From Salinarchaeum sp. Harcht-Bsk1 (GTDB taxonomy: Archaea; Halobacteriota; Halobacteria; Halobacteriales; Salinarchaeaceae): DNA of 64,000 nucleotides. The stretch's first letter is position 1. Each line of letters begins with the position of its first letter. Position numbers and translations under genes: made by a program. The stretch is taken from the NCBI RefSeq assembly GCF_000403645.1, contig NC_021313.1, positions 1,631,014-1,695,013 of the forward strand, written 5' to 3'. This document shows, piece by piece, positions 1 through 64,000 of the stretch. Below the pieces are notes generated by a model that was not told the origin of the DNA, searched no databases, and saw only the letters and a program-made list of their open reading frames with translations.

Positions 1-39
1 GACGAGGAGCACGAGGAGGAACGCCTGCTCTCGATTCAT
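1..39 (-). CDS. 5' end of an unidentified membrane or secreted protein (cut by window edge)
   Basis: Only the first 13 codons lie in the window, read on the minus strand from an ATG at 39-37: MNREQAFLLVLLV. The hydrophobic stretch right after a charged start suggests a signal peptide or first membrane helix. A TATA-like TTTTAAGCC lies on the minus strand at about 63-71, 26-31 bases upstream of the ATG, which fits a leaderless haloarchaeal transcript. Nothing can be said about function. Confidence 0.5.
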   Translation of the reverse strand, partial: MNREQAFLLVLLV

Positions 40-62
40 GTGGATCCGTGCGTGGAGTGGTG

Positions 63-71
63 GCTTAAAAC
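63..71 (-). promoter_or_regulatory. TATA box of the left-edge gene
   Basis: TTTTAAGCC on the minus strand, 26-31 bases upstream of the ATG at 39. The spacing matches a leaderless archaeal promoter. Confidence 0.45.
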
Positions 72-141
72 CAGGTGCGCCGTCACAGACGGAGAAGTCG
101 CGTCGATGCAGCCAGCGCGATGCCGCACTCGGGCCAGTCGG

Positions 142-594
142 TCACAGCTCGCGTTCGTACACCGTCCCGAACGGCTCCATGCCGACGTGCTCGTAGAAGG
201 CCGCAGCCTCGTCGTTGTCCGCGGCACAGACGAGCGCGACGTGGTCGCAATCCCGCGTCTCGCCCCAGGTCTCCAGCGCGTCGAGCAGCGCTTCGCCGTG
301 GCCCTCGCCACGGTGGGCCTCGTCGACCACGAGGTCGTGAATCCACAGGCTCCGCTCGTGGTGGACGACGGTCTGGACGTAGACGCCGGCGACCGCGACG
401 AGCGATTCGGCGCTTGCGCCGCGGGCGTCGGCATCCCCGCCGGTCGCTTTGGCGAACCAGCCCAGGAGCCGGTAGTCGTCCTCGTCCCGCCAGGATCGCA
501 CGAACGCCTCGTCGACGTAGCTCCAGAGCTGGCGAAGGATCGGGACGGCGCGCTCCCACTCGGCGTCGGTCGTCAGTTCCCGGAGTTCGGCCAT
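142..594 (-). CDS. GNAT family N-acetyltransferase
   Basis: A 150-residue protein of normal length for a single GNAT domain. Motif A with the acetyl-CoA loop (R/Q-x-x-G-x-G/A) is seen as HRGEGHGEALLDAL around residues 94-106, preceded by the beta-4 strand LWIHDLVVDE. Motif B is the NDEAAAFYEHVGM stretch at about 127-139, ending in the typical aromatic residue plus GM(E)PFG. It should transfer an acetyl group from acetyl-CoA to an amine, in the cytoplasm; the substrate cannot be told. It stands alone on the minus strand downstream of XPB, with about 100 bases between them. Confidence 0.85.
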   Translation of the reverse strand: MAELRELTTDAEWERAVPILRQLWSYVDEAFVRSWRDEDDYRLLGWFAKATGGDADARGASAESLVAVAGVYVQTVVHHERSLWIHDLVVDEAHRGEGHGEALLDALETWGETRDCDHVALVCAADNDEAAAFYEHVGMEPFGTVYEREL

Positions 595-698
595 CGAGCG
601 ACGATGCGGGAGCTACGGTGAAAATCCTCCGTACGGTGTGCCAGGCAGTGCCAGCGGGAGTCGACGGCTGCAGGCCGGACCTCGGCAGCGAGACGCCG

Positions 699-2777
699 TC
701 ACTCCGCGGCCCAGTCGCTCGATGCCAGCTCCCCGGGCGCGTCGACGTGGACCTCCCGGACGTCGACGCCCTTGCCCGCGAGGTGGCGAGTGCGCTGGCG
801 GGCGAACTCCTCTTCCTCGGTGCCGGTCGTCGCGAGCACGTAGACCTGGGCCTTCCCGGCGGGGCGCATCGTGCGGCCCGCGCGCTGGGCGCCCTGGCGG
901 CGGGAGCCGCCGAGCCCGGAGGCGACGATGGCGACCTCGGCCTCCGGGAGGTCGATGCCCTCGTCGCCGACCCGGGAGACGACGAGCGTGCCGAGGTCGC
1001 CGGCGCGGAACGACGACAGGAGCCGCTCGCGTTCGGCGTGGCGGGTCTCACCGGAGAGGAAGGGTGCGTCGATGGCGTCGGCGATCGCCTCGCCCTGGTC
1101 GAGGTAGTCCACGAACACGAGCGACTGCTGGGTCGGGTGCTCGGCGAGCAGCGCCTCGACGTGGGCGATCTTCGCGGGGTTCGTGGCTGCCGCCTGCCGG
1201 CGCTCGTGACCGTGGCTGGCGGCGTACTCGTCCTGGGCGGTGACCGTTGCGGCGTCGGGGCCCGATTCTGGCGGTTTCGTCGGGACGCTCGCGTCGGTGG
1301 GTCCAGCATCGGGGTCGGTTCCGGTGGCTGTCTCGTCACCGGCAGCCGCCGAATCTGTCGCATCCGGCTCCGTGTCTGCGGACTCCGCCGCCTCCGCCCG
1401 CTCGGGCCAGGGGACGAAGTGCAGCTCCAGTTCGGGCTCGGCGACGTAGCCGGCGTCGAAGAGCTGGTCCCAGTCGGTGCCGATCGGCGGGCCGATCAAC
1501 GTGTAGATGTCGGCCTCGTCGTCGCCCTCGCGGACGGGCGTGGCGGAGAGGCCGAGGCGGTGTCGGGACTGGAGGTCCGCGCTGCGGCGGTAGACCGGCG
1601 CCGGGACGTGGTGGGCCTCGTCGAACAGGAGGAGGCCCCACTCGCGGGACTCGAAGAGTTCCCGGTGGCGGTCCATTCCCGCGACGTGGTAGGTCGCGAT
1701 CGTGATCGGGCGGACCTGCTTCGTGCCGCCGTGGTACTCGCCGACCTGCTCGGGCTCCAGGGTGGTGTGGGTCAGCAGCTCCTCGCGCCACTGCGAGACG
1801 AGTTCGCGGCTCGGGACGAGCAGCAGCGTCTCCCCGCCGATCGCGCTCATGATCCCCATCGCGGCGACGGTCTTGCCCGAGCCGGGCGGCCCGACGAGCA
1901 CGCCGGCGCCAGCGTCCTCGAAGCGCTCGACCCAGTCCTGCTGGTAGTCCCGGAGCTGGAGGTTCAGGTCGAACTCGACGGGCTCGCCGGATTCGAGGTC
2001 GCGCTCGTCCTTGACGGGGTAGCCCGCCTCGTAGAGCGTGCGCTTGACGGCGGCGATCGCCTCCTCGGCGACCCACGCCCCGGTGTCGGAGATGCGGGCG
2101 CGGAGCTGTCCGTCCTCGAGCTTCGGCTCGGCGACGTTGCTCAACAGCGACGCCGACTCGGCTTCCAGCACCTCGTAGCCGTCATCGTGGGTGTAGAGCC
2201 GGAACTTCCCGGCGCGAGCCCACTGGTCGGCGATCCACCCCTCAAGTGCGGGTTCGGGGTCGGGAAGGACGGCCCGGAGGGAGCCGATCAGGGCGTCGAG
2301 GCTGTCGTAGGGCGCCGCCCAGACGTCCTCGGGGCGAAGTTCGTAGAGGTAGCGGCCGTCGTCGGCCTCGACGAGCCGGGCGAACTGCGAGAGCCTGGCG
2401 CGGGTAAACTGCCGCGGACGGTCCACGACGATCTCCTTGCGCGAGGGGAAGGGCACCACGCGTTCGGTCTTCGCGAGGTCGGCGACGGCGTGGGGGTAGT
2501 AGACGACCGGATCGTGGGAGACGTCGTCGCGTTCGAGCGCCGTCGTGCGTTCGGCGAGCAGGTCGAGGGCGTCGCTGGCGGCGGCCTGCGAGACGTCGAG
2601 TTCCCGGGAGAGCTGGTCGGCGGTCGCGAAGGGCTGGCCGATGGCCTGCAGGGCGGTCTGGACGTCGTCGACGGCGAGATCGACGGCGTCCTCGCCCTCG
2701 CCGAGTTCGACGGTCGGTTCCGCCGCCTCGACGTCCGACTCGGCTGCACCGGCGTCTGCAGCGTCGTCCTCTGTCAC
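699..2777 (-). CDS. xpb: XPB/Rad25-type DNA repair helicase with N-terminal winged helix
   Basis: A superfamily 2 helicase of 692 residues (GTG start). Walker A is VGPPGSGKT (295-303), the DEAH box follows FDEAHH (385-390), motif III is GLSATP (409-414), and the C-terminal arginine-finger region reads QRAGRTMRP. The first 100 residues are acidic and then form a helix-turn-helix-like stretch (ATADQLSREL..SQAAASDALDLL), unusual ahead of XPB. An acidic, Thr/Ala/Pro-rich low-complexity insert of about 60 residues separates the two helicase domains. XPB translocates on duplex DNA in repair or transcription-coupled roles; the archaeal role is not settled. XPD (42962) and UvrB (48029) lie elsewhere in this window. 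Confidence 0.9.
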   Translation of the reverse strand: MTEDDAADAGAAESDVEAAEPTVELGEGEDAVDLAVDDVQTALQAIGQPFATADQLSRELDVSQAAASDALDLLAERTTALERDDVSHDPVVYYPHAVADLAKTERVVPFPSRKEIVVDRPRQFTRARLSQFARLVEADDGRYLYELRPEDVWAAPYDSLDALIGSLRAVLPDPEPALEGWIADQWARAGKFRLYTHDDGYEVLEAESASLLSNVAEPKLEDGQLRARISDTGAWVAEEAIAAVKRTLYEAGYPVKDERDLESGEPVEFDLNLQLRDYQQDWVERFEDAGAGVLVGPPGSGKTVAAMGIMSAIGGETLLLVPSRELVSQWREELLTHTTLEPEQVGEYHGGTKQVRPITIATYHVAGMDRHRELFESREWGLLLFDEAHHVPAPVYRRSADLQSRHRLGLSATPVREGDDEADIYTLIGPPIGTDWDQLFDAGYVAEPELELHFVPWPERAEAAESADTEPDATDSAAAGDETATGTDPDAGPTDASVPTKPPESGPDAATVTAQDEYAASHGHERRQAAATNPAKIAHVEALLAEHPTQQSLVFVDYLDQGEAIADAIDAPFLSGETRHAERERLLSSFRAGDLGTLVVSRVGDEGIDLPEAEVAIVASGLGGSRRQGAQRAGRTMRPAGKAQVYVLATTGTEEEEFARQRTRHLAGKGVDVREVHVDAPGELASSDWAAE

Positions 2778-2893
2778 TGGACCCGCCTAGCCGGCGAGCG
2801 CCAAAGTACGCGTCGCCTCGGGACCGACAGGTCGAACGGGGCCGGGAATCGCAGGCGGGCGGCGGGCGGTCCGCCGAGCGAACCGGCCGTGAT

Positions 2894-2915
2894 CTCCACC
2901 TGAAACGAAGGGGTG
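2894..2915 (+). promoter_or_regulatory. solitary ORB-like box
   Basis: CTCCACCTGAAACGAAGGGG followed by TG matches the haloarchaeal origin recognition box pattern (TCCA..GAAAC..AGGGG with a G-string). It sits in the divergent gap between xpb and the DUF4097-type gene, about 28 kb from the origin, with no AT-rich stretch beside it. It may bind Orc1 or another protein. Confidence 0.5.
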
Positions 2916-3037
2916 CCTGGGTGTGGAGGAGTTCGCCGCTGCGGCCATTGTGATACGGCAACACGCCACGATAGCGGCGTTGCAGAGCCTGCAACTGTCG
3001 ATCCGGGTTTTTGAGGTGGTGGCGGCTAGCCGGGTGT

Positions 3038-3916
3038 ATGGTCCCCTCCACGACCCGGCGACGCGCGCTCGCCGGAGCCTGCAGCGCCGCCCTCGCCGCC
3101 GTCGCGGGCTGTAGTCTGGTCGATCGAGACGAGCAGGCGACCGTCAGCCAGTCCGTCGACGCCAGCGACGTCGACTCGGTGGCGGTCGACAGCGACACCG
3201 GCGACCTCGCCGTTCGCGGGCACGACGGCGACGAGATTCGGATCCACGGCGAGAAGGTGGCCGCCAGTGAGGACGGCATCGACGCACTCTCGGTCACGCA
3301 GCGCCGCGACGGCGATCGGCTCGTAATCGGCACCGAACTCGGCGACGCCCCCGAACTGACGGGGTGGTTGCGAACCCCGACGCTCGACCTTCGAATAGAG
3401 GTCCCCGCTGGCGTCGCGCTCGATCGAGCGACGACCGAGACCGGCGACCTGGACGTCGAGGACGTCACAGGGTCGGTGCTCGCCAGCGCCGACGTCGGCG
3501 ACGTGTACGTGGCGAACGTCGATGGGGCCGTCGACGCACGGAACGGCACCGGCGACGTGACCGTCCGCGACGTAACGGGGCCGATCGCCGCGCGGACCGA
3601 CACGGGCGACGTCTCCGCGGACGGCGAGATCGAGCGGCTGGCGACCGAGACGGGCGCGGTCAGGGCAACGGTCCGTGGGCTCGCTGGCGAACCCGAAATC
3701 CGGGGCACAGCGGGCGACGTCTCCCTCGCGATCGCCAGGTCCCTGGACGTCACGATTTCGGCGTCGGTCGACGCCGGCGAGGTGACCGTCCACGGCGACG
3801 GCCTCGATACCGTTCGGGAGGCCGCGGACTCGACGCGGATCGTCCTCGGGGACGGCTCCAGGCGCCTCGAGGTCGACGTCGACACGGGGGACTGCTCGAT
3901 CACGACGCTCGGTTGA
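3038..3916 (+). CDS. DUF4097-type secreted lipoprotein
   Basis: The ATG at 3038 was chosen because it opens directly onto a signal: an Arg-rich start (TTRRRALAGA), a hydrophobic stretch and a lipobox AVAGC, so the mature protein is probably a lipid-anchored surface protein, perhaps Tat-exported. The 292 residues after this form a run of short repeats (TGDLAVRG, TGDLDVEDVTG, VGDVYVANVDG, TGDVTVRDVTG, TGDVSADG) typical of the DUF4097 right-handed beta-solenoid or adhesin-like fold. No catalytic residues stand out. The gene is monocistronic and ends in a hairpin that overlaps its stop codon. Function unknown. Confidence 0.8.
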   Translation: MVPSTTRRRALAGACSAALAAVAGCSLVDRDEQATVSQSVDASDVDSVAVDSDTGDLAVRGHDGDEIRIHGEKVAASEDGIDALSVTQRRDGDRLVIGTELGDAPELTGWLRTPTLDLRIEVPAGVALDRATTETGDLDVEDVTGSVLASADVGDVYVANVDGAVDARNGTGDVTVRDVTGPIAARTDTGDVSADGEIERLATETGAVRATVRGLAGEPEIRGTAGDVSLAIARSLDVTISASVDAGEVTVHGDGLDTVREAADSTRIVLGDGSRRLEVDVDTGDCSITTLG

Positions 3917-3945
3917 GAGACGACGGCGTCCGCCGGCCGTCTCTC
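3915..3945 (+). terminator. hairpin at the end of the DUF4097-type gene
   Basis: GAGAGACG (3915-3922) pairs perfectly with CGTCTCTC (3938-3945) around a GC-rich loop that can also pair. It overlaps the TGA stop. There is no T-tract, so its role as a terminator is inferred. Confidence 0.45.
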
Positions 3946-4036
3946 CAACGACCACAGAAGCGCGGCCCACCACGACGAAGCATGGCAAGAAGCCGCCGGG
4001 ATCCGACCGATCGACCAGCCAGTATTCCTGGTGGAA

Positions 4037-4209
4037 TGAAAGGGCGAGGCGTGCGTGGCGGCTCCGCCGCCACGTTTCAGGCGGTCGGCGCTGCCGACCG
4101 CCCCGCTCGCGCACCGTTCGGTCGCTCGGCGACCCCTATCGCGCCGCGGACGGTGCGGAGAGCGGCGCGATATGTCGCCGAGCGGCCGCGAGCGCGCCGA
4201 GGGCTTTCA
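4037..4209. repeat. palindromic intergenic element, TGAAAG-bounded
   Basis: This fills most of the 374-base gap 3917-4290, which holds no gene. The ends are inverted (TGAAAG at 4037, CTTTCA at 4204). Inside are perfect hairpins GTGGCGG/CCGCCAC (4055-4073) and GGCGGTCGGC/GCCGACCGCC (4080-4102), then a long imperfect palindrome pairing GGTCGCTCGGCGAC with GTCGCCGAGCGGCC and ATCGCGCCGC with GCGGCGCGAT. The terminal motif is reminiscent of the 13.5 kb and 53 kb elements, but the body is different. No ORF or target-site duplication is obvious. Confidence 0.6.
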
Positions 4210-4258
4210 GGGAAGCGATTGCACTCACGAAAACGGGGATTTCTAGCCCAGCACGCAA

Positions 4259-4268
4259 GGTTTAGGCC
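4259..4268 (+). promoter_or_regulatory. TATA box for the 4291 gene
   Basis: GGTTTAGGCC lies 23-32 bases upstream of the GTG at 4291, supporting that start and a leaderless transcript. Confidence 0.5.
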
Positions 4269-4290
4269 GGCCAGGCCACTCCCCTCGGTC

Positions 4291-4641
4291 GTGAAGCGTT
4301 ACGAGACCGACGTGCGCGAGGGCGTCCTCCACCTCGAGACGCCGGGCGGGTGGCTCGAGGTCGGCGAGATGGACGCGATCTGCGAACTGATCGGCGGCGA
4401 GACGTACACGCTCGAGTACGACAACCGCCAGCGCCAGGTCGGCTGGCTCGACACCGACGAGGACGGCCGACTCAGCTTCGAGGTCCGGGAGACCATCCGC
4501 GACACGACGTTCGACAGCGAATTCGTCGAGGCGATCGCGAACGCGCCACTCGACGAGGACGACGAGGACGGCTACCCCAAGCGGACTGCGGCGTTCGCGG
4601 ACATGCTCACCGCGATCTGGGACGGGAAGGGCAAGCTCTGA
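4291..4641 (+). CDS. conserved small haloarchaeal protein, function unknown
   Basis: The open frame extends far upstream without stops, but the sensible start is GTG 4291: it follows a TATA box at leaderless distance, and the sequence turns from Arg-rich shadow translation to acidic, natural protein there. The 116 residues (VKRYETDVREGVLHLETPGGWLEV...) look like a soluble, mixed alpha/beta, acidic protein with no motif I recognise. It runs convergent to the secreted protein at 4663. It resembles conserved single-domain hypotheticals of haloarchaea, but I cannot name the family. Confidence 0.75.
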   Translation: MKRYETDVREGVLHLETPGGWLEVGEMDAICELIGGETYTLEYDNRQRQVGWLDTDEDGRLSFEVRETIRDTTFDSEFVEAIANAPLDEDDEDGYPKRTAAFADMLTAIWDGKGKL

Positions 4642-4662
4642 GCCGAGAGCGCCGCGTCGCGC

Positions 4663-5532
4663 TCACTCGATCGACAGCTCCCAGGCCCCGTCGGCGTTGA
4701 CGACGATCCAGGCGGTGCCGGTGTGCCTGAGTCGGGTTTCGGCGCCGTCGACGCGCCCGATCTCGTTGAACGCGTAGGACGCGTCGAGGAAGGAGGTCGC
4801 GTTCTCGCTCCAGATTGTGACCTGGAAGTTCGACTCGCCGGTGTGATTGGCGGTCAGGATCACGCTCTCGGTGAAGTTCACGGGGCCGAGGACGGCCTGT
4901 CCCTCGCCGCTCGCGGTCGCCGGCGCTTCGGTGGCGTTCGGGTAGACGGGCGTGGCGTTCGAACGCCCGTCCGTTGTAGTCGCGCCGCCGTCGGTCGCGT
5001 TCGCTGGAGCAGCCGACGCGGTCGCTGTCGCGTTCGGCTGGAGCAGCGTCAGATTCCAGGGCCCATCGGCGGTGACGGCCATGGAGTACTCGCCCGCGGG
5101 GAGCCCGGTCGCCCCGACGCCGTCGACGGTGCCGATCCGGTTCGCGAGGTAGGCGACCTCCTCGTCGGCGCTCTCGTTCCAGAGGACGAGCTGGAAGTTC
5201 GACTCGCCAGCGTGGTCGTACCCGACGAGCAGCAGGCCGCCCTCGAGCACGAACGGGTCGGTGACAGTCTGGCCCTCTCCGGAAATCGTCACGGCGGTCG
5301 AGTCGTTGGCCGCCGCGGCGGTCAGATTTAGCGGGACCAGTTCGGTCGTCTCGATCGATTCGTTGGTCGTCGACTCGTTGGCGTCCGCCTGCGCCGCGCC
5401 GGCGGCCGATCCGGTCGTGGCGACCGCGACGGCGACGACCACGATGGCGAGGGCAGCGACCGTCGCCAGGCGCCGCCACCAGGGCCGCCGCACCGATCGC
5501 TCGGACCCCGGAGTGGAAATCGTGCGAACCAT
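4663..5532 (-). CDS. secreted or membrane-anchored two-repeat protein
   Basis: The start at ATG 5532 gives MVRTISTPG.. with a basic stretch (RRPWWRR) and a hydrophobic helix LATVAALAIVVVAVAVATTG, a signal peptide or N-terminal anchor. The 289-residue product then has two copies of a beta-rich domain: each goes from TxSGEGQ through GES-NFQ to a ..NEIG/ANRIG..VDG stretch and ends in DGxWxLxxx. An Ala/Thr/Asn-rich linker with many N-x-T/S sequons joins them. This suggests a glycosylated surface protein, perhaps ligand-binding. I cannot name a family. It runs convergent to 4291. Confidence 0.7.
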   Translation of the reverse strand: MVRTISTPGSERSVRRPWWRRLATVAALAIVVVAVAVATTGSAAGAAQADANESTTNESIETTELVPLNLTAAAANDSTAVTISGEGQTVTDPFVLEGGLLLVGYDHAGESNFQLVLWNESADEEVAYLANRIGTVDGVGATGLPAGEYSMAVTADGPWNLTLLQPNATATASAAPANATDGGATTTDGRSNATPVYPNATEAPATASGEGQAVLGPVNFTESVILTANHTGESNFQVTIWSENATSFLDASYAFNEIGRVDGAETRLRHTGTAWIVVNADGAWELSIE

Positions 5533-5753
5533 ACCCGCACCGAGTACGCGGTATCCCAATAGCAGCACCTCGTTACCTGTTGCGGGCGGACCCCGCCGAT
5601 GGCGTCCAGTTCGGTAACCTCGTCGAAGCGACGACCGACGCCGAGCTTACCGTCGTCGTGCCTACAGCGCCGAAACTCCGGGACGGCGGCTCATTATCTG
5701 ATCGTACCGCGCCGGAAAGATCGATGTGCTCACAGACGAGCCGCGAATCCGCC

Positions 5754-6509
5754 TCAGCCGTCCAGGATGTCGCGGTACTGGTCGAGGACGTCCTCGGCGG
5801 GTTCGCCGTCGAAGCGGACGGTGCCGTCGAGGATCACGGTCACGCGGTCGAGCACCGGTGCGAAGTCCTCGACGTTGTGCGTCGAGACGAGGATCGTGCG
5901 GTCGTCGCGCTGGTAGTCCTCGAGAAACGCCCGGATCCGCCGGCGGGAGTAGTCGTCGACGTCTGTGAAGGGCTCGTCGAGGAGCAGGACGTCCGGGCGG
6001 GACAACAGCCCGAGCGCGAGGTCGAGTTTCGTCGAGAAGCCACCGGAGAGGTCGGCCGCGACGCGGTGGACGGCGGGATCGAGTCGGAGCCCGTCGATCA
6101 GGTCCTCGACCCAGTCCCAGCCGGGCGGGTCGTCCTGCAGCGAGTGGAACACCCGGAGGTTCTCGCTGACCGTGAGGTCCGCGAAGAAGCATGGGCGCTG
6201 GAAGCTGTAGCCGACGGTGGCGTCCGGCCGGGAGATCGTTCCCGCCGTCGGGCGTTCGAGGCCGGCGATCAGCCGGAACAGCGTGGTCTTGCCCGAGCCG
6301 TTCGGGCCGAGGAGTCCGCGGAACTCGCCACGTTCGAGCGTCAGGGAGACGCCGTCGAGTGCGACGACCGCGCCGGCACCGTCGCGGTCCGACGCGTCGT
6401 CTCCGGCGGTTCGGTCCCCGGATGCATCGCCTCGCGACGATCCACCGAGACGCGGGAAGCGGCCGCCGCCGTACCGCTTCACGACGTCCTCGACGGTGAC
6501 GGCGGGCAT
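5754..6509 (-). CDS. ABC transporter ATP-binding protein
   Basis: A 251-residue nucleotide-binding domain. Walker A is GPNGSGKTT near residue 67, the Q-loop is SFQRP, the signature is LSGGFSTKLDLA, Walker B is VLLLDEPFTDVD, and the H-loop is STHNVED. It has an extra disordered Asp/Ser-rich insert before VVALDGVSL. Its ATG overlaps the stop of the upstream permease by one base (TGATG), so the two are translationally coupled. With the permease and lipoprotein upstream it forms a three-gene minus-strand operon for an ABC-2-type exporter; the cargo is unknown. Confidence 0.9.
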   Translation of the reverse strand: MPAVTVEDVVKRYGGGRFPRLGGSSRGDASGDRTAGDDASDRDGAGAVVALDGVSLTLERGEFRGLLGPNGSGKTTLFRLIAGLERPTAGTISRPDATVGYSFQRPCFFADLTVSENLRVFHSLQDDPPGWDWVEDLIDGLRLDPAVHRVAADLSGGFSTKLDLALGLLSRPDVLLLDEPFTDVDDYSRRRIRAFLEDYQRDDRTILVSTHNVEDFAPVLDRVTVILDGTVRFDGEPAEDVLDQYRDILDG

Positions 6510-7576
6510 CAGGCTGCCCTCCGGTACCGCACCAGGGACAGTTCGAGCAACGCGAGCGCGACGATCGAGGCGACGAGCATGTACCCGAAGTAATCGAGGT
6601 ACAGCGTTGGATCGACGGACTTGAGCATCCCGCTGCGCATCGTCACCGTCGAGTAGTGGGTCGGGAGGAGTCGGGCGATCGTGGCCCGGAGCGACGAGAA
6701 GAAGCCCACCGGGAAGAAGAGACTCGACGCCGCGAAGGTCACGCCCGCGATGGTGAAGTTGACGTAGATCGCCGACTCCGAGCAGTCCATCGCGAACAAC
6801 ACCGCGAGCCCCGTCGCAGCGAGGTAGACGAAACTCAGGGCAACCGAGCCGAACACCAGTGGGGAGAACACGGCAACGGAGTACCCCAAATAGCCCGTGA
6901 CGAGACCGATCGAGGCGATCCCCACCCCGAGCAACAGCCCCCAGACGATCAACTTGCTCGCGAGGACCGCTTCCAGCGAGGAGTCCGTCCGCAAGCGATC
7001 GAACACCTGTCGCTCCGAGCGGACTTGCCGCGGGAGGAAGACCAGCGAGTAGAGGACGACGAAGAACATCGTCGCGGTGGGGACGAGGTACTCCGAGAGC
7101 GAGGGATCGCGGCCCACCCGCTCGAGGCGAGCATTGACGTCGGCTGCCAGGAGCGCGTCGAGTTCCTCGTTCAGGATGTCGGTCGCCACCTCGGAGGGCT
7201 CGTGGAAGGGGACGATTCCCCGGTCGGCGTGGACGGTGAAGTTCGCCGTCGCGTTCGGATCGTCGAGGCCGCCCGGCACCTCGATCACGAGGTACACCTG
7301 TTCGCGTGTGAGGGCGTCGACGGCGGCCTCCGTACGCTCGTACTCGCGGGGCTCGCCGAAGATCCGGACGCCCTCGCGGACGATCTGCATGTCGTGCTCG
7401 GTCGTCGAGTCGTCCTCCGCGACGACGGCCACCGGGACGTCCTGCGGGACGGTGTTCTGGTAGACGACGGTCCCGAGCGCGAACGCGCTGGGCAACAGGA
7501 CGACCAGCAGGAGAATCGGCGCGAGATTCCGCCGGACGGTGATCGCCTCCTTGTACAGCAGGGCGATCAGGTCCAC
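6509..7576 (-). CDS. ABC-2 type transporter permease
   Basis: 355 residues from a GTG start. There is one N-terminal membrane helix (NLAPILLLVVLLPSAFALGTVVY), a large extracytoplasmic loop of about 150 residues, and a C-terminal group of five or so helices (TMFFVVLYSLVFLPRQ, LIVWGLLLGVGIASIGLVTG, LVFGSVALSFVYLAATGLAVLF, ...). This is the ABC-2/YhgE-like layout of export permeases such as NatB. It overlaps the ATPase gene by one base and starts one base after the lipoprotein stop. Confidence 0.85.
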   Translation of the reverse strand: MDLIALLYKEAITVRRNLAPILLLVVLLPSAFALGTVVYQNTVPQDVPVAVVAEDDSTTEHDMQIVREGVRIFGEPREYERTEAAVDALTREQVYLVIEVPGGLDDPNATANFTVHADRGIVPFHEPSEVATDILNEELDALLAADVNARLERVGRDPSLSEYLVPTATMFFVVLYSLVFLPRQVRSERQVFDRLRTDSSLEAVLASKLIVWGLLLGVGIASIGLVTGYLGYSVAVFSPLVFGSVALSFVYLAATGLAVLFAMDCSESAIYVNFTIAGVTFAASSLFFPVGFFSSLRATIARLLPTHYSTVTMRSGMLKSVDPTLYLDYFGYMLVASIVALALLELSLVRYRRAA

Positions 7577-7577
7577 G

Positions 7578-8588
7578 CTACTGCGACTCGGATGCCTCGA
7601 TCAGCGTCTGGACGTCGGACTCGTAGGTGAACGTGACGTCGGAGCCGTCCTGGCCGACATCGAGGTTCTCGACGAACTGGCTCATCTGGGGGTCCTGACC
7701 GTAGCTCGTCAAGACCATCTGGACGGTGCTACTGAACTGCTCTGCAGACTGCTCGTTCGACATGATGATCCGACCCTCGAGCCCGACCGTGTCGCCGCTC
7801 GTGTAGTAGACGCCGGTCATGGCCTGGATGTCCTGGGTCATCGAGGACCCCATGCCGCCGCCCGTGCCGGTGTCCTCGGGCATCGTCATCGCGAAGGACA
7901 TGTAGCCGTCGCGGGTGTCGTCGTAGGCATCGCGAAGGGTGCCGCTGAGGGCCTCGCCGTCGCCGTACGTGACGTCGAGGGAGTTCCGCACCGGCCCCTC
8001 GGTGCCCATGACGTAGACGCCGTTCCCGTGGACGCCGACGTAGGTCTCCTCGTCGGACTGGGAGGTCTCGTCGACGAGTTTGTAGAAGACGCCGCTCTCG
8101 GAGTAGTCCTGCTCCTGGAGGCTCACCGAGTCGTTGGACTCGATGGCGGACACGAGGTCCTCGGTCGACCAGTCCGTGTCGACGAGAATTCCGACGTCCT
8201 CCTGGGACGTGTCACCGACGGAGGCGCTCATGCCGGTGTCCTGCCCGTAGATCAGCATCGAGTTGAAGCCGGAGGGATCGAGGCCGGTCTCGGACTCGAA
8301 CTCGGAGAAGCCTTCCTGAAGGTCCTCCTGGCTGGCCTCGTCGTTCTCGCTGGACGCGAGGAGCTCCATCGTGGTCTGGTCCTGCATAACGTCCATGTCG
8401 AAGGACATCACGATCGTCTGGTCCTGGGGGACGTACTCGATCAGGGCTTCGTCACTCGATCCGCCGCCGTCGCCGCCCAGGACCGCGCCGGAACAACCGG
8501 CGCCGGCCACGAGGGCGAGCGCGAGCAGCACGATGCCGAGTTTCCGAAGCGTCGTCCGCTCGGGGGTGATCGCCTTGCCTAGGCTCAT
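7578..8588 (-). CDS. lipoprotein in the ABC-2 export operon
   Basis: 336 residues. The N-terminus has a hydrophobic signal (KLGIVLLALALVAGAGC) with a clear lipobox AGAGC, then a Gly/Ser linker. The rest is acidic, with possible repeats starting VPQDQTIVMSFDMDVM and GYMSFAMTMPEDTG. It is the first gene of the operon with the ABC-2 permease and ATPase. I do not recognise the family. Location next to an exporter suggests a surface accessory factor, but equally it may be the cargo. A TATA-like CTTACATAG lies about 25-30 bases upstream of the start. Confidence 0.75.
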   Translation of the reverse strand: MSLGKAITPERTTLRKLGIVLLALALVAGAGCSGAVLGGDGGGSSDEALIEYVPQDQTIVMSFDMDVMQDQTTMELLASSENDEASQEDLQEGFSEFESETGLDPSGFNSMLIYGQDTGMSASVGDTSQEDVGILVDTDWSTEDLVSAIESNDSVSLQEQDYSESGVFYKLVDETSQSDEETYVGVHGNGVYVMGTEGPVRNSLDVTYGDGEALSGTLRDAYDDTRDGYMSFAMTMPEDTGTGGGMGSSMTQDIQAMTGVYYTSGDTVGLEGRIIMSNEQSAEQFSSTVQMVLTSYGQDPQMSQFVENLDVGQDGSDVTFTYESDVQTLIEASESQ

Positions 8589-8706
8589 AATCGGCGGATA
8601 AACGAGGGCAACCTATGTAAGTTTGGTGTCCGACTGGCGTGGAATCAGTCCCGATAATTCACCGTCGTGGTACCCCCGGACGAACGACGCACTCGCCCGG
8701 CGCCGT

Positions 8707-9477
8707 TCACCCCGATGCGTCGCTACGATCGTCCACGGATCCCGTCGGGTCGAGATACGCGAAGGCCCGTAGCGCGTCGCGGCCGGCGTCCGTGATCGAG
8801 ACGCGGGTCGATCGACCGCTCCGGTCGAGCGAGACGTACCCGTTGTCGTCGAGGTCGTCGAGCACGCGAGCGTCGAGTCGTCGGTACTTCCCCTTGCGAT
8901 TCCGGGCTTCGTGATCGGCGAGCGCCGGCAGGTCCGCGGATTCGGCGAACCGAATCAGCTGCTTCTTCGTCGCGGCGCCCTCCGCAGCGAGGTGGCGCAG
9001 TGTCGCGACCTGCTGTGGGTCGGGGTACTCCATCGGATAGGTCGGTAGTTCGACGAGCGATCGAACGCCCTCCGCGACGTCGGCCTCCGTCAGCGGGCCG
9101 TAGGCTTCCGCCCGGACGTAGTAGGGGGTCGCGCCGGTCGCCATGCAGGCGATCATCCCGCCGATGGCAGTGATCTTCGTCCCCGTCGCGAGGTTGACGT
9201 AGACGTCCGCGTCGGCGAACTCGCTGACGACCTGCCCCACGGTACCGATAGAGTCGTAGAAGTCGAAGATGTCACACGGGATCGATTCGTGTGGGATTCC
9301 CCGGTCGTCCAGACGCTCGCGGACCTCCGGGAGGTAGGAGGGGTGATCGGTCTCGTCGTCGTACACGAGGAGGACGAGGCGGTCCGCGGCGAGTTCCGCG
9401 GCGGGCAGTACGATCCTGTCGTTCTCGTAACCCACCGGCGCGACGTGGATCCGATCCGGAACGGCGAGGTCGTCCAT
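8707..9477 (-). CDS. CARF-like/winged-helix transcriptional regulator (HFX_2341 family)
   Basis: 256 residues. Residues 1-130 look like a Rossmann fold of the CARF type: a first strand HVAPVGYENDRI with a sensing loop, and the motif NLATGTK at 95-101, close to the NLTGGTK motif of Csa3/Csx1 CARF domains. Residues 150-245 form a winged helix (ATLRHLAAEGAATKKQLIRF...YRRLDARVLDDLDDNGYVS). I assign it to the HFX_2341 (DUF6293) group of haloarchaeal regulators from memory of that family. It is divergent from the SHMT homologue across a 128-base gap, so it may control that operon and itself. There is no CRISPR locus in the window. Confidence 0.75.
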   Translation of the reverse strand: MDDLAVPDRIHVAPVGYENDRIVLPAAELAADRLVLLVYDDETDHPSYLPEVRERLDDRGIPHESIPCDIFDFYDSIGTVGQVVSEFADADVYVNLATGTKITAIGGMIACMATGATPYYVRAEAYGPLTEADVAEGVRSLVELPTYPMEYPDPQQVATLRHLAAEGAATKKQLIRFAESADLPALADHEARNRKGKYRRLDARVLDDLDDNGYVSLDRSGRSTRVSITDAGRDALRAFAYLDPTGSVDDRSDASG

Positions 9478-9605
9478 GGGTGCAGTCGGTAGAGCAGTTT
9501 CGGGCCAGCCAGTTAGTCAGTTCGATGCGGTTCTATCGTCACAGTGTCGATCGGGTCGTTTCCGACGTGATCGGACTGATGACCGGCGATCCAGACGGTT
9601 CGAGT

Positions 9606-10988
9606 ATGCGGGACCCTTCCCCCGAATCCGACCGTGCCTCCGAGTGCGCCGCAGACCGCACCGCCTCGGCACTCGCGGACGCCGATCCCGACGTCGCCTC
9701 GATCGTCGGCGAGGAGCGCCGACGGCAGGAATCGACGCTGTCGCTGATCGCCAGCGAGAACTGCGCCTCGCGGGCCGTCATGGCGGCCCAGGGCTCGTGT
9801 CTCACCAACAAGTACGCCGAAGGCGAACCGGGCGACCGTTACTACGCCGGTTGCGAACACGTCGACGACCTCGAACGGCTCGCGACGCGCCGCGCCGAGG
9901 AATTGTTCGACGTCGCACACGCGAACGTCCAGCCCCACGCCGGCACGCAGGCGAACGTCGCTGCGTACGAGGCGCTGCTCGAACCCGGCGACCGGATCTG
10001 CTCGCTGGGGATCGGCGACGGCGGTCACCTCAGTCACGGCCACCCCGCCACGCTCGTCGGTAGCCACTACGACGTCGCCACCTACGATGTCGATCCCGAG
10101 ACCGGCTATCTGGACTACGACGCCGTCGAGGCGACGGTCCGCGACACCGACCCGGATCTCGTGGTCGCGGGCTACTCCGCGTACCCCAGAACCGTCGACT
10201 GGGAGCGCTTCCGCGAGATCGCCGACGCCGTCGACGCGTGGCTCCTCGCGGACATCGCGCACCTCACGGGGCTGATCGCCGCCGACGAGTATCCCTCGCC
10301 CGTCGGCGTCGCGGACGTCGTCACTGGTTCGACGCACAAGACGATCCGCGCGGGGCGGGGCGGCATCGTCATGACCGACGACGACTCGCTGGCGGACGAC
10401 CTCGACGCCGCCGTCTTTCCCGGCGTCCAGGGCGGCCCGCTCGTCCACAATATGGCCGGCAAGGCAGTGGGTTTCGGCGAAGCCCTGCGCGGCGAGTTCG
10501 AGGGGTACGCCGAGCGAGTCCTCGACACGGCGGACGCCCTCGCGGAACGGCTCCAAAAGCGGGGCTACGCGCTCGTCTCGGAGGGCACGGACTGTCACTT
10601 CGCGCTTGTGGACCTCCGCCCAACGGATCCCGACCTGCCGGGGACGGCGGCCGAGGACGCGCTGGAGCGTGCCGGCCTCGTGGTCAGCCGCTCGGCGGTG
10701 CCGGGCGACGAGCGCCCGACCCACGTCGGGAGCGGGATTCGCCTCGGCACGCCGGCGCTCGTCTCGCGGGGCCTCGGCGTCCCGGAGGTGCGACAGGTCG
10801 CCGACTGGATCGCGGACGTCCTCGATGCGCCCGAGAACGAGGCCGTGATCGCCGGCACGCGGGCGAAGGTCAGGGAATGCTGCCTCGAGCACCCGATCTA
10901 CGACGACGGCTGGACGCCGGCGACGTCGGCAGCGTCGGTCGAGGGCCCGAGTGACGGCCTCGACGACGCGCCGGAGGCGGATCGATGA
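9606..10988 (+). CDS. serine hydroxymethyltransferase homologue (GlyA-like)
   Basis: A PLP-dependent fold-type I enzyme of 460 residues (ATG 9606; an upstream ATG at 9579 is possible). SHMT signatures are LSLIASENCASRAV (46-59), LTNKYAEGEPGDRYYAGCE (66-84), ANVQPHAGTQANVAAY, ADIAHLTGLIA and the PLP lysine in STHKTIRAGRGG (Lys245). Compared with the usual THKTLRGPRGG, GGHLTHG and LMHVIAAKAVAF motifs it reads THKTIRAGRGG, GGHLSHG and LVHNMAGKAVGF, so it may be a divergent paralogue rather than housekeeping GlyA. The expected reaction is serine plus a tetrahydropterin giving glycine and methylene-pterin. It overlaps the methyltransferase by four bases and is divergent from the CARF-like regulator. 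Confidence 0.8.
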   Translation: MRDPSPESDRASECAADRTASALADADPDVASIVGEERRRQESTLSLIASENCASRAVMAAQGSCLTNKYAEGEPGDRYYAGCEHVDDLERLATRRAEELFDVAHANVQPHAGTQANVAAYEALLEPGDRICSLGIGDGGHLSHGHPATLVGSHYDVATYDVDPETGYLDYDAVEATVRDTDPDLVVAGYSAYPRTVDWERFREIADAVDAWLLADIAHLTGLIAADEYPSPVGVADVVTGSTHKTIRAGRGGIVMTDDDSLADDLDAAVFPGVQGGPLVHNMAGKAVGFGEALRGEFEGYAERVLDTADALAERLQKRGYALVSEGTDCHFALVDLRPTDPDLPGTAAEDALERAGLVVSRSAVPGDERPTHVGSGIRLGTPALVSRGLGVPEVRQVADWIADVLDAPENEAVIAGTRAKVRECCLEHPIYDDGWTPATSAASVEGPSDGLDDAPEADR

Positions 10989-11545
10989 GCGAGATCCTCG
11001 CCTACTACGACGACCTCGCCGAGTTCTACACCGAGATCGCGAGATTTCCGCTTCGCCAGCACGTCGTCTGGCCGGCGACGCGGTCGCTGCTGGGCGACGT
11101 CGCGGGAGAGCGACTCCTCGACGCCGGCTGTGGCACCGGCGAGCATTCCGCCGATTTGGCGGAGGAAGGCGCCAACGTCGTCGGCCTCGACGCCAGCGAG
11201 GGGATGCTCGAGACCGCGCGCGAGCAGTTCGGCGACCGACAGTTCGGCGGCGCCGGCGCCGACTCGCTCGCCTTCGAGCGAGCGAATTTGCTGGATGGCC
11301 TTCCCTTCGAGGACGGGTGCTTCGGCGTCGTCTGCTGTCAGATGGTGCTCTCCCACGTTCGGGAACTCGGTCCGGTGCTCGACGCGCTGGTCTCGGCGCT
11401 ACTCGACGCCGGGTTCGCGATCGACGGCATCGAGGAACCAGCCCCCGACGAGGTATTCCGGGAGCGGTGGCCGGACGCGTACGAGTCCTACGTACAGCGG
11501 CCGCCTGACGTGCTCTGTTTGCGCGGTCGAACGCCACGGGAGTAG
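10985..11545 (+). CDS. class I SAM-dependent methyltransferase, internally shortened
   Basis: 186 residues, starting at ATG 10985 inside the stop of the SHMT homologue (ATGA overlap). The SAM-binding motif I is LLDAGCGTGEH (44-54), followed by VVGLDASEGML (motif II) and the post-II acidic strand. The end, LVSALLDAGFAIDGIEEP..PPDVLCLRGR, matches the usual tail of 240-250 residue enzymes, but the stretch after MVLSHVRELGPVLDA goes straight into it. The central strands that normally read like LxPGGxLVxSxxHP are missing, so an in-frame deletion of about 60 residues seems likely. It may have altered or lost activity. The substrate is unknown. Confidence 0.75.
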   Translation: MSEILAYYDDLAEFYTEIARFPLRQHVVWPATRSLLGDVAGERLLDAGCGTGEHSADLAEEGANVVGLDASEGMLETAREQFGDRQFGGAGADSLAFERANLLDGLPFEDGCFGVVCCQMVLSHVRELGPVLDALVSALLDAGFAIDGIEEPAPDEVFRERWPDAYESYVQRPPDVLCLRGRTPRE

Positions 11546-11658
11546 CTCGGACGGAGGCAGACTGGACAGCCCGGTCGAATGCTGACTGGACGGCCCGGAC
11601 GAACGCGGACAGAGTGGCTTCGAGGGGATCGCCGCTGCGGCTTGCTCCCGGCATGGGC

Positions 11659-11679
11659 GGCCCGTTTCACGGGCCTTTT
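11659..11679 (+). terminator. hairpin with T-tail after the methyltransferase
   Basis: GGCCCG and CGGGCC pair around TTTCA and are followed by TTTT. This looks like an intrinsic terminator for the SHMT-methyltransferase operon, although the T-run also lies where a TATA box of the 11705 gene would be. Confidence 0.4.
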
Positions 11680-11704
11680 GCGACAGCCGCGTGATTCCAG
11701 CCCA

Positions 11705-12550
11705 ATGGATCCCGAGGAACCCGAGCCACTCCCCGAGGGCTGGACCGAAGGTACGGTCCGGAGCAACGGCATCGACGTGCACTACACGCGGACGAACGAC
11801 GGGACGAGTGACGATCCGCCGTTCGTGATCTGCCACGGCGTCTTCGACGACGGCCCCTGCCGGACGCCGCTGGCCAGGGAATTCGCCGACGAGTTCGACG
11901 TGGTGCTCGTGGACGCCCGTGGCCACGGCCGCTCGGACGCGCCGGCGGAGGGGTACGCGATGGCCGAGCGCGTCGCGGACCTCGGAGGCGTGATCGAGGC
12001 GTTGGAGCTTGCGGACCCGATCCTGTTCGGCCACTCGATGGGCGGAGATACGGTCGCGGCGACGGCAGCGGCCCACCCCGATCTGCCGCGGGCGGTCGTC
12101 ATGGAGGATCCCGCGGGGATGCTCGCCCACGAGGAGAGTCCGGAAGAACTGGCCGCGTGGGCCAGCGATCGGATCGAATTCTGGCACGGCCACTCGAAGG
12201 CGGAGCTGCTCGATGCGGACGAGGAGATCAGCAGCTACGTCGCCGACGGGCGTGCGGAGTTGGCGCGGCGCCTCGCAGACGCACGGCTCCGCGTGAGCGC
12301 CCGTATTTCGGCGGTGTTCGCGAGTGGTTGGGTGGATACCGGCGAAACATACTCCGAGATTCGGGTGCCGACGCTGATCCTGAAGGCGGATGGGGACGAC
12401 GCCGAACGGGAGCGCAATCGCGAGCACGCGAGTCACCTCCCCGACGTCGAACTGGTCCACGTCGACGGGACGGGTCACACCGTGTTCCGTGACGATCGGG
12501 AGACGGCCACCAAAGAGCTGCGAGCGTTTCTCGACGGACTCGTGGAGTGA
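11705..12550 (+). CDS. alpha/beta hydrolase
   Basis: 281 residues from ATG 11705. It has the HG oxyanion region (ICHGVFDDG), the strand VVLVDARGHGRSD, the nucleophile elbow FGHSMGG with Ser111, an acid within VPTLILKADGDD and the catalytic His in DGTGHTVFRDD. Residues 125-220 form a helical lid (EESPEELAAWASDRIEFWHGHSKAELL). The fold covers esterases, peroxidases and C-C hydrolases; the substrate cannot be read. It is followed after 64 bases by a second hydrolase of the same fold but low similarity. Confidence 0.85.
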   Translation: MDPEEPEPLPEGWTEGTVRSNGIDVHYTRTNDGTSDDPPFVICHGVFDDGPCRTPLAREFADEFDVVLVDARGHGRSDAPAEGYAMAERVADLGGVIEALELADPILFGHSMGGDTVAATAAAHPDLPRAVVMEDPAGMLAHEESPEELAAWASDRIEFWHGHSKAELLDADEEISSYVADGRAELARRLADARLRVSARISAVFASGWVDTGETYSEIRVPTLILKADGDDAERERNREHASHLPDVELVHVDGTGHTVFRDDRETATKELRAFLDGLVE

Positions 12551-12614
12551 GGTGCACGCGCGCCGGCCGCCTCGCCCGATACCACTTTGAAGGAGCCCCG
12601 CAAACCCCGTCGCT

Positions 12615-13484
12615 ATGCGCCCCGCTGTCGAGCACGACGACGTCACCGGATCGGGGGTCTACGTCGGCGGCAACGAACTCCGCTACATCCGGACTGGCGA
12701 GGGGAACGGCGACCCAGTCCTCCTGCTCCACGGCGGTATCGTCGACGCCGCCCACCTCTCCTGGGGCTCCGCGATCGGCCCGCTCGCCGCCGACCACGAC
12801 GTCTACGCGCTGGACCTGCTGGGCTACGGTCTGAGCGACGCGCCGGACGTTCCCTACACGATGGACCGTCACGTCGAGACCGTCGCGGGATTCATGGACG
12901 TCGTCGGCCTCGATTCGGCCCACCTCGTCGGGACCTCGCTGGGCGGCGGGATCGGGATCCAGCTCGCGCTGGAGCAGCCCGAAAAGGTCGAGAAGCTGGT
13001 GCCGGTCAGCGCGTTCGGGCTCGGAACCGAGCTCCCGAACGGTCGCCGGACCTGGCTCCTCTCGCAGCTGGGCTTTCTCAACCGGATTGGGCTCTGGCTC
13101 GCCTCGAAGAACCGCTCGATCGCAACATCGAGCCTGGACAGCGTGGTGAGCGATCCCGACGCGCTGCCCGAGGAGCTGGTCGACGCGTTCTTCCGTGAGT
13201 TGCAGCGCCCGAAAGCGGGGAAGGCGTATCGGAGCTGGCGAAAGCAGGAGGTCGGTTACGGCGGCTGGAACACCTACTACTACACCCGGCTGGACGACCT
13301 GACGTGTCCGGCGCTGTTCGTCCACGGCGGGCAGGACGACGTGTTCCCAGCACGGTGGGCCGAGCGAGCGGCTGGAATCGCCCCGCAGGGCGAGGTCGAA
13401 GTCTTCGAGGACGCCGCCCACTGGCTCCCGCGGGACCGGCCCGACCGGCTGGAGAAATTGCTCGTCGCGTATCTGCGGGAGTGA
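12615..13484 (+). CDS. alpha/beta hydrolase, MhpC-like
   Basis: 289 residues. Key motifs are LLLHGGIVDAAHLSW, VYALDLLGYGLSD, the nucleophile elbow VGTSLGGG (Ser108), the acid strand ALFVHGGQDDVFPARW and the catalytic His in EDAAHWLPRDRP. The lid region has LLSQLGFLNRIGLWLASKNRS. It belongs to the same fold class as the preceding gene but is not a recent duplicate. The pair probably forms an operon. Downstream lie 547 bases without a gene, occupied by two repeat units. Confidence 0.85.
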   Translation: MRPAVEHDDVTGSGVYVGGNELRYIRTGEGNGDPVLLLHGGIVDAAHLSWGSAIGPLAADHDVYALDLLGYGLSDAPDVPYTMDRHVETVAGFMDVVGLDSAHLVGTSLGGGIGIQLALEQPEKVEKLVPVSAFGLGTELPNGRRTWLLSQLGFLNRIGLWLASKNRSIATSSLDSVVSDPDALPEELVDAFFRELQRPKAGKAYRSWRKQEVGYGGWNTYYYTRLDDLTCPALFVHGGQDDVFPARWAERAAGIAPQGEVEVFEDAAHWLPRDRPDRLEKLLVAYLRE

Positions 13485-13548
13485 AATTCGAGCACGGTTT
13501 CGACGGGCGAAGAGGGAATTCTGCAGGGGTCGACCCGCACAGCATCCC

Positions 13549-13663
13549 GCTTGGAAGCCCCCTCCCGCTCGGCGATCCTGACTCGCTGCGCGCTTCCCTC
13601 GCTACGCTCGGTCCAGTGCTTGCTTCGTCAGATATCGTCGAGCGGTCGGCCCCTTCCAGTCCC
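13549..13663 (+). repeat. dispersed repeat unit, copy 1
   Basis: It begins GCTTGGAAGCCCCC and ends with AGCGGTCGGCCCCTTCCAGT then CCC. The same ends with partly conserved interior (CTCGCTGCGC, GTGCTT..TTCG) occur in copy 2 (13853-13974, opposite strand) and copy 3 (52998-53120). Copies 1 and 2 face each other, so the whole block 13549-13974 has a 14-bp perfect terminal inverted repeat and a 23-bp perfect inner inverted repeat. Confidence 0.8.
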
Positions 13664-13852
13664 ACCGCCCGCAGCCTCAATCCTCCCCAGCCTTCTGCGC
13701 TGCTCGGGTTCGCTTCGCTCACCACTGTGCTGCTCGGCCCTCGCACGGTTTCGCGCGACTGACTGCTCGCCCGCTCCGGGGCTCGCAGTCAGCGGCAGCG
13801 CGCGCCGACGTGGTCCACCGGGGTTTCGTGATCGGTAGAACATCATGAGGGA
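13664..13852. other. spacer between inverted repeat copies
   Basis: 189 bases with no convincing gene. The sequence is GC-rich with short internal palindromes (such as CTGACTGC..GCAGTCAG around 13757-13795). It could be loop or older repeat material. Confidence 0.4.
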
Positions 13853-13974
13853 GGGACTGGAAGGGGCCGACCGCTGGCCGTTGGTAACGAAGTAAGCACC
13901 ACAGCGAGGGAACGGAGTGACCGAGCGAGGAGCGCAGCGAGTTAGCTGCGGCCAGCGGTCGGGGGCTTCCAAGC
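13853..13974 (-). repeat. dispersed repeat unit, copy 2 (inverted)
   Basis: Read on the minus strand it starts GCTTGGAAGCCCCCGACCGC and ends in AGCGGTCGGCCCCTTCCAGT plus CCC, with interior CTCGCTGCGCTCCTCG and GTGCTTACTTCG. It pairs with copy 1 over 14 bp at the outer ends and 23 bp at the inner ends (13641-13663 with 13853-13875). Confidence 0.8.
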
Positions 13975-14031
13975 GGTTAGCTGGCGAGATCGCTCCGAAT
14001 CGAGCCGAGACGAATTCCCAACTTTCAGCGT

Positions 14032-15333
14032 CTACGTTCCGTGGTCCCAGGAGCCCATGTAGTCGGCCTGCGCCTCCGAAATCGCGTCCAGCTCCACTCC
14101 TTCGGCAGCCAGCTTGATCTCCGCGACTTCCTCATCGAGTTCGTCGGGGACGTCGTGGACGCCGGCGTCGTAGGAATCACCGTTCTCCACCAGTTCGCGG
14201 ACGACGACGGCCTGGATGCCGAAGCTCTGGTCCATGACCTCGATCGGATGGCCCTGGGCGTTGGGCGCGGCCAGGTTGACGAGGCGGCCCTCCGCCAGGA
14301 CGTTGATCCGGCGGCCATCGGCCATCTCGTAGGCCTGGACGCCGTCGCGAGCCTCGTAGGTGTCGACGGCCATGTCCTCGAGGCCCTCGAGGTCGATCTC
14401 GACGTCGAAGTGGCCGGCGTTGGCGAGCACGACGCCGTCGTCCATCGCCTCGAAGGACTCGGCGGTGATCACGTCGCGGTTCCCGGTCGCGGTGACGAAC
14501 ACGTCGCCCTCCGCGGCGGCCTCGGCCATCGGCATGACGTCGTAGCCCTCCATGTGCGCCTCCAGGGCACGGCGGGGCTCGACCTCGGTGACGATCACGT
14601 CGGCGTTCTGCCCGGCGGCCTTCTTCGCGACGCCCTTGCCGCAGTAGCCGTAGCCGGCGACGACGACCGTCTTGCCCGCGAAGGAAAGGTTCGTCGTCAT
14701 CGCGATGTTGGCCAGCGAGGACTCGCCCGTGCCGTGGACGTTGTCGAAGAGGCGCTTCATCGGCGTGTCGTTGACGGCGAAGACGGGGTAGTCGAGCGCG
14801 CCGTCGTCGGCCATCGCGCGGAGGCGGTGGACGCCGGTGGTCGTCTCCTCCGCGCCACCGACGATGGTCTCGATCAGTTCGGGGTAGTCCTCGTGGACGG
14901 CCGCGACCATGTCCATCCCGTCGTCGACGGTGATCGTCGGCTCGTGGGCGAGCACGGCCTCGATCGCAGCGTAGTACTCCTCGTCGTCGACGCCGCGGCG
15001 GGCGTAGCTGCTGATCCCGTCGATGGCGTCGAGCGCGGCGGAGACGTCGTCGTGGGTCGAGAGCGGGTTACAGCCGGTGACGGCGACCTCGGCGCCGCCC
15101 AGCGCGAGCAGTTCGACGAGGACGCCCGTCGAGGCCTCGACGTGCATCGCCATCCCGATGGTCTGGCCGGCGAAGGGCTGGTTCGCCCGGACGTCCTCGC
15201 GGAGTTCGGCGAGGATCGGCATGTGCTGGCGGGCCCACTCGAGCTTTCGCTCGCCCGATTCGACGGCCTCGTCCGGCGCAGGGTCGTCGCCGGATTCGGC
15301 GAGTTGCTCTCGGATCGGCGGATACGCGGTCAT
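14032..15333 (-). CDS. ahcY: S-adenosylhomocysteine hydrolase (adenosylhomocysteinase)
   Basis: 433 residues, the usual archaeal length. The enzyme splits S-adenosylhomocysteine into adenosine and homocysteine with tightly bound NAD, removing the product inhibitor of methyltransferases. Family features are MHVEASTGVLVELLALGGAEV, NPLSTHDDVSAAL, the substrate region GGAEETTTGVHRL, VNDTPMKRLFDNVHGTGES, the NAD loop GYGYCGKGVA, TEVEPRRALEAHMEGYDV, TATGNRDVI, NAGHFDVEI and NLAAPNAQGHP. A TATA box 24-30 bases upstream implies a leaderless message. MtaD, about 9 kb away, acts on related nucleosides. Confidence 0.95.
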   Translation of the reverse strand: MTAYPPIREQLAESGDDPAPDEAVESGERKLEWARQHMPILAELREDVRANQPFAGQTIGMAMHVEASTGVLVELLALGGAEVAVTGCNPLSTHDDVSAALDAIDGISSYARRGVDDEEYYAAIEAVLAHEPTITVDDGMDMVAAVHEDYPELIETIVGGAEETTTGVHRLRAMADDGALDYPVFAVNDTPMKRLFDNVHGTGESSLANIAMTTNLSFAGKTVVVAGYGYCGKGVAKKAAGQNADVIVTEVEPRRALEAHMEGYDVMPMAEAAAEGDVFVTATGNRDVITAESFEAMDDGVVLANAGHFDVEIDLEGLEDMAVDTYEARDGVQAYEMADGRRINVLAEGRLVNLAAPNAQGHPIEVMDQSFGIQAVVVRELVENGDSYDAGVHDVPDELDEEVAEIKLAAEGVELDAISEAQADYMGSWDHGT

Positions 15334-15356
15334 GGCCGATGCGACGGCGACGGGGC

Positions 15357-15363
15357 CCTAAAC
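15357..15363 (-). promoter_or_regulatory. TATA box of ahcY
   Basis: GTTTAGG on the minus strand, 24-30 bases upstream of the ahcY ATG at 15333, fits a leaderless haloarchaeal promoter. Confidence 0.55.
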
Positions 15364-15519
15364 GGTAGCGATGGCGAGACGATTCGTGATCTGCCGCTGC
15401 CGAACGGATCTCCACCGGAGTTGGCAATATCGTATTCCTTAGTTACGGGGGTAAGAGCGGTAATCACGTCTTAATTCGATCTATTCCTGATTGAATTATT
15501 AATAATCGTTTAGGTAGAT

Positions 15520-15601
15520 GTGCTGAGAAGTTCCGAACGTTATAGGGTGGAGATCGGGGGGAACGACTGCGGGTATACTGGCCTTACTCGCGCTGCTGGC
15601 G
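15520..15601 (+). other. probable frameshifted signal-peptide region of the giant protease
   Basis: Codons 15572-15601 in the protease frame read GILALLALLA and run on into VVAPAGAVAG, a textbook signal core and cleavage site, but the frame has no ATG/GTG/TTG before a TGA at 15524. GTG starts at 15520 and 15547 lie in the neighbouring frame and run to a GGGGGG tract at 15556-15561. Removing one G joins them to give MEIGGTTAGILALLALLAVV.. or a longer form. Confidence 0.65.
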
Positions 15602-18600
15602 GTGGTTGCGCCCGCTGGCGCGGTCGCGGGTGGACCGGGGGACCCGGGGGACGCAGTGCCGACCCTGGAGGAGGGGAGTACAGGCCTTCGATCGGCGGTC
15701 GACGCGACCGCCGAAGTCGGAAGCGACGCAGGCGTGGAGTCGGGGACCACCAGTCGTGAAGACCTGGCCGGTGGAGACGGCGCCGGTGGGCCGCCGGTCG
15801 ATCCAGCGCTCGAGAACGCGACCGGCGAGACTGAAGTGATCGTCCGCTTCGAGGAGGCCCGGAACACGCCAGGCGCGTCGGCGAACTCCGTGTCGGAGCT
15901 CCAAAATCACGCAGAGCAGACACAGAGTAGCTTCGAGCGGTACGCACGGACTACCGACGCCGTCGAGATCCAGCGCTCCTTCTGGATCACGAATGCGATG
16001 CTGGTGCAGATGAATGCCAGCGAGCTGCCGCCGGGGCAGTTGCTGCAGTTCCAGAACGTCGAGCGGGTCCACCGAAACTTCGAGGTTCGTGCACTTTCCA
16101 CGGAGGCAGACCCGTTGCCGTCGAGTACCGACCAGCCGTCGGCGACGGCACACGGTGGAACCGCTCCGTACAACGGGACCTACGGTCTCCACGTCGTGAA
16201 TGCTACGCGTACGTGGGAAGAGTTCGGTACGATGGGCGGTGGGGTCAACGTAACCGTTCTCGATACCGGCGTCAACACGACGAGTACTGACATCGACATC
16301 TCGGCCTGGGCCGAAGTCGATGGGTACGGAAACGTGGTCGATACGAACGTTTCGAACGCGACGGATTCCGACGGACACGGGACCCACGTGTCGGGTACCG
16401 TAGCTGGGGGCAATGCGAGCGGACAATACATCGGTGTCGCCCCGAACGCGACGCTGAAGCACGGGCAGGTGATTCCCGGCGGTGGCGGGAGCTTCGCACA
16501 GATCGTTGGCGGGATGGAGTGGGCTACGAACGACACCGATAGCGACGTGATCACGATGAGTCTGGGCGCGACTGGCTACCACTCCGAACTGATCGCGCCG
16601 GTCAGAAACGTCCGTGATGCGGGCATTCCACTCTTCGTCGCAACCGGAAACGTGGGAGAGTGGAACAGCGACTCACCGGGGAACGTCTACGAGAGCATCA
16701 GCGTGGGCGCCGTCGACTCCAGCCTCGACGTAGCTGGTTTCTCCAACGGCGAATGGATCGACACGAGTGTAGCGTGGGACGGTGACGCACCCGACTCATG
16801 GCCGAGTCGATACACGGTCCCGGACGTCGTGGCCCCCGGGGTCGATGTTCTGAGCATCAACGGATCGAGCGGTGCGTACGAACAATTTAACGGGACGAGT
16901 ATGGCGACGCCACACGTCGCTGGCGTTGCGGCACTCGTCCTCTCTGTGAACGGAACGCTGAACGACAGCGAGGTCGAACGAACGATCTCCGAGACTGCGT
17001 TCGAACCCCACAACTACGAGGAGCCTGACCATCGCTACGGCACCGGGGTCGTGGACGCGCTCAACGCCACCGCGAGCGTCACCCGGAACACGACCGTCTC
17101 CGGCTGGGTGACGAACGCAACTTCCGGAGCGGGCATCGCGGACGCACTCGTGGAAACGGAGTACGGCCTCCGGACGCGGACGAACGCGACGGGCTACTAC
17201 GAGTTCGAAGTTCCGAGCAACAACCAGACGATCACCGCGGATCCGCTGGGCTTCGAGGCGAACGGCACCGCGGTCAACGCGACCGGCCAGGCGTCCGTCC
17301 AGCAGAACATTACGGTGTCCACTGAGATCGTCGAGGCCCGAATCGTCGAGCGACAGGCTCGCTACACGAACTCCTCGGCTGGATTGAACGTGAGCTACAG
17401 GGTGGCGAACGTTGGGAACTACAACTCCAGTCTCTTCTACCACAATCCGCTCCCCACGCCGAGCACTGCAACGTTGCGCGTTGACGGAAATGCCGTGTCG
17501 TTCGGCCAAAACGTCTCGCTGGGAATCGACGGGCCGACGACTGTTAACATCAGTGTGACGACCAACGACGGCTACTTCGGGATCCTCAGCTTGGAGCAGT
17601 CCTTCTACGGAGAAGGTGGATCGGGCGTGGTTGCTGACACGATTGGACCGAGTACCTACCACGACGATCCGGTGGAGATTCCGGAAGACCTCAACCCCTC
17701 GGCACTTCAGACCCCGATAGACTACGTCGAGAAGAACACGACGCTCGTCCTCAACGACACCACGACGTACGAGGAGCAGATCGGTACCTACCTCGGTAGT
17801 GGCACCTACACGGCGATCATACTGCGCAATCGGGTCTCGTTGGCAGCAGCCAACGGTGCCGATCCGCTAGTGAACTTCACGGATGTCACGCACCTCGTCG
17901 ACATCGGCCTCCTCGTCTCCGAGCCCGACACGTCTGTCACCGGAATTACGTTCGATGGAAACGGCGCCACCGGCGTGCTCGACGTCGAGGCGACCGGCGC
18001 GGAGATCCGCAATGCGACGATCCGCGACGGCGCCGACGGGATCTACCTCGGAACCGGTGTCACGGATGCGATCAGTAACAACAGGTTCCAGAACCTCCTG
18101 AACGGGGTGTACGCCGACGGCGGCGACGTCCGATCGGTCGACAACAACACTGCGACTGGAATCGCGGACCATGGCATCCATCTCCCGGACTCGTGGACGC
18201 CGAACACCACAATAGCCGACAACGACCTGACGATCGACAGCGGGGCCACCGCCGGAATTAACGCCTCGACGAACGTCTCGTCGATTTCCGGCAACCAGAT
18301 CACCCTGAACGGCTCGTCAGCGGACGGAATCGCTACAGGCGGTGCACCCGAGAGCACTGGGACGGTGACGATCGCGGACAACGTGATTTCGGGTGGGTAC
18401 GTCGGCATCGAGGTCGGAGACCCCGGCGCAGACGTCATTCGAAACAATTCGATCTCTGACACCCAGTGGCGCGGGATTTCGGTCGGCTGGACCTACCGGT
18501 CCAGCGCGACCGTCGCGGAGAACGACATCCGGAACGTGGACTTGCAAGGAATCGTCTCTGATCCCTCCATCAACACCGTCTTCCACAACAACACGATCGA

Positions 18601-21600
18601 TGGAGTTGGCCAGTTCGGGATCGAAATTAGGGATAACGGCCCCACGTCCGACAGCAACGTGACGATCTCTAACAATACCATCGTGAACGTCGACCCGTCG
18701 GGCGGCCACACGTCCCGGGCCGTGTTGGTGTTCCAACTGGGCAACGCAGAGATCGTCGACAACAACGTCTCTGATGGGCGAATCCGCGTCGAAAGCGGCG
18801 CGAACGTCACCGCCCGCCGGAACACCGTTACCAACGCCCCGGTCGGATTCGACGTCACCAGAAATAGTAGCAACGTTCGATCGGAACACTCCACGTTCAC
18901 CGACGTCGGTCTCGTATTCCAGACGTCCTCGTTGTTTGGATACACACCGACCAACGTGACATTCGCTGACGCGAACGTGACGACGGCGAATGGAACGGTC
19001 CACATCGCCGACGTTCCAGCGGAGGACGTCGACGTCACGAACCTCTCGCTGGCCGACGGGACCAGGGTCGACGCCTCGGGACACAACGCGAGCCTGGAGC
19101 TCGGTCAGGATCCCTCCAACAGCACGTTCCCGGCGGACTATGGCGACATCGGGGCGTTCCTGAACCTGAGCGAGGAGGGCCCCGGCTCGCAGATCGACGT
19201 CAACGTCACCTACGACGACGCCGACGCCTCGGGGCTCCGCGAGGACACCCTCGAAGTCCACCGGTACAACGGCACGGGCTGGGAGACTGTCTCCACCACC
19301 GGCGTCGACACCGCAACGAACGACGTCTGGGCCTCGGTAACCAGCTTCAGCACCTTCGCACCACTCGCTGAGGAAACGCAGGGGACCTTCAACGTCACCA
19401 GCGTCGAGTCCAACGCCTCGACCGTTCTCGAGGGCGAGACGGTCCAGGTGAACGCGACGATCAACAACACCGGCGACCGATCCGGGACGCAGAACGTCAC
19501 ACTGGACGTCAACGGTTCGGTCGGCACCGTCGATCACGAGAACGTCACGCTCGATCCCGGCAACGAAACGACGGTGTCGCTGAACTGGACGACCCAGTCC
19601 GGGCAGGCCGGCGACTACGACGCGACGGTCACCACGGCGCAGGACACCAACTCGACGGCCGTGCGGGTCGATGCGCCGGCGAACTTCTCGGTGAACGTCA
19701 CGGGGTCGAACTCGCCAGTGCAGGAAGGCGAGACCCTCGACGTGAACGCGACGATCGAGAACGTCGGTGACCGGAACGCCACCCAGACGGTGAACCTCAC
19801 CGCCGGCGGCACGCAGCGCGACAGCCAGTCGCTGACGGTGAACGCCACCGAGTCGAAGCACGTCACGCTCCAGTGGGCCACCACCGACGGTGACGCTGGC
19901 GACTACACCGCCAACGTCAGCTCCGAGAACGACACCGACGGAGCGAGCGTCACCGTCCAGGAGCCCGCGAACTTCTCGGTCACGAACGTCACGACGAACG
20001 CTCCGGTAACGGAGGGCGAGACGCTCGACGTGAGCGCCACGATCGAGAACGTCGGCGACGTCGAGGGGACCCAGACGATCAATCTCACCGTCGATGGCAC
20101 GGAGGAGACCACCCAGTCGCTCACGCTCAACGCCGGCGAGTCCTCGACGGAGACGCTCTCGTGGACGACGACCGCCGGGGACAACGGCACGCATACCGTC
20201 GCGATCAACTCCGAGAACGACTCCGCCTCGACGACCGTGACGGTCCAGACGCCGGCGAACTTCTCGGTCCAGATCGACGACACGAATTCGGCCGTCGTCG
20301 AGGGGGACACCCTGCAGGTGAACGCGACGGTGAACAACACCGGGGGGACGACTGCGACCCAGAACGTCACGCTCGCGCTGAACGGCACGCAGGAAGACTC
20401 TGAGTCGGTTTCGCTGAACGGGGGCGAGAACCAATCGGTGACGCTGAACTGGAGTACCACCGACGGCGACGCAGGAGACTACACCGCCGCCGTGAACACC
20501 TCGAACGACTCCGCGACGACGAGCGTCACCGTCCAGGAGCCCGCAAACTTCTCCGTGACGGCGATCAGTTCGAACGCGCCCGTGACGGAGGGAGCGAACC
20601 TGACCGTCGACGCCACGATCCAGAACGTCGGCGACGTGAGCGGGACGCGAAACATCACACTCGCACTCAACGACAGCGTGGGGGTCCAGGACTACCAGTC
20701 GGTGTCACTGGGCGCCGGGAACCAGACGACGCTGACCCTGAACTGGACGACCGCCGGGGGCGACGCCGGTGACTACAACGCGACGGTGAACGCGAGCGAC
20801 GACAGCAACGCGACGAGCGTCCGGGTCGACGCGCCAGCCTACTTCGCGGTCGAGAGCGTCACGTCACCGAACGCGCCGGTCGTCGAAGGCGAGACCCTGC
20901 AGGTGAACGCGACGATCAACAACACCGGCGACCTGAGCGCGACCCAGAACGTCACGCTCGAACTCAACGGGTCGGTCGGGGTCGTCGACAATCAGTCCGT
21001 CTCGCTCGGCGCCGAGAGTCAGACCACCATCGCGCTGAACTGGACCACCGCCGACGGGGACGTGGGAGACTACACTGCTTCGGTGAACTCCTCGAACGAG
21101 TCCACGTCGACGTCCGTCCGCGTCGACGAGCCCGCGAACTTCAGCGTCACCGTCGACAGCACGAACTCGCCAGTCGTCGAGAACGACACGCTGCAGGTGA
21201 ACGCGACGATCCAGAACGTGGGGGACCGAAACGGCAGCCAGACGGTCAACCTCTCGATCAACGGCAGCGTGGGCGAGGTTGACAACCAGACCATCACGCT
21301 GGACGTCGGCGAATCGACGACGCACACGTTCAACTGGACGACCGGCAGCGGTGACAACGGCAACTACACCGCCACCGTAAACTCGGCGAACGCCAGCGCT
21401 TCGAGCCCCGTCGAGGTGCTCGCGCCAGCGAACTTCACGGTGAACGTCACCGGGTCGAACTCGCCAGTGACCGAGGGCGACACCCTGCAGGTCAACGCGA
21501 CGGTGAACAACACCGGCGACGTGGCCGCCACCCAGAACGTCACGCTGGAACTGAATGGAACCGGCGACGTCGCGTCGCAGAACGTCACGCTCGACGGCGG

Positions 21601-22801
21601 CAACGCGATTGCGATCGCACTGAACTGGACGACCGACGGACGGGACGCCGGCAACTACACCGCGACAGTGGCCTCCGACGACGGCAACGACACCGTGGCC
21701 GTCGAGATCCAGGACGCGGCCGTCTACTTCGAGGTCTCGAACGTCTCCGCGCCGGGATCGATCACCGAGGGCGACAGCTACACGGTCACGGCCAACGTGA
21801 CGAACGTCGGTTCGGCGAACGCCACCCAGAACGTCTCCTACCTGCTGGGTGGCACGGTGCAGACGACCGAGACGAACGTGAGCCTCAACGCGAGCGAGAG
21901 GGTCGAGGTCACGTTCTCCGCGACCAACGGCACGCCCGGCGAGTACACCCAGGCGATCCGGACCGCGAACGAGACCGTCGCGACCGCAAATCTGACCGTG
22001 AACGCCGAGAGCAGCGGCGGTGGCGGTGGCGGCGGAGGCGGCGTCTTCCTCCCGCCGCCGAGCGACGACGGCGGCCCGTCGTTCACGATCACGTCGATCG
22101 ATCTTGCCAGCGACGAGGTCGGCGTCGGCGAGTCCGTCAGCGTGGACGTACGCGTCGACAACGACGGCAACGAGGACGGCGAGTACACCGCCACGCTCAC
22201 CGCCGACGGTCAAACGGTCGACAGCGAGACCCTGTCGATCAACGCCAACTGGCACGAGACGTTCACGCTCTCGGCGACCTTCGACGAGGCGGGCACCTAC
22301 CAGCTCGCGATCGACGGCGAGTCTGCAGGTACCGTCACGGTGACTGGCGCTGCCGACCTCGTGGTCACGGATCGGCGTATCGACGCCACCGAGGTCGACG
22401 CCGGCCAGTCGGTGACCGTGACCACGATCGTGTCGAACGAGGGGAGCGGCGAGGGGAGTCGGACGGTCGAACTCGTGGTCGGGGGCGAAACCGTCGCCTC
22501 CGAGACGGTCACGCTCGCGCCCGGGGAGTCCGCCACGGTCACCCTCGAGCACACCTTCGCCGAGTCGGGCAGCTACGACGTCAGTCTCGGTGGCGAACAG
22601 CTCCAGACCGTCGAGGTCTCCGAGTCTCAGGCCGACGACGGGAGCGGTGACGGCGATGGCGGTGCAGGCGGTGACGGCGGGGGAGACGACGGCGGATTCC
22701 CGGTTCTGCTCGTGTTGGGTGTGCTCGGCGTGCTCGTCGCCGCAGGCTCGATCGGCTTCTTCGTCTACGGCGACGAACTGGCCGAACTGCTCGGCGAGTA
22801 A
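15602..22801 (+). CDS. giant subtilisin-like surface protease with beta-helix and CARDB repeats
   Basis: 2399 residues from the first in-frame start (GTG 15602). Layout: propeptide-like region (about 75-165); S8 subtilase domain with Asp in VTVLDTGVN, His in DSDGHGTHVSG and Ser in NGTSMATPHVAG; a carboxypeptidase-regulatory-like beta domain (VSGWVTNATSGAGIADALVETEYG); a parallel beta-helix with NNxF/NxI turns (about 720-1190); about nine CARDB-like repeats of 95-98 residues; a Gly-rich linker; two more CARDB-like domains; an acidic Gly linker and a C-terminal membrane helix (FPVLLVLGVLGVLVAAGSIGFFVYG). It should be an exported, anchored, heavily N-glycosylated protease. In-frame codons before 15602 encode the hydrophobic core of a signal peptide but lack a start codon, so the true N-terminus is probably disrupted by a frameshift. 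Confidence 0.85.
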   Translation: MVAPAGAVAGGPGDPGDAVPTLEEGSTGLRSAVDATAEVGSDAGVESGTTSREDLAGGDGAGGPPVDPALENATGETEVIVRFEEARNTPGASANSVSELQNHAEQTQSSFERYARTTDAVEIQRSFWITNAMLVQMNASELPPGQLLQFQNVERVHRNFEVRALSTEADPLPSSTDQPSATAHGGTAPYNGTYGLHVVNATRTWEEFGTMGGGVNVTVLDTGVNTTSTDIDISAWAEVDGYGNVVDTNVSNATDSDGHGTHVSGTVAGGNASGQYIGVAPNATLKHGQVIPGGGGSFAQIVGGMEWATNDTDSDVITMSLGATGYHSELIAPVRNVRDAGIPLFVATGNVGEWNSDSPGNVYESISVGAVDSSLDVAGFSNGEWIDTSVAWDGDAPDSWPSRYTVPDVVAPGVDVLSINGSSGAYEQFNGTSMATPHVAGVAALVLSVNGTLNDSEVERTISETAFEPHNYEEPDHRYGTGVVDALNATASVTRNTTVSGWVTNATSGAGIADALVETEYGLRTRTNATGYYEFEVPSNNQTITADPLGFEANGTAVNATGQASVQQNITVSTEIVEARIVERQARYTNSSAGLNVSYRVANVGNYNSSLFYHNPLPTPSTATLRVDGNAVSFGQNVSLGIDGPTTVNISVTTNDGYFGILSLEQSFYGEGGSGVVADTIGPSTYHDDPVEIPEDLNPSALQTPIDYVEKNTTLVLNDTTTYEEQIGTYLGSGTYTAIILRNRVSLAAANGADPLVNFTDVTHLVDIGLLVSEPDTSVTGITFDGNGATGVLDVEATGAEIRNATIRDGADGIYLGTGVTDAISNNRFQNLLNGVYADGGDVRSVDNNTATGIADHGIHLPDSWTPNTTIADNDLTIDSGATAGINASTNVSSISGNQITLNGSSADGIATGGAPESTGTVTIADNVISGGYVGIEVGDPGADVIRNNSISDTQWRGISVGWTYRSSATVAENDIRNVDLQGIVSDPSINTVFHNNTIDGVGQFGIEIRDNGPTSDSNVTISNNTIVNVDPSGGHTSRAVLVFQLGNAEIVDNNVSDGRIRVESGANVTARRNTVTNAPVGFDVTRNSSNVRSEHSTFTDVGLVFQTSSLFGYTPTNVTFADANVTTANGTVHIADVPAEDVDVTNLSLADGTRVDASGHNASLELGQDPSNSTFPADYGDIGAFLNLSEEGPGSQIDVNVTYDDADASGLREDTLEVHRYNGTGWETVSTTGVDTATNDVWASVTSFSTFAPLAEETQGTFNVTSVESNASTVLEGETVQVNATINNTGDRSGTQNVTLDVNGSVGTVDHENVTLDPGNETTVSLNWTTQSGQAGDYDATVTTAQDTNSTAVRVDAPANFSVNVTGSNSPVQEGETLDVNATIENVGDRNATQTVNLTAGGTQRDSQSLTVNATESKHVTLQWATTDGDAGDYTANVSSENDTDGASVTVQEPANFSVTNVTTNAPVTEGETLDVSATIENVGDVEGTQTINLTVDGTEETTQSLTLNAGESSTETLSWTTTAGDNGTHTVAINSENDSASTTVTVQTPANFSVQIDDTNSAVVEGDTLQVNATVNNTGGTTATQNVTLALNGTQEDSESVSLNGGENQSVTLNWSTTDGDAGDYTAAVNTSNDSATTSVTVQEPANFSVTAISSNAPVTEGANLTVDATIQNVGDVSGTRNITLALNDSVGVQDYQSVSLGAGNQTTLTLNWTTAGGDAGDYNATVNASDDSNATSVRVDAPAYFAVESVTSPNAPVVEGETLQVNATINNTGDLSATQNVTLELNGSVGVVDNQSVSLGAESQTTIALNWTTADGDVGDYTASVNSSNESTSTSVRVDEPANFSVTVDSTNSPVVENDTLQVNATIQNVGDRNGSQTVNLSINGSVGEVDNQTITLDVGESTTHTFNWTTGSGDNGNYTATVNSANASASSPVEVLAPANFTVNVTGSNSPVTEGDTLQVNATVNNTGDVAATQNVTLELNGTGDVASQNVTLDGGNAIAIALNWTTDGRDAGNYTATVASDDGNDTVAVEIQDAAVYFEVSNVSAPGSITEGDSYTVTANVTNVGSANATQNVSYLLGGTVQTTETNVSLNASERVEVTFSATNGTPGEYTQAIRTANETVATANLTVNAESSGGGGGGGGGVFLPPPSDDGGPSFTITSIDLASDEVGVGESVSVDVRVDNDGNEDGEYTATLTADGQTVDSETLSINANWHETFTLSATFDEAGTYQLAIDGESAGTVTVTGAADLVVTDRRIDATEVDAGQSVTVTTIVSNEGSGEGSRTVELVVGGETVASETVTLAPGESATVTLEHTFAESGSYDVSLGGEQLQTVEVSESQADDGSGDGDGGAGGDGGGDDGGFPVLLVLGVLGVLVAAGSIGFFVYGDELAELLGE
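19385..22005 (+). repeat. tandem CARDB-coding repeats
   Basis: About nine consecutive units of roughly 290 bp. Most begin ANFSV, then EG(E/D)TLxVNATIxNxGD, then TQNVTLxLNGS, NWTT..GDxGDYTA and end in VRVDEP or VTVQEP. Codons are closely similar between units (for example the AACGCGACGAT stretch), pointing to recent duplication or gene conversion within the protease gene. These are protein repeats, not a CRISPR array. Confidence 0.8.
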
Positions 22802-22849
22802 CGGTCGCAGTTCGGTCGGTCTCCTCGCCGTCGGCCCGAACCCTCCAGG

Positions 22850-23403
22850 TGTCGGTGCCAGCGACTCAGTTCGGACCTGTGGAAACGGTCGTGACCGAGC
22901 ACGACACTGCCGGGGCTCTCGGCCAGCTTCGACGAGCCCGAGCCTACCAACTCGGGGCGACGGTGAGTCCGCAGGCACCCGCACGGTGACCGGCGAGCCC
23001 GATCTCGACGTCACTGACGTGTCGCTGACGAGACCGACGTTTCACCCGGAGAGGGCGTCCTGGTGACCGCCACTCCCGCGAACGACGGCTCTGCCGGTTG
23101 GTCGACGGACCGCAGACTGGTCGTCGACGGCGATCACGTGACGAGTTCGTCGGTCACGGTAGCGGCCGACAGCTCCTAGACCGCGACCTTGGGGCACCCG
23201 TTCGACACGGCTGGCGAGCAACTCGTCGCAGTCGGGGGCGAGACTGCGGGGCGGTCATGGTCGCATCCGAGACTGGTTCCAACGACTCGTCGGGTAACGG
23301 CGGGAGCGGTGGTGGCGGCATGCCCGGCTCCGGGCCTATCGTTGCGCTGCTGGGTATCGTCGGTGGGCTGCTCCTCGCCGGACGGGCGAGAACGAGCCGA
23401 TAG
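22850..23403 (+). pseudogene. decayed CARDB/PGF-CTERM-like tail
   Basis: This 600-base gap after the protease holds a broken copy of a surface-protein tail. Pieces read in different frames: a stretch like the LSATFDEAG..DGESAGTVTVTG region of the protease (22917-22990), then EPDLDVTDVSL, then VLVTATPANDGSAG, LVVDGDHVTSSSVTVAADSS followed by a stop, then HPFDTAGEQLVAVGGETAG and finally DSSGNGGSGGGGMPGSGPIV plus a hydrophobic helix and basic tail. The end resembles a PGF-CTERM sorting signal with PGS in place of PGF. Several frameshifts and one stop make it non-coding. It may be the former end of the upstream gene or a dead paralogue. Confidence 0.65.
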
Positions 23404-23460
23404 CCGGAGGTCTCCCGACGCGACAACGTGAACAACTGGACGCTACGGTCGCAGTATTCG

Positions 23461-24255
23461 CTAGTCCGATTCGGTTTCGGTGCCACCGTCGTCATCGCCG
23501 GGGCCCGCGTTGGTGGGCGGGCCGCCGTCACCGGTTTCGCCGGCACCCTCGGGCGGTCCGCCAGCGGTCTGGTTCCCAGCGGAATCGCTCGCGTTCGCCG
23601 GCGGGCCTGCGTGGTCGGGGCCGTTCTCACCGGGACCGCCTCGCTCGCTCGCATTCGCTGGCGGGCCGGCGAAGTCCGGAATGTGATCGGCTGCGGGGTT
23701 ATTATCGAGCACGAACGCCGCGACGGCGTACCCGATGCCGCCCTCGCTCTCGTTTGCGTCGAGACTGTTCACGAAATCCGACACGAGCTGGCCGAAGCCG
23801 GACTCCGTGCCGTTTGCAGCCTCGTCCTCGTCGGTCTCGTTGGCATCTTCGTCCTCGTCGGTCTCGTTAACATCCTCGTCCTCCTCGGTCTCGTTGGCAT
23901 CCTCGTCCTCCGGGAGTTCGAGGGTCGCAGTCGTGGACGTCGAGTGGTTCGCGGCCGTGGCGTTCAGGACGATCCCGACGGATTCGTTTGGCGCGACCAG
24001 CGAGACCGCCCCGTTCGCGTCGGTGGTGTACTCGCCGGTGCCGTCGTAACTCGCGTTTTCGTCGACCGTACCGACGGCGACCGAAGCGTTCGCGGCAGCG
24101 GCGTCGTCGTGAGTGACCGTTACGGTGGCCGAGCCGTCGTCGGCCTGTTCGACCTCGAGTTCGAGCTCCCCGTCGGCAGCGACCGCACCAGGGGCGACCG
24201 CGAGTCCCAGGATCGCCATCGCCGTCACGAGGAGGAGCGTTGACGTTCGCGTCAT
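23461..24255 (-). CDS. secreted acidic Asn/Thr-rich surface protein
   Basis: 264 residues with a clear signal peptide (STLLLVTAMAILGLAVAPGAVA, cut near AVA/AD). A beta-sandwich-like domain (about 25-115, ELELEVEQADDGSATVTVTHDD..) is followed by an acidic repeat with the nine-residue unit EDEDANETD about 3.5 times, each giving an N-x-T sequon, then a helical stretch and a Gly/Pro tail with repeated AGPPANAS. It should be an N-glycosylated secreted or S-layer-associated protein. There is no C-terminal anchor. The family is not recognised. A TATA-like TTTATGC lies about 27 bases upstream. Confidence 0.7.
   Translation of the reverse strand: MTRTSTLLLVTAMAILGLAVAPGAVAADGELELEVEQADDGSATVTVTHDDAAAANASVAVGTVDENASYDGTGEYTTDANGAVSLVAPNESVGIVLNATAANHSTSTTATLELPEDEDANETEEDEDVNETDEDEDANETDEDEAANGTESGFGQLVSDFVNSLDANESEGGIGYAVAAFVLDNNPAADHIPDFAGPPANASERGGPGENGPDHAGPPANASDSAGNQTAGGPPEGAGETGDGGPPTNAGPGDDDGGTETESD
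23822..23916 (-). repeat. 27-bp tandem repeat inside the acidic secreted protein
   Basis: Units begin CTCGTT at 23836, 23863 and 23890 with a 27-base period and encode the nonapeptide EDEDANETD with small changes (including one AAC/GGC difference). An in-frame repeat like this can expand or contract without breaking the frame. Confidence 0.75.
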
Positions 24256-24415
24256 GCTACCCGATCCACGCCACGATTAGAGCATAAACCCGGCAGCTCG
24301 TTTACCAAAGTGAACCGGACTGGATTATCCCTCCAGAATCGTTTGTAGCGTTTATACGACGTTCTGAGCGTTCAATCGGGAGTAGTTCGCGATCGCACAC
24401 AGCGACGCCGGCCGC

Positions 24416-25735
24416 TCAATCGTCGCCAGCGCGATCGACCAGTGCGGCCGCGTGCTCGGCCGCCCGCTCGCGCACGCCGGCCGCATCGAGCGTCGTCACC
24501 TCGCGATCCTCCATCAGCACCTGACCGTCGCAGACGGTGTGGCGAACGTCGCTGCCGCGGGCGGCGTACGCGAGGTGGCTCACCAGGTCGTGGGCAGGCG
24601 TGAGGTGGGCGGCGTCGAGATCGATCACTGCCAGGTCGGCTGCCGCGCCAGGCTCGATCCGACCGGCGTCGATCCCAAGGACGTCGGCGCCCCCGGTGGT
24701 CGCCATTGCCACCGCAGCCTCGGCGGCGACGGCCGAAGCGTCGTTCGCCGCCAGCTTGCCGATCATCGCCGCGTCGCGGAGTTCGTCGAACACGTCGAGA
24801 TCGTTGTTCGACGCGGCGCCGTCGGTGCCGATCGCGACGGGGACGTCGTGGTCGAGCAGTAGCTGGATCGGGGCCATGCCGCTCGCGAGCTTCATGTTCG
24901 AGGCTGGGCAGTGGACGACGCCGCTCCCGGTCTCCGCGAGCAGCTCAATCTCGGTGGTATCCACGTGAACGCAGTGGGCGAGCGCGGAGTTCTCACCGAG
25001 CAAGCCGAGGTCGTCGGCGACCGAGAGCGGTCGCTCGTCGTGCTCGCGGACGAAGGGATGGACCTCGTCCGCGGTTTCGTTGGCGTGGAAGTGTAGGGGG
25101 AGATCGGCCTGGGCCGCGGCCTCCGCGAGTTCCCCGAGTGCGTCTTCGCTCACCGTCGTGAGGCTGTGGGGCTGGATCGTCGTCGAGATGCGACCGTCTG
25201 CGGCACCGTCGAGGGCCTTCGCGACGGCGACGCTCTCCTCGACGTCCGCCGCAGCCGCGTCGTCGTCCTTCCCGACGGTGATCGCGGTGTGGCCGAGCAC
25301 TGCGCGCACGCCGGCCGCCTCGACGGCCTCGGCGATCCGGTCGACCTCGAAGTACATGTCGGAGAACGTGGTCGTCCCCGACCGAATCATCTCGAGGATG
25401 CCGAGCTCGGCGCCGACGCGGACGTCCCCGGGTGTCAGTTCGGCCTCGACGGGCCAGATGTCCTCCTGGAGCCAGGCGTCGAGGGGCTTGTCGTCGGCCA
25501 GGCCGCGGAGGAGCGTCATTGCGACGTGCGTGTGTGCGTTGATCAGCCCCGGGATCACGAGGTCACCCTCGGCGTCGAGTTCCGCCGCGACGTCGGCGCC
25601 CTCGACGTCGTCGATCGCGGCCGGATCGTCGACCGCGAGGATCGTACCCTCGTCCTCATCGACGAGCACGTCGGCTTCCTCGATCGTCATGTCGGGGCGG
25701 AGGACCTGTCCACCCGTGATGCGAAGCGTGGTCAT
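24416..25735 (-). CDS. mtaD: 5-methylthioadenosine/S-adenosylhomocysteine deaminase-type amidohydrolase
   Basis: 439 residues. The amidohydrolase metal ligands are seen as INAHTHVAM, LHFHANE, ALAHCVH and the aspartate in IGTDGAASNNDLD. The MtaD/TrzN-like signatures RGLADDKPLDAWLQEDIWP and VVHCPASNMKLASG place it with the MTA/SAH deaminases (also 5'-deoxyadenosine deaminase DadD in methanogens) rather than with guanine deaminase. It would convert these adenosine derivatives to inosine forms, part of SAM-product salvage together with ahcY at 14032. The N-terminal ITGGQVLRPD and C-terminal DLAVIDLDAAHLTP strands complete the composite beta domain. Monocistronic. Confidence 0.85.
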   Translation of the reverse strand: MTTLRITGGQVLRPDMTIEEADVLVDEDEGTILAVDDPAAIDDVEGADVAAELDAEGDLVIPGLINAHTHVAMTLLRGLADDKPLDAWLQEDIWPVEAELTPGDVRVGAELGILEMIRSGTTTFSDMYFEVDRIAEAVEAAGVRAVLGHTAITVGKDDDAAAADVEESVAVAKALDGAADGRISTTIQPHSLTTVSEDALGELAEAAAQADLPLHFHANETADEVHPFVREHDERPLSVADDLGLLGENSALAHCVHVDTTEIELLAETGSGVVHCPASNMKLASGMAPIQLLLDHDVPVAIGTDGAASNNDLDVFDELRDAAMIGKLAANDASAVAAEAAVAMATTGGADVLGIDAGRIEPGAAADLAVIDLDAAHLTPAHDLVSHLAYAARGSDVRHTVCDGQVLMEDREVTTLDAAGVRERAAEHAAALVDRAGDD

Positions 25736-25889
25736 GTTCGTTGCTGTGGAGTGGGACGCCTTCAGTCCGCCGATGGGGTCATCGTATGGGACGTATCGCT
25801 ATCGAGCGCCGCGGCGATCGTGATCCCAGCACGTGGCCAGGGTGAGAACGGGGACCTGGTGGTTTCCACTGAGTGATACCATATTCTCA

Positions 25890-26567
25890 CTAGTACTCAC
25901 CGAGACTGGCCTGCTCGACATCCGCGAGCACGTCGTCACACGTCTGCCAGCTCGTTCGGGCACAGCCGGGGAGGGCGCCCTGCTCCCGAACGAACGCTTC
26001 GAGGAACTCTCGCGTGGTCGGATCGCTGGGATAGCCGCTCCCGACGTCGCCGTACTCCGCCGCGATCTCGGCGACCCTCGCGTCGCGCTCGACTTTTGCG
26101 ACGATCGATGCGGCCGCGACGACCGGATCGTCGTCGTCCGCGCCGTGACGAGCATCCACAGAGCGGTCGAGATCCCCCGAATAGCGTTCGTCGACGGCGT
26201 CGGCGAGTCGGCGGGCGAATCGCGTTTCGCTGGTGTCGCCAGCGTCGGCGAGGACGGCGCACTCCGCGGTCGAATCGGGTGCGTCGCCGAGCAGTCCTAC
26301 CGCGGCCTCGGCCTGCCCCGCGACGGTCAGCCGATTCATGTCGGTCTCGGGATCGTCGATGCGCTCGACGTCGATCGCTGCGACGCCGACGGCGACGCGG
26401 TCGTCGTCGCGGAGTTCCGCGTCGAGGGCCTCCCGTCGGTCGGGGGAGAGGCGTTTCGAGTCCGCGACGCCGTCGGGAAGGACGGACCGGTCGGCGACGC
26501 CCACCGCGGCGCAGACCATCGGTCCGAGCACCGGCCCCTTGCCGGCCTCGTCGATCCCGACGTGCAT
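25890..26567 (-). CDS. rnhB: ribonuclease HII
   Basis: 225 residues from ATG 26567 (another ATG five codons upstream is less likely, since the conserved HVGIDEAGKGPVLGPM follows 26567 directly). The first catalytic Asp and Glu are in GIDEAGKG; DSKRLS carries the next conserved residues, and the later acidic residues lie in the (DD)DDPVVAAASIVAKVERD stretch. It cuts RNA in RNA-DNA hybrids and removes primers or single ribonucleotides. A low-complexity Asp-rich loop (RHGADDDD) is a typical halophilic insert. It belongs to the replication gene neighbourhood leading to orc1. Confidence 0.9.
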   Translation of the reverse strand: MHVGIDEAGKGPVLGPMVCAAVGVADRSVLPDGVADSKRLSPDRREALDAELRDDDRVAVGVAAIDVERIDDPETDMNRLTVAGQAEAAVGLLGDAPDSTAECAVLADAGDTSETRFARRLADAVDERYSGDLDRSVDARHGADDDDPVVAAASIVAKVERDARVAEIAAEYGDVGSGYPSDPTTREFLEAFVREQGALPGCARTSWQTCDDVLADVEQASLGEY

Positions 26568-26626
26568 ACTGTCGAGATGCAACTGCCGGGAGCAAATGCC
26601 TTTCCGAAGAATGAGTGTGGGTGTAC

Positions 26627-26755
26627 TCAGTCGTCGGCTGCGGGCGGGACCTCGGCCGTGCGCTCGTCGAGTTCGTCGTCCCGGTCCTCGTCGACGTCCT
26701 CGGCACCGATCGGCTCCGTGGTGGTCAGTTGCTCCCTCTCATAGTGGTGGCACAT
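26627..26755 (-). CDS. 42-residue MCHH-type small acidic protein
   Basis: Start ATG 26755, giving MCHHYEREQLTTTEPIGAED.. and an acidic tail. The N-terminal C-H-H recalls very small haloarchaeal proteins starting MCHHxE, possibly metal-binding, whose function I do not know. A Shine-Dalgarno-like GGAGGGG lies just upstream (about 26766-26772) and a TATA-like TTTTATGA at about 26795-26802, which together support a leadered transcript with this start. It lies between rnhB and the DP1 gene. Confidence 0.6.
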   Translation of the reverse strand: MCHHYEREQLTTTEPIGAEDVDEDRDDELDERTAEVPPAADD

Positions 26756-26862
26756 GGGGGTATCCCCTCCATGGTACAGTACCGCACGGCAGATCATAAA
26801 ATCTGGGCGCGTTCGGAACCCGCGTCGGACCGGTACCGCGCTAGGAGTGCGGGAACGGCCGC

Positions 26863-28455
26863 TCAGATGAACTTCCGGATCGTCACGTCGAGGGTGTCGA
26901 GGTCGACGATCGGGGCGTAGGCGACGTCGGGATCGATGTTGACGCTGCGCTGGAAGTCGGTCTGGGCCTGCCAGCACCCGGAGTTGATCGCGAGGACGTT
27001 TCGGTACTTGCCGTAGCCGAGTTTGTGGACGTGGCCGGTGTGAAAGATATCGGGCACCTCGTCGATGACGAGGTAGTCCTCCTTCTCGGGCGCGAGGCGC
27101 ATGTGACCGCCGTACTTCGGCGCGACGTGGCGCTTCTTCAGGAGCTGGTACATCGGCTTCTGTGGCTCGTCGTAGTTGGCCTTCTCCTCGGGCAACTCGG
27201 CGATCATCTCGTCGAGGGAGACGCCGTGGTACATGAGGACGGAGACGCCCTCGATGGTGACCATCGAGGGGTTACCCGTGATTCGCGCGTCGTGGGCAGA
27301 CATGATGTCCCGGAGTTCCTCGTCGAAGGCAGGCTGGGGCTCTGCGAGTCGGACGGCGTCGTGGTTGCCGGGGATCATCACGATCTCGACGTCCCCCGGG
27401 ACGGCCTTGAGGTGCTCCGCGAACGTCTCGTACTGCTCGTACACGTCGATGACGTCGAGTTCCTCGTCTTGATCGGGGTACACGCCGACGCCCTCGACCA
27501 TGTCGCCGGCGATGAGGAGGTACTCGATGGCTTCCGCCTCGGCCGTGTGGAGCCAGTCGGCGAAGCGGTTCCAGGCGTCGGCCTCGAACTCCTGGCTGCC
27601 GACGTGGACGTCGCTGATGAGCGCGGCCTGGACGTGCCGATCGGCCGTCGTCGGCTCGAACGTACGCGGGATCTCCGGGAAGTAGAGGTCGTCGACGAAG
27701 AGGATCCCGCCGTCGTCGGAGATCGTCCCCTCGACGGCGATCACCTCGTCCGTGAGGATCTCGTCGACGTGCTCGGCGATGTCCCGGTCCTTGGTGATCA
27801 GGACGGGGAAGGTGCCGTTGGCGTCCTCGAGGTCGAGCAAGTGGTGGCCGTTCGCCGTCGAGCGAACGTCGTCGACCATCCCGACGATCGCGGCCTCGCT
27901 CCCGCCCGGCATCGACTCGAGGGTGTCCGTCGGGCGGTGGTTCACCCGTCCCCTGAGCTGCTTCGAGAGCTTGTCGTAGCGATCGCGAAACAGTGAGACG
28001 AAGTCCGCGTAGTCGCCAGTCCCCGTGCTCTCACCAGTGATGTCGCCAGCAATCTCGAGGGAGCGACCAGTGGTCGAGCGATCGGCGTCGCCTGTGGGCG
28101 TCGACTGGGCAGTCGCCGCGGTACCAGTCGTGGACGGGGGCGCGGACCCCTCCGTTTCGGGTGCAACTTCCCCCTGGACCTGATGACCGGTGGTGTGATC
28201 TCCAGTGGAAACGTTGGGGTCGTCAAGTCCCGTCGAACTCCCGGAATCTTCCCGTGCATCGTCCCGTACCGCCCGAACGACGTCTGTTTCGACAACGGGC
28301 TCGTCGTCGGGCGTCGCCTCGACGGCGGCGGCGAGCGTCGCCGCGGGGTCCGGCGCACTGGCAATGAGGGTTACGGCCTCGCGTTCGACGTTGTAGCCGT
28401 GGCCGGCCAGCTCGCGAACGATCCTGGCCGACGTCTCCAGTGGCACGTCACTCAC
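26863..28455 (-). CDS. polB: DNA polymerase D small subunit (DP1)
   Basis: 530 residues from GTG 28455 (GTG 28446 is also possible); an upstream ATG at 28581 would add Arg/Cys-rich non-homologous sequence and was rejected. The N-terminus has a helical domain (ETSARIVRELAGHGYNVE), then a disordered Thr/Ser/Gly linker, an OB fold (AAIVGMVDDVRS..LLDLEDANGTFPVLI) and the Mre11-like phosphoesterase: SDVHVGS, GDMVEGVG, MIPGNHD, and HTGHVHKLGYG. It forms polymerase D with the large subunit DP2, which is not in the window, and supplies 3'-5' proofreading. Divergent from the signal peptidase gene. Confidence 0.93.
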   Translation of the reverse strand: MSDVPLETSARIVRELAGHGYNVEREAVTLIASAPDPAATLAAAVEATPDDEPVVETDVVRAVRDDAREDSGSSTGLDDPNVSTGDHTTGHQVQGEVAPETEGSAPPSTTGTAATAQSTPTGDADRSTTGRSLEIAGDITGESTGTGDYADFVSLFRDRYDKLSKQLRGRVNHRPTDTLESMPGGSEAAIVGMVDDVRSTANGHHLLDLEDANGTFPVLITKDRDIAEHVDEILTDEVIAVEGTISDDGGILFVDDLYFPEIPRTFEPTTADRHVQAALISDVHVGSQEFEADAWNRFADWLHTAEAEAIEYLLIAGDMVEGVGVYPDQDEELDVIDVYEQYETFAEHLKAVPGDVEIVMIPGNHDAVRLAEPQPAFDEELRDIMSAHDARITGNPSMVTIEGVSVLMYHGVSLDEMIAELPEEKANYDEPQKPMYQLLKKRHVAPKYGGHMRLAPEKEDYLVIDEVPDIFHTGHVHKLGYGKYRNVLAINSGCWQAQTDFQRSVNIDPDVAYAPIVDLDTLDVTIRKFI

Positions 28456-28591
28456 TCCCCGGTCGGTGCGCAAAAGCGTGCCGGACGATTTCGACGTGCG
28501 ACCGTCGAGCGAGGCCCCGTCGCTGGGGCAGGGGCAGGCCTCACCGAAGCAACGGAAACGTTGATTCCGCTCGGGGAGCAAGCCGCGAGCG

Positions 28592-29389
28592 ATGAGTGAC
28601 TCCGGGGGCCCAGACCCCCACCGGGGCGACGACGTGAGTTCCGACGCTCAAGACGCAGACGACGCCGCGAGCGTCGCACCCAAAGGCGACGGAGCGAGTG
28701 CGCAACCCCCGGACGCGGGGCCGCCGCCCCGCGCTGGAAGGGCAGCAACTGTCCCGGATCCATCCGAGCGGCCGATCCTGTGGTACCTCAAGACGGAGCG
28801 GCCGCTCGTCGTCGCCTCAAGGGACATCCTTTCGAGCGTCCTGCTGGTCACGATCCTCGGACTCGCGCTGTTCGCCGTCAGCGGGGTCTGGCCACCGCTC
28901 GTCGCCGTCGAGAGCGGTAGCATGGAGCCGAACATGCAACGCGGCGATCTGGTCCTCGTCGTCGAGGAGGATCGATTCAGCTCAAGATTGGCCGACGAGC
29001 ACGGGATCGTCACCGCGGCAGCAGCGAGTGGCACGGAACACGAACAGTTCGGGGAGCCGGGGAGCGTGATCGTCTATCGGCCGAACGGCGAGGGCGGTAC
29101 GCCGATCATCCACCGCGTCGCGTTCGCCGTCGACGAGGGCGACAACTGGGTCGCGATGGCGGATTCGGCCCACCTCGGCAACGTCGACGAGTGTACCGAC
29201 GTCGCGAGTTGTCCGGCCGACTACGACGGCTACATCACGCGCGGTGACGCGAACGCCCAGTACGACCAGGTCGCCGGCCAGAGCACTGTCGTCAAACCGG
29301 GATGGATCCGCGGCCGGGCGGTCTCGCGGACGCCGTATCTCGGCTGCATCCGGCTCGCGCTCTCCGAAGGCGGGGTCTGTGGAGCCTGA
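28592..29389 (+). CDS. archaeal signal peptidase I (S26B/Sec11 type)
   Basis: 265 residues. It has a disordered Asp/Ala/Pro-rich cytoplasmic leader of about 60 residues, one membrane helix (ILSSVLLVTILGLALFAVSGV), then the catalytic Ser in VESGSMEPNM, the box-D-like GDLVLV, His in PIIHRVAF in place of bacterial Lys, and the acidic residue region DYDGYITRGDAN. This Ser/His/Asp layout is that of archaeal and ER Sec11 peptidases, which cut Sec signal peptides outside the membrane. The gene is divergent from DP1 and convergent with orc1, and is part of the conserved origin neighbourhood. Confidence 0.9.
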   Translation: MSDSGGPDPHRGDDVSSDAQDADDAASVAPKGDGASAQPPDAGPPPRAGRAATVPDPSERPILWYLKTERPLVVASRDILSSVLLVTILGLALFAVSGVWPPLVAVESGSMEPNMQRGDLVLVVEEDRFSSRLADEHGIVTAAAASGTEHEQFGEPGSVIVYRPNGEGGTPIIHRVAFAVDEGDNWVAMADSAHLGNVDECTDVASCPADYDGYITRGDANAQYDQVAGQSTVVKPGWIRGRAVSRTPYLGCIRLALSEGGVCGA

Positions 29390-29440
29390 GCGTCGAGAAC
29401 TGCTGCTTCTCGAGGGATCGAATACTCGCCAGCCAGCGCA

Positions 29441-30997
29441 CTACCCGTCGAATCGCGACTGGACGTAGGGCTGCGTGCCCTCGATTTCGCCGAGCCGCGA
29501 GTCCGAGGTGAGGACGGCCTCGGTCTCCTCGCGTGGCACGGAGAGGTTGATCTCCTTCGTCCGGCCGTACCGCCCCTTCGAGACGACGACGGCGTTGACG
29601 ATCCCCAGCATGTCGAGTTCGGAGATGAGGTCGGTCACGCGGCGCTGCGTGAGCGGATCCGCGTCGATCTCGGTACAGAGCTGGTCGTAGACGTTGTAGA
29701 CTTCGCCGGTGTTGATCGCTGCGACGCCACGCTTCTCGAGGAGGATGATGGCGTAGAGGACGAGTTTGGACTGCATCGGCAGGGTGCGAACGACCTCGAC
29801 GACGCGGTCGAGTTCGATCTTCTCCTGGGCCTTGCGAACGTGGTCGCCCTCGATCTGTTCGACCTGATCGCGCTCTGCGAGCTCTCCCGCCGTGCGGAGC
29901 AGGTCGAGCGCTCGGCGGGCGTCGCCGTGTTCCTGCGCGGCGAAAGCCGCACACAGTGGAATGACGTCGTCGGAGAGCGCGTCGGGTTCGAACGCCTCCT
30001 CCGAGCGGTGTTCGAGGATGTCCTGGAGCTGCGTGGCGTCGTAGGGCGGGAAGACGATCTCCTCCTCGCCCAGCGAGGATCGCACGCGGGGGTCGAGGAG
30101 GTCGGTGAACTTGAGGTCGTTCGAGATGCCGATGATCGACACCCGCGAGTTCTCGAGGTCGGAGTTCATCCGCGAGAGATTGTAGAGGGTGTCGTCGCCG
30201 GACTTCTCGACGAGTTTGTCGATCTCGTCGAGCATGATAACGACCACGCGCTCGCGGTAGTCGACGGCGTCGAAGAACACGTTGTAGACGCGATCCGTCG
30301 GCCACCCGGTCATCGGGACCTCCTCGATGTCGTCGCGGTCGGCCTCAAGTTCCTCTATGCGGTCGTCGACGTCGTCGATCGAGGACACGTCGAAATCGCT
30401 CTCGGCGAGGACGGTTGGATCCGCCTCGGCGCGGTCGCGAAGCGATTCGAGGTCGTCGAGCTGTGCGGCGATCGCGTCCCTGTTCTGGTCGTTGAACTGG
30501 TTGGCGAGCTGTGCGAGCACGCGGTACTGCGTGTCGGTGACCTCACAGTTGATGTACTCGACGTCGCACGGTACCTCGTACTTCTGTGAGGTGCGCTCTA
30601 GCTCCTGGCTGACGTACTTGGCACTCGCGGTCTTGCCGGTTCCAGTCTTGCCGTAGATCAGGATGTTCGAGGGCGTGTCGCCGCGAAGTGCGGAGACGAG
30701 GATCGTCGCCATCTTGTTGATCTGCTCGTTCCGGTGGGGCAGATCGCGGGGCGTGTAGGACGGGCGGAGGACCTCTTTGCTCACGAAGATCGGATCGCCG
30801 GCGAGGAGGTCGTCGAACAGCCCCTCCTCTGCGGGATCGTCGCTGCCAGCATCGTCGGCGGGATCACTCGCCGAACCGTCCGTAGCGGCCTCGGATTCGT
30901 GTTCGCCCAGAACCGTCTGGGCGACGTCGAACTCGAACTCGGAGGAGCCGTCCACGTCGGTCAGCGGCTCTGGCTCGGCGTCGGGATCGTCGCTCAC
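29441..30997 (-). CDS. orc1: Orc1/Cdc6 replication initiator
   Basis: 518 residues, GTG start. After a 65-residue acidic leader come the AAA+ features: Walker A GKTGTGKT (116-123), Walker B VVVIMLDEID, sensor 1 IIGISND, sensor 2 GDARRALDLL, and a C-terminal winged helix (TQRRVTDLISELDMLGIV). The AAA+ lid insert between 150 and 220 is Asp-rich. It binds origin recognition boxes as the origin marker and helicase loader. An ORB-like box lies at 31007-31028, over the region where its TATA box would be (about 20-30 bases upstream of the GTG), so autorepression is plausible. Convergent with the signal peptidase gene. Confidence 0.95.
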   Translation of the reverse strand: MSDDPDAEPEPLTDVDGSSEFEFDVAQTVLGEHESEAATDGSASDPADDAGSDDPAEEGLFDDLLAGDPIFVSKEVLRPSYTPRDLPHRNEQINKMATILVSALRGDTPSNILIYGKTGTGKTASAKYVSQELERTSQKYEVPCDVEYINCEVTDTQYRVLAQLANQFNDQNRDAIAAQLDDLESLRDRAEADPTVLAESDFDVSSIDDVDDRIEELEADRDDIEEVPMTGWPTDRVYNVFFDAVDYRERVVVIMLDEIDKLVEKSGDDTLYNLSRMNSDLENSRVSIIGISNDLKFTDLLDPRVRSSLGEEEIVFPPYDATQLQDILEHRSEEAFEPDALSDDVIPLCAAFAAQEHGDARRALDLLRTAGELAERDQVEQIEGDHVRKAQEKIELDRVVEVVRTLPMQSKLVLYAIILLEKRGVAAINTGEVYNVYDQLCTEIDADPLTQRRVTDLISELDMLGIVNAVVVSKGRYGRTKEINLSVPREETEAVLTSDSRLGEIEGTQPYVQSRFDG

Positions 30998-31006
30998 TGG
31001 TGAATC

Positions 31007-31028
31007 GACCCCCCTATTTCGCCTGGAA
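31007..31028 (-). promoter_or_regulatory. ORB-like box over the orc1 promoter
   Basis: On the minus strand TTCCAGGCGAAATAGGGGGG then TC. The AAATA inside it is 19-23 bases upstream of the orc1 GTG, so Orc1 binding here could block its own transcription. Confidence 0.6.
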
Positions 31029-31300
31029 TTGGCGGGGCAATCGCTCGTGGAACGCAGGTAGGCCCGTCAGATCGCCGAATTTCTCCGTCCACGTGTAGTC
31101 GCCCCAGCGTCGTCGGTGCAGCGGAATCCGAGGTAGACCAGTGACTTAAACGCTTCCTTCAACGAACGTCGAAGTTTGGATCACCGACGCGATTTTGGAC
31201 TGGATCGTCGAGATCCAGGTCGATGGGATCGTTCGCGTTTGAAAACCATGTGGAACGGTAACAAGCACGGCGGTGCGACGCAGCGTAATCTCGGCGGGGC

Positions 31301-31322
31301 ACCCCTTCGTTTCAACTGGAAC
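31301..31322 (-). promoter_or_regulatory. origin recognition box, left of unwinding element
   Basis: Minus strand GTTCCAGTTGAAACGAAGGG followed by GT. It differs from the right-hand box at only a few positions. Confidence 0.8.
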
Positions 31323-31503
31323 GCGAAGACGGCAGGGGCGGTGAACCGACAAATGAATAGGGATAGCTTTATCACATATACTGAGAAACCATACCCGTAA
31401 TCCACTACAGTCCCGTATATAGCTGGGGCTGCGCGGTTTTGTTGTTAGGTAATCTAGCAGGTCGGCTTCGTTCCACCATCGTTCCGACCGCAACGCCGGA
31501 CCG

Positions 31504-31524
31504 CTCCAGTTGAAACGGAGGGGT
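31504..31524 (+). promoter_or_regulatory. origin recognition box, right of unwinding element
   Basis: Plus strand CTCCAGTTGAAACGGAGGGG followed by T, the inverted partner of the box at 31301-31322. Confidence 0.8.
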
Positions 31525-31673
31525 TGGCCCCTCAGCCGGCGTGGTGAGATACTTCACGGGACTTGAGCGAGACGCAGCCACAGCGTCGGACTGATTCCGT
31601 CCACGACGAGGGGTACCTGGGACGCTGGATCTCGTCGTTGGGCCAACCGTGACTGCCGAATCGACGCCGCAGG

Positions 31674-31679
31674 CTTAAC
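31674..31679 (+). promoter_or_regulatory. TATA box of msrA
   Basis: CTTAAC, 24-29 bases upstream of the ATG at 31703, fits a leaderless start. Confidence 0.5.
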
Positions 31680-31702
31680 CGGATCCGGCGCCAATCACGC
31701 CC

Positions 31703-32236
31703 ATGACAGCGCAAGCCACGTTCGCCGGCGGTTGCTTCTGGTGTATCGACGCGGCGCTCGAGGAACTCGACGGCGTCGAGTCGACGACCTCGGGGTACAC
31801 GGGCGGGCACGTGGAGGATCCGAGTTACGAGGAAGTCTGTCGGGAGACGACCGGCCACGCGGAGGCGGTGCGCGTCGAGTACGATCCGGATCGCGTCGAG
31901 TACGCAGACCTCCTCGAAGTCTTCTTCAGCATTCACGATCCGACGACGAAGGACCGACAGGGCCCGGACGTGGGATCGCAGTACCGCTCGGCGGTCTACT
32001 ACCACGACGAGACCCAGCGGGAGATCGTCGAAGCCTTCGTCGCCGACCTCGAGGACGCGGGCGTCTACGACGATCCCATCGTCACGGAGATCGAACCCGT
32101 CGAGACGTTCTACGTCGCCGAGGAGTACCACCAGAACTACTTCGAGAAGAACCCGGACAAGCCCTACTGCGCAGCGCAGGTGCTCCCGAAGGTCGAGAAG
32201 GTTCGCACCGAGTTCGACGCATTGACGGCGCGATAG
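31703..32236 (+). CDS. msrA: peptide-methionine (S)-S-oxide reductase
   Basis: 177 residues, full length for a single-domain MsrA. The active-site motif GCFWC occurs at residues 10-14, with the nucleophilic Cys11; further family motifs are GYTGGHVEDPSYEEVC, TGHAEAVRVEYDP, VFFSIHDPTTKDRQGPDVGSQYRS, and the C-terminal YHQNYFEKNP with PYCAAQV carrying a likely resolving Cys. It reduces methionine S-sulfoxide, free or in proteins, using thioredoxin. It is the first gene on the right side of the origin. Confidence 0.95.
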   Translation: MTAQATFAGGCFWCIDAALEELDGVESTTSGYTGGHVEDPSYEEVCRETTGHAEAVRVEYDPDRVEYADLLEVFFSIHDPTTKDRQGPDVGSQYRSAVYYHDETQREIVEAFVADLEDAGVYDDPIVTEIEPVETFYVAEEYHQNYFEKNPDKPYCAAQVLPKVEKVRTEFDALTAR

Positions 32237-32311
32237 GCACCTGCTACGCCGAGTAGCCTCCGTCTCGTATCGACGGTACAAAACGAATTACCTCGTCGCT
32301 TGCTACCGATT

Positions 32312-32331
32312 CTCCACCAGAAACGAGGGGG
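32312..32331 (+). promoter_or_regulatory. solitary ORB-like box
   Basis: CTCCACCAGAAACGAGGGGG in the gap after msrA, about 0.8 kb from the core origin boxes and in the same orientation as the right-hand box. It could be an outer origin box. Confidence 0.55.
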
Positions 32332-32457
32332 TGGTCCGTGGCCGGCCTGTGGCTGCGGTTCTAACCAGTGCTCGGGGAATCACCCGGCGCGCACTCCGGA
32401 ATTCGACGCTTCGGCGCCCTCCGACACGCTTTTGGCCGCCACTCGCCGATCACGACC

Positions 32458-32718
32458 ATGCTCGAGCGCGAACGCCTGATCGAGATCGCCGTCTCGGTCG
32501 GTGGCGTCGGCGTCATGGTCGCCCTGCTTTACTACATCGGTTCGACGCACACGAGCGAGGCCAACGGCCACCAGGTCCTCAGCCCCTCCGGCGGCGAGCT
32601 GGTCGTCTACAGCATCATCGCGTTCATCGTGCTGATGGCGATCGTCGGCGTCGTGCTGATCCAGACGGTGACGGTGCCGGAAGCCAGGGCGGACGACGGC
32701 GATTCCAGCGGCGCCTGA
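32458..32718 (+). CDS. small two-helix membrane protein
   Basis: 86 residues from ATG 32458; the frame is open further upstream, but the protein-like sequence begins here. Two membrane helices are seen (LIEIAVSVGGVGVMVALLYYIG and VVYSIIAFIVLMAIVGVVLIQTV) with a short polar loop and an acidic C-terminus. It belongs to a small conserved haloarchaeal membrane family (I think DUF7472). No catalytic residues, function unknown. It sits between msrA and priL. Confidence 0.7.
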   Translation: MLERERLIEIAVSVGGVGVMVALLYYIGSTHTSEANGHQVLSPSGGELVVYSIIAFIVLMAIVGVVLIQTVTVPEARADDGDSSGA

Positions 32719-32796
32719 CCGACGCAGTTCGATCGTCTCCGTCGTACAGTCCGCTTCTCAGTCCAGTTCGGTTCGCTCTGCAGCGAAGTCCGCTCC

Positions 32797-33948
32797 TCAG
32801 TCGCCACCGACGTCCTCGAGCGCTGCTTCGTAGTACGAGAGCGGGTGGTTGACCGTGTCACAGCGCTCGTCCGTGTTCACGCAGTCGCCGTAGGCGTCCA
32901 TCGTCGCACAGGAGGGCGGCGCGTACTCGAGGCCGCGATCGTCGCGAACGTGTGCGAGCTGGTACTCGACCGTCTCGCGGTCGAGCCCACCGCCCGCGAG
33001 GTCGGCGATCGCCGCGGCGTCCATCCCCGTCGCGCCGAGAAAGCCGACGAGCGCGTACAGGGAGTGCGGGGGCAACGACTCGCCGTCGCGAGCGCGCTCC
33101 AGCAGGGCGTCGACGCAGGGCGGGAACTGCGCGGGCTCGACCCGATCGAACGCGAGCGGGATCTCCTCGTCGGCGAGCATTCCCTCGATGTCGTCGCGGG
33201 GCTCGGCCAGTCCGTCGGCGATCGGCTCGGGGACGGACAGCGGTAGCCCGTCCGCGACGCGGTCCGCGACTGCCCGCTCCAGGAGCGCGTAGAGTTCGCT
33301 CCGATCGACGGGCACCCGACCGGCCGACAGCGATCGCTCGACGAGCGCCCAGTCCTGCCCCTCGAGGTCGCGGGCGAGTTCGAGGTACACGGAGACGTCG
33401 ACGAGGAAGGGGTCGCGTCCCTCGATCGCGTCGCCGAGTCCGAATTCGCCCAGCAGGTCGTGCACGCTGAGTCGGTCGTCGGCTCCGGCCGTGCCACCTC
33501 GGCTGCCGAGTTCTTCGCCGAGCCCGCCGCCCGTGAAACCGTCGGCTGGTGCCGACTCCGGCAAATCCGCAGCGAGCCGCTGGCGAGCCGTCGACGCCTC
33601 GGCTCTCGCGTACGCCTCGATCGCCATCGGCTCGTCGAGCAGGGAGACGAGAATTCGGGCGATCGGGTAGGAGAGGAGCTCGATCCGCGTCGAGCGGTGC
33701 ATCCCCGTCTCGCCGTTTGTCCCGATGTGGCCTTCGGAGAGTGCGGTCTCCACGCGCTCGCGTGCACGGGCGACGACCATCGCGTCTCCCTCGTCGACCG
33801 CCGCTCCCCCATCGTCGGCCGTTGCTCCCTCCTCGTCCGTCTCCTCGACGTCGCCAGCGCCGACCAGCTCGCCGAGGTCCACGCCCGCGGCCTCGACGGC
33901 CTCGCGGGCGCTTTCGAAGAACGGGTAGCGAGCGTGGCGCCGATTCAT
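32797..33948 (-). CDS. priL: DNA primase large subunit
   Basis: 383 residues. The N-terminal helical domain starts with RRHARYPFFESAREAVEAAGVDL. The C-terminal domain has the four conserved cysteines of the 4Fe-4S cluster (in QFPPCVD, PPSCATM, GDCVNT and ERCDTV), near HPLSYY. An acidic loop (EETDEEGATADDGGAAVDEGD) is a halophilic insert. It regulates primer synthesis with PriS, which is not seen here. It is divergent from oapA; its TATA box at 33975-33980 is 27-32 bases upstream, so the message is likely leaderless. Confidence 0.92.
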   Translation of the reverse strand: MNRRHARYPFFESAREAVEAAGVDLGELVGAGDVEETDEEGATADDGGAAVDEGDAMVVARARERVETALSEGHIGTNGETGMHRSTRIELLSYPIARILVSLLDEPMAIEAYARAEASTARQRLAADLPESAPADGFTGGGLGEELGSRGGTAGADDRLSVHDLLGEFGLGDAIEGRDPFLVDVSVYLELARDLEGQDWALVERSLSAGRVPVDRSELYALLERAVADRVADGLPLSVPEPIADGLAEPRDDIEGMLADEEIPLAFDRVEPAQFPPCVDALLERARDGESLPPHSLYALVGFLGATGMDAAAIADLAGGGLDRETVEYQLAHVRDDRGLEYAPPSCATMDAYGDCVNTDERCDTVNHPLSYYEAALEDVGGD

Positions 33949-33974
33949 CGGCCGTGGGTTTCGGGCGTGTGCGG

Positions 33975-33980
33975 TTAAAT
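33975..33980 (-). promoter_or_regulatory. TATA box of priL
   Basis: ATTTAA on the minus strand (within GATTTAACCGC), 27-32 bases upstream of the ATG at 33948. Confidence 0.55.
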
Positions 33981-34068
33981 CGCGCGGTGGCTATCCTTGG
34001 GTACGTGTCCGTACCAGACAGGGTAACGCGTCGGTAACAGATAGTACACCGTGGGGGTGCCGTTCGGG

Positions 34069-34090
34069 CACCCCTCCGTTTCGGGTGGAC
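34069..34090 (-). promoter_or_regulatory. solitary ORB-like box between priL and oapA
   Basis: Minus strand GTCCACCCGAAACGGAGGGG then TG, within the 319-base divergent gap 33949-34267 that holds no gene. Partly self-complementary GGGTGCC/GGCACCC lies beside it (about 34055-34073). Confidence 0.5.
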
Positions 34091-34267
34091 CTCACAGACC
34101 GCCGGAACCACCGAATCACGAACATCGTGGAACCACACGACGCCTCGAACCCCGAATCTGCAGCTATCTGCAGGCGAAACTACTCCGTTCTGAAACATGT
34201 GTCTGACGTAGGATTAAGTGAACGCGGGACGGCGAGTTGCATAGCACCACCAGGTGCGGGAGCAAGG

Positions 34268-34909
34268 ATGGGACTGCTCACAGGACTCAAAGCAAGCATT
34301 ACGCGGGCTACGGACCGCCTCTTCTCGGAGGAGGACCCCAAGCGGATCGGGATCTACGGCCCGCCGAACGCTGGCAAGACGACGCTCGCGAATCGCATCG
34401 CACGCGACTGGACGGGGGACGCCATCGGCCCGGAGAGCCACGTGCCCCACGAGACCCGTCGCGCACGCCGCAAAGAGAACGTCGAGATCGAGCGCAACGG
34501 CAAGTCCGTGACGATCGACATCGTGGACACGCCGGGCGTGACGACGAAGGTCGACTACGAGGAGTTCCTCGAGTTCGACATCGAGGAGGAGGACGCCGTG
34601 CGTCGGTCCCGCGAGGCCACCGAGGGCGTCGCGGAGGCCATGCACTGGCTCCGCGAGGACGTCGACGGCGTGATCTACGTGCTCGACTCGACGGAGGACC
34701 CCTTCACGCAGGTCAACACGATGCTCGTCGGGATCATCGAGAGCCGCGACCTGCCGGTCCTCATCTTCGGGAACAAAATCGACCTCGAGGAGTCGAACAT
34801 CCAGCGCGTCTCCTCGGCGTTCCCCCAGCACGAGACCGTGCCGCTGTCGGCACTCGAGGGAGAGAACATGGACGAAGTGTACGACAAGATCGCGGAGTAC
34901 TTCGGGTGA
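34268..34909 (+). CDS. oapA: OapA, Era-like GTP-binding protein
   Basis: 213 residues from ATG 34268 (MGLLTGLKASITRATDRLFS); a longer frame starts at 34085 but reads through the intergenic ORB and was rejected. G1 is GPPNAGKTT (31-39), G3 is DTPGVTT, G4 is NKID, and a G5-like SALEG follows. It belongs to the Era/TRAFAC GTPases. The next two genes are OapB and OapC, so this is the GTPase of the haloarchaeal origin-associated protein trio. The name reflects repeated location near origins; the biochemical role is not known. It is three bases from oapB. Confidence 0.85.
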   Translation: MGLLTGLKASITRATDRLFSEEDPKRIGIYGPPNAGKTTLANRIARDWTGDAIGPESHVPHETRRARRKENVEIERNGKSVTIDIVDTPGVTTKVDYEEFLEFDIEEEDAVRRSREATEGVAEAMHWLREDVDGVIYVLDSTEDPFTQVNTMLVGIIESRDLPVLIFGNKIDLEESNIQRVSSAFPQHETVPLSALEGENMDEVYDKIAEYFG

Positions 34910-34912
34910 ACC

Positions 34913-35305
34913 ATGCCTGAAGCAACCGCACCAACCGACGACGGCAACGGGGTCCAGATCGACCTGATCAGCGGCGAGCGGATGGACGGTCTGGCCTCGA
35001 TGGAGAAGATCCGGATCATCCTCGACGGCGTCCACGACGGCAACATCGTGATCCTCGAGGAGGGGCTCTCGCCCGAGGAGGAGAGCCGGTTGATCGAGGT
35101 CACCATGGCCGAGATCGATCCGGACGGGTTCAACGGGATCGAGATCGAGACCTATCCGCAGAACGACGCTCGCGACACGAGCCTCCTGGGCCGCATCATG
35201 GGCCAGGAGGACACCGCGAAACTCACCGTCATCGGACCGGCCAACCAGATCGAGACGCTGCACAAGGACGAGACCCTGATCAGCGCGCTGGTCTCCCGGA
35301 AGTAA
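34913..35305 (+). CDS. oapB: OapB/ArvB (DUF2073) family protein
   Basis: 130 residues, start three bases after the oapA stop, so translational coupling is likely. It reads as a compact alpha/beta protein: VQIDLISGERMDGLASMEKIRIILDGV..GNIVILEEGLSPEEESRLIEVTM..GIEIETYP. DUF2073/OapB proteins are small cytoplasmic proteins conserved with the Era-like OapA; no enzyme activity is known to me. The three-gene order oapA-oapB-oapC supports a shared function with the GTPase. Confidence 0.85.
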   Translation: MPEATAPTDDGNGVQIDLISGERMDGLASMEKIRIILDGVHDGNIVILEEGLSPEEESRLIEVTMAEIDPDGFNGIEIETYPQNDARDTSLLGRIMGQEDTAKLTVIGPANQIETLHKDETLISALVSRK

Positions 35306-35323
35306 CCAATCGCCACAGCATCA

Positions 35324-36097
35324 ATGCCACACCAGTGTACCGGCTGCGGGCACGTGTTCCCCGACGGCTCCAAGGAGATGCTCTCGGGGTGCCCGGACTG
35401 TGGCGGTAACAAGTTCCAGTTCCAGCCCAGCAGCGCGACCGGCGGTGGGGATCCTGCAGGTGGAGCGGACGCTGGCGCCGCGCCGAGCGAGGAACCCCCA
35501 GAGCCACCGGAGCCGCCGAGCCCCGGCGGCAGCGTCGCCGAAACCGTCGCCGGTGCCGCCCAGAGTGTCAAGAACATGGTCGGTTCTGGCAACTCCGAGC
35601 CCGAGCGTGCGAGTGCCGGCGCGACCGGAGACGGGCCGTCGGACCACGAGTGGCCGGCCGTCGGCCGGGAGGACGCCACCCCGAAGCAGCCCAGTGAGGA
35701 CGCTGCCCAGGCTGGCGCCCGCTCCGCCACCGTCTCGCCCGACGAGCTGCCCGATCACGACGTCGTCGACAGCAAGCTCGCGGACTCCGAGGCCCCCGAG
35801 CCGGCGTCGACGGCCGAGGAAGGGGCCCTCTCCGCGACCGCTTCCGAGGCGGCAGACGCCGAGGAACCCGGCAGCGCCCCGTTCACCGGCTCGGGCGATC
35901 GCGAGAAGGAGACACCCGACCTCTCGGAGCTCCGGGCCGAACTCAACGACCAGTTCGAGAGCATCAAGATCGTCGAGCGCGGCCAGTACGAACTCAACCT
36001 GATGGAGCTCTACGACCGCGAGGAGTACATCATCTCCCTGATGGAGGACGGTCGCTACGCGATCGAAGTGCCCGAGACCTGGCGCGGCGACTCCTGA
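35324..36097 (+). CDS. oapC: OapC/ArvC zinc-ribbon protein
   Basis: 257 residues. The N-terminus is a four-cysteine zinc ribbon (MPHQCTGCGHVF..GCPDCGGNKF). A long disordered, Pro/Ala/Asp-rich middle (about 40-190) follows, and the conserved C-terminal domain of about 60 residues (LSELRAELNDQFESIKIVERGQYELNLMELYDREEYIISL) ends in EDGRYAIEVPETW. It is the third gene of the oap operon, 18 bases after oapB. A nucleic acid or protein adaptor role is inferred from the zinc ribbon. Confidence 0.82.
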   Translation: MPHQCTGCGHVFPDGSKEMLSGCPDCGGNKFQFQPSSATGGGDPAGGADAGAAPSEEPPEPPEPPSPGGSVAETVAGAAQSVKNMVGSGNSEPERASAGATGDGPSDHEWPAVGREDATPKQPSEDAAQAGARSATVSPDELPDHDVVDSKLADSEAPEPASTAEEGALSATASEAADAEEPGSAPFTGSGDREKETPDLSELRAELNDQFESIKIVERGQYELNLMELYDREEYIISLMEDGRYAIEVPETWRGDS

Positions 36098-36348
36098 TCG
36101 GTTCTGAACGCTCCCGCACGCCTCGTTCTTCGTCAACGCTCTCCCGAGTCTCGTTCTCCGCCGCGGCTACCGCACACTTCATTCACCGTCGATACTGCCA
36201 CGCGTTTCGTTCTGCGGCGACGCTTCCGACCGCCGCTTGCACCGACGACCGGCCAGCCCTGTTCGAGCGACGGCGAAGCCAGCGCGAATGGACACGCCCA
36301 TAGGTCCGCTGTCCGAAGACCTCACGAGATGCAGGGGGTCGAGCAGCG

Positions 36349-36951
36349 GTGACGCAGTGGGTCGAGGACGTCGAGGGCGGCCGCCAGCGCGGGCTCCGCG
36401 GGCTCGCGAAAGCCTGGGTCGAGGTCCTCGTCCGTCCGCGGCGCTTCTTCGCGGAGGGGATCGCCCCCGGCGACCAGGGTCCAGGGCTCACGTTCGCGAT
36501 CGCGGTCGTCCTGGTCGCCCAGGGCACGCGCTTCGCCTTCGGTACGGATCCGTACCCGGTCGTCGATGGCCGGCCGATACTCTCCGGTGCGTTCTGGCTC
36601 GTCGCCGTGGCCGTCCTGATCGCACCGGTCGTCCTGCACGTCGTCGGAGCGCTCCAGACCGTCATCCTCGCGGCGGGTGCCGAGGACCGCGGCGGCGTGA
36701 GCGAGACGGTCCAGATCCTCGCGTACGCGAGCGCGCCGTGCGTTCTCGCGGGCGTCCCCTTTCCTCCGCTGCAGGTGGTCGTGGGGCTGTGGGCAGGCGC
36801 CCTCTACTTCGTCGGTCTCGCCGCCGTCCACGACTTCGCTCCGTCGCGAGCGCTGCTTCTCGGCGCGATTCCGGCGGTCGTAGCATACGGCTACGCGTTC
36901 CGAACCATCGCTGCGGCCGAGACGCTGGCTCACGACCTCGGCTTCCTGTGA
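36349..36951 (+). CDS. YIP1-family membrane protein
   Basis: 200 residues from GTG 36349. An amphipathic start (VEVLVRPRRFFAEGIAPGDQGPG) is followed by about five membrane helices (LTFAIAVVLVAQGTRFAF, AFWLVAVAVLIAPVVLHVVGALQTVILA, ILAYASAPCVLAGVP, LQVVVGLWAGALYFVGL, LLLGAIPAVVAYGYAF). The RPRxFF plus YASAPxxLxxVP signature is that of YIP1-like proteins. Membrane function unknown. The 251 bases before it show no gene. Confidence 0.75.
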   Translation: MTQWVEDVEGGRQRGLRGLAKAWVEVLVRPRRFFAEGIAPGDQGPGLTFAIAVVLVAQGTRFAFGTDPYPVVDGRPILSGAFWLVAVAVLIAPVVLHVVGALQTVILAAGAEDRGGVSETVQILAYASAPCVLAGVPFPPLQVVVGLWAGALYFVGLAAVHDFAPSRALLLGAIPAVVAYGYAFRTIAAAETLAHDLGFL

Positions 36952-37157
36952 CCGTGGCCCGGCTCACGATCGACACTCGGCACACCTGATCCGACCAAAT
37001 GTGCCAGACGGCACCGGGACGATCAGTGCTGCGGTCGGACAGTCTCCGCGATGCGACGTGTCGATCGCCGTCGATTTCAGCCATTCAGACAGGTACGACG
37101 ATCGCCGATCAGCCGGTTCAGTCGTACGATTGAACGATTGACCCCCATTATGTACGC

Positions 37158-37349
37158 ATGGAACGTGCAAACAACTGGAGTGGGTCCCCCGTGGGAGCAA
37201 TCAGCAGACTGAAACGGCTGGTCGGGACGACACCGCCGGCCGAGTACGAGTGTCGGGGCTGCGGGCGGGCGTTCGCCGTCCAGTACTACACCTGCCCCGA
37301 ATGCGGGAGTTACAGCGTGGAACGACCGCCCGAATCCGTGGCCGACTGA
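37158..37349 (+). CDS. small zinc-ribbon protein
   Basis: 63 residues. Two CxxC knuckles (YECRGCGRAF and YYTCPECGSYSV) spaced by 13 residues form a rubredoxin-like zinc ribbon. The N-terminal 25 residues are basic and may pack as a helix. TATTATGTA-like sequence lies shortly upstream. Such solo zinc ribbons are common in haloarchaea and may act as adaptors; no specific role can be read. Confidence 0.7.
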   Translation: MERANNWSGSPVGAISRLKRLVGTTPPAEYECRGCGRAFAVQYYTCPECGSYSVERPPESVAD

Positions 37350-37592
37350 TGCGGCCGCCGTGGGGAGGATCGGGTCACTGCGATCGGTTCTGACCGCTAT
37401 CTCGAGGAGTGTTCTGCGTGGGCGGCGAGCGACTGCGCCCGTGCCACGCTCGCTCGATACCCTACTGGCATTCCAAGCGGTCCACAAATCGCCGAGCACC
37501 CAGCAGCGACTGCCCAGTCGCCGCTCTACACGAGGACTGTCCCAGTCAGTCTTCTCGACCCGTAACGCTGCCCCGAACCACAACGCTTACAG

Positions 37593-37612
37593 TTGATTGA
37601 TCGATCAATCAA
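37593..37612. promoter_or_regulatory. 20-bp perfect palindromic operator of the TetR-MATE operon
   Basis: TTGATTGATCGATCAATCAA is an exact palindrome ending three bases before the GTG of the TetR gene and just downstream of a CTTACAG TATA-like box (about 37586-37592). Bound repressor would cover the transcription start of a leaderless message. Confidence 0.7.
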
Positions 37613-37615
37613 AAT

Positions 37616-38230
37616 GTGAGCGACGACCGTTCGACCCGCGAGGAGCTGCTCGACGCCGCTTACGAGGTGCTCGTGAGCCCCGAGTACGAGGGATTCACGA
37701 CCGCAGCGGTCGCCGAAGCCGCCGGCCGGAACCAGTCGCTCGTACACTACTACTTCGACACGAAGCGCGACCTCGTGCTCGCCCTGTTCGATTACCTCCA
37801 CGAGATCGCCGACGAGCACCTGGCTGCCGCAGCCGACGCCGAGGACCCAGCGGACCGCCTCGAGGCGCTCCTCACCTACCTCGTCTGGGCCGATCCCGAC
37901 GCGACGGACGGCGAGGACACCCTCGAGGACGCGATCGCGTTCAAGCGGGGCCTGCTCTGGCTCGAAGCCCAGGCCCTCACGGACGAGGACCTCCGGGCGG
38001 CGATGGACGCCGACCGCCGGTACTTCTGGGACGCCGTCGAGTCGACGATCCGCGAGGGCATCGAACGTGGGCGCTTCCGTGCCTCGATCGACCCGGAGGC
38101 GACGGCGGCGTTGCTCGTCGCGGCGGTCGGCGGCGCGCAGACGTGGGCCGCGATCTACGGCGAGGAGGCTCGCGACCAGCTCGTCGTCGAGGCGATGGAG
38201 ACGCTGATCCAGGAGTGGCTGGTCGCATGA
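37616..38230 (+). CDS. TetR/AcrR-type transcriptional regulator
   Basis: 204 residues, GTG 37616. The N-terminal helix-turn-helix is FTTAAVAEAAGRNQSLVHYYFDTKRDLV (about 24-51), the standard TetR DNA-binding part; the rest is an all-helical ligand domain. Its stop overlaps the ATG of the MATE gene (ATGA), so the regulator and transporter are co-translated. A perfect palindrome sits at the transcription start, so this is probably an autorepressor of the efflux operon that is released by a substrate of the pump. Confidence 0.85.
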   Translation: MSDDRSTREELLDAAYEVLVSPEYEGFTTAAVAEAAGRNQSLVHYYFDTKRDLVLALFDYLHEIADEHLAAAADAEDPADRLEALLTYLVWADPDATDGEDTLEDAIAFKRGLLWLEAQALTDEDLRAAMDADRRYFWDAVESTIREGIERGRFRASIDPEATAALLVAAVGGAQTWAAIYGEEARDQLVVEAMETLIQEWLVA

Positions 38231-39894
38231 GCGACGGCGACGAGTCATCGCCCGCCGAACCGACTGGTGGGACCGACGGCGACGATGTCATCGACGCCGA
38301 GGAGACGACCAATGCCGACGAGGTGACCGACGCCGAACCGGCAGACCGGACCGGCGGCGACGGAGCCACCGAATCCGAAGCAGCGGATCGGACCGACGCC
38401 GACGAGCAAGCCGAGCGGTTCACCGAGGGGACGCTCGTCTGGCCGCTCCTCACGCTCGCCGGTCCGCTCGTCGCGACGCAGATCCTCCAGACCCTCTACA
38501 ACCTCGCGGACGCGTTCTGGGTCGGCCAGGTGAGCGCCGACGCGATCACCGCGGTCTCCTTCGCGTGGCCGATCGTCTTCCTCCTGATCAGCGTCGGCGG
38601 CGGGATGACAGCCGCCGGCACGATCCTCGTCTCGCAGTACACCGGCGCCCGGGACGACGAGGCGGTCGGGCACGTCGCCGGCCAGACGCTGGGGTTCGTC
38701 GCCCTGCTCTCGCTGGGCATCTCGATCGTCGGCATCGTGTCCGCTCCCCACCTCATCACGCTACTCGGCGCCGATCCCGACGGCGCCGTCCACGCGATGG
38801 CGACGGACTACACCCGCGTCACGTTCCTCGGCCTCTGGGCGATGTTCGGGTTCTTCGTGTTTCAGGCGCTGCTGCGTGGCTGGGGCGACACGAAGACACC
38901 GATGTACCTCACGATCGGGTCGGTCGGACTGAACCTCGTGCTCGACCCCTTCTTCATCCTCGGGTTCGCGGACAACCCGCTCTTGCTCTGGGTGGGACTC
39001 GGCGGACTCGGGGAAACGCTCCATGCCGCGACCGGCTTCTCCGGCTGGGGCGTCGTCGGCGCGGCGGTCGCGACGATCCTCTCCCGTGGCCTCGCAGCGG
39101 CCGTCGGGATGTGGCTCCTCTTCGGCGATCACGTCGGGATCACCGTCGCACTCTCGGATCTCCGACCGGAGTTCGCGTCGGTCCGGAAGATCGTCCGGGT
39201 CGGCGCGCCGATCAGCGTCGAACAGAGTACCCAGGCGCTCGCGATCACGATCATGACTGCCCTGCTCGGCCTGGTCAGCGCGGACGCAGTCGGCGGCTTC
39301 GGGATCGCGAACCGGGTCACCACGCTGGTCTGGTTTCCGCTCGTCGGCATGGGGATGGCCGTCGAGACCGTCGCCGGCCAGAACGTCGGCGCCGGCCGGC
39401 CGGACCGCGCGAAACGCGTCGTGCTGTACGCGAGTGCGATCCTCGTCGCGGCGTTCGTCGTCGTCGGCGCGGTCATCGCGGTCTACGCCGCGCCGATTAC
39501 CGGGCTCTTCGTCACCGGCGACGACGCCGCGATCGTCGGCCACGGCGCGGACTACCTCCGCTGGGTCGCGCCGACCTACGCGATCATGGCGATCTTCCAC
39601 ATGATCAACGGCGGGCTCCACGGCGCCGGCGCAACGCGACTCTCGATGGGCCTCGGCCTCTTCGCGCTCTGGGGCGCCCAGACCGTCATCGCTGCCGTGC
39701 TCATCGTCTGGGTCGGCATGGGCGCGACCGGGGCCTGGATCGGCGTCGCCGCCGCGAACGTCATCGCCGCGCTCGCGGGGACCGCGGTGTTCGCCTGGGG
39801 TGGCTGGCTCGACAGCGTCGTCGACGCCGACCCGGAGGCGAACGCGGATCCCGAGCAGGCGGGAACGGGGGCAACCGCCGAGCCTGCGGAGTGA
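38227..39894 (+). CDS. MATE family efflux transporter
   Basis: 555 residues from ATG 38227. A 60-residue acidic disordered leader (repeats of T/D/A/E) precedes twelve membrane helices that start with VWPLLTLAGPLVATQILQTLYNLADAFWVG, the classical MATE opening, and include the second-half counterpart RVGAPISVEQSTQALAITIMTALLG. C-terminal tail acidic. It would export cationic compounds by Na+ or H+ exchange. Co-translated with the TetR regulator upstream; convergent with the TM2 gene, ten bases away. Confidence 0.9.
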   Translation: MSDGDESSPAEPTGGTDGDDVIDAEETTNADEVTDAEPADRTGGDGATESEAADRTDADEQAERFTEGTLVWPLLTLAGPLVATQILQTLYNLADAFWVGQVSADAITAVSFAWPIVFLLISVGGGMTAAGTILVSQYTGARDDEAVGHVAGQTLGFVALLSLGISIVGIVSAPHLITLLGADPDGAVHAMATDYTRVTFLGLWAMFGFFVFQALLRGWGDTKTPMYLTIGSVGLNLVLDPFFILGFADNPLLLWVGLGGLGETLHAATGFSGWGVVGAAVATILSRGLAAAVGMWLLFGDHVGITVALSDLRPEFASVRKIVRVGAPISVEQSTQALAITIMTALLGLVSADAVGGFGIANRVTTLVWFPLVGMGMAVETVAGQNVGAGRPDRAKRVVLYASAILVAAFVVVGAVIAVYAAPITGLFVTGDDAAIVGHGADYLRWVAPTYAIMAIFHMINGGLHGAGATRLSMGLGLFALWGAQTVIAAVLIVWVGMGATGAWIGVAAANVIAALAGTAVFAWGGWLDSVVDADPEANADPEQAGTGATAEPAE

Positions 39895-39904
39895 CGGAGC
39901 GGCC

Positions 39905-40414
39905 CTACTCGTCGAGGTACTTGCGCTCGAACTCCTCGTCGGTCTTGGTGAGGTAGAGGATGCCTTCGATGATCCCGATCACCACGGGGATGCCTGTCCA
40001 GACAAAACACAGATAGAGGATGCCCAGCCCGGTCTCGCCGAGGTAGAACTTGTGAGCGCCGATCCCGCCGAGCAGGATCGCGAGGATGCCGGCCGTCGTC
40101 CGGTCCGTTCGGGCGGTCGACGGGGCGTTTCGGTTCCGGACGCCACAGTGCGGGCAGATCTCGGCGCGTCGCTCGATGATCTCCCCACAGCTTGCGCAGT
40201 ACTGTTCGTCCGGTCCCGGGGTCTCCCGATCGTCGTCTGTTCCCGCGTCGTCGGCGCCGGGTGTATCCCCGTCGCCCCCGTTGACGGCACTCGCGCCCGC
40301 CGCCTCGCCGCCGTCGTCAGTTCCGCCGGCGTCGTCGTCTCGGCCACCGGCGTCACCCGTTTCCGGGCCGGTCTCATCGCCGCTGGAATCCTCTGGACCG
40401 TCCTCGTTCGACAT
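39905..40414 (-). CDS. TM2-domain protein with zinc ribbon
   Basis: 169 residues. A 70-residue Asp/Gly/Thr-rich disordered leader is followed by a double-zinc-ribbon motif (YCASCGEIIERRAEICPHCGVRN) and a TM2 domain: two helices TAGILAILLGGIGAHKFYLGETGLG and ILYLCFVWTGIPVVIGIIEGILYL, with the family's GxHKFYLG motif between. TM2 proteins are small membrane proteins of unknown or varied role; the zinc ribbon faces the cytoplasm. Confidence 0.85.
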   Translation of the reverse strand: MSNEDGPEDSSGDETGPETGDAGGRDDDAGGTDDGGEAAGASAVNGGDGDTPGADDAGTDDDRETPGPDEQYCASCGEIIERRAEICPHCGVRNRNAPSTARTDRTTAGILAILLGGIGAHKFYLGETGLGILYLCFVWTGIPVVIGIIEGILYLTKTDEEFERKYLDE

Positions 40415-40512
40415 ACCGTACGGTTCTCCGGCGATCGCCTAATAAGTGGCTTCGGCGCTCCGTTCGAGCGCACCGACGCAGGAGCGCACCGGTCCTGGAG
40501 TCGGACGTACCG

Positions 40513-40959
40513 CTATGGAGCCGATCGCTCGCGACGCCAGAGCAACGCACCGGCGAGCAGTCCGTACCCAGCGCCAATCGCGGACACCCGGAGGTCGCCG
40601 TCGAGGAAGAGCGCGACGAGGCCGACCCCATAGGCGTAGCCGAGCAGCGCACCGGTCGCGGTACGGACCGAGTTCGAACCGGACCGATCCCCCACGCGCG
40701 TCACTGTCCAGTCCAGCAGCGCGGGCAGCGGCAAGACGAGCAGGAGCCACACTTCCGTCAGCGGGCCGACGCCCAGCCCACGTGCGAGGAGCCCAGCCGC
40801 GATCCCCGGATAGATCCCGGTACAGCGGGCACAGAGGCGCTCCCGTCGGCCCAGAACGGTCACCGCGTACGTTCGATCGTAGTCCGAGGGCTCGTGGTGG
40901 GAGAGGAGGTACATGCGGGTCTCGGCCAGCCCCGCCCGAAGCTCCGCCCAGTCCACCAT
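40513..40959 (-). CDS. DUF2085-type membrane protein
   Basis: 148 residues from ATG 40959, chosen because the sequence before it is Cys/Pro-rich and not conserved-looking. A cytoplasmic start (LLSHHEPSDYDRTYAVTVLGRRERLCARCTGIYPG) carries the LCxRCTGIY motif of DUF2085 proteins, followed by about four membrane helices (GIAAGLLARGLG, VWLLLVLPLPALLDW, ATGALLGYAYGVGLVALFL, AIGAGYGLLAGALL). The Cys pair may bind metal. Function unknown. Confidence 0.7.
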   Translation of the reverse strand: MVDWAELRAGLAETRMYLLSHHEPSDYDRTYAVTVLGRRERLCARCTGIYPGIAAGLLARGLGVGPLTEVWLLLVLPLPALLDWTVTRVGDRSGSNSVRTATGALLGYAYGVGLVALFLDGDLRVSAIGAGYGLLAGALLWRRERSAP

Positions 40960-41064
40960 GGTGCGGCCAAACGGCTGCGCACAGGTAGCTGTTCCCGTGG
41001 AGAGCGGCGGCGGACGTGGCACGAAGCACACGGTTGGCGGTGGCGTTACCGAGACCCCGTCGTC

Positions 41065-41892
41065 TCACTGCCCCTTCTCGCCGAGGGACTCCCACCTGCG
41101 CAGCTTCCCGCGGACGCTCTTCTCGAGGTAGGTCAGCACCGGCCGTCCGCGCGGGAGCGAGTAGAGGTCGCCGAGTTCCTCCTGGGAGAGTCGTTCTGGT
41201 TCGAACGACTCTCGCTCCAGCCGCGTGACGCCCTCGGCGAGCAGATCGGTCGAGGCGTCGAACAGCCGCCGGCGCACCTCGTCCCACGTCGGCGCGTCGG
41301 CGATCACGACGTCGCGCTCGGCGACGACCTCGCCGCCGTCGAGCGTCTCGTTGATCCGCTGGAGCGTCACGCCGGCGATATCCCGTCCGTGGACGTACTC
41401 CCAGAAGCCCGCAGGCTGGCCGCGGTACTCGCGGAAGTCGCCGTGGTGGTAGCTCAGCACGCCGTGCGTCGGGGCGGTCAGCGCGTCGCCGACGAGGAAG
41501 CCGAACCCCATGCGGACCGCGACGTCGGTCGCTCCGAGTCGGTCGACGGCGCGGGACGGCAGCGCGTGTTTCCATCCGTCGACCTGCCGGGGCTCGCAGA
41601 CGAACCGCTCGGCCTCGACGAGGCCGTCGATCGCCGTCACCGGCGTTCGCGACTGGTGGTCGAGGTCGTCGCCGAACAGCTCTCGCGACCCGGCGACGAG
41701 CCCCCACTCCCGGAGTTCGACGAGCCGGCGTACCGTCTCTACGGCTCCCCGATCGTCGGACGAGCCGTCCTGGACGACGAGCGCGATCTCGGCGTCCGTC
41801 TCATCGATCATCGTCTGGACGGCCGTCGCCGCCCAGGCTGGCAGCGTCGGTCCGGGCGTCAACAGTGCCACCGCGGTCGACGACTCAGGCAC
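41065..41892 (-). CDS. formyltransferase-family protein
   Basis: 275 residues. The core reads GFGFLVGDALTAPTHGVLSYHHGDFREYRGQPAGFWEYVHG, which fits the formyltransferase catalytic region where Asn/His/Asp (here SYHHGD) act, followed by GVTLQRINETLDGGEVVAERDVVI. This is the fold of Met-tRNA formyltransferase and sugar N-formyltransferases. Archaea do not use formyl-Met, and the gene overlaps a polysaccharide deacetylase by eight bases, so a role in glycan or surface sugar formylation is more likely. The catalytic Asn appears to be replaced (SYHHGD), so activity is uncertain. Confidence 0.75.
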   Translation of the reverse strand: MPESSTAVALLTPGPTLPAWAATAVQTMIDETDAEIALVVQDGSSDDRGAVETVRRLVELREWGLVAGSRELFGDDLDHQSRTPVTAIDGLVEAERFVCEPRQVDGWKHALPSRAVDRLGATDVAVRMGFGFLVGDALTAPTHGVLSYHHGDFREYRGQPAGFWEYVHGRDIAGVTLQRINETLDGGEVVAERDVVIADAPTWDEVRRRLFDASTDLLAEGVTRLERESFEPERLSQEELGDLYSLPRGRPVLTYLEKSVRGKLRRWESLGEKGQ

Positions 41893-42835
41893 GCATCGCC
41901 ACCCCTCGATCGCGGACGTGCTCGTTGAGCGCCGCCATCGTCAGCACTTCGATCTCGCCCTGCTCGCGCAGCGAAGCGAGGTGTCGGAGGAAGGCGGCGA
42001 TGGGCTCCCACTGGTACGGGTTCGAGAGGTCGTAGAGGTGACACCAGAGATGGGTGTAATGGTCGTTCGCCGCGGCGTCGTCGACGGCCCGCCGGAGGTA
42101 GCGCCGCTGGAGATACTGGCGCGTCCGAACGGGCATGGCGGAGAAGGGCCGGGCCGCGCGTCGCTGGCCAGCGGGGAGCGCCGCGGACGTGAGCGACGGG
42201 TAGCTGGTGCAGTAGGTCTCGACGACGCCGTCGACGACGCGGGGCTCGAACACCGGATGCGGGCCCAGGACCAGTTCTTTCGCTCGCGCTGGCCGACTGC
42301 GGTCGCTGGTGTCCCGGCAGATCCGCATCGTCTCGATGCCGGCCTCGCGGAGCGCGTCGGCTGGCGGTCGGTAGTGTCGCGGCGGGACGATCGAGACGGT
42401 CCTGGATCCGGCGAACTCCTGCAACTGGGACTGGGCCTGCTCGAGTTCCCACGCCAGCGTCTCCCGCGCCACCGAGTGGCAGGGCACGTGGGAGTAGGTG
42501 TGCGTGCAGAGTTCGTGGTCGACCGCGCTGGCGGCGACGTCGTCGATGGCGTCGGGCGCGTAGAACAGTGGGTTCGTTGCGACGTCGGTGCCGGGATCGG
42601 ACTCGAACCACCCCGGCTCGTGCGGACCGTCGTGGACGCCGTCACAGGTGACCCGACAGAGGTGCCCCACGACGTCGAAGGAGATGGGGAGGTCGAGCGT
42701 CTCCGTCAGGTCCAGCAGCCGAGTGAGGTACCGACGTTCCGATCGCCCACGATCGCTCAGGTGAGCGAACTCGTCGATGTCGTGGACGCCCCACCCGAGT
42801 TCGATTTCGATGCTCAGCGTGACGACGCCTGCCAT
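41885..42835 (-). CDS. polysaccharide deacetylase (NodB-like)
   Basis: 316 residues from ATG 42835 (MAGVVTLSIEIELGWG). An upstream in-frame ATG at 42928 adds a non-homologous stretch. It has the NodB barrel opening (VTLSIEIELGWG) and the metal-binding His region DHELCTHTYSHVPCHS, then RHYRPPADALREAGIETMR (the R-P motif), typical of PuuE/NodB-type proteins. It would remove N-acetyl groups from sugars. The gene runs into the formyltransferase gene with an eight-base overlap, so the two form one unit that may replace N-acetyl by N-formyl on a surface sugar. Confidence 0.78.
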   Translation of the reverse strand: MAGVVTLSIEIELGWGVHDIDEFAHLSDRGRSERRYLTRLLDLTETLDLPISFDVVGHLCRVTCDGVHDGPHEPGWFESDPGTDVATNPLFYAPDAIDDVAASAVDHELCTHTYSHVPCHSVARETLAWELEQAQSQLQEFAGSRTVSIVPPRHYRPPADALREAGIETMRICRDTSDRSRPARAKELVLGPHPVFEPRVVDGVVETYCTSYPSLTSAALPAGQRRAARPFSAMPVRTRQYLQRRYLRRAVDDAAANDHYTHLWCHLYDLSNPYQWEPIAAFLRHLASLREQGEIEVLTMAALNEHVRDRGVAMRA

Positions 42836-42961
42836 GCCCCAGGAAGACCATTGCCCCTCTTTAGAACGTGGCAGTTTCCCTCGGAACGGCCCGGAGTAGG
42901 ACAGTACTACAGCCGGCCACGACTCCACAGCCCTTTACCCGATCGCGCGTCAGTCACGTCC

Positions 42962-45442
42962 ATGACCGAGCCGTCGGACTGGCGGGCGATCTTCGGGCAC
43001 GAGGAGCCCTACGAGCCCCAGGTCGACGGCGTCGAGACCGCGCTCGCAACCGCGCGCGAGGGCGGCTATCTCGCGCTGGAGGGCGCCTGCGGGACGGGCA
43101 AGACGATGCTCGCGCTCACCGCGGGCCTGCACCTCGTTCGCGACCCCGAGAGCGACTTTTCGCGGGTCCTCGTGCTCACGAGCGTCAAACAGCAACTTCG
43201 CCAGTTCGAGGACGACCTGCGACTGATCAACGAGGAGTTGCCCGAGGAATTCCGGCCCTACTCCGGGCTCACGCTCGTCGGCAAGGCCGACGTCTGCCCC
43301 TACAGCCGCGAGCACGCCGGCGGCATCGACGAGGAGAACGTCTACGATCGCTGTGAGGGTCTCCGGGATCGCACCCGCGGGCTGACCGGCGAGGACGGCG
43401 AGACGTCGGCGAGCCAGCTCGTCAGCGCTGCTCGCCGCCAGCAGATCGGCCTCGACGACGGCGCGACCCGCGGTGCGGCGGCAGCGACCTACCTCGAAAC
43501 GGCCGGTGAACCGGCGCCCTATCCACGGGAGCTTCCCGAGCACGACGACGAGGTCGAGTACTGCCCGTTCTACGCGCAGTTCCTCGACGAACTTCCCGAC
43601 GGCGCCGACAGCGACCCCGCGGAGGCGATCCCCTTCGAGTTCCGGGAGCGCGGCCTCATGGACACCGAGGACCTCGTCGGCCTCTCCGTCGAGCACGGCA
43701 CCTGCCCGCACTCGATGATGGGGGCGTTGCTCGGGGAGGTCGAGGTCGTGCTCGGGAACTACTACCACGCGTTCGACCCGACGACGTCGACGGCGTTCAC
43801 GGCCCCGATCCTGGACTCCGAGACGTTCGTGATCTGCGACGAGGCCCACATGCTCGAACCCCGCGTCCGTGACCTCGTCTCCGACGGCGTCGCGGACGCA
43901 ACGCTGCGCGACGCGGAGGCGGAGCTCACCCGCGTGATCGAGCCACTGCGTGAGGGCCGGACCGAGGGTGGCGCCGACGAGCAGCTCGTGAAGAACGAGC
44001 TGGCGTCCGTCGACCTCACCCGGTCGGACCTCGAGTCGGTCCGCTCCTTCGTCCGCGATCTTCGCGAGTCCCTCGATCGGCGCGTCGTCGACCACCTCAA
44101 CCGCGAGCACCCGGGCTGGCGCGACTCGCTGGAGGGGCTCCCCGACGAGGAGATCCCCCTGCGGCCGCCGGAATCGCCCCAGACCGACGAGATCACCGAG
44201 TGGGCGAGTCGGAACGGCCACGAGGAGGCGTGGTACCGCGCGGAGGCGGTCGGCGCGTTCGTCGGCCGACTCCTCGACGAGCACGAGGACGAGGAACGCG
44301 AGCGCGCCGCGCCCGCGGCGGGCCGGACGCTGGCCGCCTGGGCCCGCTGCGACCACGAGCACTACTTCCGGTCGCTTGCACTCGAGCGGACCTGGGACGC
44401 CACCCACCCGCCCGAATCCTGGCGACGCGCGTACAACGGCCGGCTCAACCTCCACAACTGCGTCCCCGGCGACGCCATCGGCGACCGTCTCGCGGACTTC
44501 GGCGGCGGCGTCCTGATGAGCGCGACCCTCGCGCCACTCGACGTCTTCGCGGAGGTCTCCGGCCTCGCGCACCTCCAGGCCGAGTACGACCGCCCCGTCG
44601 AGACCCGGCAGTACGGGCTCGACTTCCCCGTCGAGAACCGCGAGAGCTACGCCGTCGCTGCCCCGAAGTTCACCTACGACAACCGCGGCCCGCCACCCGC
44701 TCGTGGTGGGCTCGGCGGACCGCCCGACGGCGCGGCTGGCGACGCGGCGGCGGACGGCAGTCGGGCGGCGACCGGCAGCGGCGCGACGTCGTCGGACGGC
44801 TTCGACGGCGTCGGCGACGAGGGGACCCGCGCGGTCCGCCGGGCGTACCTCGACGCGATCTCGACGGTCGCCGACGCGCCCGGGAACGTCCTCGTCGGCA
44901 TGCCCAGCTACGCCGAAGCGGAGTGGGCGGCGGCCGCCATCGATGGCGATACCCGGGTCGACAAACCGGTCCTGCTCGACGAATCGAGCGCCGAGTCCGA
45001 GACGCAGGCCCTCAAGGACGAGTTCTTCGCGGGACCGTCGAAGGTGCTCGTCACGAGCCTCCGAGGCACCCTGACGGAAGGCGTCGACTACCGGGGCGAC
45101 CGGCTCGCGGCGGCGGTCGTCTGTGGCGTGCCGATCGTCGACACATCCAGCCCCCGCACACGGGCGATCCGGGCGGCCTACGATCGGGCCTTCGGCGGTG
45201 GCGAGCGCTCCGTCGGCTTCGAGTACTCGCTGACGATCCCAGCGGTCCGGAAGGCCAGGCAGGCGATCGGTCGGGTGATCCGCGGCCCCGAGGAGGTCGG
45301 CGTCCGGGTACTCGTCGACGAGCGGTACGCGCGCGAGGACTGGGACAGCGTCCGCCAGTACCTCCCCGTGGAGTTCGACGCCGTGTCGCCGGACATGCTC
45401 GACCTCGGCCTGGATCGGTTCTGGGATCGGCACCGTTCCTGA
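42962..45442 (+). CDS. xpd: XPD/Rad3-type ATP-dependent helicase
   Basis: 826 residues from ATG 42962. Walker A is GACGTGKT (41-48), the Fe-S domain cysteines are Cys112, Cys131, Cys201 and Cys248 (VCPY, DRCEG, YCPFY, GTCPHS), the DEAH box is VICDEAHMLEPR, and motif VI is QAIGRVIRGPEE. There is a Gly/Ala/Asp-rich insert near residues 575-625. It unwinds DNA 5' to 3' in nucleotide-excision-type repair. Four cluster cysteines are present, so the cluster should form. The gene starts in the divergent gap with the deacetylase gene. Confidence 0.92.
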   Translation: MTEPSDWRAIFGHEEPYEPQVDGVETALATAREGGYLALEGACGTGKTMLALTAGLHLVRDPESDFSRVLVLTSVKQQLRQFEDDLRLINEELPEEFRPYSGLTLVGKADVCPYSREHAGGIDEENVYDRCEGLRDRTRGLTGEDGETSASQLVSAARRQQIGLDDGATRGAAAATYLETAGEPAPYPRELPEHDDEVEYCPFYAQFLDELPDGADSDPAEAIPFEFRERGLMDTEDLVGLSVEHGTCPHSMMGALLGEVEVVLGNYYHAFDPTTSTAFTAPILDSETFVICDEAHMLEPRVRDLVSDGVADATLRDAEAELTRVIEPLREGRTEGGADEQLVKNELASVDLTRSDLESVRSFVRDLRESLDRRVVDHLNREHPGWRDSLEGLPDEEIPLRPPESPQTDEITEWASRNGHEEAWYRAEAVGAFVGRLLDEHEDEERERAAPAAGRTLAAWARCDHEHYFRSLALERTWDATHPPESWRRAYNGRLNLHNCVPGDAIGDRLADFGGGVLMSATLAPLDVFAEVSGLAHLQAEYDRPVETRQYGLDFPVENRESYAVAAPKFTYDNRGPPPARGGLGGPPDGAAGDAAADGSRAATGSGATSSDGFDGVGDEGTRAVRRAYLDAISTVADAPGNVLVGMPSYAEAEWAAAAIDGDTRVDKPVLLDESSAESETQALKDEFFAGPSKVLVTSLRGTLTEGVDYRGDRLAAAVVCGVPIVDTSSPRTRAIRAAYDRAFGGGERSVGFEYSLTIPAVRKARQAIGRVIRGPEEVGVRVLVDERYAREDWDSVRQYLPVEFDAVSPDMLDLGLDRFWDRHRS

Positions 45443-45484
45443 GCGTCGATAGCAGCCTCCTACCAGCCGAAGACGGCTCCTACG

Positions 45485-45506
45485 ACCCCTCCATTTCGAG
45501 TGGAGA
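45485..45506 (-). promoter_or_regulatory. solitary ORB-like box
   Basis: Minus strand TCTCCACTCGAAATGGAGGG then GT, in the gap between xpd and the AI-2E-type gene, 14 kb from the origin. Confidence 0.45.
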
Positions 45507-45572
45507 TTGCCCCGCCACGACGTCCCTGTCCGGGGAACACGCTTTTGCCCGCAGACGCATTCTCACCGCCCA

Positions 45573-46592
45573 GTGCGTCGAACGACCGTTCTCGCCGGAG
45601 TGCTCGTCGCGACGGCGCTGCTCGCGGCGCTCGTCCTCCGGCAGGTGCTGACGACGATCTTCCTCGCGCTGACCGTCGTCGTCGTGGCCCGCCCGCTCTA
45701 CCGCCGGCTCCTGAACCTGGGCATCCAGCGCCACGTCGCGAGTGCGATCACCACCCTGGCGGTGTTCGTGGCGGTGGTGGTCGTCGCCGCGCCGATCGGG
45801 TTCATCCTCTACGCCCGGCGCGGCGACATCGAGGACGCGATCGAGACGTTGCCCGACGACCTCACGCTCGCGTACGGCGGTGCGAGCTACACCGTCGAGA
45901 CCGCCGACGTGCAGACCTACCTCACCGATATCGTCAGCGACGTCGCAATCGAAGTCCTCGGCAACGCGCCGCAACTCGTCCTCCTGCTGACGCTGTTCAC
46001 CGTGGTCGTCTTCGGCGTCCTGCTCGGCCAGCGCCAGGTCGGCAAGGCTGTCGACGCGATCGTCCCGGCCGGCTACGAACGCGTCTACGCCGCGCTCAAA
46101 CAGCGGACCGTCCACACGCTCCAGGCGATCTACGTCCTCCAGCTCGCGACGGGCATCGCGACGTTCGTCGTCGCGGTGCCGGTGTTCTACGTCCTCGGCT
46201 ACGAGTACTACGTCACCCTGGCCGTGATCTGTGGCCTCTTGCAGTTCTTCCCGATCATCGGCCCCAGCGTCGTCCTCGCGGTGCTCGCTGGCTACCACCT
46301 CGCCCACGGCGACGTCGCCGACGCGATCGCCATCATCGGCCTGGGCGGCGTGCTCATCGCGATCCTCCCCGACGCCGTCGTGCGGCCGTACCTCGCCCGC
46401 GCGGCGGCGGACATGCCCGCGACGCTGTACTTCGTCGGCTTCATCGGCGGCCTGTTGAGCCTCGGGCCCGTTGGCGTGATCGCCGGGCCGCTCGTGGTGG
46501 CGCTGCTCGCGGAGGCCGTCGAGCTACTCGCCGAGGAGCTACGGAACGGCCAGCAGTCGGAGCTGCCGGACTCGGCCGACCCGCCGCAGTAG
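45573..46592 (+). CDS. AI-2E family transporter
   Basis: 339 residues, GTG 45573; an earlier ATG at 45507 would add sequence that overlaps the ORB-like box. About eight membrane helices (TVLAGVLVATALLAALVLRQVL, IFLALTVVVVARPLYRRL, ITTLAVFVAVVVVAAPIGFILY, and later QLVLLLTLFTVVVFGVLL, YVTLAVICGLLQFFPIIGPSVVL, ...). The IIGP..G motif and the loop R-x-x-R are family features. The family exports quorum signals or acts as Na+/H+ antiporters; the substrate is not known here. Confidence 0.8.
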   Translation: MRRTTVLAGVLVATALLAALVLRQVLTTIFLALTVVVVARPLYRRLLNLGIQRHVASAITTLAVFVAVVVVAAPIGFILYARRGDIEDAIETLPDDLTLAYGGASYTVETADVQTYLTDIVSDVAIEVLGNAPQLVLLLTLFTVVVFGVLLGQRQVGKAVDAIVPAGYERVYAALKQRTVHTLQAIYVLQLATGIATFVVAVPVFYVLGYEYYVTLAVICGLLQFFPIIGPSVVLAVLAGYHLAHGDVADAIAIIGLGGVLIAILPDAVVRPYLARAAADMPATLYFVGFIGGLLSLGPVGVIAGPLVVALLAEAVELLAEELRNGQQSELPDSADPPQ

Positions 46593-46616
46593 CTCCTGCC
46601 GTCCGCCGCCACTCGA

Positions 46617-47780
46617 TCAGGACCGCACCACGTCCAGCACCGCCGACGCCTCGTAGACCTTGTTCCGCTGCTTGCCGGTCGTCTCCGTCACGATCCCCTC
46701 GGCTTCGAGCGCTTCGATCGCGTCGTAGACGGCGGGCTTCGAGCGGTCGGTCGCCTCGACGGCGCGCGGTCCCGTCAGGTACGGCTGTTCGAACACGTAG
46801 TCCACGAGCTCCCGGGCGACCGGCGAGGCGGGGAAGCGGGAGCGGTAGTCCTCGCGGAGGTCGGTCAGTTCGATCCCGCAGTCGTGCGCGTCGATGGCCT
46901 GTTCGGCGATGGCGTCGAGGACGAAGGTGCACCAGCCCTCCCAGTCGCCCTCCTGGCTCACCGCCAGGAGGCGGTCGCGGTACTCGTCGCCGTGCCGTTT
47001 GAAGTACGCGCTGAGGTAGAGGTACGGGCCCGGCAGCAGGCCGGCGTCGTAGAGCTGGAGCATCATCAGCAGCCGGCCGAGCCGGCCGTTGCCGTCGCGG
47101 AACGGGTGGATCGCCTCGAACTGGTAGTGCGCGATTGCGACGTCGACGACCGGCGGGTACTCACCGCGCCGAACGTAGGCCAGTAGCTGGTCGAGGAGGA
47201 TCTCGACGACGTCCGGACTGGCCGGGATGAACGCTGCCGTCTCTGGCGTCCCGTCGGGCGAGCCGATGTAGACGGGGACGTCGCGGAGTTCGCCCGGAGC
47301 GTCGGCCTCGCCCCGCACGCCGCCGAGGAGGCGCTCGTGGAGCTCCCGGACGAGGTCGACGTCGATCGAACCGCCGCCGTCCCCGCGGCCCTCGTCCGCC
47401 CCGTCGAGATGGTCGAACCCCGCGGAGATCGCGTCGACGTAGTTGTAGGCCTCTCGCACGTCGGCGTGCTCGGCCGCGGAGCGGGCCGGCTCGGCGTCGA
47501 CCTCGTGCTGGTAGATGTCGGAGATGGTGACGTTCGTCCCCTCGACCTGGGAGCTCATCGCCGCCTCGCGGTGGACGAACGGGGCGATGAGCAGCGTGGG
47601 GTTGTCGAGATCCCGGTGGAGCGTGGCGAGGCGCCCGAGCGCGTACTGGGCGTCGCCGTACACGTCGAAGAGGTCGTCCGTGTAGGTGAGATCGGGCGGG
47701 AGCGTCGGCGGGCGGTGACAGGCCAGGCCGTCGTAGTCGTCGAAGGAGCCCGGCCCGTCGGCGAAGTCGGTGGTGTCCAC
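46617..47780 (-). CDS. Fic family AMP-transferase with C-terminal winged helix
   Basis: 387 residues. The active-site motif HPFRDGNGRLGR occupies 225-236 with catalytic His225. An N-terminal inhibitory helix motif SSQVEG (76-81, with Glu80) matches class II Fic proteins, which block their own ATP pocket. Residues 320-387 form a winged helix (FEQPYLTGPRAVEATDRSKPAVYDAIEALEAEGIV). It attaches AMP or a similar group to target hydroxyls. With a DNA-binding tail and an inverted repeat (AGATA-GAA-TATCT at 47823-47835) next to its promoter, self-regulation is possible. No antitoxin partner is seen beside it. Confidence 0.88.
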   Translation of the reverse strand: MDTTDFADGPGSFDDYDGLACHRPPTLPPDLTYTDDLFDVYGDAQYALGRLATLHRDLDNPTLLIAPFVHREAAMSSQVEGTNVTISDIYQHEVDAEPARSAAEHADVREAYNYVDAISAGFDHLDGADEGRGDGGGSIDVDLVRELHERLLGGVRGEADAPGELRDVPVYIGSPDGTPETAAFIPASPDVVEILLDQLLAYVRRGEYPPVVDVAIAHYQFEAIHPFRDGNGRLGRLLMMLQLYDAGLLPGPYLYLSAYFKRHGDEYRDRLLAVSQEGDWEGWCTFVLDAIAEQAIDAHDCGIELTDLREDYRSRFPASPVARELVDYVFEQPYLTGPRAVEATDRSKPAVYDAIEALEAEGIVTETTGKQRNKVYEASAVLDVVRS

Positions 47781-47822
47781 GGTGAACTACGCGTGGGGTG
47801 GAGGGGCCTTCAAGTTAGCGGA

Positions 47823-47835
47823 AGATAGAATATCT
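47823..47835. promoter_or_regulatory. inverted repeat by the Fic promoter
   Basis: AGATA-GAA-TATCT is symmetrical, about 43 bases upstream of the Fic ATG and just upstream of a TATA-like CTAACTTGA (minus strand, about 47810-47818). It may be the operator for the Fic winged helix. Confidence 0.4.
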
Positions 47836-47953
47836 AACTATGTCGCCGGTTTTGGACGCAGTAGTAGCCATAGACGGCGATTCGTTGCCTGTGGGCGGAA
47901 AACCGGCTTCGACAGTTCGCGCAGCATGGCAGCGTGACTGACCGAGCAGGGGA

Positions 47954-47985
47954 CCGGCGCCTTCGCGGCGATTCGTCCCCGTACC
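47954..47985 (+). other. hairpin upstream of uvrB
   Basis: GGGGAC pairs with GTCCCC, with an inner GGCGCC/GCGGCG partial stem, about 44 bases before the uvrB ATG. It may be a leader structure or an end of the divergent region. Confidence 0.35.
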
Positions 47986-48028
47986 CGCGACCGACACCCT
48001 CAGGTGACTCCCTCCCCTGCGACCGTCA

Positions 48029-50125
48029 ATGAGCGACAGCGGTCCCCTCTCCGCCGACCGCCCTGACGCCGAGAGCCCCTTCCGGGTCGACGCACCCTTC
48101 GAGCCGGCAGGCGACCAGCCCGCCGCCATCCGCCAGCTCGTCGAGGGCTACGAGACCCACGGCTACGACGACCAGACCCTCCTGGGCGTCACTGGCTCCG
48201 GGAAGACCAACACCGTCTCGTGGGCGATCGAGGAGCTCCAGCAGCCCACGCTCGTCATCGCCCACAACAAGACTCTCGCGGCACAGCTTTACGAGGAGTT
48301 CCGGGAGCTGTTCCCCGACAACGCCGTCGAGTACTTCGTCTCCTACTACGACTACTACCAGCCCGAGGCCTACGTCGAGCAGACGGACACCTACATCGAC
48401 AAGGACGCTTCCGTCAACGACGAGATCGACAAGCTGCGCCACTCCGCGACCCGCTCGCTGCTAACCCGAGACGACGTCATCGTCGTCGCCTCCGTGTCGG
48501 CGATCTACGGACTCGGTGACCCCGCGAATTACCGGGACATGAGCCTGCAGGTCGAGGAGGGCCAGCAGATCGACCGCGAGGACCTCCTGGCGCGGCTCGT
48601 CGACCTGAACTACGACCGCAACGACGTGGACTTCACCCAGGGCACGTTCCGGGTGCGCGGGGACACGGTCGAGATCTTCCCGATGTACGACCGCTACGCG
48701 ATGCGGGTCGAGCTCTGGGGCGACGAGATCGACCGGATCGTCCGCGTGGATCCCCTCGACGGCGAGGTGGTCGGGGAAGAATCCGTGGCACTGCTCCACC
48801 CCGCGGAGCACTACTCGATCCCGAAGACCCAGCTGGAGCAGGCGATCGAGGAGATCGAGTCGGACCTGCAGGACCGGATTTCGTACTTCGAGCGCCAGGG
48901 CAACCACGTCGCAGCCCAGCGCATCGAGGAGCGCACCACCTTCGACCTCGAGATGATGCGCGAGGCGGGCTACTGCTCCGGGATCGAGAACTACTCGGTC
49001 TACCTCTCCGATCGCGAGTCGGGCGACGCCCCGAACTGCCTGCTCGATTACTTCCCCGACGACTTCCTCACCGTCATCGACGAGTCCCACCGGACCGTCC
49101 CCCAGATCAAGGGCCAGTACGAGGGCGACCGCTCCCGGAAGCAGTCCCTCGTCGAGAACGGGTTCCGCCTGCCCACCAGCTTCGACAACCGCCCACTGAC
49201 CTTCGAGGAGTTCGAGGAGAAGACCGGAAGGACGCTCTACGTCTCCGCGACGCCCAGCGACTACGAGCGCGAGCACAGCGGGCAGGTCGTCGAGCAGATC
49301 GTCCGTCCGACCCACCTCGTCGATCCCGCGATCGAGGTCTCGCCCGCGGAAGGCCAGGTCGACGACCTCATCGATCGGATCGATCAGCGAGTGAACGCCG
49401 AGGGGACGACCACCGACGAGGCCGGCGACGCCACCGGCGAGCGCGTGCTCGTCACGACGCTCACCAAGCGCATGGCCGAGGACCTCACGGAGTACCTCGA
49501 GGGCGCGGGCTACGACGTCGCGTACATGCACGACGAGACGGACACCCTGGAACGCCACGAGCTGATCCGCTCGCTTCGCCTCGGCGAGATCGACGTGCTG
49601 ATCGGGATCAACCTGCTCCGGGAGGGCCTCGACATCCCCGAGGTCTCGCTCGTCGCGATCCTCGACGCCGATCAAGAGGGGTTCCTCCGATCCGAGACCA
49701 CGCTCGTCCAGACGATGGGCCGGGCCGCCCGGAACGTCAACGGCGAGGTCGTGCTCTACGCCGACGAGGTCACGGACTCGATGGATCGCGCGATCGACGA
49801 GACCCGCCGCCGTCGCGAGATCCAGCGGGAGTTCAACGAGGAGCACGGTTTCGAGCCGACGACCATCGACAAGCCGATCGGCGAGACGAATCTGCCCGGC
49901 GCGGAGACCGACACGAGCTCCGTCGCGGGCGTCGGGCCGGAGGACATGGACGAGGCCGAGCGCCACGTCGAGGAGCTGGAACGGCGGATGGCCGAGGCCG
50001 CGGAGAACCTGGAGTTCGAGCTGGCGGCGGACATTCGGGATCGGATTCGCGAGATCCGGGAGGATTTCGAATTAGACGCGTCGGCGGGGGAGGGCATCGC
50101 GCCGGAGCCGGACGCGGAGTTCTGA
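48029..50125 (+). CDS. uvrB: excinuclease ABC subunit B
   Basis: 698 residues. Walker A is GVTGSGKT (53-60), the beta-hairpin tyrosines are in [15 protein letters not shown], the DExx motif is [11 protein letters not shown], and the C-terminal helicase motifs are [20 protein letters not shown] and QTMGRAARN. The UVR coiled coil occurs near the end ([29 protein letters not shown]). UvrB loads onto damaged DNA with UvrA and recruits UvrC; neither is in the window. With XPB and XPD in the same window, bacterial-type and archaeal-type repair proteins coexist here. Confidence 0.97.
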
Positions 50126-50241
50126 GCAGTCCGCAGCTACTCGTCGGGTCTTGCGGCGTGGGCCCAGCTCATGAAGCGCCGGCAGTTGACGGCGGTTGGA
50201 CACCGAACGATTCTTTGTACGACCTGCGGTCACTGATTCCA

Positions 50242-51441
50242 ATGAACTACACCCGCCGGGATCTTCTCGCTACCACCGGCACCCTCGGCATCGGGACGCT
50301 CGCCGGCTGCACGGACGCGGTCCCGCTGCTCGGCGACGACTCCGACTCCGGCCCCTCGAGCCTCGAGAACGACGTTGCCCCCGACGAGTGGCCCGGCTTC
50401 CAACGCACGATCACTAACAGCGGCTTCGTCGAGGACGAGGCGAGGCCCACCAGCGAGCCTGCCGCGTCCTGGAATCGCTCGCTCTCCGGCGGCCTCAGCG
50501 ACCAGCCCGCCGTCGTCGACGCGCCCGACAGCCGGCTCGCGATCGCGGTCACGGAGGAAGGGACTGTCCACGCCCTCGACGCGGCGTCGGGTGAGGACGT
50601 CTGGTCCCGAGAACTCGACGGCGCCAGCGGGCAGTGTCCAGCGGTAGCGCAGGGCCTCGTCGTCGTAGGGACCGACGCAGGCACCCTCTACGCGCTCGTC
50701 CTCGACTCCGGCGACTCCGAGTGGAGCGCCGATCTCCCGGGCCCCGTCTCGGGGCCGACCATCGCCGGCGACACGGTGTTCGTCGGGACCGCAGCGGACG
50801 AAGAGACGGGGACAACTCCTCACGCCTGCGCGGTGCCCCTCGAGAGTGGCGAGCTCGCGTGGTCCGTCGAGATCGCGGAGAACGCTGTGGACTACCCGGC
50901 GGTCGCAGGCGGCAACGTCTATTTCGGCGCGGAGTGGACCGCGGGGCTCCAGGGCCACCTCCACGCGCTCGACCCCGCCGACGGCACCGAGCAGTGGCAC
51001 CGAGAGGGTGCTCGGATGCAGCCACCGACGGCGACCGAGGACTTCGTCCTCGCGCCCCATCTCAGCCCCAGGGTGTACGGCCACACCGGACGGCTGCGTG
51101 CGCGGAACTCCTTCAGCGGCCACGTGATCGGCTCGCCGGCAACCGACGGGGAGCTCTACTACACCGGGACGACCGGTCGGTACGTCTTCCCGAACGAACT
51201 GGTCGGCCCCGGCCCGGACTGGTTCACGGCGGTCGGGGGCCGCCCGACCGCCGCACCCGCGCTCACCGAGTCGACGGTCTACGTGACGCGGGCCGAAGAC
51301 GACGTCGTGGCGCTGGACCGCTCCGACGGCGCGATTCGTTGGAGCTGGAACGCCGAGGGCGACGTGGTGACCGGGCCGACCGTCGCCGACGGCGCCGTGT
51401 TCGTCGGCACGGCTGAAGGGACGTTGATTCGCCTAGAGTGA
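50242..51441 (+). CDS. PQQ-repeat beta-propeller Tat lipoprotein
   Basis: 399 residues from ATG 50242. The twin-arginine signal is NYTRRDLLATTGTLGIGTLAGC with the lipobox TLAGC, so the protein is exported folded and lipid-anchored outside. The body has repeats of the PQQ/BamB propeller type: VHALDAASGEDVWSREL, LYALVLDSGDSEWSADL, HALDPADGTEQWHREG, VVALDRSDGAIRWSWNAEG, about six to seven blades. No enzyme motif is seen, so a scaffold or binding role is probable. It follows uvrB by about 115 bases but probably has its own promoter. Confidence 0.85.
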   Translation: MNYTRRDLLATTGTLGIGTLAGCTDAVPLLGDDSDSGPSSLENDVAPDEWPGFQRTITNSGFVEDEARPTSEPAASWNRSLSGGLSDQPAVVDAPDSRLAIAVTEEGTVHALDAASGEDVWSRELDGASGQCPAVAQGLVVVGTDAGTLYALVLDSGDSEWSADLPGPVSGPTIAGDTVFVGTAADEETGTTPHACAVPLESGELAWSVEIAENAVDYPAVAGGNVYFGAEWTAGLQGHLHALDPADGTEQWHREGARMQPPTATEDFVLAPHLSPRVYGHTGRLRARNSFSGHVIGSPATDGELYYTGTTGRYVFPNELVGPGPDWFTAVGGRPTAAPALTESTVYVTRAEDDVVALDRSDGAIRWSWNAEGDVVTGPTVADGAVFVGTAEGTLIRLE

Positions 51442-51471
51442 GGGGGGAGCGACGAACTCGCGGTCGCCGGC

Positions 51472-52881
51472 TCAGTCTGTTGCCGTCTCCTCGCCCGTCC
51501 CGCCGAACCCGTACGCGTCCGCGATCGTCCGCTTCGAGCGCCCGGCAATTTCCCGGAGCGCGCCGCGCCGGCGGTAGAACAGCCAGGCCGACAGCAGGAG
51601 ATACACGACGGTGTACCCCTCCAGCAGCAGGATCGAGTACTCCGTCGCCTCGGGCTCGCCGACGAGCCGGATAATGCCAAACTCGATCACGACCTGGGAG
51701 AAGAACAGTGCGAACAGCCCGACGGCCTCCTTCACCGAGATCCGGAAGTTCACGAGAATTGCGATGGCGAAGAGGCTCTGGGCGGCGGTGATCCAGATCT
51801 CGGCGGCCTGCTTGGAGTCGAAGGGCAGGGTGCCGTACTGGCCCAGGGCGATGGAGTAGACCACCGCGAGCGTCCCGATCAGCAGCGTCCACTGGTTGAG
51901 CTTCGAGGAGATGAGCGCGTTGAACGCCGCCGTGGAGCGGGCCTTGTTGACGAGGTAGGCGACGACGATCAGTTCGGGGCTCTCGCTGGCCAGCGGCGCG
52001 ATCCACTGGATCATGAAGAACTCGGGGACGCCGTACTGGAGACCGATCTCCTCGAGGCCGTGAGCGAAGGGCTCGACGGCGGTGAAGATCATGATCCCGG
52101 AGTAGAGGAAGAGGGAGATCGAGGCGGCGGAGCGGACGGGGAAGGACTTGCGCTGGAGGTAGAGCGGAACGCCGACCTGCTCGTCGTGCTCCTCTACGTC
52201 GCCCCGGATGACGACGGAGATGTAGACGACGTAGAGCCCGACGAGGACGATCGTGTCGAGGGCGTCGATGCCGCCCATGAACGGGACGGTGAAGGCGACG
52301 GCGGTCGCGAGGAGGAGAAAGAGGATCTCGAGGGAGAGGTCCGGATCGATGCTGACGGCGCCGTCGCGGAAGCGGTCGGTGTCGGCGACGTTGGCGTCCG
52401 CGCGGCCCTGCCAGGCCTTCCAGACGGTGAAGAGGGCGATACCGGACCACCCGAGGCCGATGAGGATCCGGTTCGCCCCGGTCATGTTCGCCACGGCGAG
52501 GTTCGCGTCGTGACAGGCCCGGGCGAGTTCGGTCGACCCCTGTTCCATCGCGGACTTCGAGACGCCACTACAGGCCTCCGCGGTCGCCCCGCCGCTCCCC
52601 GCTTGCCACGCGTAGAGTGCGTCGACGGCGTACTCCGGCGCGACGGCGAGCACCGCGAGGACGGCGATCGCGAACGCTCTCGGGACGTCTTTCTCGGCGG
52701 TCTCGGCACCCCACGCGAGCAGGAAGGAGGCGCCCAGCACCGCGATCCCGCTGAGCGCGACGCGTGGGCCGACGCCGATGGCGTGGACGGAGCCCGTGAG
52801 GTAGATGAGCACCCAGGGAACGGTCAGTCCGAGTGCGAAGACGAGCGCCCAGATGGGATGCCGCAGACGATCGAATACCAC
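51472..52881 (-). CDS. sodium/calcium exchanger-type membrane protein
   Basis: 469 residues with about eleven to twelve membrane helices. Two related alpha-repeat regions carry the ion-site acidic residues: WGAETAEKDVPRAFAIAVLAVLAVAPEYAVD (about 57-87) and PLASESPELIVVAYLVNKARSTAAFNALIS in the second half. A soluble loop of about 90 residues lies between helices 3 and 5. This fits the Na+/Ca2+ or cation/proton exchanger family found in haloarchaea. The order of charge in the repeats (ETxEKDVP versus ESPEL) differs from canonical GTSLPE/GTSAPE, so ion specificity is open. Confidence 0.78.
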   Translation of the reverse strand: MVFDRLRHPIWALVFALGLTVPWVLIYLTGSVHAIGVGPRVALSGIAVLGASFLLAWGAETAEKDVPRAFAIAVLAVLAVAPEYAVDALYAWQAGSGGATAEACSGVSKSAMEQGSTELARACHDANLAVANMTGANRILIGLGWSGIALFTVWKAWQGRADANVADTDRFRDGAVSIDPDLSLEILFLLLATAVAFTVPFMGGIDALDTIVLVGLYVVYISVVIRGDVEEHDEQVGVPLYLQRKSFPVRSAASISLFLYSGIMIFTAVEPFAHGLEEIGLQYGVPEFFMIQWIAPLASESPELIVVAYLVNKARSTAAFNALISSKLNQWTLLIGTLAVVYSIALGQYGTLPFDSKQAAEIWITAAQSLFAIAILVNFRISVKEAVGLFALFFSQVVIEFGIIRLVGEPEATEYSILLLEGYTVVYLLLSAWLFYRRRGALREIAGRSKRTIADAYGFGGTGEETATD

Positions 52882-52997
52882 TATCCGGGGTGACCCCGCG
52901 GAGGGTCCTTACTCTTTTGAAGCCGGTCGATCGAACTGCGTTGCTTCGGGGTGCATTTGCCGAACCGCGACCGCTGGAGTTGCGATGACAGCCGACC

Positions 52998-53120
52998 GCT
53001 TGAAAGCCCCCGACCGCTCGCCCGCTTACGCTCGCTGCGCTCCTCGGCGGACGGCTCCGCCTCCCGCCTGCGGTGCTTTTCTTCGCCTAAGCGGGCGAGC
53101 GGTCGGCCCCTTCCAGTCCC
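52998..53120 (+). repeat. dispersed repeat unit, copy 3
   Basis: It begins GCTTGAAAGCCCCCGACCGC and ends in AGCGGTCGGCCCCTTCCAGT plus CCC, with interior CTCGCTGCGCTCCTCG and GTGCTTTTCTTCG. It is homologous to copies 1 and 2 at 13.5-14.0 kb, about 39 kb away. Confidence 0.8.
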
Positions 53121-53275
53121 CACCCGATGAAGAATGCCGAATCGACCGATTCCTTGTGGATCGTCGCGCACGCTGGACCGGTGGAGGCTCCCCAGTGCAG
53201 CGCCGATCGGGGCGGATCGACCCGGCCGATTTCGCCTCGAAATCGCCCTCTGTCATACGGATGTCTGACGGCCGT

Positions 53276-53284
53276 TTATTACTA
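53276..53284 (+). promoter_or_regulatory. TATA box of the bactofilin-like gene
   Basis: TTATTACTA, 21-29 bases upstream of ATG 53305, implies a leaderless transcript. Confidence 0.5.
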
Positions 53285-53304
53285 TAGATGCCCACGTAGG
53301 TGGT

Positions 53305-54165
53305 ATGACGCTCCGGAATCGGCCGCTCGACGAACTCGTGATTCCCGACGAGACGACCGTCGAGGAGCACGACCTGGTCACCGAGGGCGACGTGGTCGTC
53401 GGTGGACGGGGCACCGTCGAGTTCGGCGTCCGGGGCAGGAACGTGCTGGCCGGCGAGGGCACCGAGTTCGGCGGCGACATCGAAGCCGAGGCGGACTGCC
53501 GGCTGGACATGTGGTCCGACGTGGCCGGCAACGTCCTCGTCGGTCGCGACGCCTACCTCGGCGAGCGGGTGCACGTTGACGGCGAGTTGAAGGTCGCTGG
53601 CGACCTCGACATCGGCGACGACGTCGAGATCGAGGAGGGATTCGAGGCAAACGGCTGGATCGTCATCCGGAACCCGATGCCGACGATCGTCTTCCTGTTC
53701 GTCTACCTCTCCCAGCTATTGCGGATGGGTGAGGAGGACGCCGCCCAGGAACTCGTCGGCAACCTCACGGAGAGCGACAGCATGGACGCCGAGCCCCTGG
53801 TCATCCCGCGGGGCGCCCGCGTCGGTGACGAGACCTGGCAGACCGACACGCCGGCCCGGATCGGCGACGATTGCCGACTCCACGGCAACGTCCGAGCGAC
53901 GGAGATCACCGTCGGCGAGGATAACGACGTGTTCGGGAGCCTCCGCGCGAAGGGCGACGTCGTCGTCGGCGACGGCACGACGATCCACGGCGACCTCTCG
54001 ACGCGGAACGGCACAGTCTCGCTGGAGGGTGACGCCCGCGTGCTCGGCGACGTCGCCTGCTCGGATCTCGCGGTGAGCCGTGGCGCGGACGTCGACGGCA
54101 CGATGCGCGCCAGCGGCGAGGTCAAGATTCTCGAGGGCGCGGCGATGCCCCACCTCAGCGACTGA
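53305..54165 (+). CDS. bactofilin-like polymer-forming protein
   Basis: 286 residues built from short beta-strand rungs: VVVGGRGTVEFGVRGRNVLAGEG.., GNVLVGRDAYLGERVHVDGELKVAGDLDIGD, GNVRATEITVGEDNDVFGSLRAKGDVVVGD. This is the beta-solenoid pattern of bactofilins (polymer-forming cytoskeletal proteins). In the middle, WIVIRNPMPTIVFLFVYLSQLLRMG forms a strongly hydrophobic helix that could be membrane-inserted and splits the solenoid into two parts (about 1-115 and 165-286). Similar archaeal proteins have been called halofilins; my assignment is by pattern only. Leaderless promoter upstream, preceded by a hairpin at 53227-53245. Confidence 0.72.
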   Translation: MTLRNRPLDELVIPDETTVEEHDLVTEGDVVVGGRGTVEFGVRGRNVLAGEGTEFGGDIEAEADCRLDMWSDVAGNVLVGRDAYLGERVHVDGELKVAGDLDIGDDVEIEEGFEANGWIVIRNPMPTIVFLFVYLSQLLRMGEEDAAQELVGNLTESDSMDAEPLVIPRGARVGDETWQTDTPARIGDDCRLHGNVRATEITVGEDNDVFGSLRAKGDVVVGDGTTIHGDLSTRNGTVSLEGDARVLGDVACSDLAVSRGADVDGTMRASGEVKILEGAAMPHLSD

Positions 54166-54434
54166 GCGGCGTCCGTCGTCGATTCGTCGAGGACTCCACC
54201 GCCCCGAGCGGCGCGACCGTGGTGCCAGCGGGCAGTGCGCTCCGCCGCTGCTGGTAGGATTCACAGGTATCGACAGCCCGACCGGGTGCCGCCGCACCGC
54301 TACCCCGGCGCTGTCTACGAATTTGTAGCTTCACTACCAGAAGTACCAAATATGAATGCTTATTGCGGCTAATGTTATAGTCTCTGAAAGTTTTAGATAA
54401 TAATACTTTTGTGCCCAATCAATAGCCATTCGCC

Positions 54435-54569
54435 ATGTCCGAAACCAATGGCCGAATGGCGGCGTACCTCGCAGAGCACCCCCGAATGGTCGGCGCACTG
54501 TTCACGATCCTCCTGCTCCTCTCCCAGGTCGGCAGCGTCGCTGCCAACCAGAACTCGACGATCGGGTGA
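54435..54569 (+). CDS. 44-residue single-helix membrane peptide (DUF7503-like)
   Basis: Start ATG 54435, reading MSETNGRMAAYLAEHPRMVG then ALFTILLLLSQVGSVAAN and a short polar tail ending STIG. It has one hydrophobic helix preceded by a conserved-looking YLAEHPRM. It resembles the tiny haloarchaeal proteins I know as DUF7503, of unknown function. A strongly AT-rich promoter (TTTTAGATAATAATAC at 54391-54406) precedes it, which is striking in such GC-rich DNA and supports expression. Confidence 0.65.
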   Translation: MSETNGRMAAYLAEHPRMVGALFTILLLLSQVGSVAANQNSTIG

Positions 54570-54829
54570 TCGAGCGACTAGCGACGGTTGCATCGTTCGC
54601 GGCCGCTCGGATTTTTCGGCAGCGGTCGCCCCTGGAGCCACGCCGACGGGGCACGCAACGGTCTCGAGTAACGCGGCTAGCTGACTGAACTACCGGAGTA
54701 GCCGAGGCCTCGTCGACCGGCGACTCGTGGTGAGAACCCGCGAGCCTCGGCGACGCCTGCAGACTCGTCGATGGCTGCAGCATCGGCAGCGGTGAAACCG
54801 CGAGCAGCCAGTTCCGTCGCCGCGGTCAC

Positions 54830-57058
54830 TCAGCCGGCGTCGAGGTCGATCTCGTCGCGCCAGGTGAGCTGCCCGTCGAAGCGAACGGGACCGTCGTCCA
54901 GCGCGAGGAACGCCTTGAGCGACTCCCCGTCGAGGCGGATCTCCTTCGAGCGACCGGAGGCGAGGTAGTACTCGTCGATCCCCTCGACGTGCGGGATGGT
55001 GAGGCCGCCGATCCCGGTCTCGGCACCGTACATGTCGAGCGTGACGGCGTACTCGTCGCCGCGGCGCTCGACGTCGATCAACATCGGCGTCCCGCCGGCG
55101 GTCTGGACGATCGAGAGGCTACCGTCACCGAGCGCGATGTAGAGCGCGCCGACGACGCTCTCCTCGCGTGCGAGCTCCAGCGCCGGGCGCAGCGGGAATC
55201 CGTAGTTGAGCAGTTTGGCGACGGCCCGACCGATGCGGACCGCGCCGTGGTTGACGACGTCGCGAATCGTGACGATGCCGCCGATCGCTCCCTGTTCGAC
55301 CAGCCCCATCCCCTGGTCGTAGGACTGGCAGGCGTTGAGGAAGAACGCGTCCGTGCCGACCGAGTCCAGCGTCGCGACGTCGAGCAGCCCGTCGGCGCAC
55401 TCGAAGCCGTCAGCCCTGATGTGGCCGACGTAGTGGAGGAACTCCCGCTCCTCGGCGAGGACGTCGGCGAGTTCGTCGGTCGTGAGGTCACGGTGGACGG
55501 TGACGTCGAACGGCAGGTTCGCCCGGGAGCCGTAGACCTCGTCGACGAGGTCGCCCTCCGCGGCCATCTCGTCGGCGTTGCAGACGACGGCGATGTCGAC
55601 GTCGCCGGTCGTGGGCGTCCGGCCGATGCGGTTCTCGTAGGCCTCGGGAACGGCCTTCGTCGCACCGATCGGGGTGCCGCCGCCGACCCAGGTCCGCTCG
55701 AGTGCGTCGAGTCCGGTCGGATTCACGAACGTCGTATCGGCGGCCGCGGAGCCACGGACGAACGCGCCCTCGTCGCGTGCCTCCCCGTCGTGTGCTCCCT
55801 CGTCACGTACCCTCTCGTCGTGAGCGACCGCGGCGTCCGCGAGCGCAGCGCCGGCCGTCTCGAGTGCGGGAGCAGTCGGTTCGCCCCCGTCGCCGCCACG
55901 GAGGAGCCCCTGGACGCCACCGGACTCGACGACGGCGGCGGAGACGCGTTCCGGTTCGCCGACGGAGAGCACGGCGAGGTCGTCGACGAGGTACGGGAGC
56001 GTCTCGACGCCGTCGGCGGACGGGGCGAGCTGTGCCGCGTTGCGCCAGTCCGGCAGGAGGTCCGCGATCAGGTCGTGGGGGACGTCGAGGAACGCGGCGA
56101 TCCGCTCGGCCTGGGGCGCGTCGTACAGGTCGGCGAACGGCAGCTCGATCCCGCGGGCATCGAGGCGCTCCTCGAGCAGATCGCGCTCGTGGAGGTCGAC
56201 GCGGTAGAGCCCCTCCGTCCGCGTGACGCACTCGAGGAGGAAGATCCGTTCGAGTGTGCGCTCGACGCCGTCCTCGAAGGAGCCGGCGTGCTCGAGGCGG
56301 TGGTCGAGCCCGTCGCCGAGGAGCCGCGGCTCCGGGCCCGGCTCCACCGGCGCGCCGAGGTAGTACGCAAGCGGCGCGACCGGGAACGCGTAGCGGTACT
56401 CGGGTGGCACTTCGATCCGCAGGTCGTCGGCGGGCGGTTCGAGCCCCTCGGGAATCGAAAGCTCGGACCCGACCTCGACAGCGGGCGGGTGGCCTCGAAA
56501 GCTGCCGAACGCTCGCTCGGGAGAGGTCGTCTTGAGCGCCGACCCGAACGTCGAGATCGCCGCGAGGACGTCTTCGGGATCCGACGTCGTCGTGACCGTC
56601 GCTGCCGGCCGTTCGTGGGCCGATCGACAGCCGATCCCGACGCGGGCCGGCGAGCCGAAGTCGATCGCGGTCCCGTGTCCGTCGGGGGCGATCGAGACCG
56701 GCCCCTCGACGCGGAGGTACGTTCGGAGGATGCCGGTCGGTTCGAGGACGTAGGCGTCGGCCGAAAACGAGGCGGTCTCGCCGTGGTCGACCTCGGCGAG
56801 CATCTGCCCGTCTGCGTCCCGGACGATGACCTGCTCGGCGGTGGGCGTCGTCACGGACGCGGTCTCGACCGCGACCGCGGTCTCGACGGGGATCGGAAAG
56901 GCCCCGGGATCCAGCGGCTCCGGGGAGACCTGCGAGGGCGTGTGGAGCGACCGCCTGCGACGCTCGATCGGGTCGATGATCTCGACGCCGGGCGTCGAAT
57001 CCAGCGACTCGAAGACGGCGGTGAAGCCGGCTTCGTGCTGGTGCTCCGGCAGTGCCAT
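54830..57058 (-). CDS. CHAT/caspase-like cysteine protease domain protein
   Basis: 742 residues from ATG 57058 (MALPEHQHEAGF); an upstream ATG at 57265 would add a Cys/Arg-rich shadow. The N-terminal 230 residues are beta-rich and unrecognised, the middle is helical, and the C-terminal part holds a caspase-fold dyad: the strand FLHYVGHI with His546 and FFLNACQSYDQG with Cys577, followed by GLVEQGAIGGIVTI and VVNHGAVRIGRAVAKLL. This matches the CHAT subfamily (His in a GH or SGH turn, Cys in ACQSG). No signal peptide. An Asp/Ala/Glu low-complexity insert (DEGAHDGEARDEGAF) lies near residue 430. The role is unknown: possibly proteolytic signalling or defence. Confidence 0.72.
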   Translation of the reverse strand: MALPEHQHEAGFTAVFESLDSTPGVEIIDPIERRRRSLHTPSQVSPEPLDPGAFPIPVETAVAVETASVTTPTAEQVIVRDADGQMLAEVDHGETASFSADAYVLEPTGILRTYLRVEGPVSIAPDGHGTAIDFGSPARVGIGCRSAHERPAATVTTTSDPEDVLAAISTFGSALKTTSPERAFGSFRGHPPAVEVGSELSIPEGLEPPADDLRIEVPPEYRYAFPVAPLAYYLGAPVEPGPEPRLLGDGLDHRLEHAGSFEDGVERTLERIFLLECVTRTEGLYRVDLHERDLLEERLDARGIELPFADLYDAPQAERIAAFLDVPHDLIADLLPDWRNAAQLAPSADGVETLPYLVDDLAVLSVGEPERVSAAVVESGGVQGLLRGGDGGEPTAPALETAGAALADAAVAHDERVRDEGAHDGEARDEGAFVRGSAAADTTFVNPTGLDALERTWVGGGTPIGATKAVPEAYENRIGRTPTTGDVDIAVVCNADEMAAEGDLVDEVYGSRANLPFDVTVHRDLTTDELADVLAEEREFLHYVGHIRADGFECADGLLDVATLDSVGTDAFFLNACQSYDQGMGLVEQGAIGGIVTIRDVVNHGAVRIGRAVAKLLNYGFPLRPALELAREESVVGALYIALGDGSLSIVQTAGGTPMLIDVERRGDEYAVTLDMYGAETGIGGLTIPHVEGIDEYYLASGRSKEIRLDGESLKAFLALDDGPVRFDGQLTWRDEIDLDAG

Positions 57059-57459
57059 CGGTGACTTTGGAGATGGCCCGCCGACAGCAAAAGGGTGCCG
57101 GCTACGGCACGGTCGGTCGGAGCCTCGGCACCCGTCTCGGGCGCTCGAGCGCTGCCTCTCGGTGCCGCAAATCCACCCCGTCCGGCGACGCGTTCCTTCC
57201 CACACCGCGGGAACGACCCACGAACACTTTGGCCTGGAGGGCCTACTATCACATCTCGGCCGCACAGTGCGTCAGCCACGACGTCGGCCCGTGCCCGACG
57301 TCGATACTGCAGTCGGCGGTTATCGTCCGGCCACGGTGGCGATCGGTCGCGCTCGCCGTCGGGCGTTCGTTCGCGAGATCGCCCGACGCCTCAGCGTCGG
57401 CGGACCTCCGTTGGCCGAACCACGACCACGCGGACACGGCCACAGGCCGCTCACAATCC

Positions 57460-58683
57460 ATGGACATCGCATCTATCGTTTCCGACGACTTCGTCGAGTT
57501 CACTCCGGATACCACCGTTTCGAAACTCGCTGGCACGTTCGACGATCCCGGCGTCAAGGGCGTCGTCGTGCGGGGCGACCAGTTCGAGGGCGTCGTGACC
57601 CGCCGACAGCTCGCCACCTCGCACCTCCAGCCCAACGAGACCGTCGGCTCGCTAGTGTGGCACGTCCCCAAGCTCGCCCCCAACGAAGACGTCCGAAAGG
57701 TCGCCCAGCTCATGATCGACAGCGACTCTCGCGTCCTCCCCGTGTTCGAGGGCAGAGACCTGATCGGCGTGGTCGACGTCGACGGCATCCTCGAGGCCGT
57801 CCAGGAGTTCCTCGACGCCGCGACCGTTGCCGAGGCCCAGAGTGCCGACCTCGTCTCGCTCGACCCCGACGCCACCGTCGGCGAGGCCATCCACGAGTTC
57901 CGCGACCGCCGGATCACGCACCTGCCGGTCGTCGAGGCCGACGAGGCGATCGGCATCCTGAGTCTCTACGACGTGACCGACGTCACGGTCCGGGCGGTGA
58001 CCCAGAGCCAGGGCGGCGACGCGGGCGGTACCGACGCGTTCGGCGGCGAGATCTCCGCGAGCAGCGGCCGTTCGGGACGCGGCGGTTTCGGGGCCAGAGA
58101 GGGCGAGTCCGCACGGCTGCTCGACCTCCCGGTCCGTGACCTCATGGTCTCGCCCGTCCGGACTATCCACCCCGAGGCGACGCTCGAGGAGGCAGTCGAG
58201 GAGATGTTCGACGTCGGCGGCTCCTCGCTCGTCGTCACCAGGAACGGGAGCCCGCACGGCATCGTCACCAAGACCGACGTCCTCGAATCGCTGACGTGGG
58301 AGGCCGGGGGCAACAGGGGCGTTCAGGTCTACGGCACGGAGCTAATCGACGACGTGAGCTACGACGACGTCGTGGCGATGATCGACACGTTCGACAGCCG
58401 CGACGACGACATGAACGTCCTCGAGGCCAAGGTCCACCTCCACGAACACGACGAGAAACACCGGGGTACGCCGCTCCTGCTCGCCCGCATCCGGCTGCAC
58501 ACCGACCGCGGCCTCTTCGTCGCGTCGGGGGAGGGCTACGGTGCGAGCCAGGCGCTCAACGAGGCGCAGGACGTCGTCGAGCGCCAGATTCGCGACCAGA
58601 AGACCCACGGGAAGAGCAAGAAGCACCGCGACGAGGCGTTCTGGGAGAAGCGCTTCGGCTGGCTGCTCGAGGAAGCGCCCTGA
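57460..58683 (+). CDS. four-CBS protein with C-terminal hibernation-factor-like domain
   Basis: 407 residues from ATG 57460 (an open frame continues further upstream, but not as protein-like sequence). Four CBS motifs fill residues 1-290: MDIASIVSDDFVEFTPDTTV, LVWHVPKLAPNEDVRKVAQL, ADLVSLDPDATVGEAIHEF and VRDLMVSPVRTIHPEATLEEAV, each with an HLPVVE, VLPVFE or SLVVTRNG strand. The last 100 residues (NVLEAKVHLHEHDEKHRGTP.., RIRLHTDRGLFVASGEGYGA.., ALNEAQDVVERQIRDQK) read like an S30AE/HPF ribosome-binding domain. CBS pairs bind adenine nucleotides, so it may sense energy state and control ribosome hibernation. Confidence 0.75.
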   Translation: MDIASIVSDDFVEFTPDTTVSKLAGTFDDPGVKGVVVRGDQFEGVVTRRQLATSHLQPNETVGSLVWHVPKLAPNEDVRKVAQLMIDSDSRVLPVFEGRDLIGVVDVDGILEAVQEFLDAATVAEAQSADLVSLDPDATVGEAIHEFRDRRITHLPVVEADEAIGILSLYDVTDVTVRAVTQSQGGDAGGTDAFGGEISASSGRSGRGGFGAREGESARLLDLPVRDLMVSPVRTIHPEATLEEAVEEMFDVGGSSLVVTRNGSPHGIVTKTDVLESLTWEAGGNRGVQVYGTELIDDVSYDDVVAMIDTFDSRDDDMNVLEAKVHLHEHDEKHRGTPLLLARIRLHTDRGLFVASGEGYGASQALNEAQDVVERQIRDQKTHGKSKKHRDEAFWEKRFGWLLEEAP

Positions 58684-58890
58684 GACGCCCGACGGGCCCA
58701 TCGTTCGTCGAGCGACGCCGGAGGAGACGCCGTCACCCGAATCGACCCCGGCCGTCTCGTTGGAGCCGCTTTTCGCCGACTTCGCAGCACCGAAAAACCC
58801 TGATACCACGGGACACGTTCGGGTTGTCGGTGGACAACGGCTCGCTAACAATAGCGGGGTGTTCCCTATGCCGTGGTGGAGGATCTTCAA

Positions 58891-59313
58891 ATGCCAATTC
58901 AGGACCTCGCTCGCGAGGACGTCGTAACCACAGGACCAGAGACGCCAGTACCGGACGTCGCTCGGATGATGGACGAAGAGACGGTCGGTAGCGTCGTCGT
59001 CACCGAAGGCGACCAGCCGGTCGGCATCATCACCGACCGCGACCTCGCACTTCGCGTCGTCGCGGAGTCGGCCAACCCGGCCGATCACACGGCGGCGGAC
59101 GTCATGTCGACGGATCTCCACACCGCCACGCCCGACACGGGCTTCTACCAGGCTGCCGAGGAGATGCGCGCGAACGGCATCCGACGACTCCCGCTCTGTG
59201 ACGACGACGGTTCGCTCGTGGGGATCATCACGTCCGACGACCTCAACGAACTGCTCGCGGACGAACACCAGGAGCTCTCGACAGTGCTCCAGGCCCAGCG
59301 CCCCTCGTACTGA
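58891..59313 (+). CDS. two-CBS domain protein
   Basis: 140 residues from ATG 58891 (an upstream GTG adds only MVEDLQ). It is a bare CBS pair: MPIQDLAREDVVTTGPETPVPDVARMM..TVGSVVVTEGDQPVGIITDRDLALRVV and ADVMSTDLHTATPDTGFYQAAEEMRANGIRRLPLCDDDGSLVGIITSDDL. No partner domain is present. Such proteins bind adenine nucleotides and can regulate others in trans. It lies 208 bases after the four-CBS gene, same strand, and may act with it. Confidence 0.82.
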   Translation: MPIQDLAREDVVTTGPETPVPDVARMMDEETVGSVVVTEGDQPVGIITDRDLALRVVAESANPADHTAADVMSTDLHTATPDTGFYQAAEEMRANGIRRLPLCDDDGSLVGIITSDDLNELLADEHQELSTVLQAQRPSY

Positions 59314-59564
59314 CGCGGGATCGCCATCGCACGGATCGAGCCCCGTTTTCGTCCGCCGCTTCCGCCGAAGCATCGCTGGCCGCGGCAGGCGAACCACCCC
59401 GCCCGATCTCTCACTTCCGTTGTACCGCCCGACGTCGTTGCTGACCTCGGCCGCCCGACGCGGCTGCTGCCGCCAACCGCCCGAGGCCGCTGTTGAAGCG
59501 GTGCCTACCGCTCGATACAAAGCCCGCAGCCTTATCCTACCCGAGCGGATCTATTCGGTAATCA

Positions 59565-60815
59565 ATGTCCGATAACGGATCGCCCGGAGAGGGCGCTGAC
59601 GCCGCGGACGACCCCCTCGCGGGAGGTGGAACCGGAACGGACGCCGGGGCAGCGAGCCAGGCGGCCGGTGCGTCGAGCGAGAGTGCGCTCGGTGCTGCCG
59701 CAGGGACCGCGAAGGCAGCGCTCGCCCCGCTCGTCGCCTCGAAGCTCCGGATCTTCCTCCTGTTCCTCGTCGCGACCGGCGGGCTCCTCGGCGGTGGCTT
59801 CGCACTGGGCGTGCTCGGCGCACCGGCGGTCAACGGGGTGCAGAACGACTTCGGGAACGTCACCGAGGACGAGACGACCATCCTTACGAACGTGTCCGTC
59901 CAGAACCCGAACCCGATCGGCCTGTCGCTGGGCGGCGTCACCATCGACTACCAGGTCTCGATGAACGACGTTCGGGTCGCGAACGGGACGAAGAACGGCG
60001 TCTCGATGGGGAGCGGGAACTCGACGATGCGTCTCGAGACGACGCTCTACAACGATCGGATCCCGCCGTGGTTCGCGAGCCACGTCCGCAACGACGAGCG
60101 GACCGCCGTGAACATCGACGCGACCATCGACGCGTACGGGTTCACCCGGTCGATCAGCCAGCAGCGCGAAATCGATACCGACATCCTCGGCTCCTTCTCC
60201 TCCACCCAGGATCGGCCGATCGACGCGAACCAGCCGCTGATCTCGGACCCTGTCCTGGTGGTCGAGGAGACCGACGCTAGCTGGGGGACGGTCTCCCGCG
60301 AGGAGACGCCGATCGACATGTCGTTCGCGATGTACAACCCCAACACGCAGCCGATCGCCATCTCCGAACTCCGGTACAACGTCACGATGAACGACGTGCT
60401 CGTGAGCCAGGGTGCGACGGAGGATCCCTTCGTTATCCCGGGCGGGACGCGCAACACGCTCCACGCGACGACGGCGATCCAGAACCAGCGCCTCGACGAG
60501 TGGTGGGTGTCCCACCTCGACGAGTCTGTCTACGGCCACCAGGTCAGCCAGTTCCGGATCGACTTCACCGCGGTCGTCGAACTCCCAACCGGCGAGACGG
60601 TGGTCGTCCCGCTCGACGACCTCGCGTACGAGGACTGGATCACGACCGACCTCTTCGACGAGGGCGGGTCGGTCGGCGTGCCGCCGAGCGAGCAGTCGGG
60701 CGACGGGAGCGGCTCCGAGGGCGGGAATACGTCCGACGACGGTACCACCGACGACGGCAACACGACCGACGGCTCCGGTGGCAACGATTCCGACGACGGC
60801 GGTTTCCTCGGCTAG
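59565..60815 (+). CDS. membrane-anchored tandem WHy/LEA2-domain protein
   Basis: 416 residues. A 60-residue Gly/Ala/Ser-rich leader precedes one membrane helix (RIFLLFLVATGGLLGGGFALGVLG). Two similar domains follow: the first with LTNVSVQNPNPIGLSLGGVTIDYQVSMNDV and the second with MSFAMYNPNTQPIAISELRYNVTMNDVLV, each an (N/Y)-P-N-x-P-hydrophobic strand of the WHy/LEA2 type found in water-stress proteins. It ends in a Gly/Asp/Ser/Thr tail (EGGNTSDDGTTDDGN). It probably has a stress or surface role; no enzymatic residue is seen. Confidence 0.72.
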   Translation: MSDNGSPGEGADAADDPLAGGGTGTDAGAASQAAGASSESALGAAAGTAKAALAPLVASKLRIFLLFLVATGGLLGGGFALGVLGAPAVNGVQNDFGNVTEDETTILTNVSVQNPNPIGLSLGGVTIDYQVSMNDVRVANGTKNGVSMGSGNSTMRLETTLYNDRIPPWFASHVRNDERTAVNIDATIDAYGFTRSISQQREIDTDILGSFSSTQDRPIDANQPLISDPVLVVEETDASWGTVSREETPIDMSFAMYNPNTQPIAISELRYNVTMNDVLVSQGATEDPFVIPGGTRNTLHATTAIQNQRLDEWWVSHLDESVYGHQVSQFRIDFTAVVELPTGETVVVPLDDLAYEDWITTDLFDEGGSVGVPPSEQSGDGSGSEGGNTSDDGTTDDGNTTDGSGGNDSDDGGFLG

Positions 60816-61549
<734 letters not shown>

Positions 61550-61655
61550 GCGGTCGGGGGAGCGCGTCGGGCGTTCGCGACCCGTCGCAGCGGGGTCGCG
61601 AGCGCTCGATCACGACGGAGGCACCGAGTACGAACGCACCGACGCTGACTGACAG

Positions 61656-62513
61656 ATGAAGCTACTCGCACTCACCAAGGGCGTACCGGACTTCAGCGAG
61701 GGCGCCGTCTCTTTCGACGAGGACGGCCACCTCGAGCGGGGGGACACACCCACCGTGATGAATCCGAACGACGAACAGGCACTCGAGGCGGCCCTGCAGA
61801 CCAAGGTCCGCCACGACGGCACCGTCGGCCTCATGAGCATGGGGCCGCCGGGGTATCAGGACATCCTCGAAGAGGGAATGCGGTCGGTCTACGCCGACGA
61901 ACTGTACCTCCTCTCCGACCGGGAGATGGCCGCCGCAGACACCTGGGCGACGGCGATCACCGTCGCGACCGGGATCGAGCAGATGGAGGAGGAGCCCGAC
62001 ATCGTGTTCGCGGGCTTCAAGACTGCCGACGGGGAGACCGGTCACACTGGCCCACAGACCTGCTGGGCGCTCGAACGGCCGCTGATCACGCACGTGATCT
62101 CGCTGGACGTCGACCCCGACGAGGAGATCGTCCGCGCGAAGCGACTCGTCAAGGGCGACGTCTCCGAGATCGAGACCGTCGAGGCGCCGATGCCGTGTGC
62201 GATCGTGACCGACCCCGAGTTCGAACCGGTCTACCGCAAGGCCGAGCACCGCCTGAAGCACAAGGACCTCCGCGCCGAGACCCAGGAGCGCGTCGAGAAC
62301 GCCGAGGAGCACCTCACGGTCTGGGACCACGAGGACCTCAACCTCGACCCCGACTACATCGGGCTCGACGGCTCGCCGACGATCGTCTCCGGCGTCGACC
62401 CGATCCCCAAGGCACCGGACGAGCGCGAGGCGACCGTGATCGAACAGGACGACCAGGAGGGGATGCGCGAGGTCGTCGAGGAGATCACGCAGTTCGCTGC
62501 GGGGGGTGACTGA
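61656..62513 (+). CDS. etfB: electron transfer flavoprotein beta subunit
   Basis: 285 residues. The beta-subunit pattern is seen: KLLALTKGVPDFSEGAVSFDEDGH, MNPNDEQALEAAL (typical NPxDExALExAL), then DIVFAGFKTADGETGHTGPQTCWALERP with the D-G-x-T-x-x-x-G/P nucleotide loop. The C-terminus is longer and more acidic than in bacterial FixA, as in other archaeal EtfB. It dimerises with EtfA, whose gene starts two bases after its stop. The heterodimer moves electrons between dehydrogenases and a quinone, and in Fix systems supports bifurcation. Confidence 0.92.
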   Translation: MKLLALTKGVPDFSEGAVSFDEDGHLERGDTPTVMNPNDEQALEAALQTKVRHDGTVGLMSMGPPGYQDILEEGMRSVYADELYLLSDREMAAADTWATAITVATGIEQMEEEPDIVFAGFKTADGETGHTGPQTCWALERPLITHVISLDVDPDEEIVRAKRLVKGDVSEIETVEAPMPCAIVTDPEFEPVYRKAEHRLKHKDLRAETQERVENAEEHLTVWDHEDLNLDPDYIGLDGSPTIVSGVDPIPKAPDEREATVIEQDDQEGMREVVEEITQFAAGGD

Positions 62514-62515
62514 CG

Positions 62516-64000
62516 ATGCCCGAGATCGACCCCACCGAGCACGAGATTTCCGAACTCGGCCCGAAAGTGAACCAGGTCGAGGACGTCGACGAACTCCAGG
62601 AGATGCTCGAACTGGAGGAGGGCGGCGAGGACCGCACCCCGGTCAAGACCCTCATCGAGAGCCGGATCGAGACGCTCGAAGCCGAGGACGAGGAGCCCGA
62701 AGACGCCGGCGAGGTCGACCTGAGCGAGAAGACCACCGCCGACGTCGGGAACCTCATCCGGGACGTCGACGAGGTCGAGGACCTCGAAGCGCTGCTCGAA
62801 CAGGAGGAGAGCGGCGAGGACCGCGACTCGGTGAAGCGCCTGATCAACCAGCGCATCGACTCCGTCCAGGGCAGCGACGACGACGGCGAGGAGGAAGAGA
62901 TCCTCCCGCCGGAGGAGGCCCACCCCGACCTCGACCACCCGACGGCGGACAAGCGCCACGTCCGCGCCCTCGAGGACGGCGAGTACCGCGACATGTGGGT
63001 CTACTGTGAGACCCAGCACGGCGAACTCCTCGACGTCTCGAAGGAGATGCTCGGGAAGGCCCGCGAGCTGATGGACGGGTACAACGAGGACTACGACGAG
63101 GCGGAGAAGGTCGTCGCGGTCGTCATCGGCGACGACGCCGAGCCGATCGCCGAGGACACCATCGAGTACGGTGCCGACCTCGCGGTCTACTACGATGACG
63201 AGCGCCTCGACCGGTTCCGACACAAGCCCTATTCCGAGGTCTTCTGCGACATGGCGCGGGGCGCCGGCCACCCCTACGGCCGCGAGGACCGCCCCGACGA
63301 AGACTGGCACGACTACGACGAGCCACGCTACGCCATCTTCCCGGCGACGCACAACGGTCGGGACCTCTCCGCGCTGGTCCAGGCCGAACTCGACTCCGGG
63401 CTCGCCTCGGACTGTTCGGACCTCTACATCGAGAACGAGGTCATCTCGAACCCCGTCAAGACCGGCGCGAAGGACAAGGTGGAGTTCGAGCGCGTGCTCC
63501 ACATGCCCCGCCCGGACTTCTCCGGGTTCGAGTACTCGACGATCCTCTGTCTGGACTCCCCGCGACGGGAGTTCCACCCGCAGGGCGCGTCGGTGATCCC
63601 GGGCAAGTTCGAACTGCCCGACCCCGACCCCGAGCGCGAGGGCGAGGTCGTCGAGCACAGCTTCGACCTCGACGACGCCTGGCTCGACGTCGAGGTCACC
63701 GACCACGACCGCCTCGAGGGCGGCGTCGACCTCACCGACCACGAGGTCGTCGTCTGCGTCGGTCGCGGGATCGACCGCAATCCGACCGAGGGGATCGAAC
63801 TCGGCGTCGAACTCTCCGAAGCGTTCGAGGACGGCGCCTTCGGCCTCACGCGCGGCGTGATCACCTCCTCCTTCCAGTTCGCCGGCCACGTCGAGCAGTA
63901 CACCGGCGAGGACCGCCAGATCGGCGAGTCCGGGCAGGAGGTCGAACCGGACCTCTACATCGCCGCGGGCGTCTCCGGGGCGATCCAGCACAAGGTCGGC
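62516..64000 (+). CDS. etfA: electron transfer flavoprotein alpha subunit (cut by right edge)
   Basis: 495 codons are in the window; the frame continues past 64000. After two helical repeats at residues 14-55 and 77-118 (each like VEDVDELQEMLELEEGGEDR and then a K..LIxSRI), the EtfA beta/alpha domain starts near VYCETQHGELLDVSKEMLGKARELMDGY. The FAD-binding half follows: SGLASDCSDLYIE, then VVVCVGRGI, GLTRGVI and YIAAGVSGAIQHKVG, the conserved FAD loop. The N-terminal repeats are not in bacterial EtfA. Start ATG 62516, two bases after the etfB stop. Confidence 0.9.
   Translation, partial: MPEIDPTEHEISELGPKVNQVEDVDELQEMLELEEGGEDRTPVKTLIESRIETLEAEDEEPEDAGEVDLSEKTTADVGNLIRDVDEVEDLEALLEQEESGEDRDSVKRLINQRIDSVQGSDDDGEEEEILPPEEAHPDLDHPTADKRHVRALEDGEYRDMWVYCETQHGELLDVSKEMLGKARELMDGYNEDYDEAEKVVAVVIGDDAEPIAEDTIEYGADLAVYYDDERLDRFRHKPYSEVFCDMARGAGHPYGREDRPDEDWHDYDEPRYAIFPATHNGRDLSALVQAELDSGLASDCSDLYIENEVISNPVKTGAKDKVEFERVLHMPRPDFSGFEYSTILCLDSPRREFHPQGASVIPGKFELPDPDPEREGEVVEHSFDLDDAWLDVEVTDHDRLEGGVDLTDHEVVVCVGRGIDRNPTEGIELGVELSEAFEDGAFGLTRGVITSSFQFAGHVEQYTGEDRQIGESGQEVEPDLYIAAGVSGAIQHKVG

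Follow-up and report, generated by a model that had tools for sequence, protein, structure and literature searches.

The CHAT-type peptidase gene of the window and the small convergent gene that faces it form one two-gene module, previously undescribed. The window is the whole analysed stretch of Salinarchaeum sp. Harcht-Bsk1 DNA (64,000 nucleotides). The second gene encodes a putative membrane micropeptide of the family DUF7503 (PF24335). Among haloarchaeal genomes, the two genes are shown to be strictly linked, convergent and co-absent. The reading preferred here, with a rough probability of 0.45, is that the peptidase is a sensor-protease of the cytosol for which the membrane micropeptide serves as dedicated substrate or effector; we infer catalysis, the identity of the substrate, sensing and the membrane effect.

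Features of the module (window coordinates, strand):

54830..57058, minus strand: CHAT-type peptidase gene, 742 aa; ATG at 57058; the stop codon (54830-54832) is included in the coordinates.
54833..55729, minus strand: C-terminal CHAT peptidase domain, residues 444-742.
55901..57028, minus strand: N-terminal domain, residues 11-386; confident model, without known family or solved fold.
55421..55423, minus strand: codon of the putative catalytic His546, kept in 112 of 113 sequences.
55328..55330, minus strand: codon of the putative catalytic Cys577, kept in 112 of 113 sequences.
54435..54569, plus strand: DUF7503 (PF24335) membrane micropeptide gene, 44 aa; convergent with the CHAT gene, 260 bp between the stop codons.
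54379..54408, plus strand: conserved AT-rich promoter-like element, 30 bp, ending 26 bp before the start codon of the micropeptide gene.

Linkage of the two genes

DUF7503 and the CHAT domain were searched separately in 51 genomes (50 genera) and the coordinates were then compared. Gene adjacency was scored in this set; a set of 392 genomes of the class Halobacteria was used for co-occurrence. All 62 DUF7503 matches lie within 9-282 bp of a CHAT-family match (median 27.5 bp), for a chance expectation of about 0.0019 per match, and all 62 genes are convergent with the neighbouring CHAT-family gene. DUF7503 is found in 336 of the 366 CHAT-positive genomes and in none of the 26 CHAT-negative ones; the corresponding Fisher p (2e-25) overstates independence, the genomes being related. 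The sequence-only reading had taken the peptidase for a stand-alone protein with no obvious partner gene next to it, but the tiny membrane peptide that it listed as a neighbour is the conserved partner.

The source genome carries three CHAT copies: the window copy, C1:1961951-1964059 (50-59% identical) and C1:2919741-2921807 (33% identical). It has exactly two DUF7503 genes, one beside each of the two closest CHAT copies; the module has therefore travelled or duplicated as a pair. Around 80 relatives from named genomes, the wider neighbourhoods vary greatly, and the micropeptide gene recurs directly downstream on the opposite strand. The stop codons are adjacent or overlapping in many pairs, with 260 bp between them in the window. 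In a Halomarina plasmid record, a small convergent hypothetical CDS lies about 30 bp downstream of a gene labelled 'caspase family protein'.

About half of the CHAT-family matches of the 51 genomes have no recognisable peptide. They belong mostly to a divergent paralog clade, and the family must therefore serve some further role or act on some further substrate. Next to some members scored as unpaired (loci L130, L113 and L152) there is nonetheless a convergent peptide gene, whose diverged product keeps [HN]P[RK] and a hydrophobic stretch. A further diverged convergent peptide, at L129, is detected by the DUF7503 profile; at L058 about 1.4 kb separates the peptide gene from the CHAT gene.

The CHAT-type peptidase

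Taken alone, the 742-aa protein of the window gave no match at E<=10 to any model of Pfam, NCBIfam or PADLOC. It is conserved over its full length in 25 other aligned sequences; the ORF is therefore not due to chance. The Pfam CHAT profile (PF12770) is matched by 8 of the 26 alignment members (best E 1.1e-5) and is weak on the haloarchaeal family, its curated cut-off being exceeded in one genome out of 51. His546 and Cys577 are invariant in a larger alignment (64/64 sequences). When the set is widened to 113 sequences, among them divergent paralogs and four homologs that lie outside Halobacteria, 112 retain both residues. Other residues invariant in the 113 sequences: Arg188, Asn494, Cys554, Asp556 and Ser579. 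The sole exception for the dyad is a divergent homolog from outside Halobacteria (L149, 4043-6106, minus strand), where Arg and Asp replace the two residues; judging from this replacement, it is probably an inactive pseudo-protease.

The AlphaFold2 model, built from the 64-sequence alignment, has a pLDDT of 85.9 and a pTM of 0.86. It shows two halves separated by a disordered linker (residues 388-439). The best PDB match given by Foldseek is a SAVED-CHAT protein (8tl0, E 7.6e-8), followed by separase (5fby, 1.2e-7), gingipain R (1cvr, 3.4e-6), Csx29 (8eey, 6.4e-5) and caspase-11 (3e-3); a second separase structure, 5fc2, also ranks high for the protease domain. The conserved dyad, the modelled caspase-hemoglobinase fold and the weak but repeated PF12770 matches support the assignment of the window protein, as far as a predicted structure allows, as a CHAT-type caspase-fold cysteine peptidase. 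The assignment made from the sequence alone withstands the check set for it: the two residues named for the dyad are conserved and the caspase core is present in the predicted fold. The haloarchaeal protein is presumed to be catalytically active.

The sequence-only reading had recognised no family in the residues ahead of the dyad, and the searches agree. The N-terminal part (about 380 residues), modelled alone, reaches a pLDDT of 89.1 and has no match at E<=0.001 among PDB and viral structures, which were the structures covered by the fold comparison. It has no Pfam, NCBIfam or PADLOC match either, and a profile search of PDB sequences gave chance matches only. Naming this domain as a member of a known family was dropped, as neither a profile nor a fold matched. 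Since the model is confident and has no counterpart in the PDB or among viral structures, the domain is possibly of a new fold.

Distribution and phylogeny

A CHAT-family gene is present in 366 of the 392 genomes of the class Halobacteria and in 78 of the 86 genera. In the phylum sample outside this class, four genomes, all of the family f19, carry full-length divergent homologs, and one more genome gave a marginal match. Twenty-five haloarchaeal plasmid records, all classed as non-mobilizable, carry a CHAT-family gene; the products are mostly labelled 'hypothetical protein', with one 'caspase family protein' and one 'CHAT domain-containing protein'.

The phylogeny (FastTree, 113 proteins) is a quick one with long branches and is not to be over-read. 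In this tree, the closest named relative of the window protein is that of Salinarchaeum laminariae (56% over 695 columns). The haloarchaeal family splits into a paired clade, with the peptide beside 78 of its 91 members (2 more are not judgeable), and a divergent clade of 18, mostly unpaired. The paired or unpaired state changes 9 times on the tree, against 28 times with shuffled labels. In two genomes, three CHAT-family matches are clustered (G023:C1:418156-423284 and G043:C1:875825-881393), which suggests tandem expansion.

A protease triggered by phages, as proposed from the sequence alone, or acting in abortive infection would be in keeping with the best structural match, a CHAT protease of type III CRISPR systems, which are defence effectors. 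The distribution is neither patchy nor mobile, searches of IMG/VR and INPHARED gave no relative, no PADLOC model matched at E<=10 and the window copy lies amid housekeeping genes. An anti-phage role is thus highly improbable, and a defence island was rejected as the main explanation on the PADLOC result, the frequency of the family and the lack of viral copies in these two collections. Stress, the other trigger proposed from the sequence alone, is a possible one.

The DUF7503 micropeptide

The window micropeptide matches DUF7503 with an E of 2.5e-19 (71 bits; cut-off 27). It has one hydrophobic stretch. The pattern common to 75 copies is M-S-[DE]...[YF]-L-x-x-[NH]-P-[RK]-M-x-G-[VA]-L-F-T-x-L-L-L-L-[ST]-Q-A-G-x-[AV]-A-A...G-P. 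The proline is kept in 75 of 75 copies, Q in 73 and G in 74; most copies end in Gly-Pro. Differences between close pairs number 395, 320 and 1175 at codon positions 1, 2 and 3, respectively: this shows protein-coding selection at the sequence level, and the micropeptide is hence taken to be translated and constrained. The AT-rich element is also found upstream of other DUF7503 genes, where it ends about 26 bp before the ATG. Over 53 non-redundant upstream regions, its score per sequence is 13.8, against 7.5-8.3 for shuffles.

DUF7503 and DUF7504 (PF24336) are both catalogued only as families without assigned function. Among open-licence PMC papers, no literature naming either of them was found, nor any combining 'CHAT domain' and 'haloarchaea'. 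The pairing with a CHAT protease gives DUF7503 a testable function.

The hydrophobic helix could be a single membrane span or a signal peptide. In the latter case, the micropeptide would be the precursor of a secreted peptide: the Gly-Pro-ending tail would be released as a signal and the CHAT protein would act on the remnant or in the response. Nearly all copies have [AV]/[AG] at positions -3/-1 at the end of the helix, residues that signal peptidase I prefers, and the tail is variable, yet ends in Gly-Pro in most copies. However, the conservation of the helix goes far beyond what a generic signal peptide requires, and no conserved receptor or exporter gene lies nearby. A secreted precursor is therefore rated as very unlikely.

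The residues conserved along the whole helix, including the polar Q and the G mentioned above, resemble a binding surface. They would fit a membrane anchor, an adaptor or an inhibitor by which the CHAT protein is positioned or kept under control, the true substrates being elsewhere in the cell. Protease relatives without the peptide also fit such a role. The dependence of the peptide on CHAT, however, fits a substrate equally well, and a role of this kind is considered unlikely.

Proposed mode of action

In the preferred reading, a sensor-protease with a dedicated membrane substrate or effector, the protease would be soluble and cytosolic and its N-terminal domain would receive a signal. This signal would switch on the C-terminal CHAT domain, which would then act on the micropeptide at or near the conserved [NH]P[RK] segment that precedes the hydrophobic stretch. 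The action of the protease would set the level or the activity of the micropeptide in the membrane. The protease-substrate logic would be the one that Csx29/Csx30 and bacterial gasdermin operons follow, reduced to a single-span peptide. There is a precedent: the CHAT peptidase Csx29 cleaves Csx30, the product of a neighbouring gene (PMC10028731). Two features stand against a substrate. The convergent rather than co-directional arrangement is unusual for a protease-substrate pair, and few residues of the micropeptide would be reachable outside the hydrophobic stretch by a cytosolic protease.

The pairing is asymmetric: DUF7503 is never found without the protease, and the protease is sometimes found without the peptide. 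This fits a dependent substrate or effector; it fits a toxin-antitoxin-like pair too, in which the micropeptide would harm the membrane and the CHAT protease would degrade it as a control. Such an asymmetry is expected of a toxin, and small hydrophobic peptides are typical type I toxins. Nevertheless, the near-universal single-copy distribution differs from that of mobile toxin-antitoxin loci, a protease of more than 700 residues is a costly antitoxin and the N-terminal domain is left unexplained; a toxin-antitoxin-like pair is for these reasons considered unlikely. The strict pairing of CHAT and micropeptide genes leads to a specific and cheap hypothesis on what the protease acts on, namely the micropeptide of the preferred reading.

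Caspase-like activity of Haloferax volcanii

Very high caspase-like activity, sensitive to zVAD-FMK, has been reported in extracts of Haloferax volcanii (PMC3615174). The authors of that work pointed out that archaeal genomes have no clear caspase homologues and called for the identification of the protein or proteins responsible. Twelve other Haloferax genomes have a CHAT gene with its peptide, and H. volcanii itself, used as a control line, has DUF7503. On this basis, the haloarchaeal CHAT family, which is near-universal, has the caspase fold and keeps its dyad intact, can be put forward as a concrete and testable candidate for the source of the activity. The proteasome and other proteases are competing sources.

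The most extensive reading combines all these elements. It sees a new kind of membrane module under the control of a protease, belonging to the core of one archaeal class. The protease, of caspase fold, would have a sensor domain without precedent and an obligate tail-to-tail micropeptide, which it would cut or release to alter the membrane; it would in addition be the source of the H. volcanii activity. This reading is judged doubtful as a whole, and decidedly so.

Comparison with known systems

Csx29/TPR-CHAT (Craspase) and SAVED-CHAT of type III CRISPR systems resemble the haloarchaeal protein in their fold, their His/Cys dyad, their large non-catalytic N-terminal part and their dedicated neighbour gene. 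Unlike theirs, the N-terminal part of the haloarchaeal protein matches TPR and SAVED neither by profile nor by fold; the protein is paired with a membrane peptide of 44 aa, encoded convergently, and is near-universal in one archaeal class. Separase and gingipain are alike in the fold of the protease domain (5fby, 5fc2, 1cvr), but identity is about 13-16% and confined to this domain, and the haloarchaeal protein shows no sign of a role in cohesin cleavage. In bacterial gasdermin operons, a protease gene lies beside the gene of a membrane-acting pore former, which recalls the haloarchaeal pair. The haloarchaeal partner, by contrast, is a single-span peptide of 44 aa, far too short for a gasdermin; the genes are convergent and the distribution is near-core. 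HetF, a cyanobacterial CHAT-domain putative protease, has a role in cell division and development, not in defence (PMC8406250). The haloarchaeal protein can be likened to it by its domain type and by its apparent non-defence role. To our knowledge, HetF has no micropeptide partner.

Other genes of the neighbourhood

Near the module, the window contains a bactofilin-family gene (53305-54165, plus strand; PF04519, E 1.3e-12). On the other side, divergent from the CHAT gene, lies a gene (57460-58680, plus strand) for a protein with four CBS domains, whose C-terminus weakly resembles S30AE/HPF (E 0.05); a second CBS protein, with two CBS domains, is encoded at 58873-59310. As partners of the peptidase, the CBS/S30AE-like and bactofilin genes were rejected: they are not conserved neighbours, as their protein clusters are represented in only 2 loci and 1 locus of 81, respectively.

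DUF7504 genes occur in 36 of the 80 loci of relatives, mostly directly upstream of the CHAT gene and co-directional with it (e.g. L034, 7139-7858; L061, 7192-7899). DUF7504 was rejected as an obligate partner, being found in these 36 loci only; the source genome has seven copies, none of them beside a CHAT gene. In Haloferax and its relatives, the micropeptide gene is followed by a gene for a HalX response regulator.
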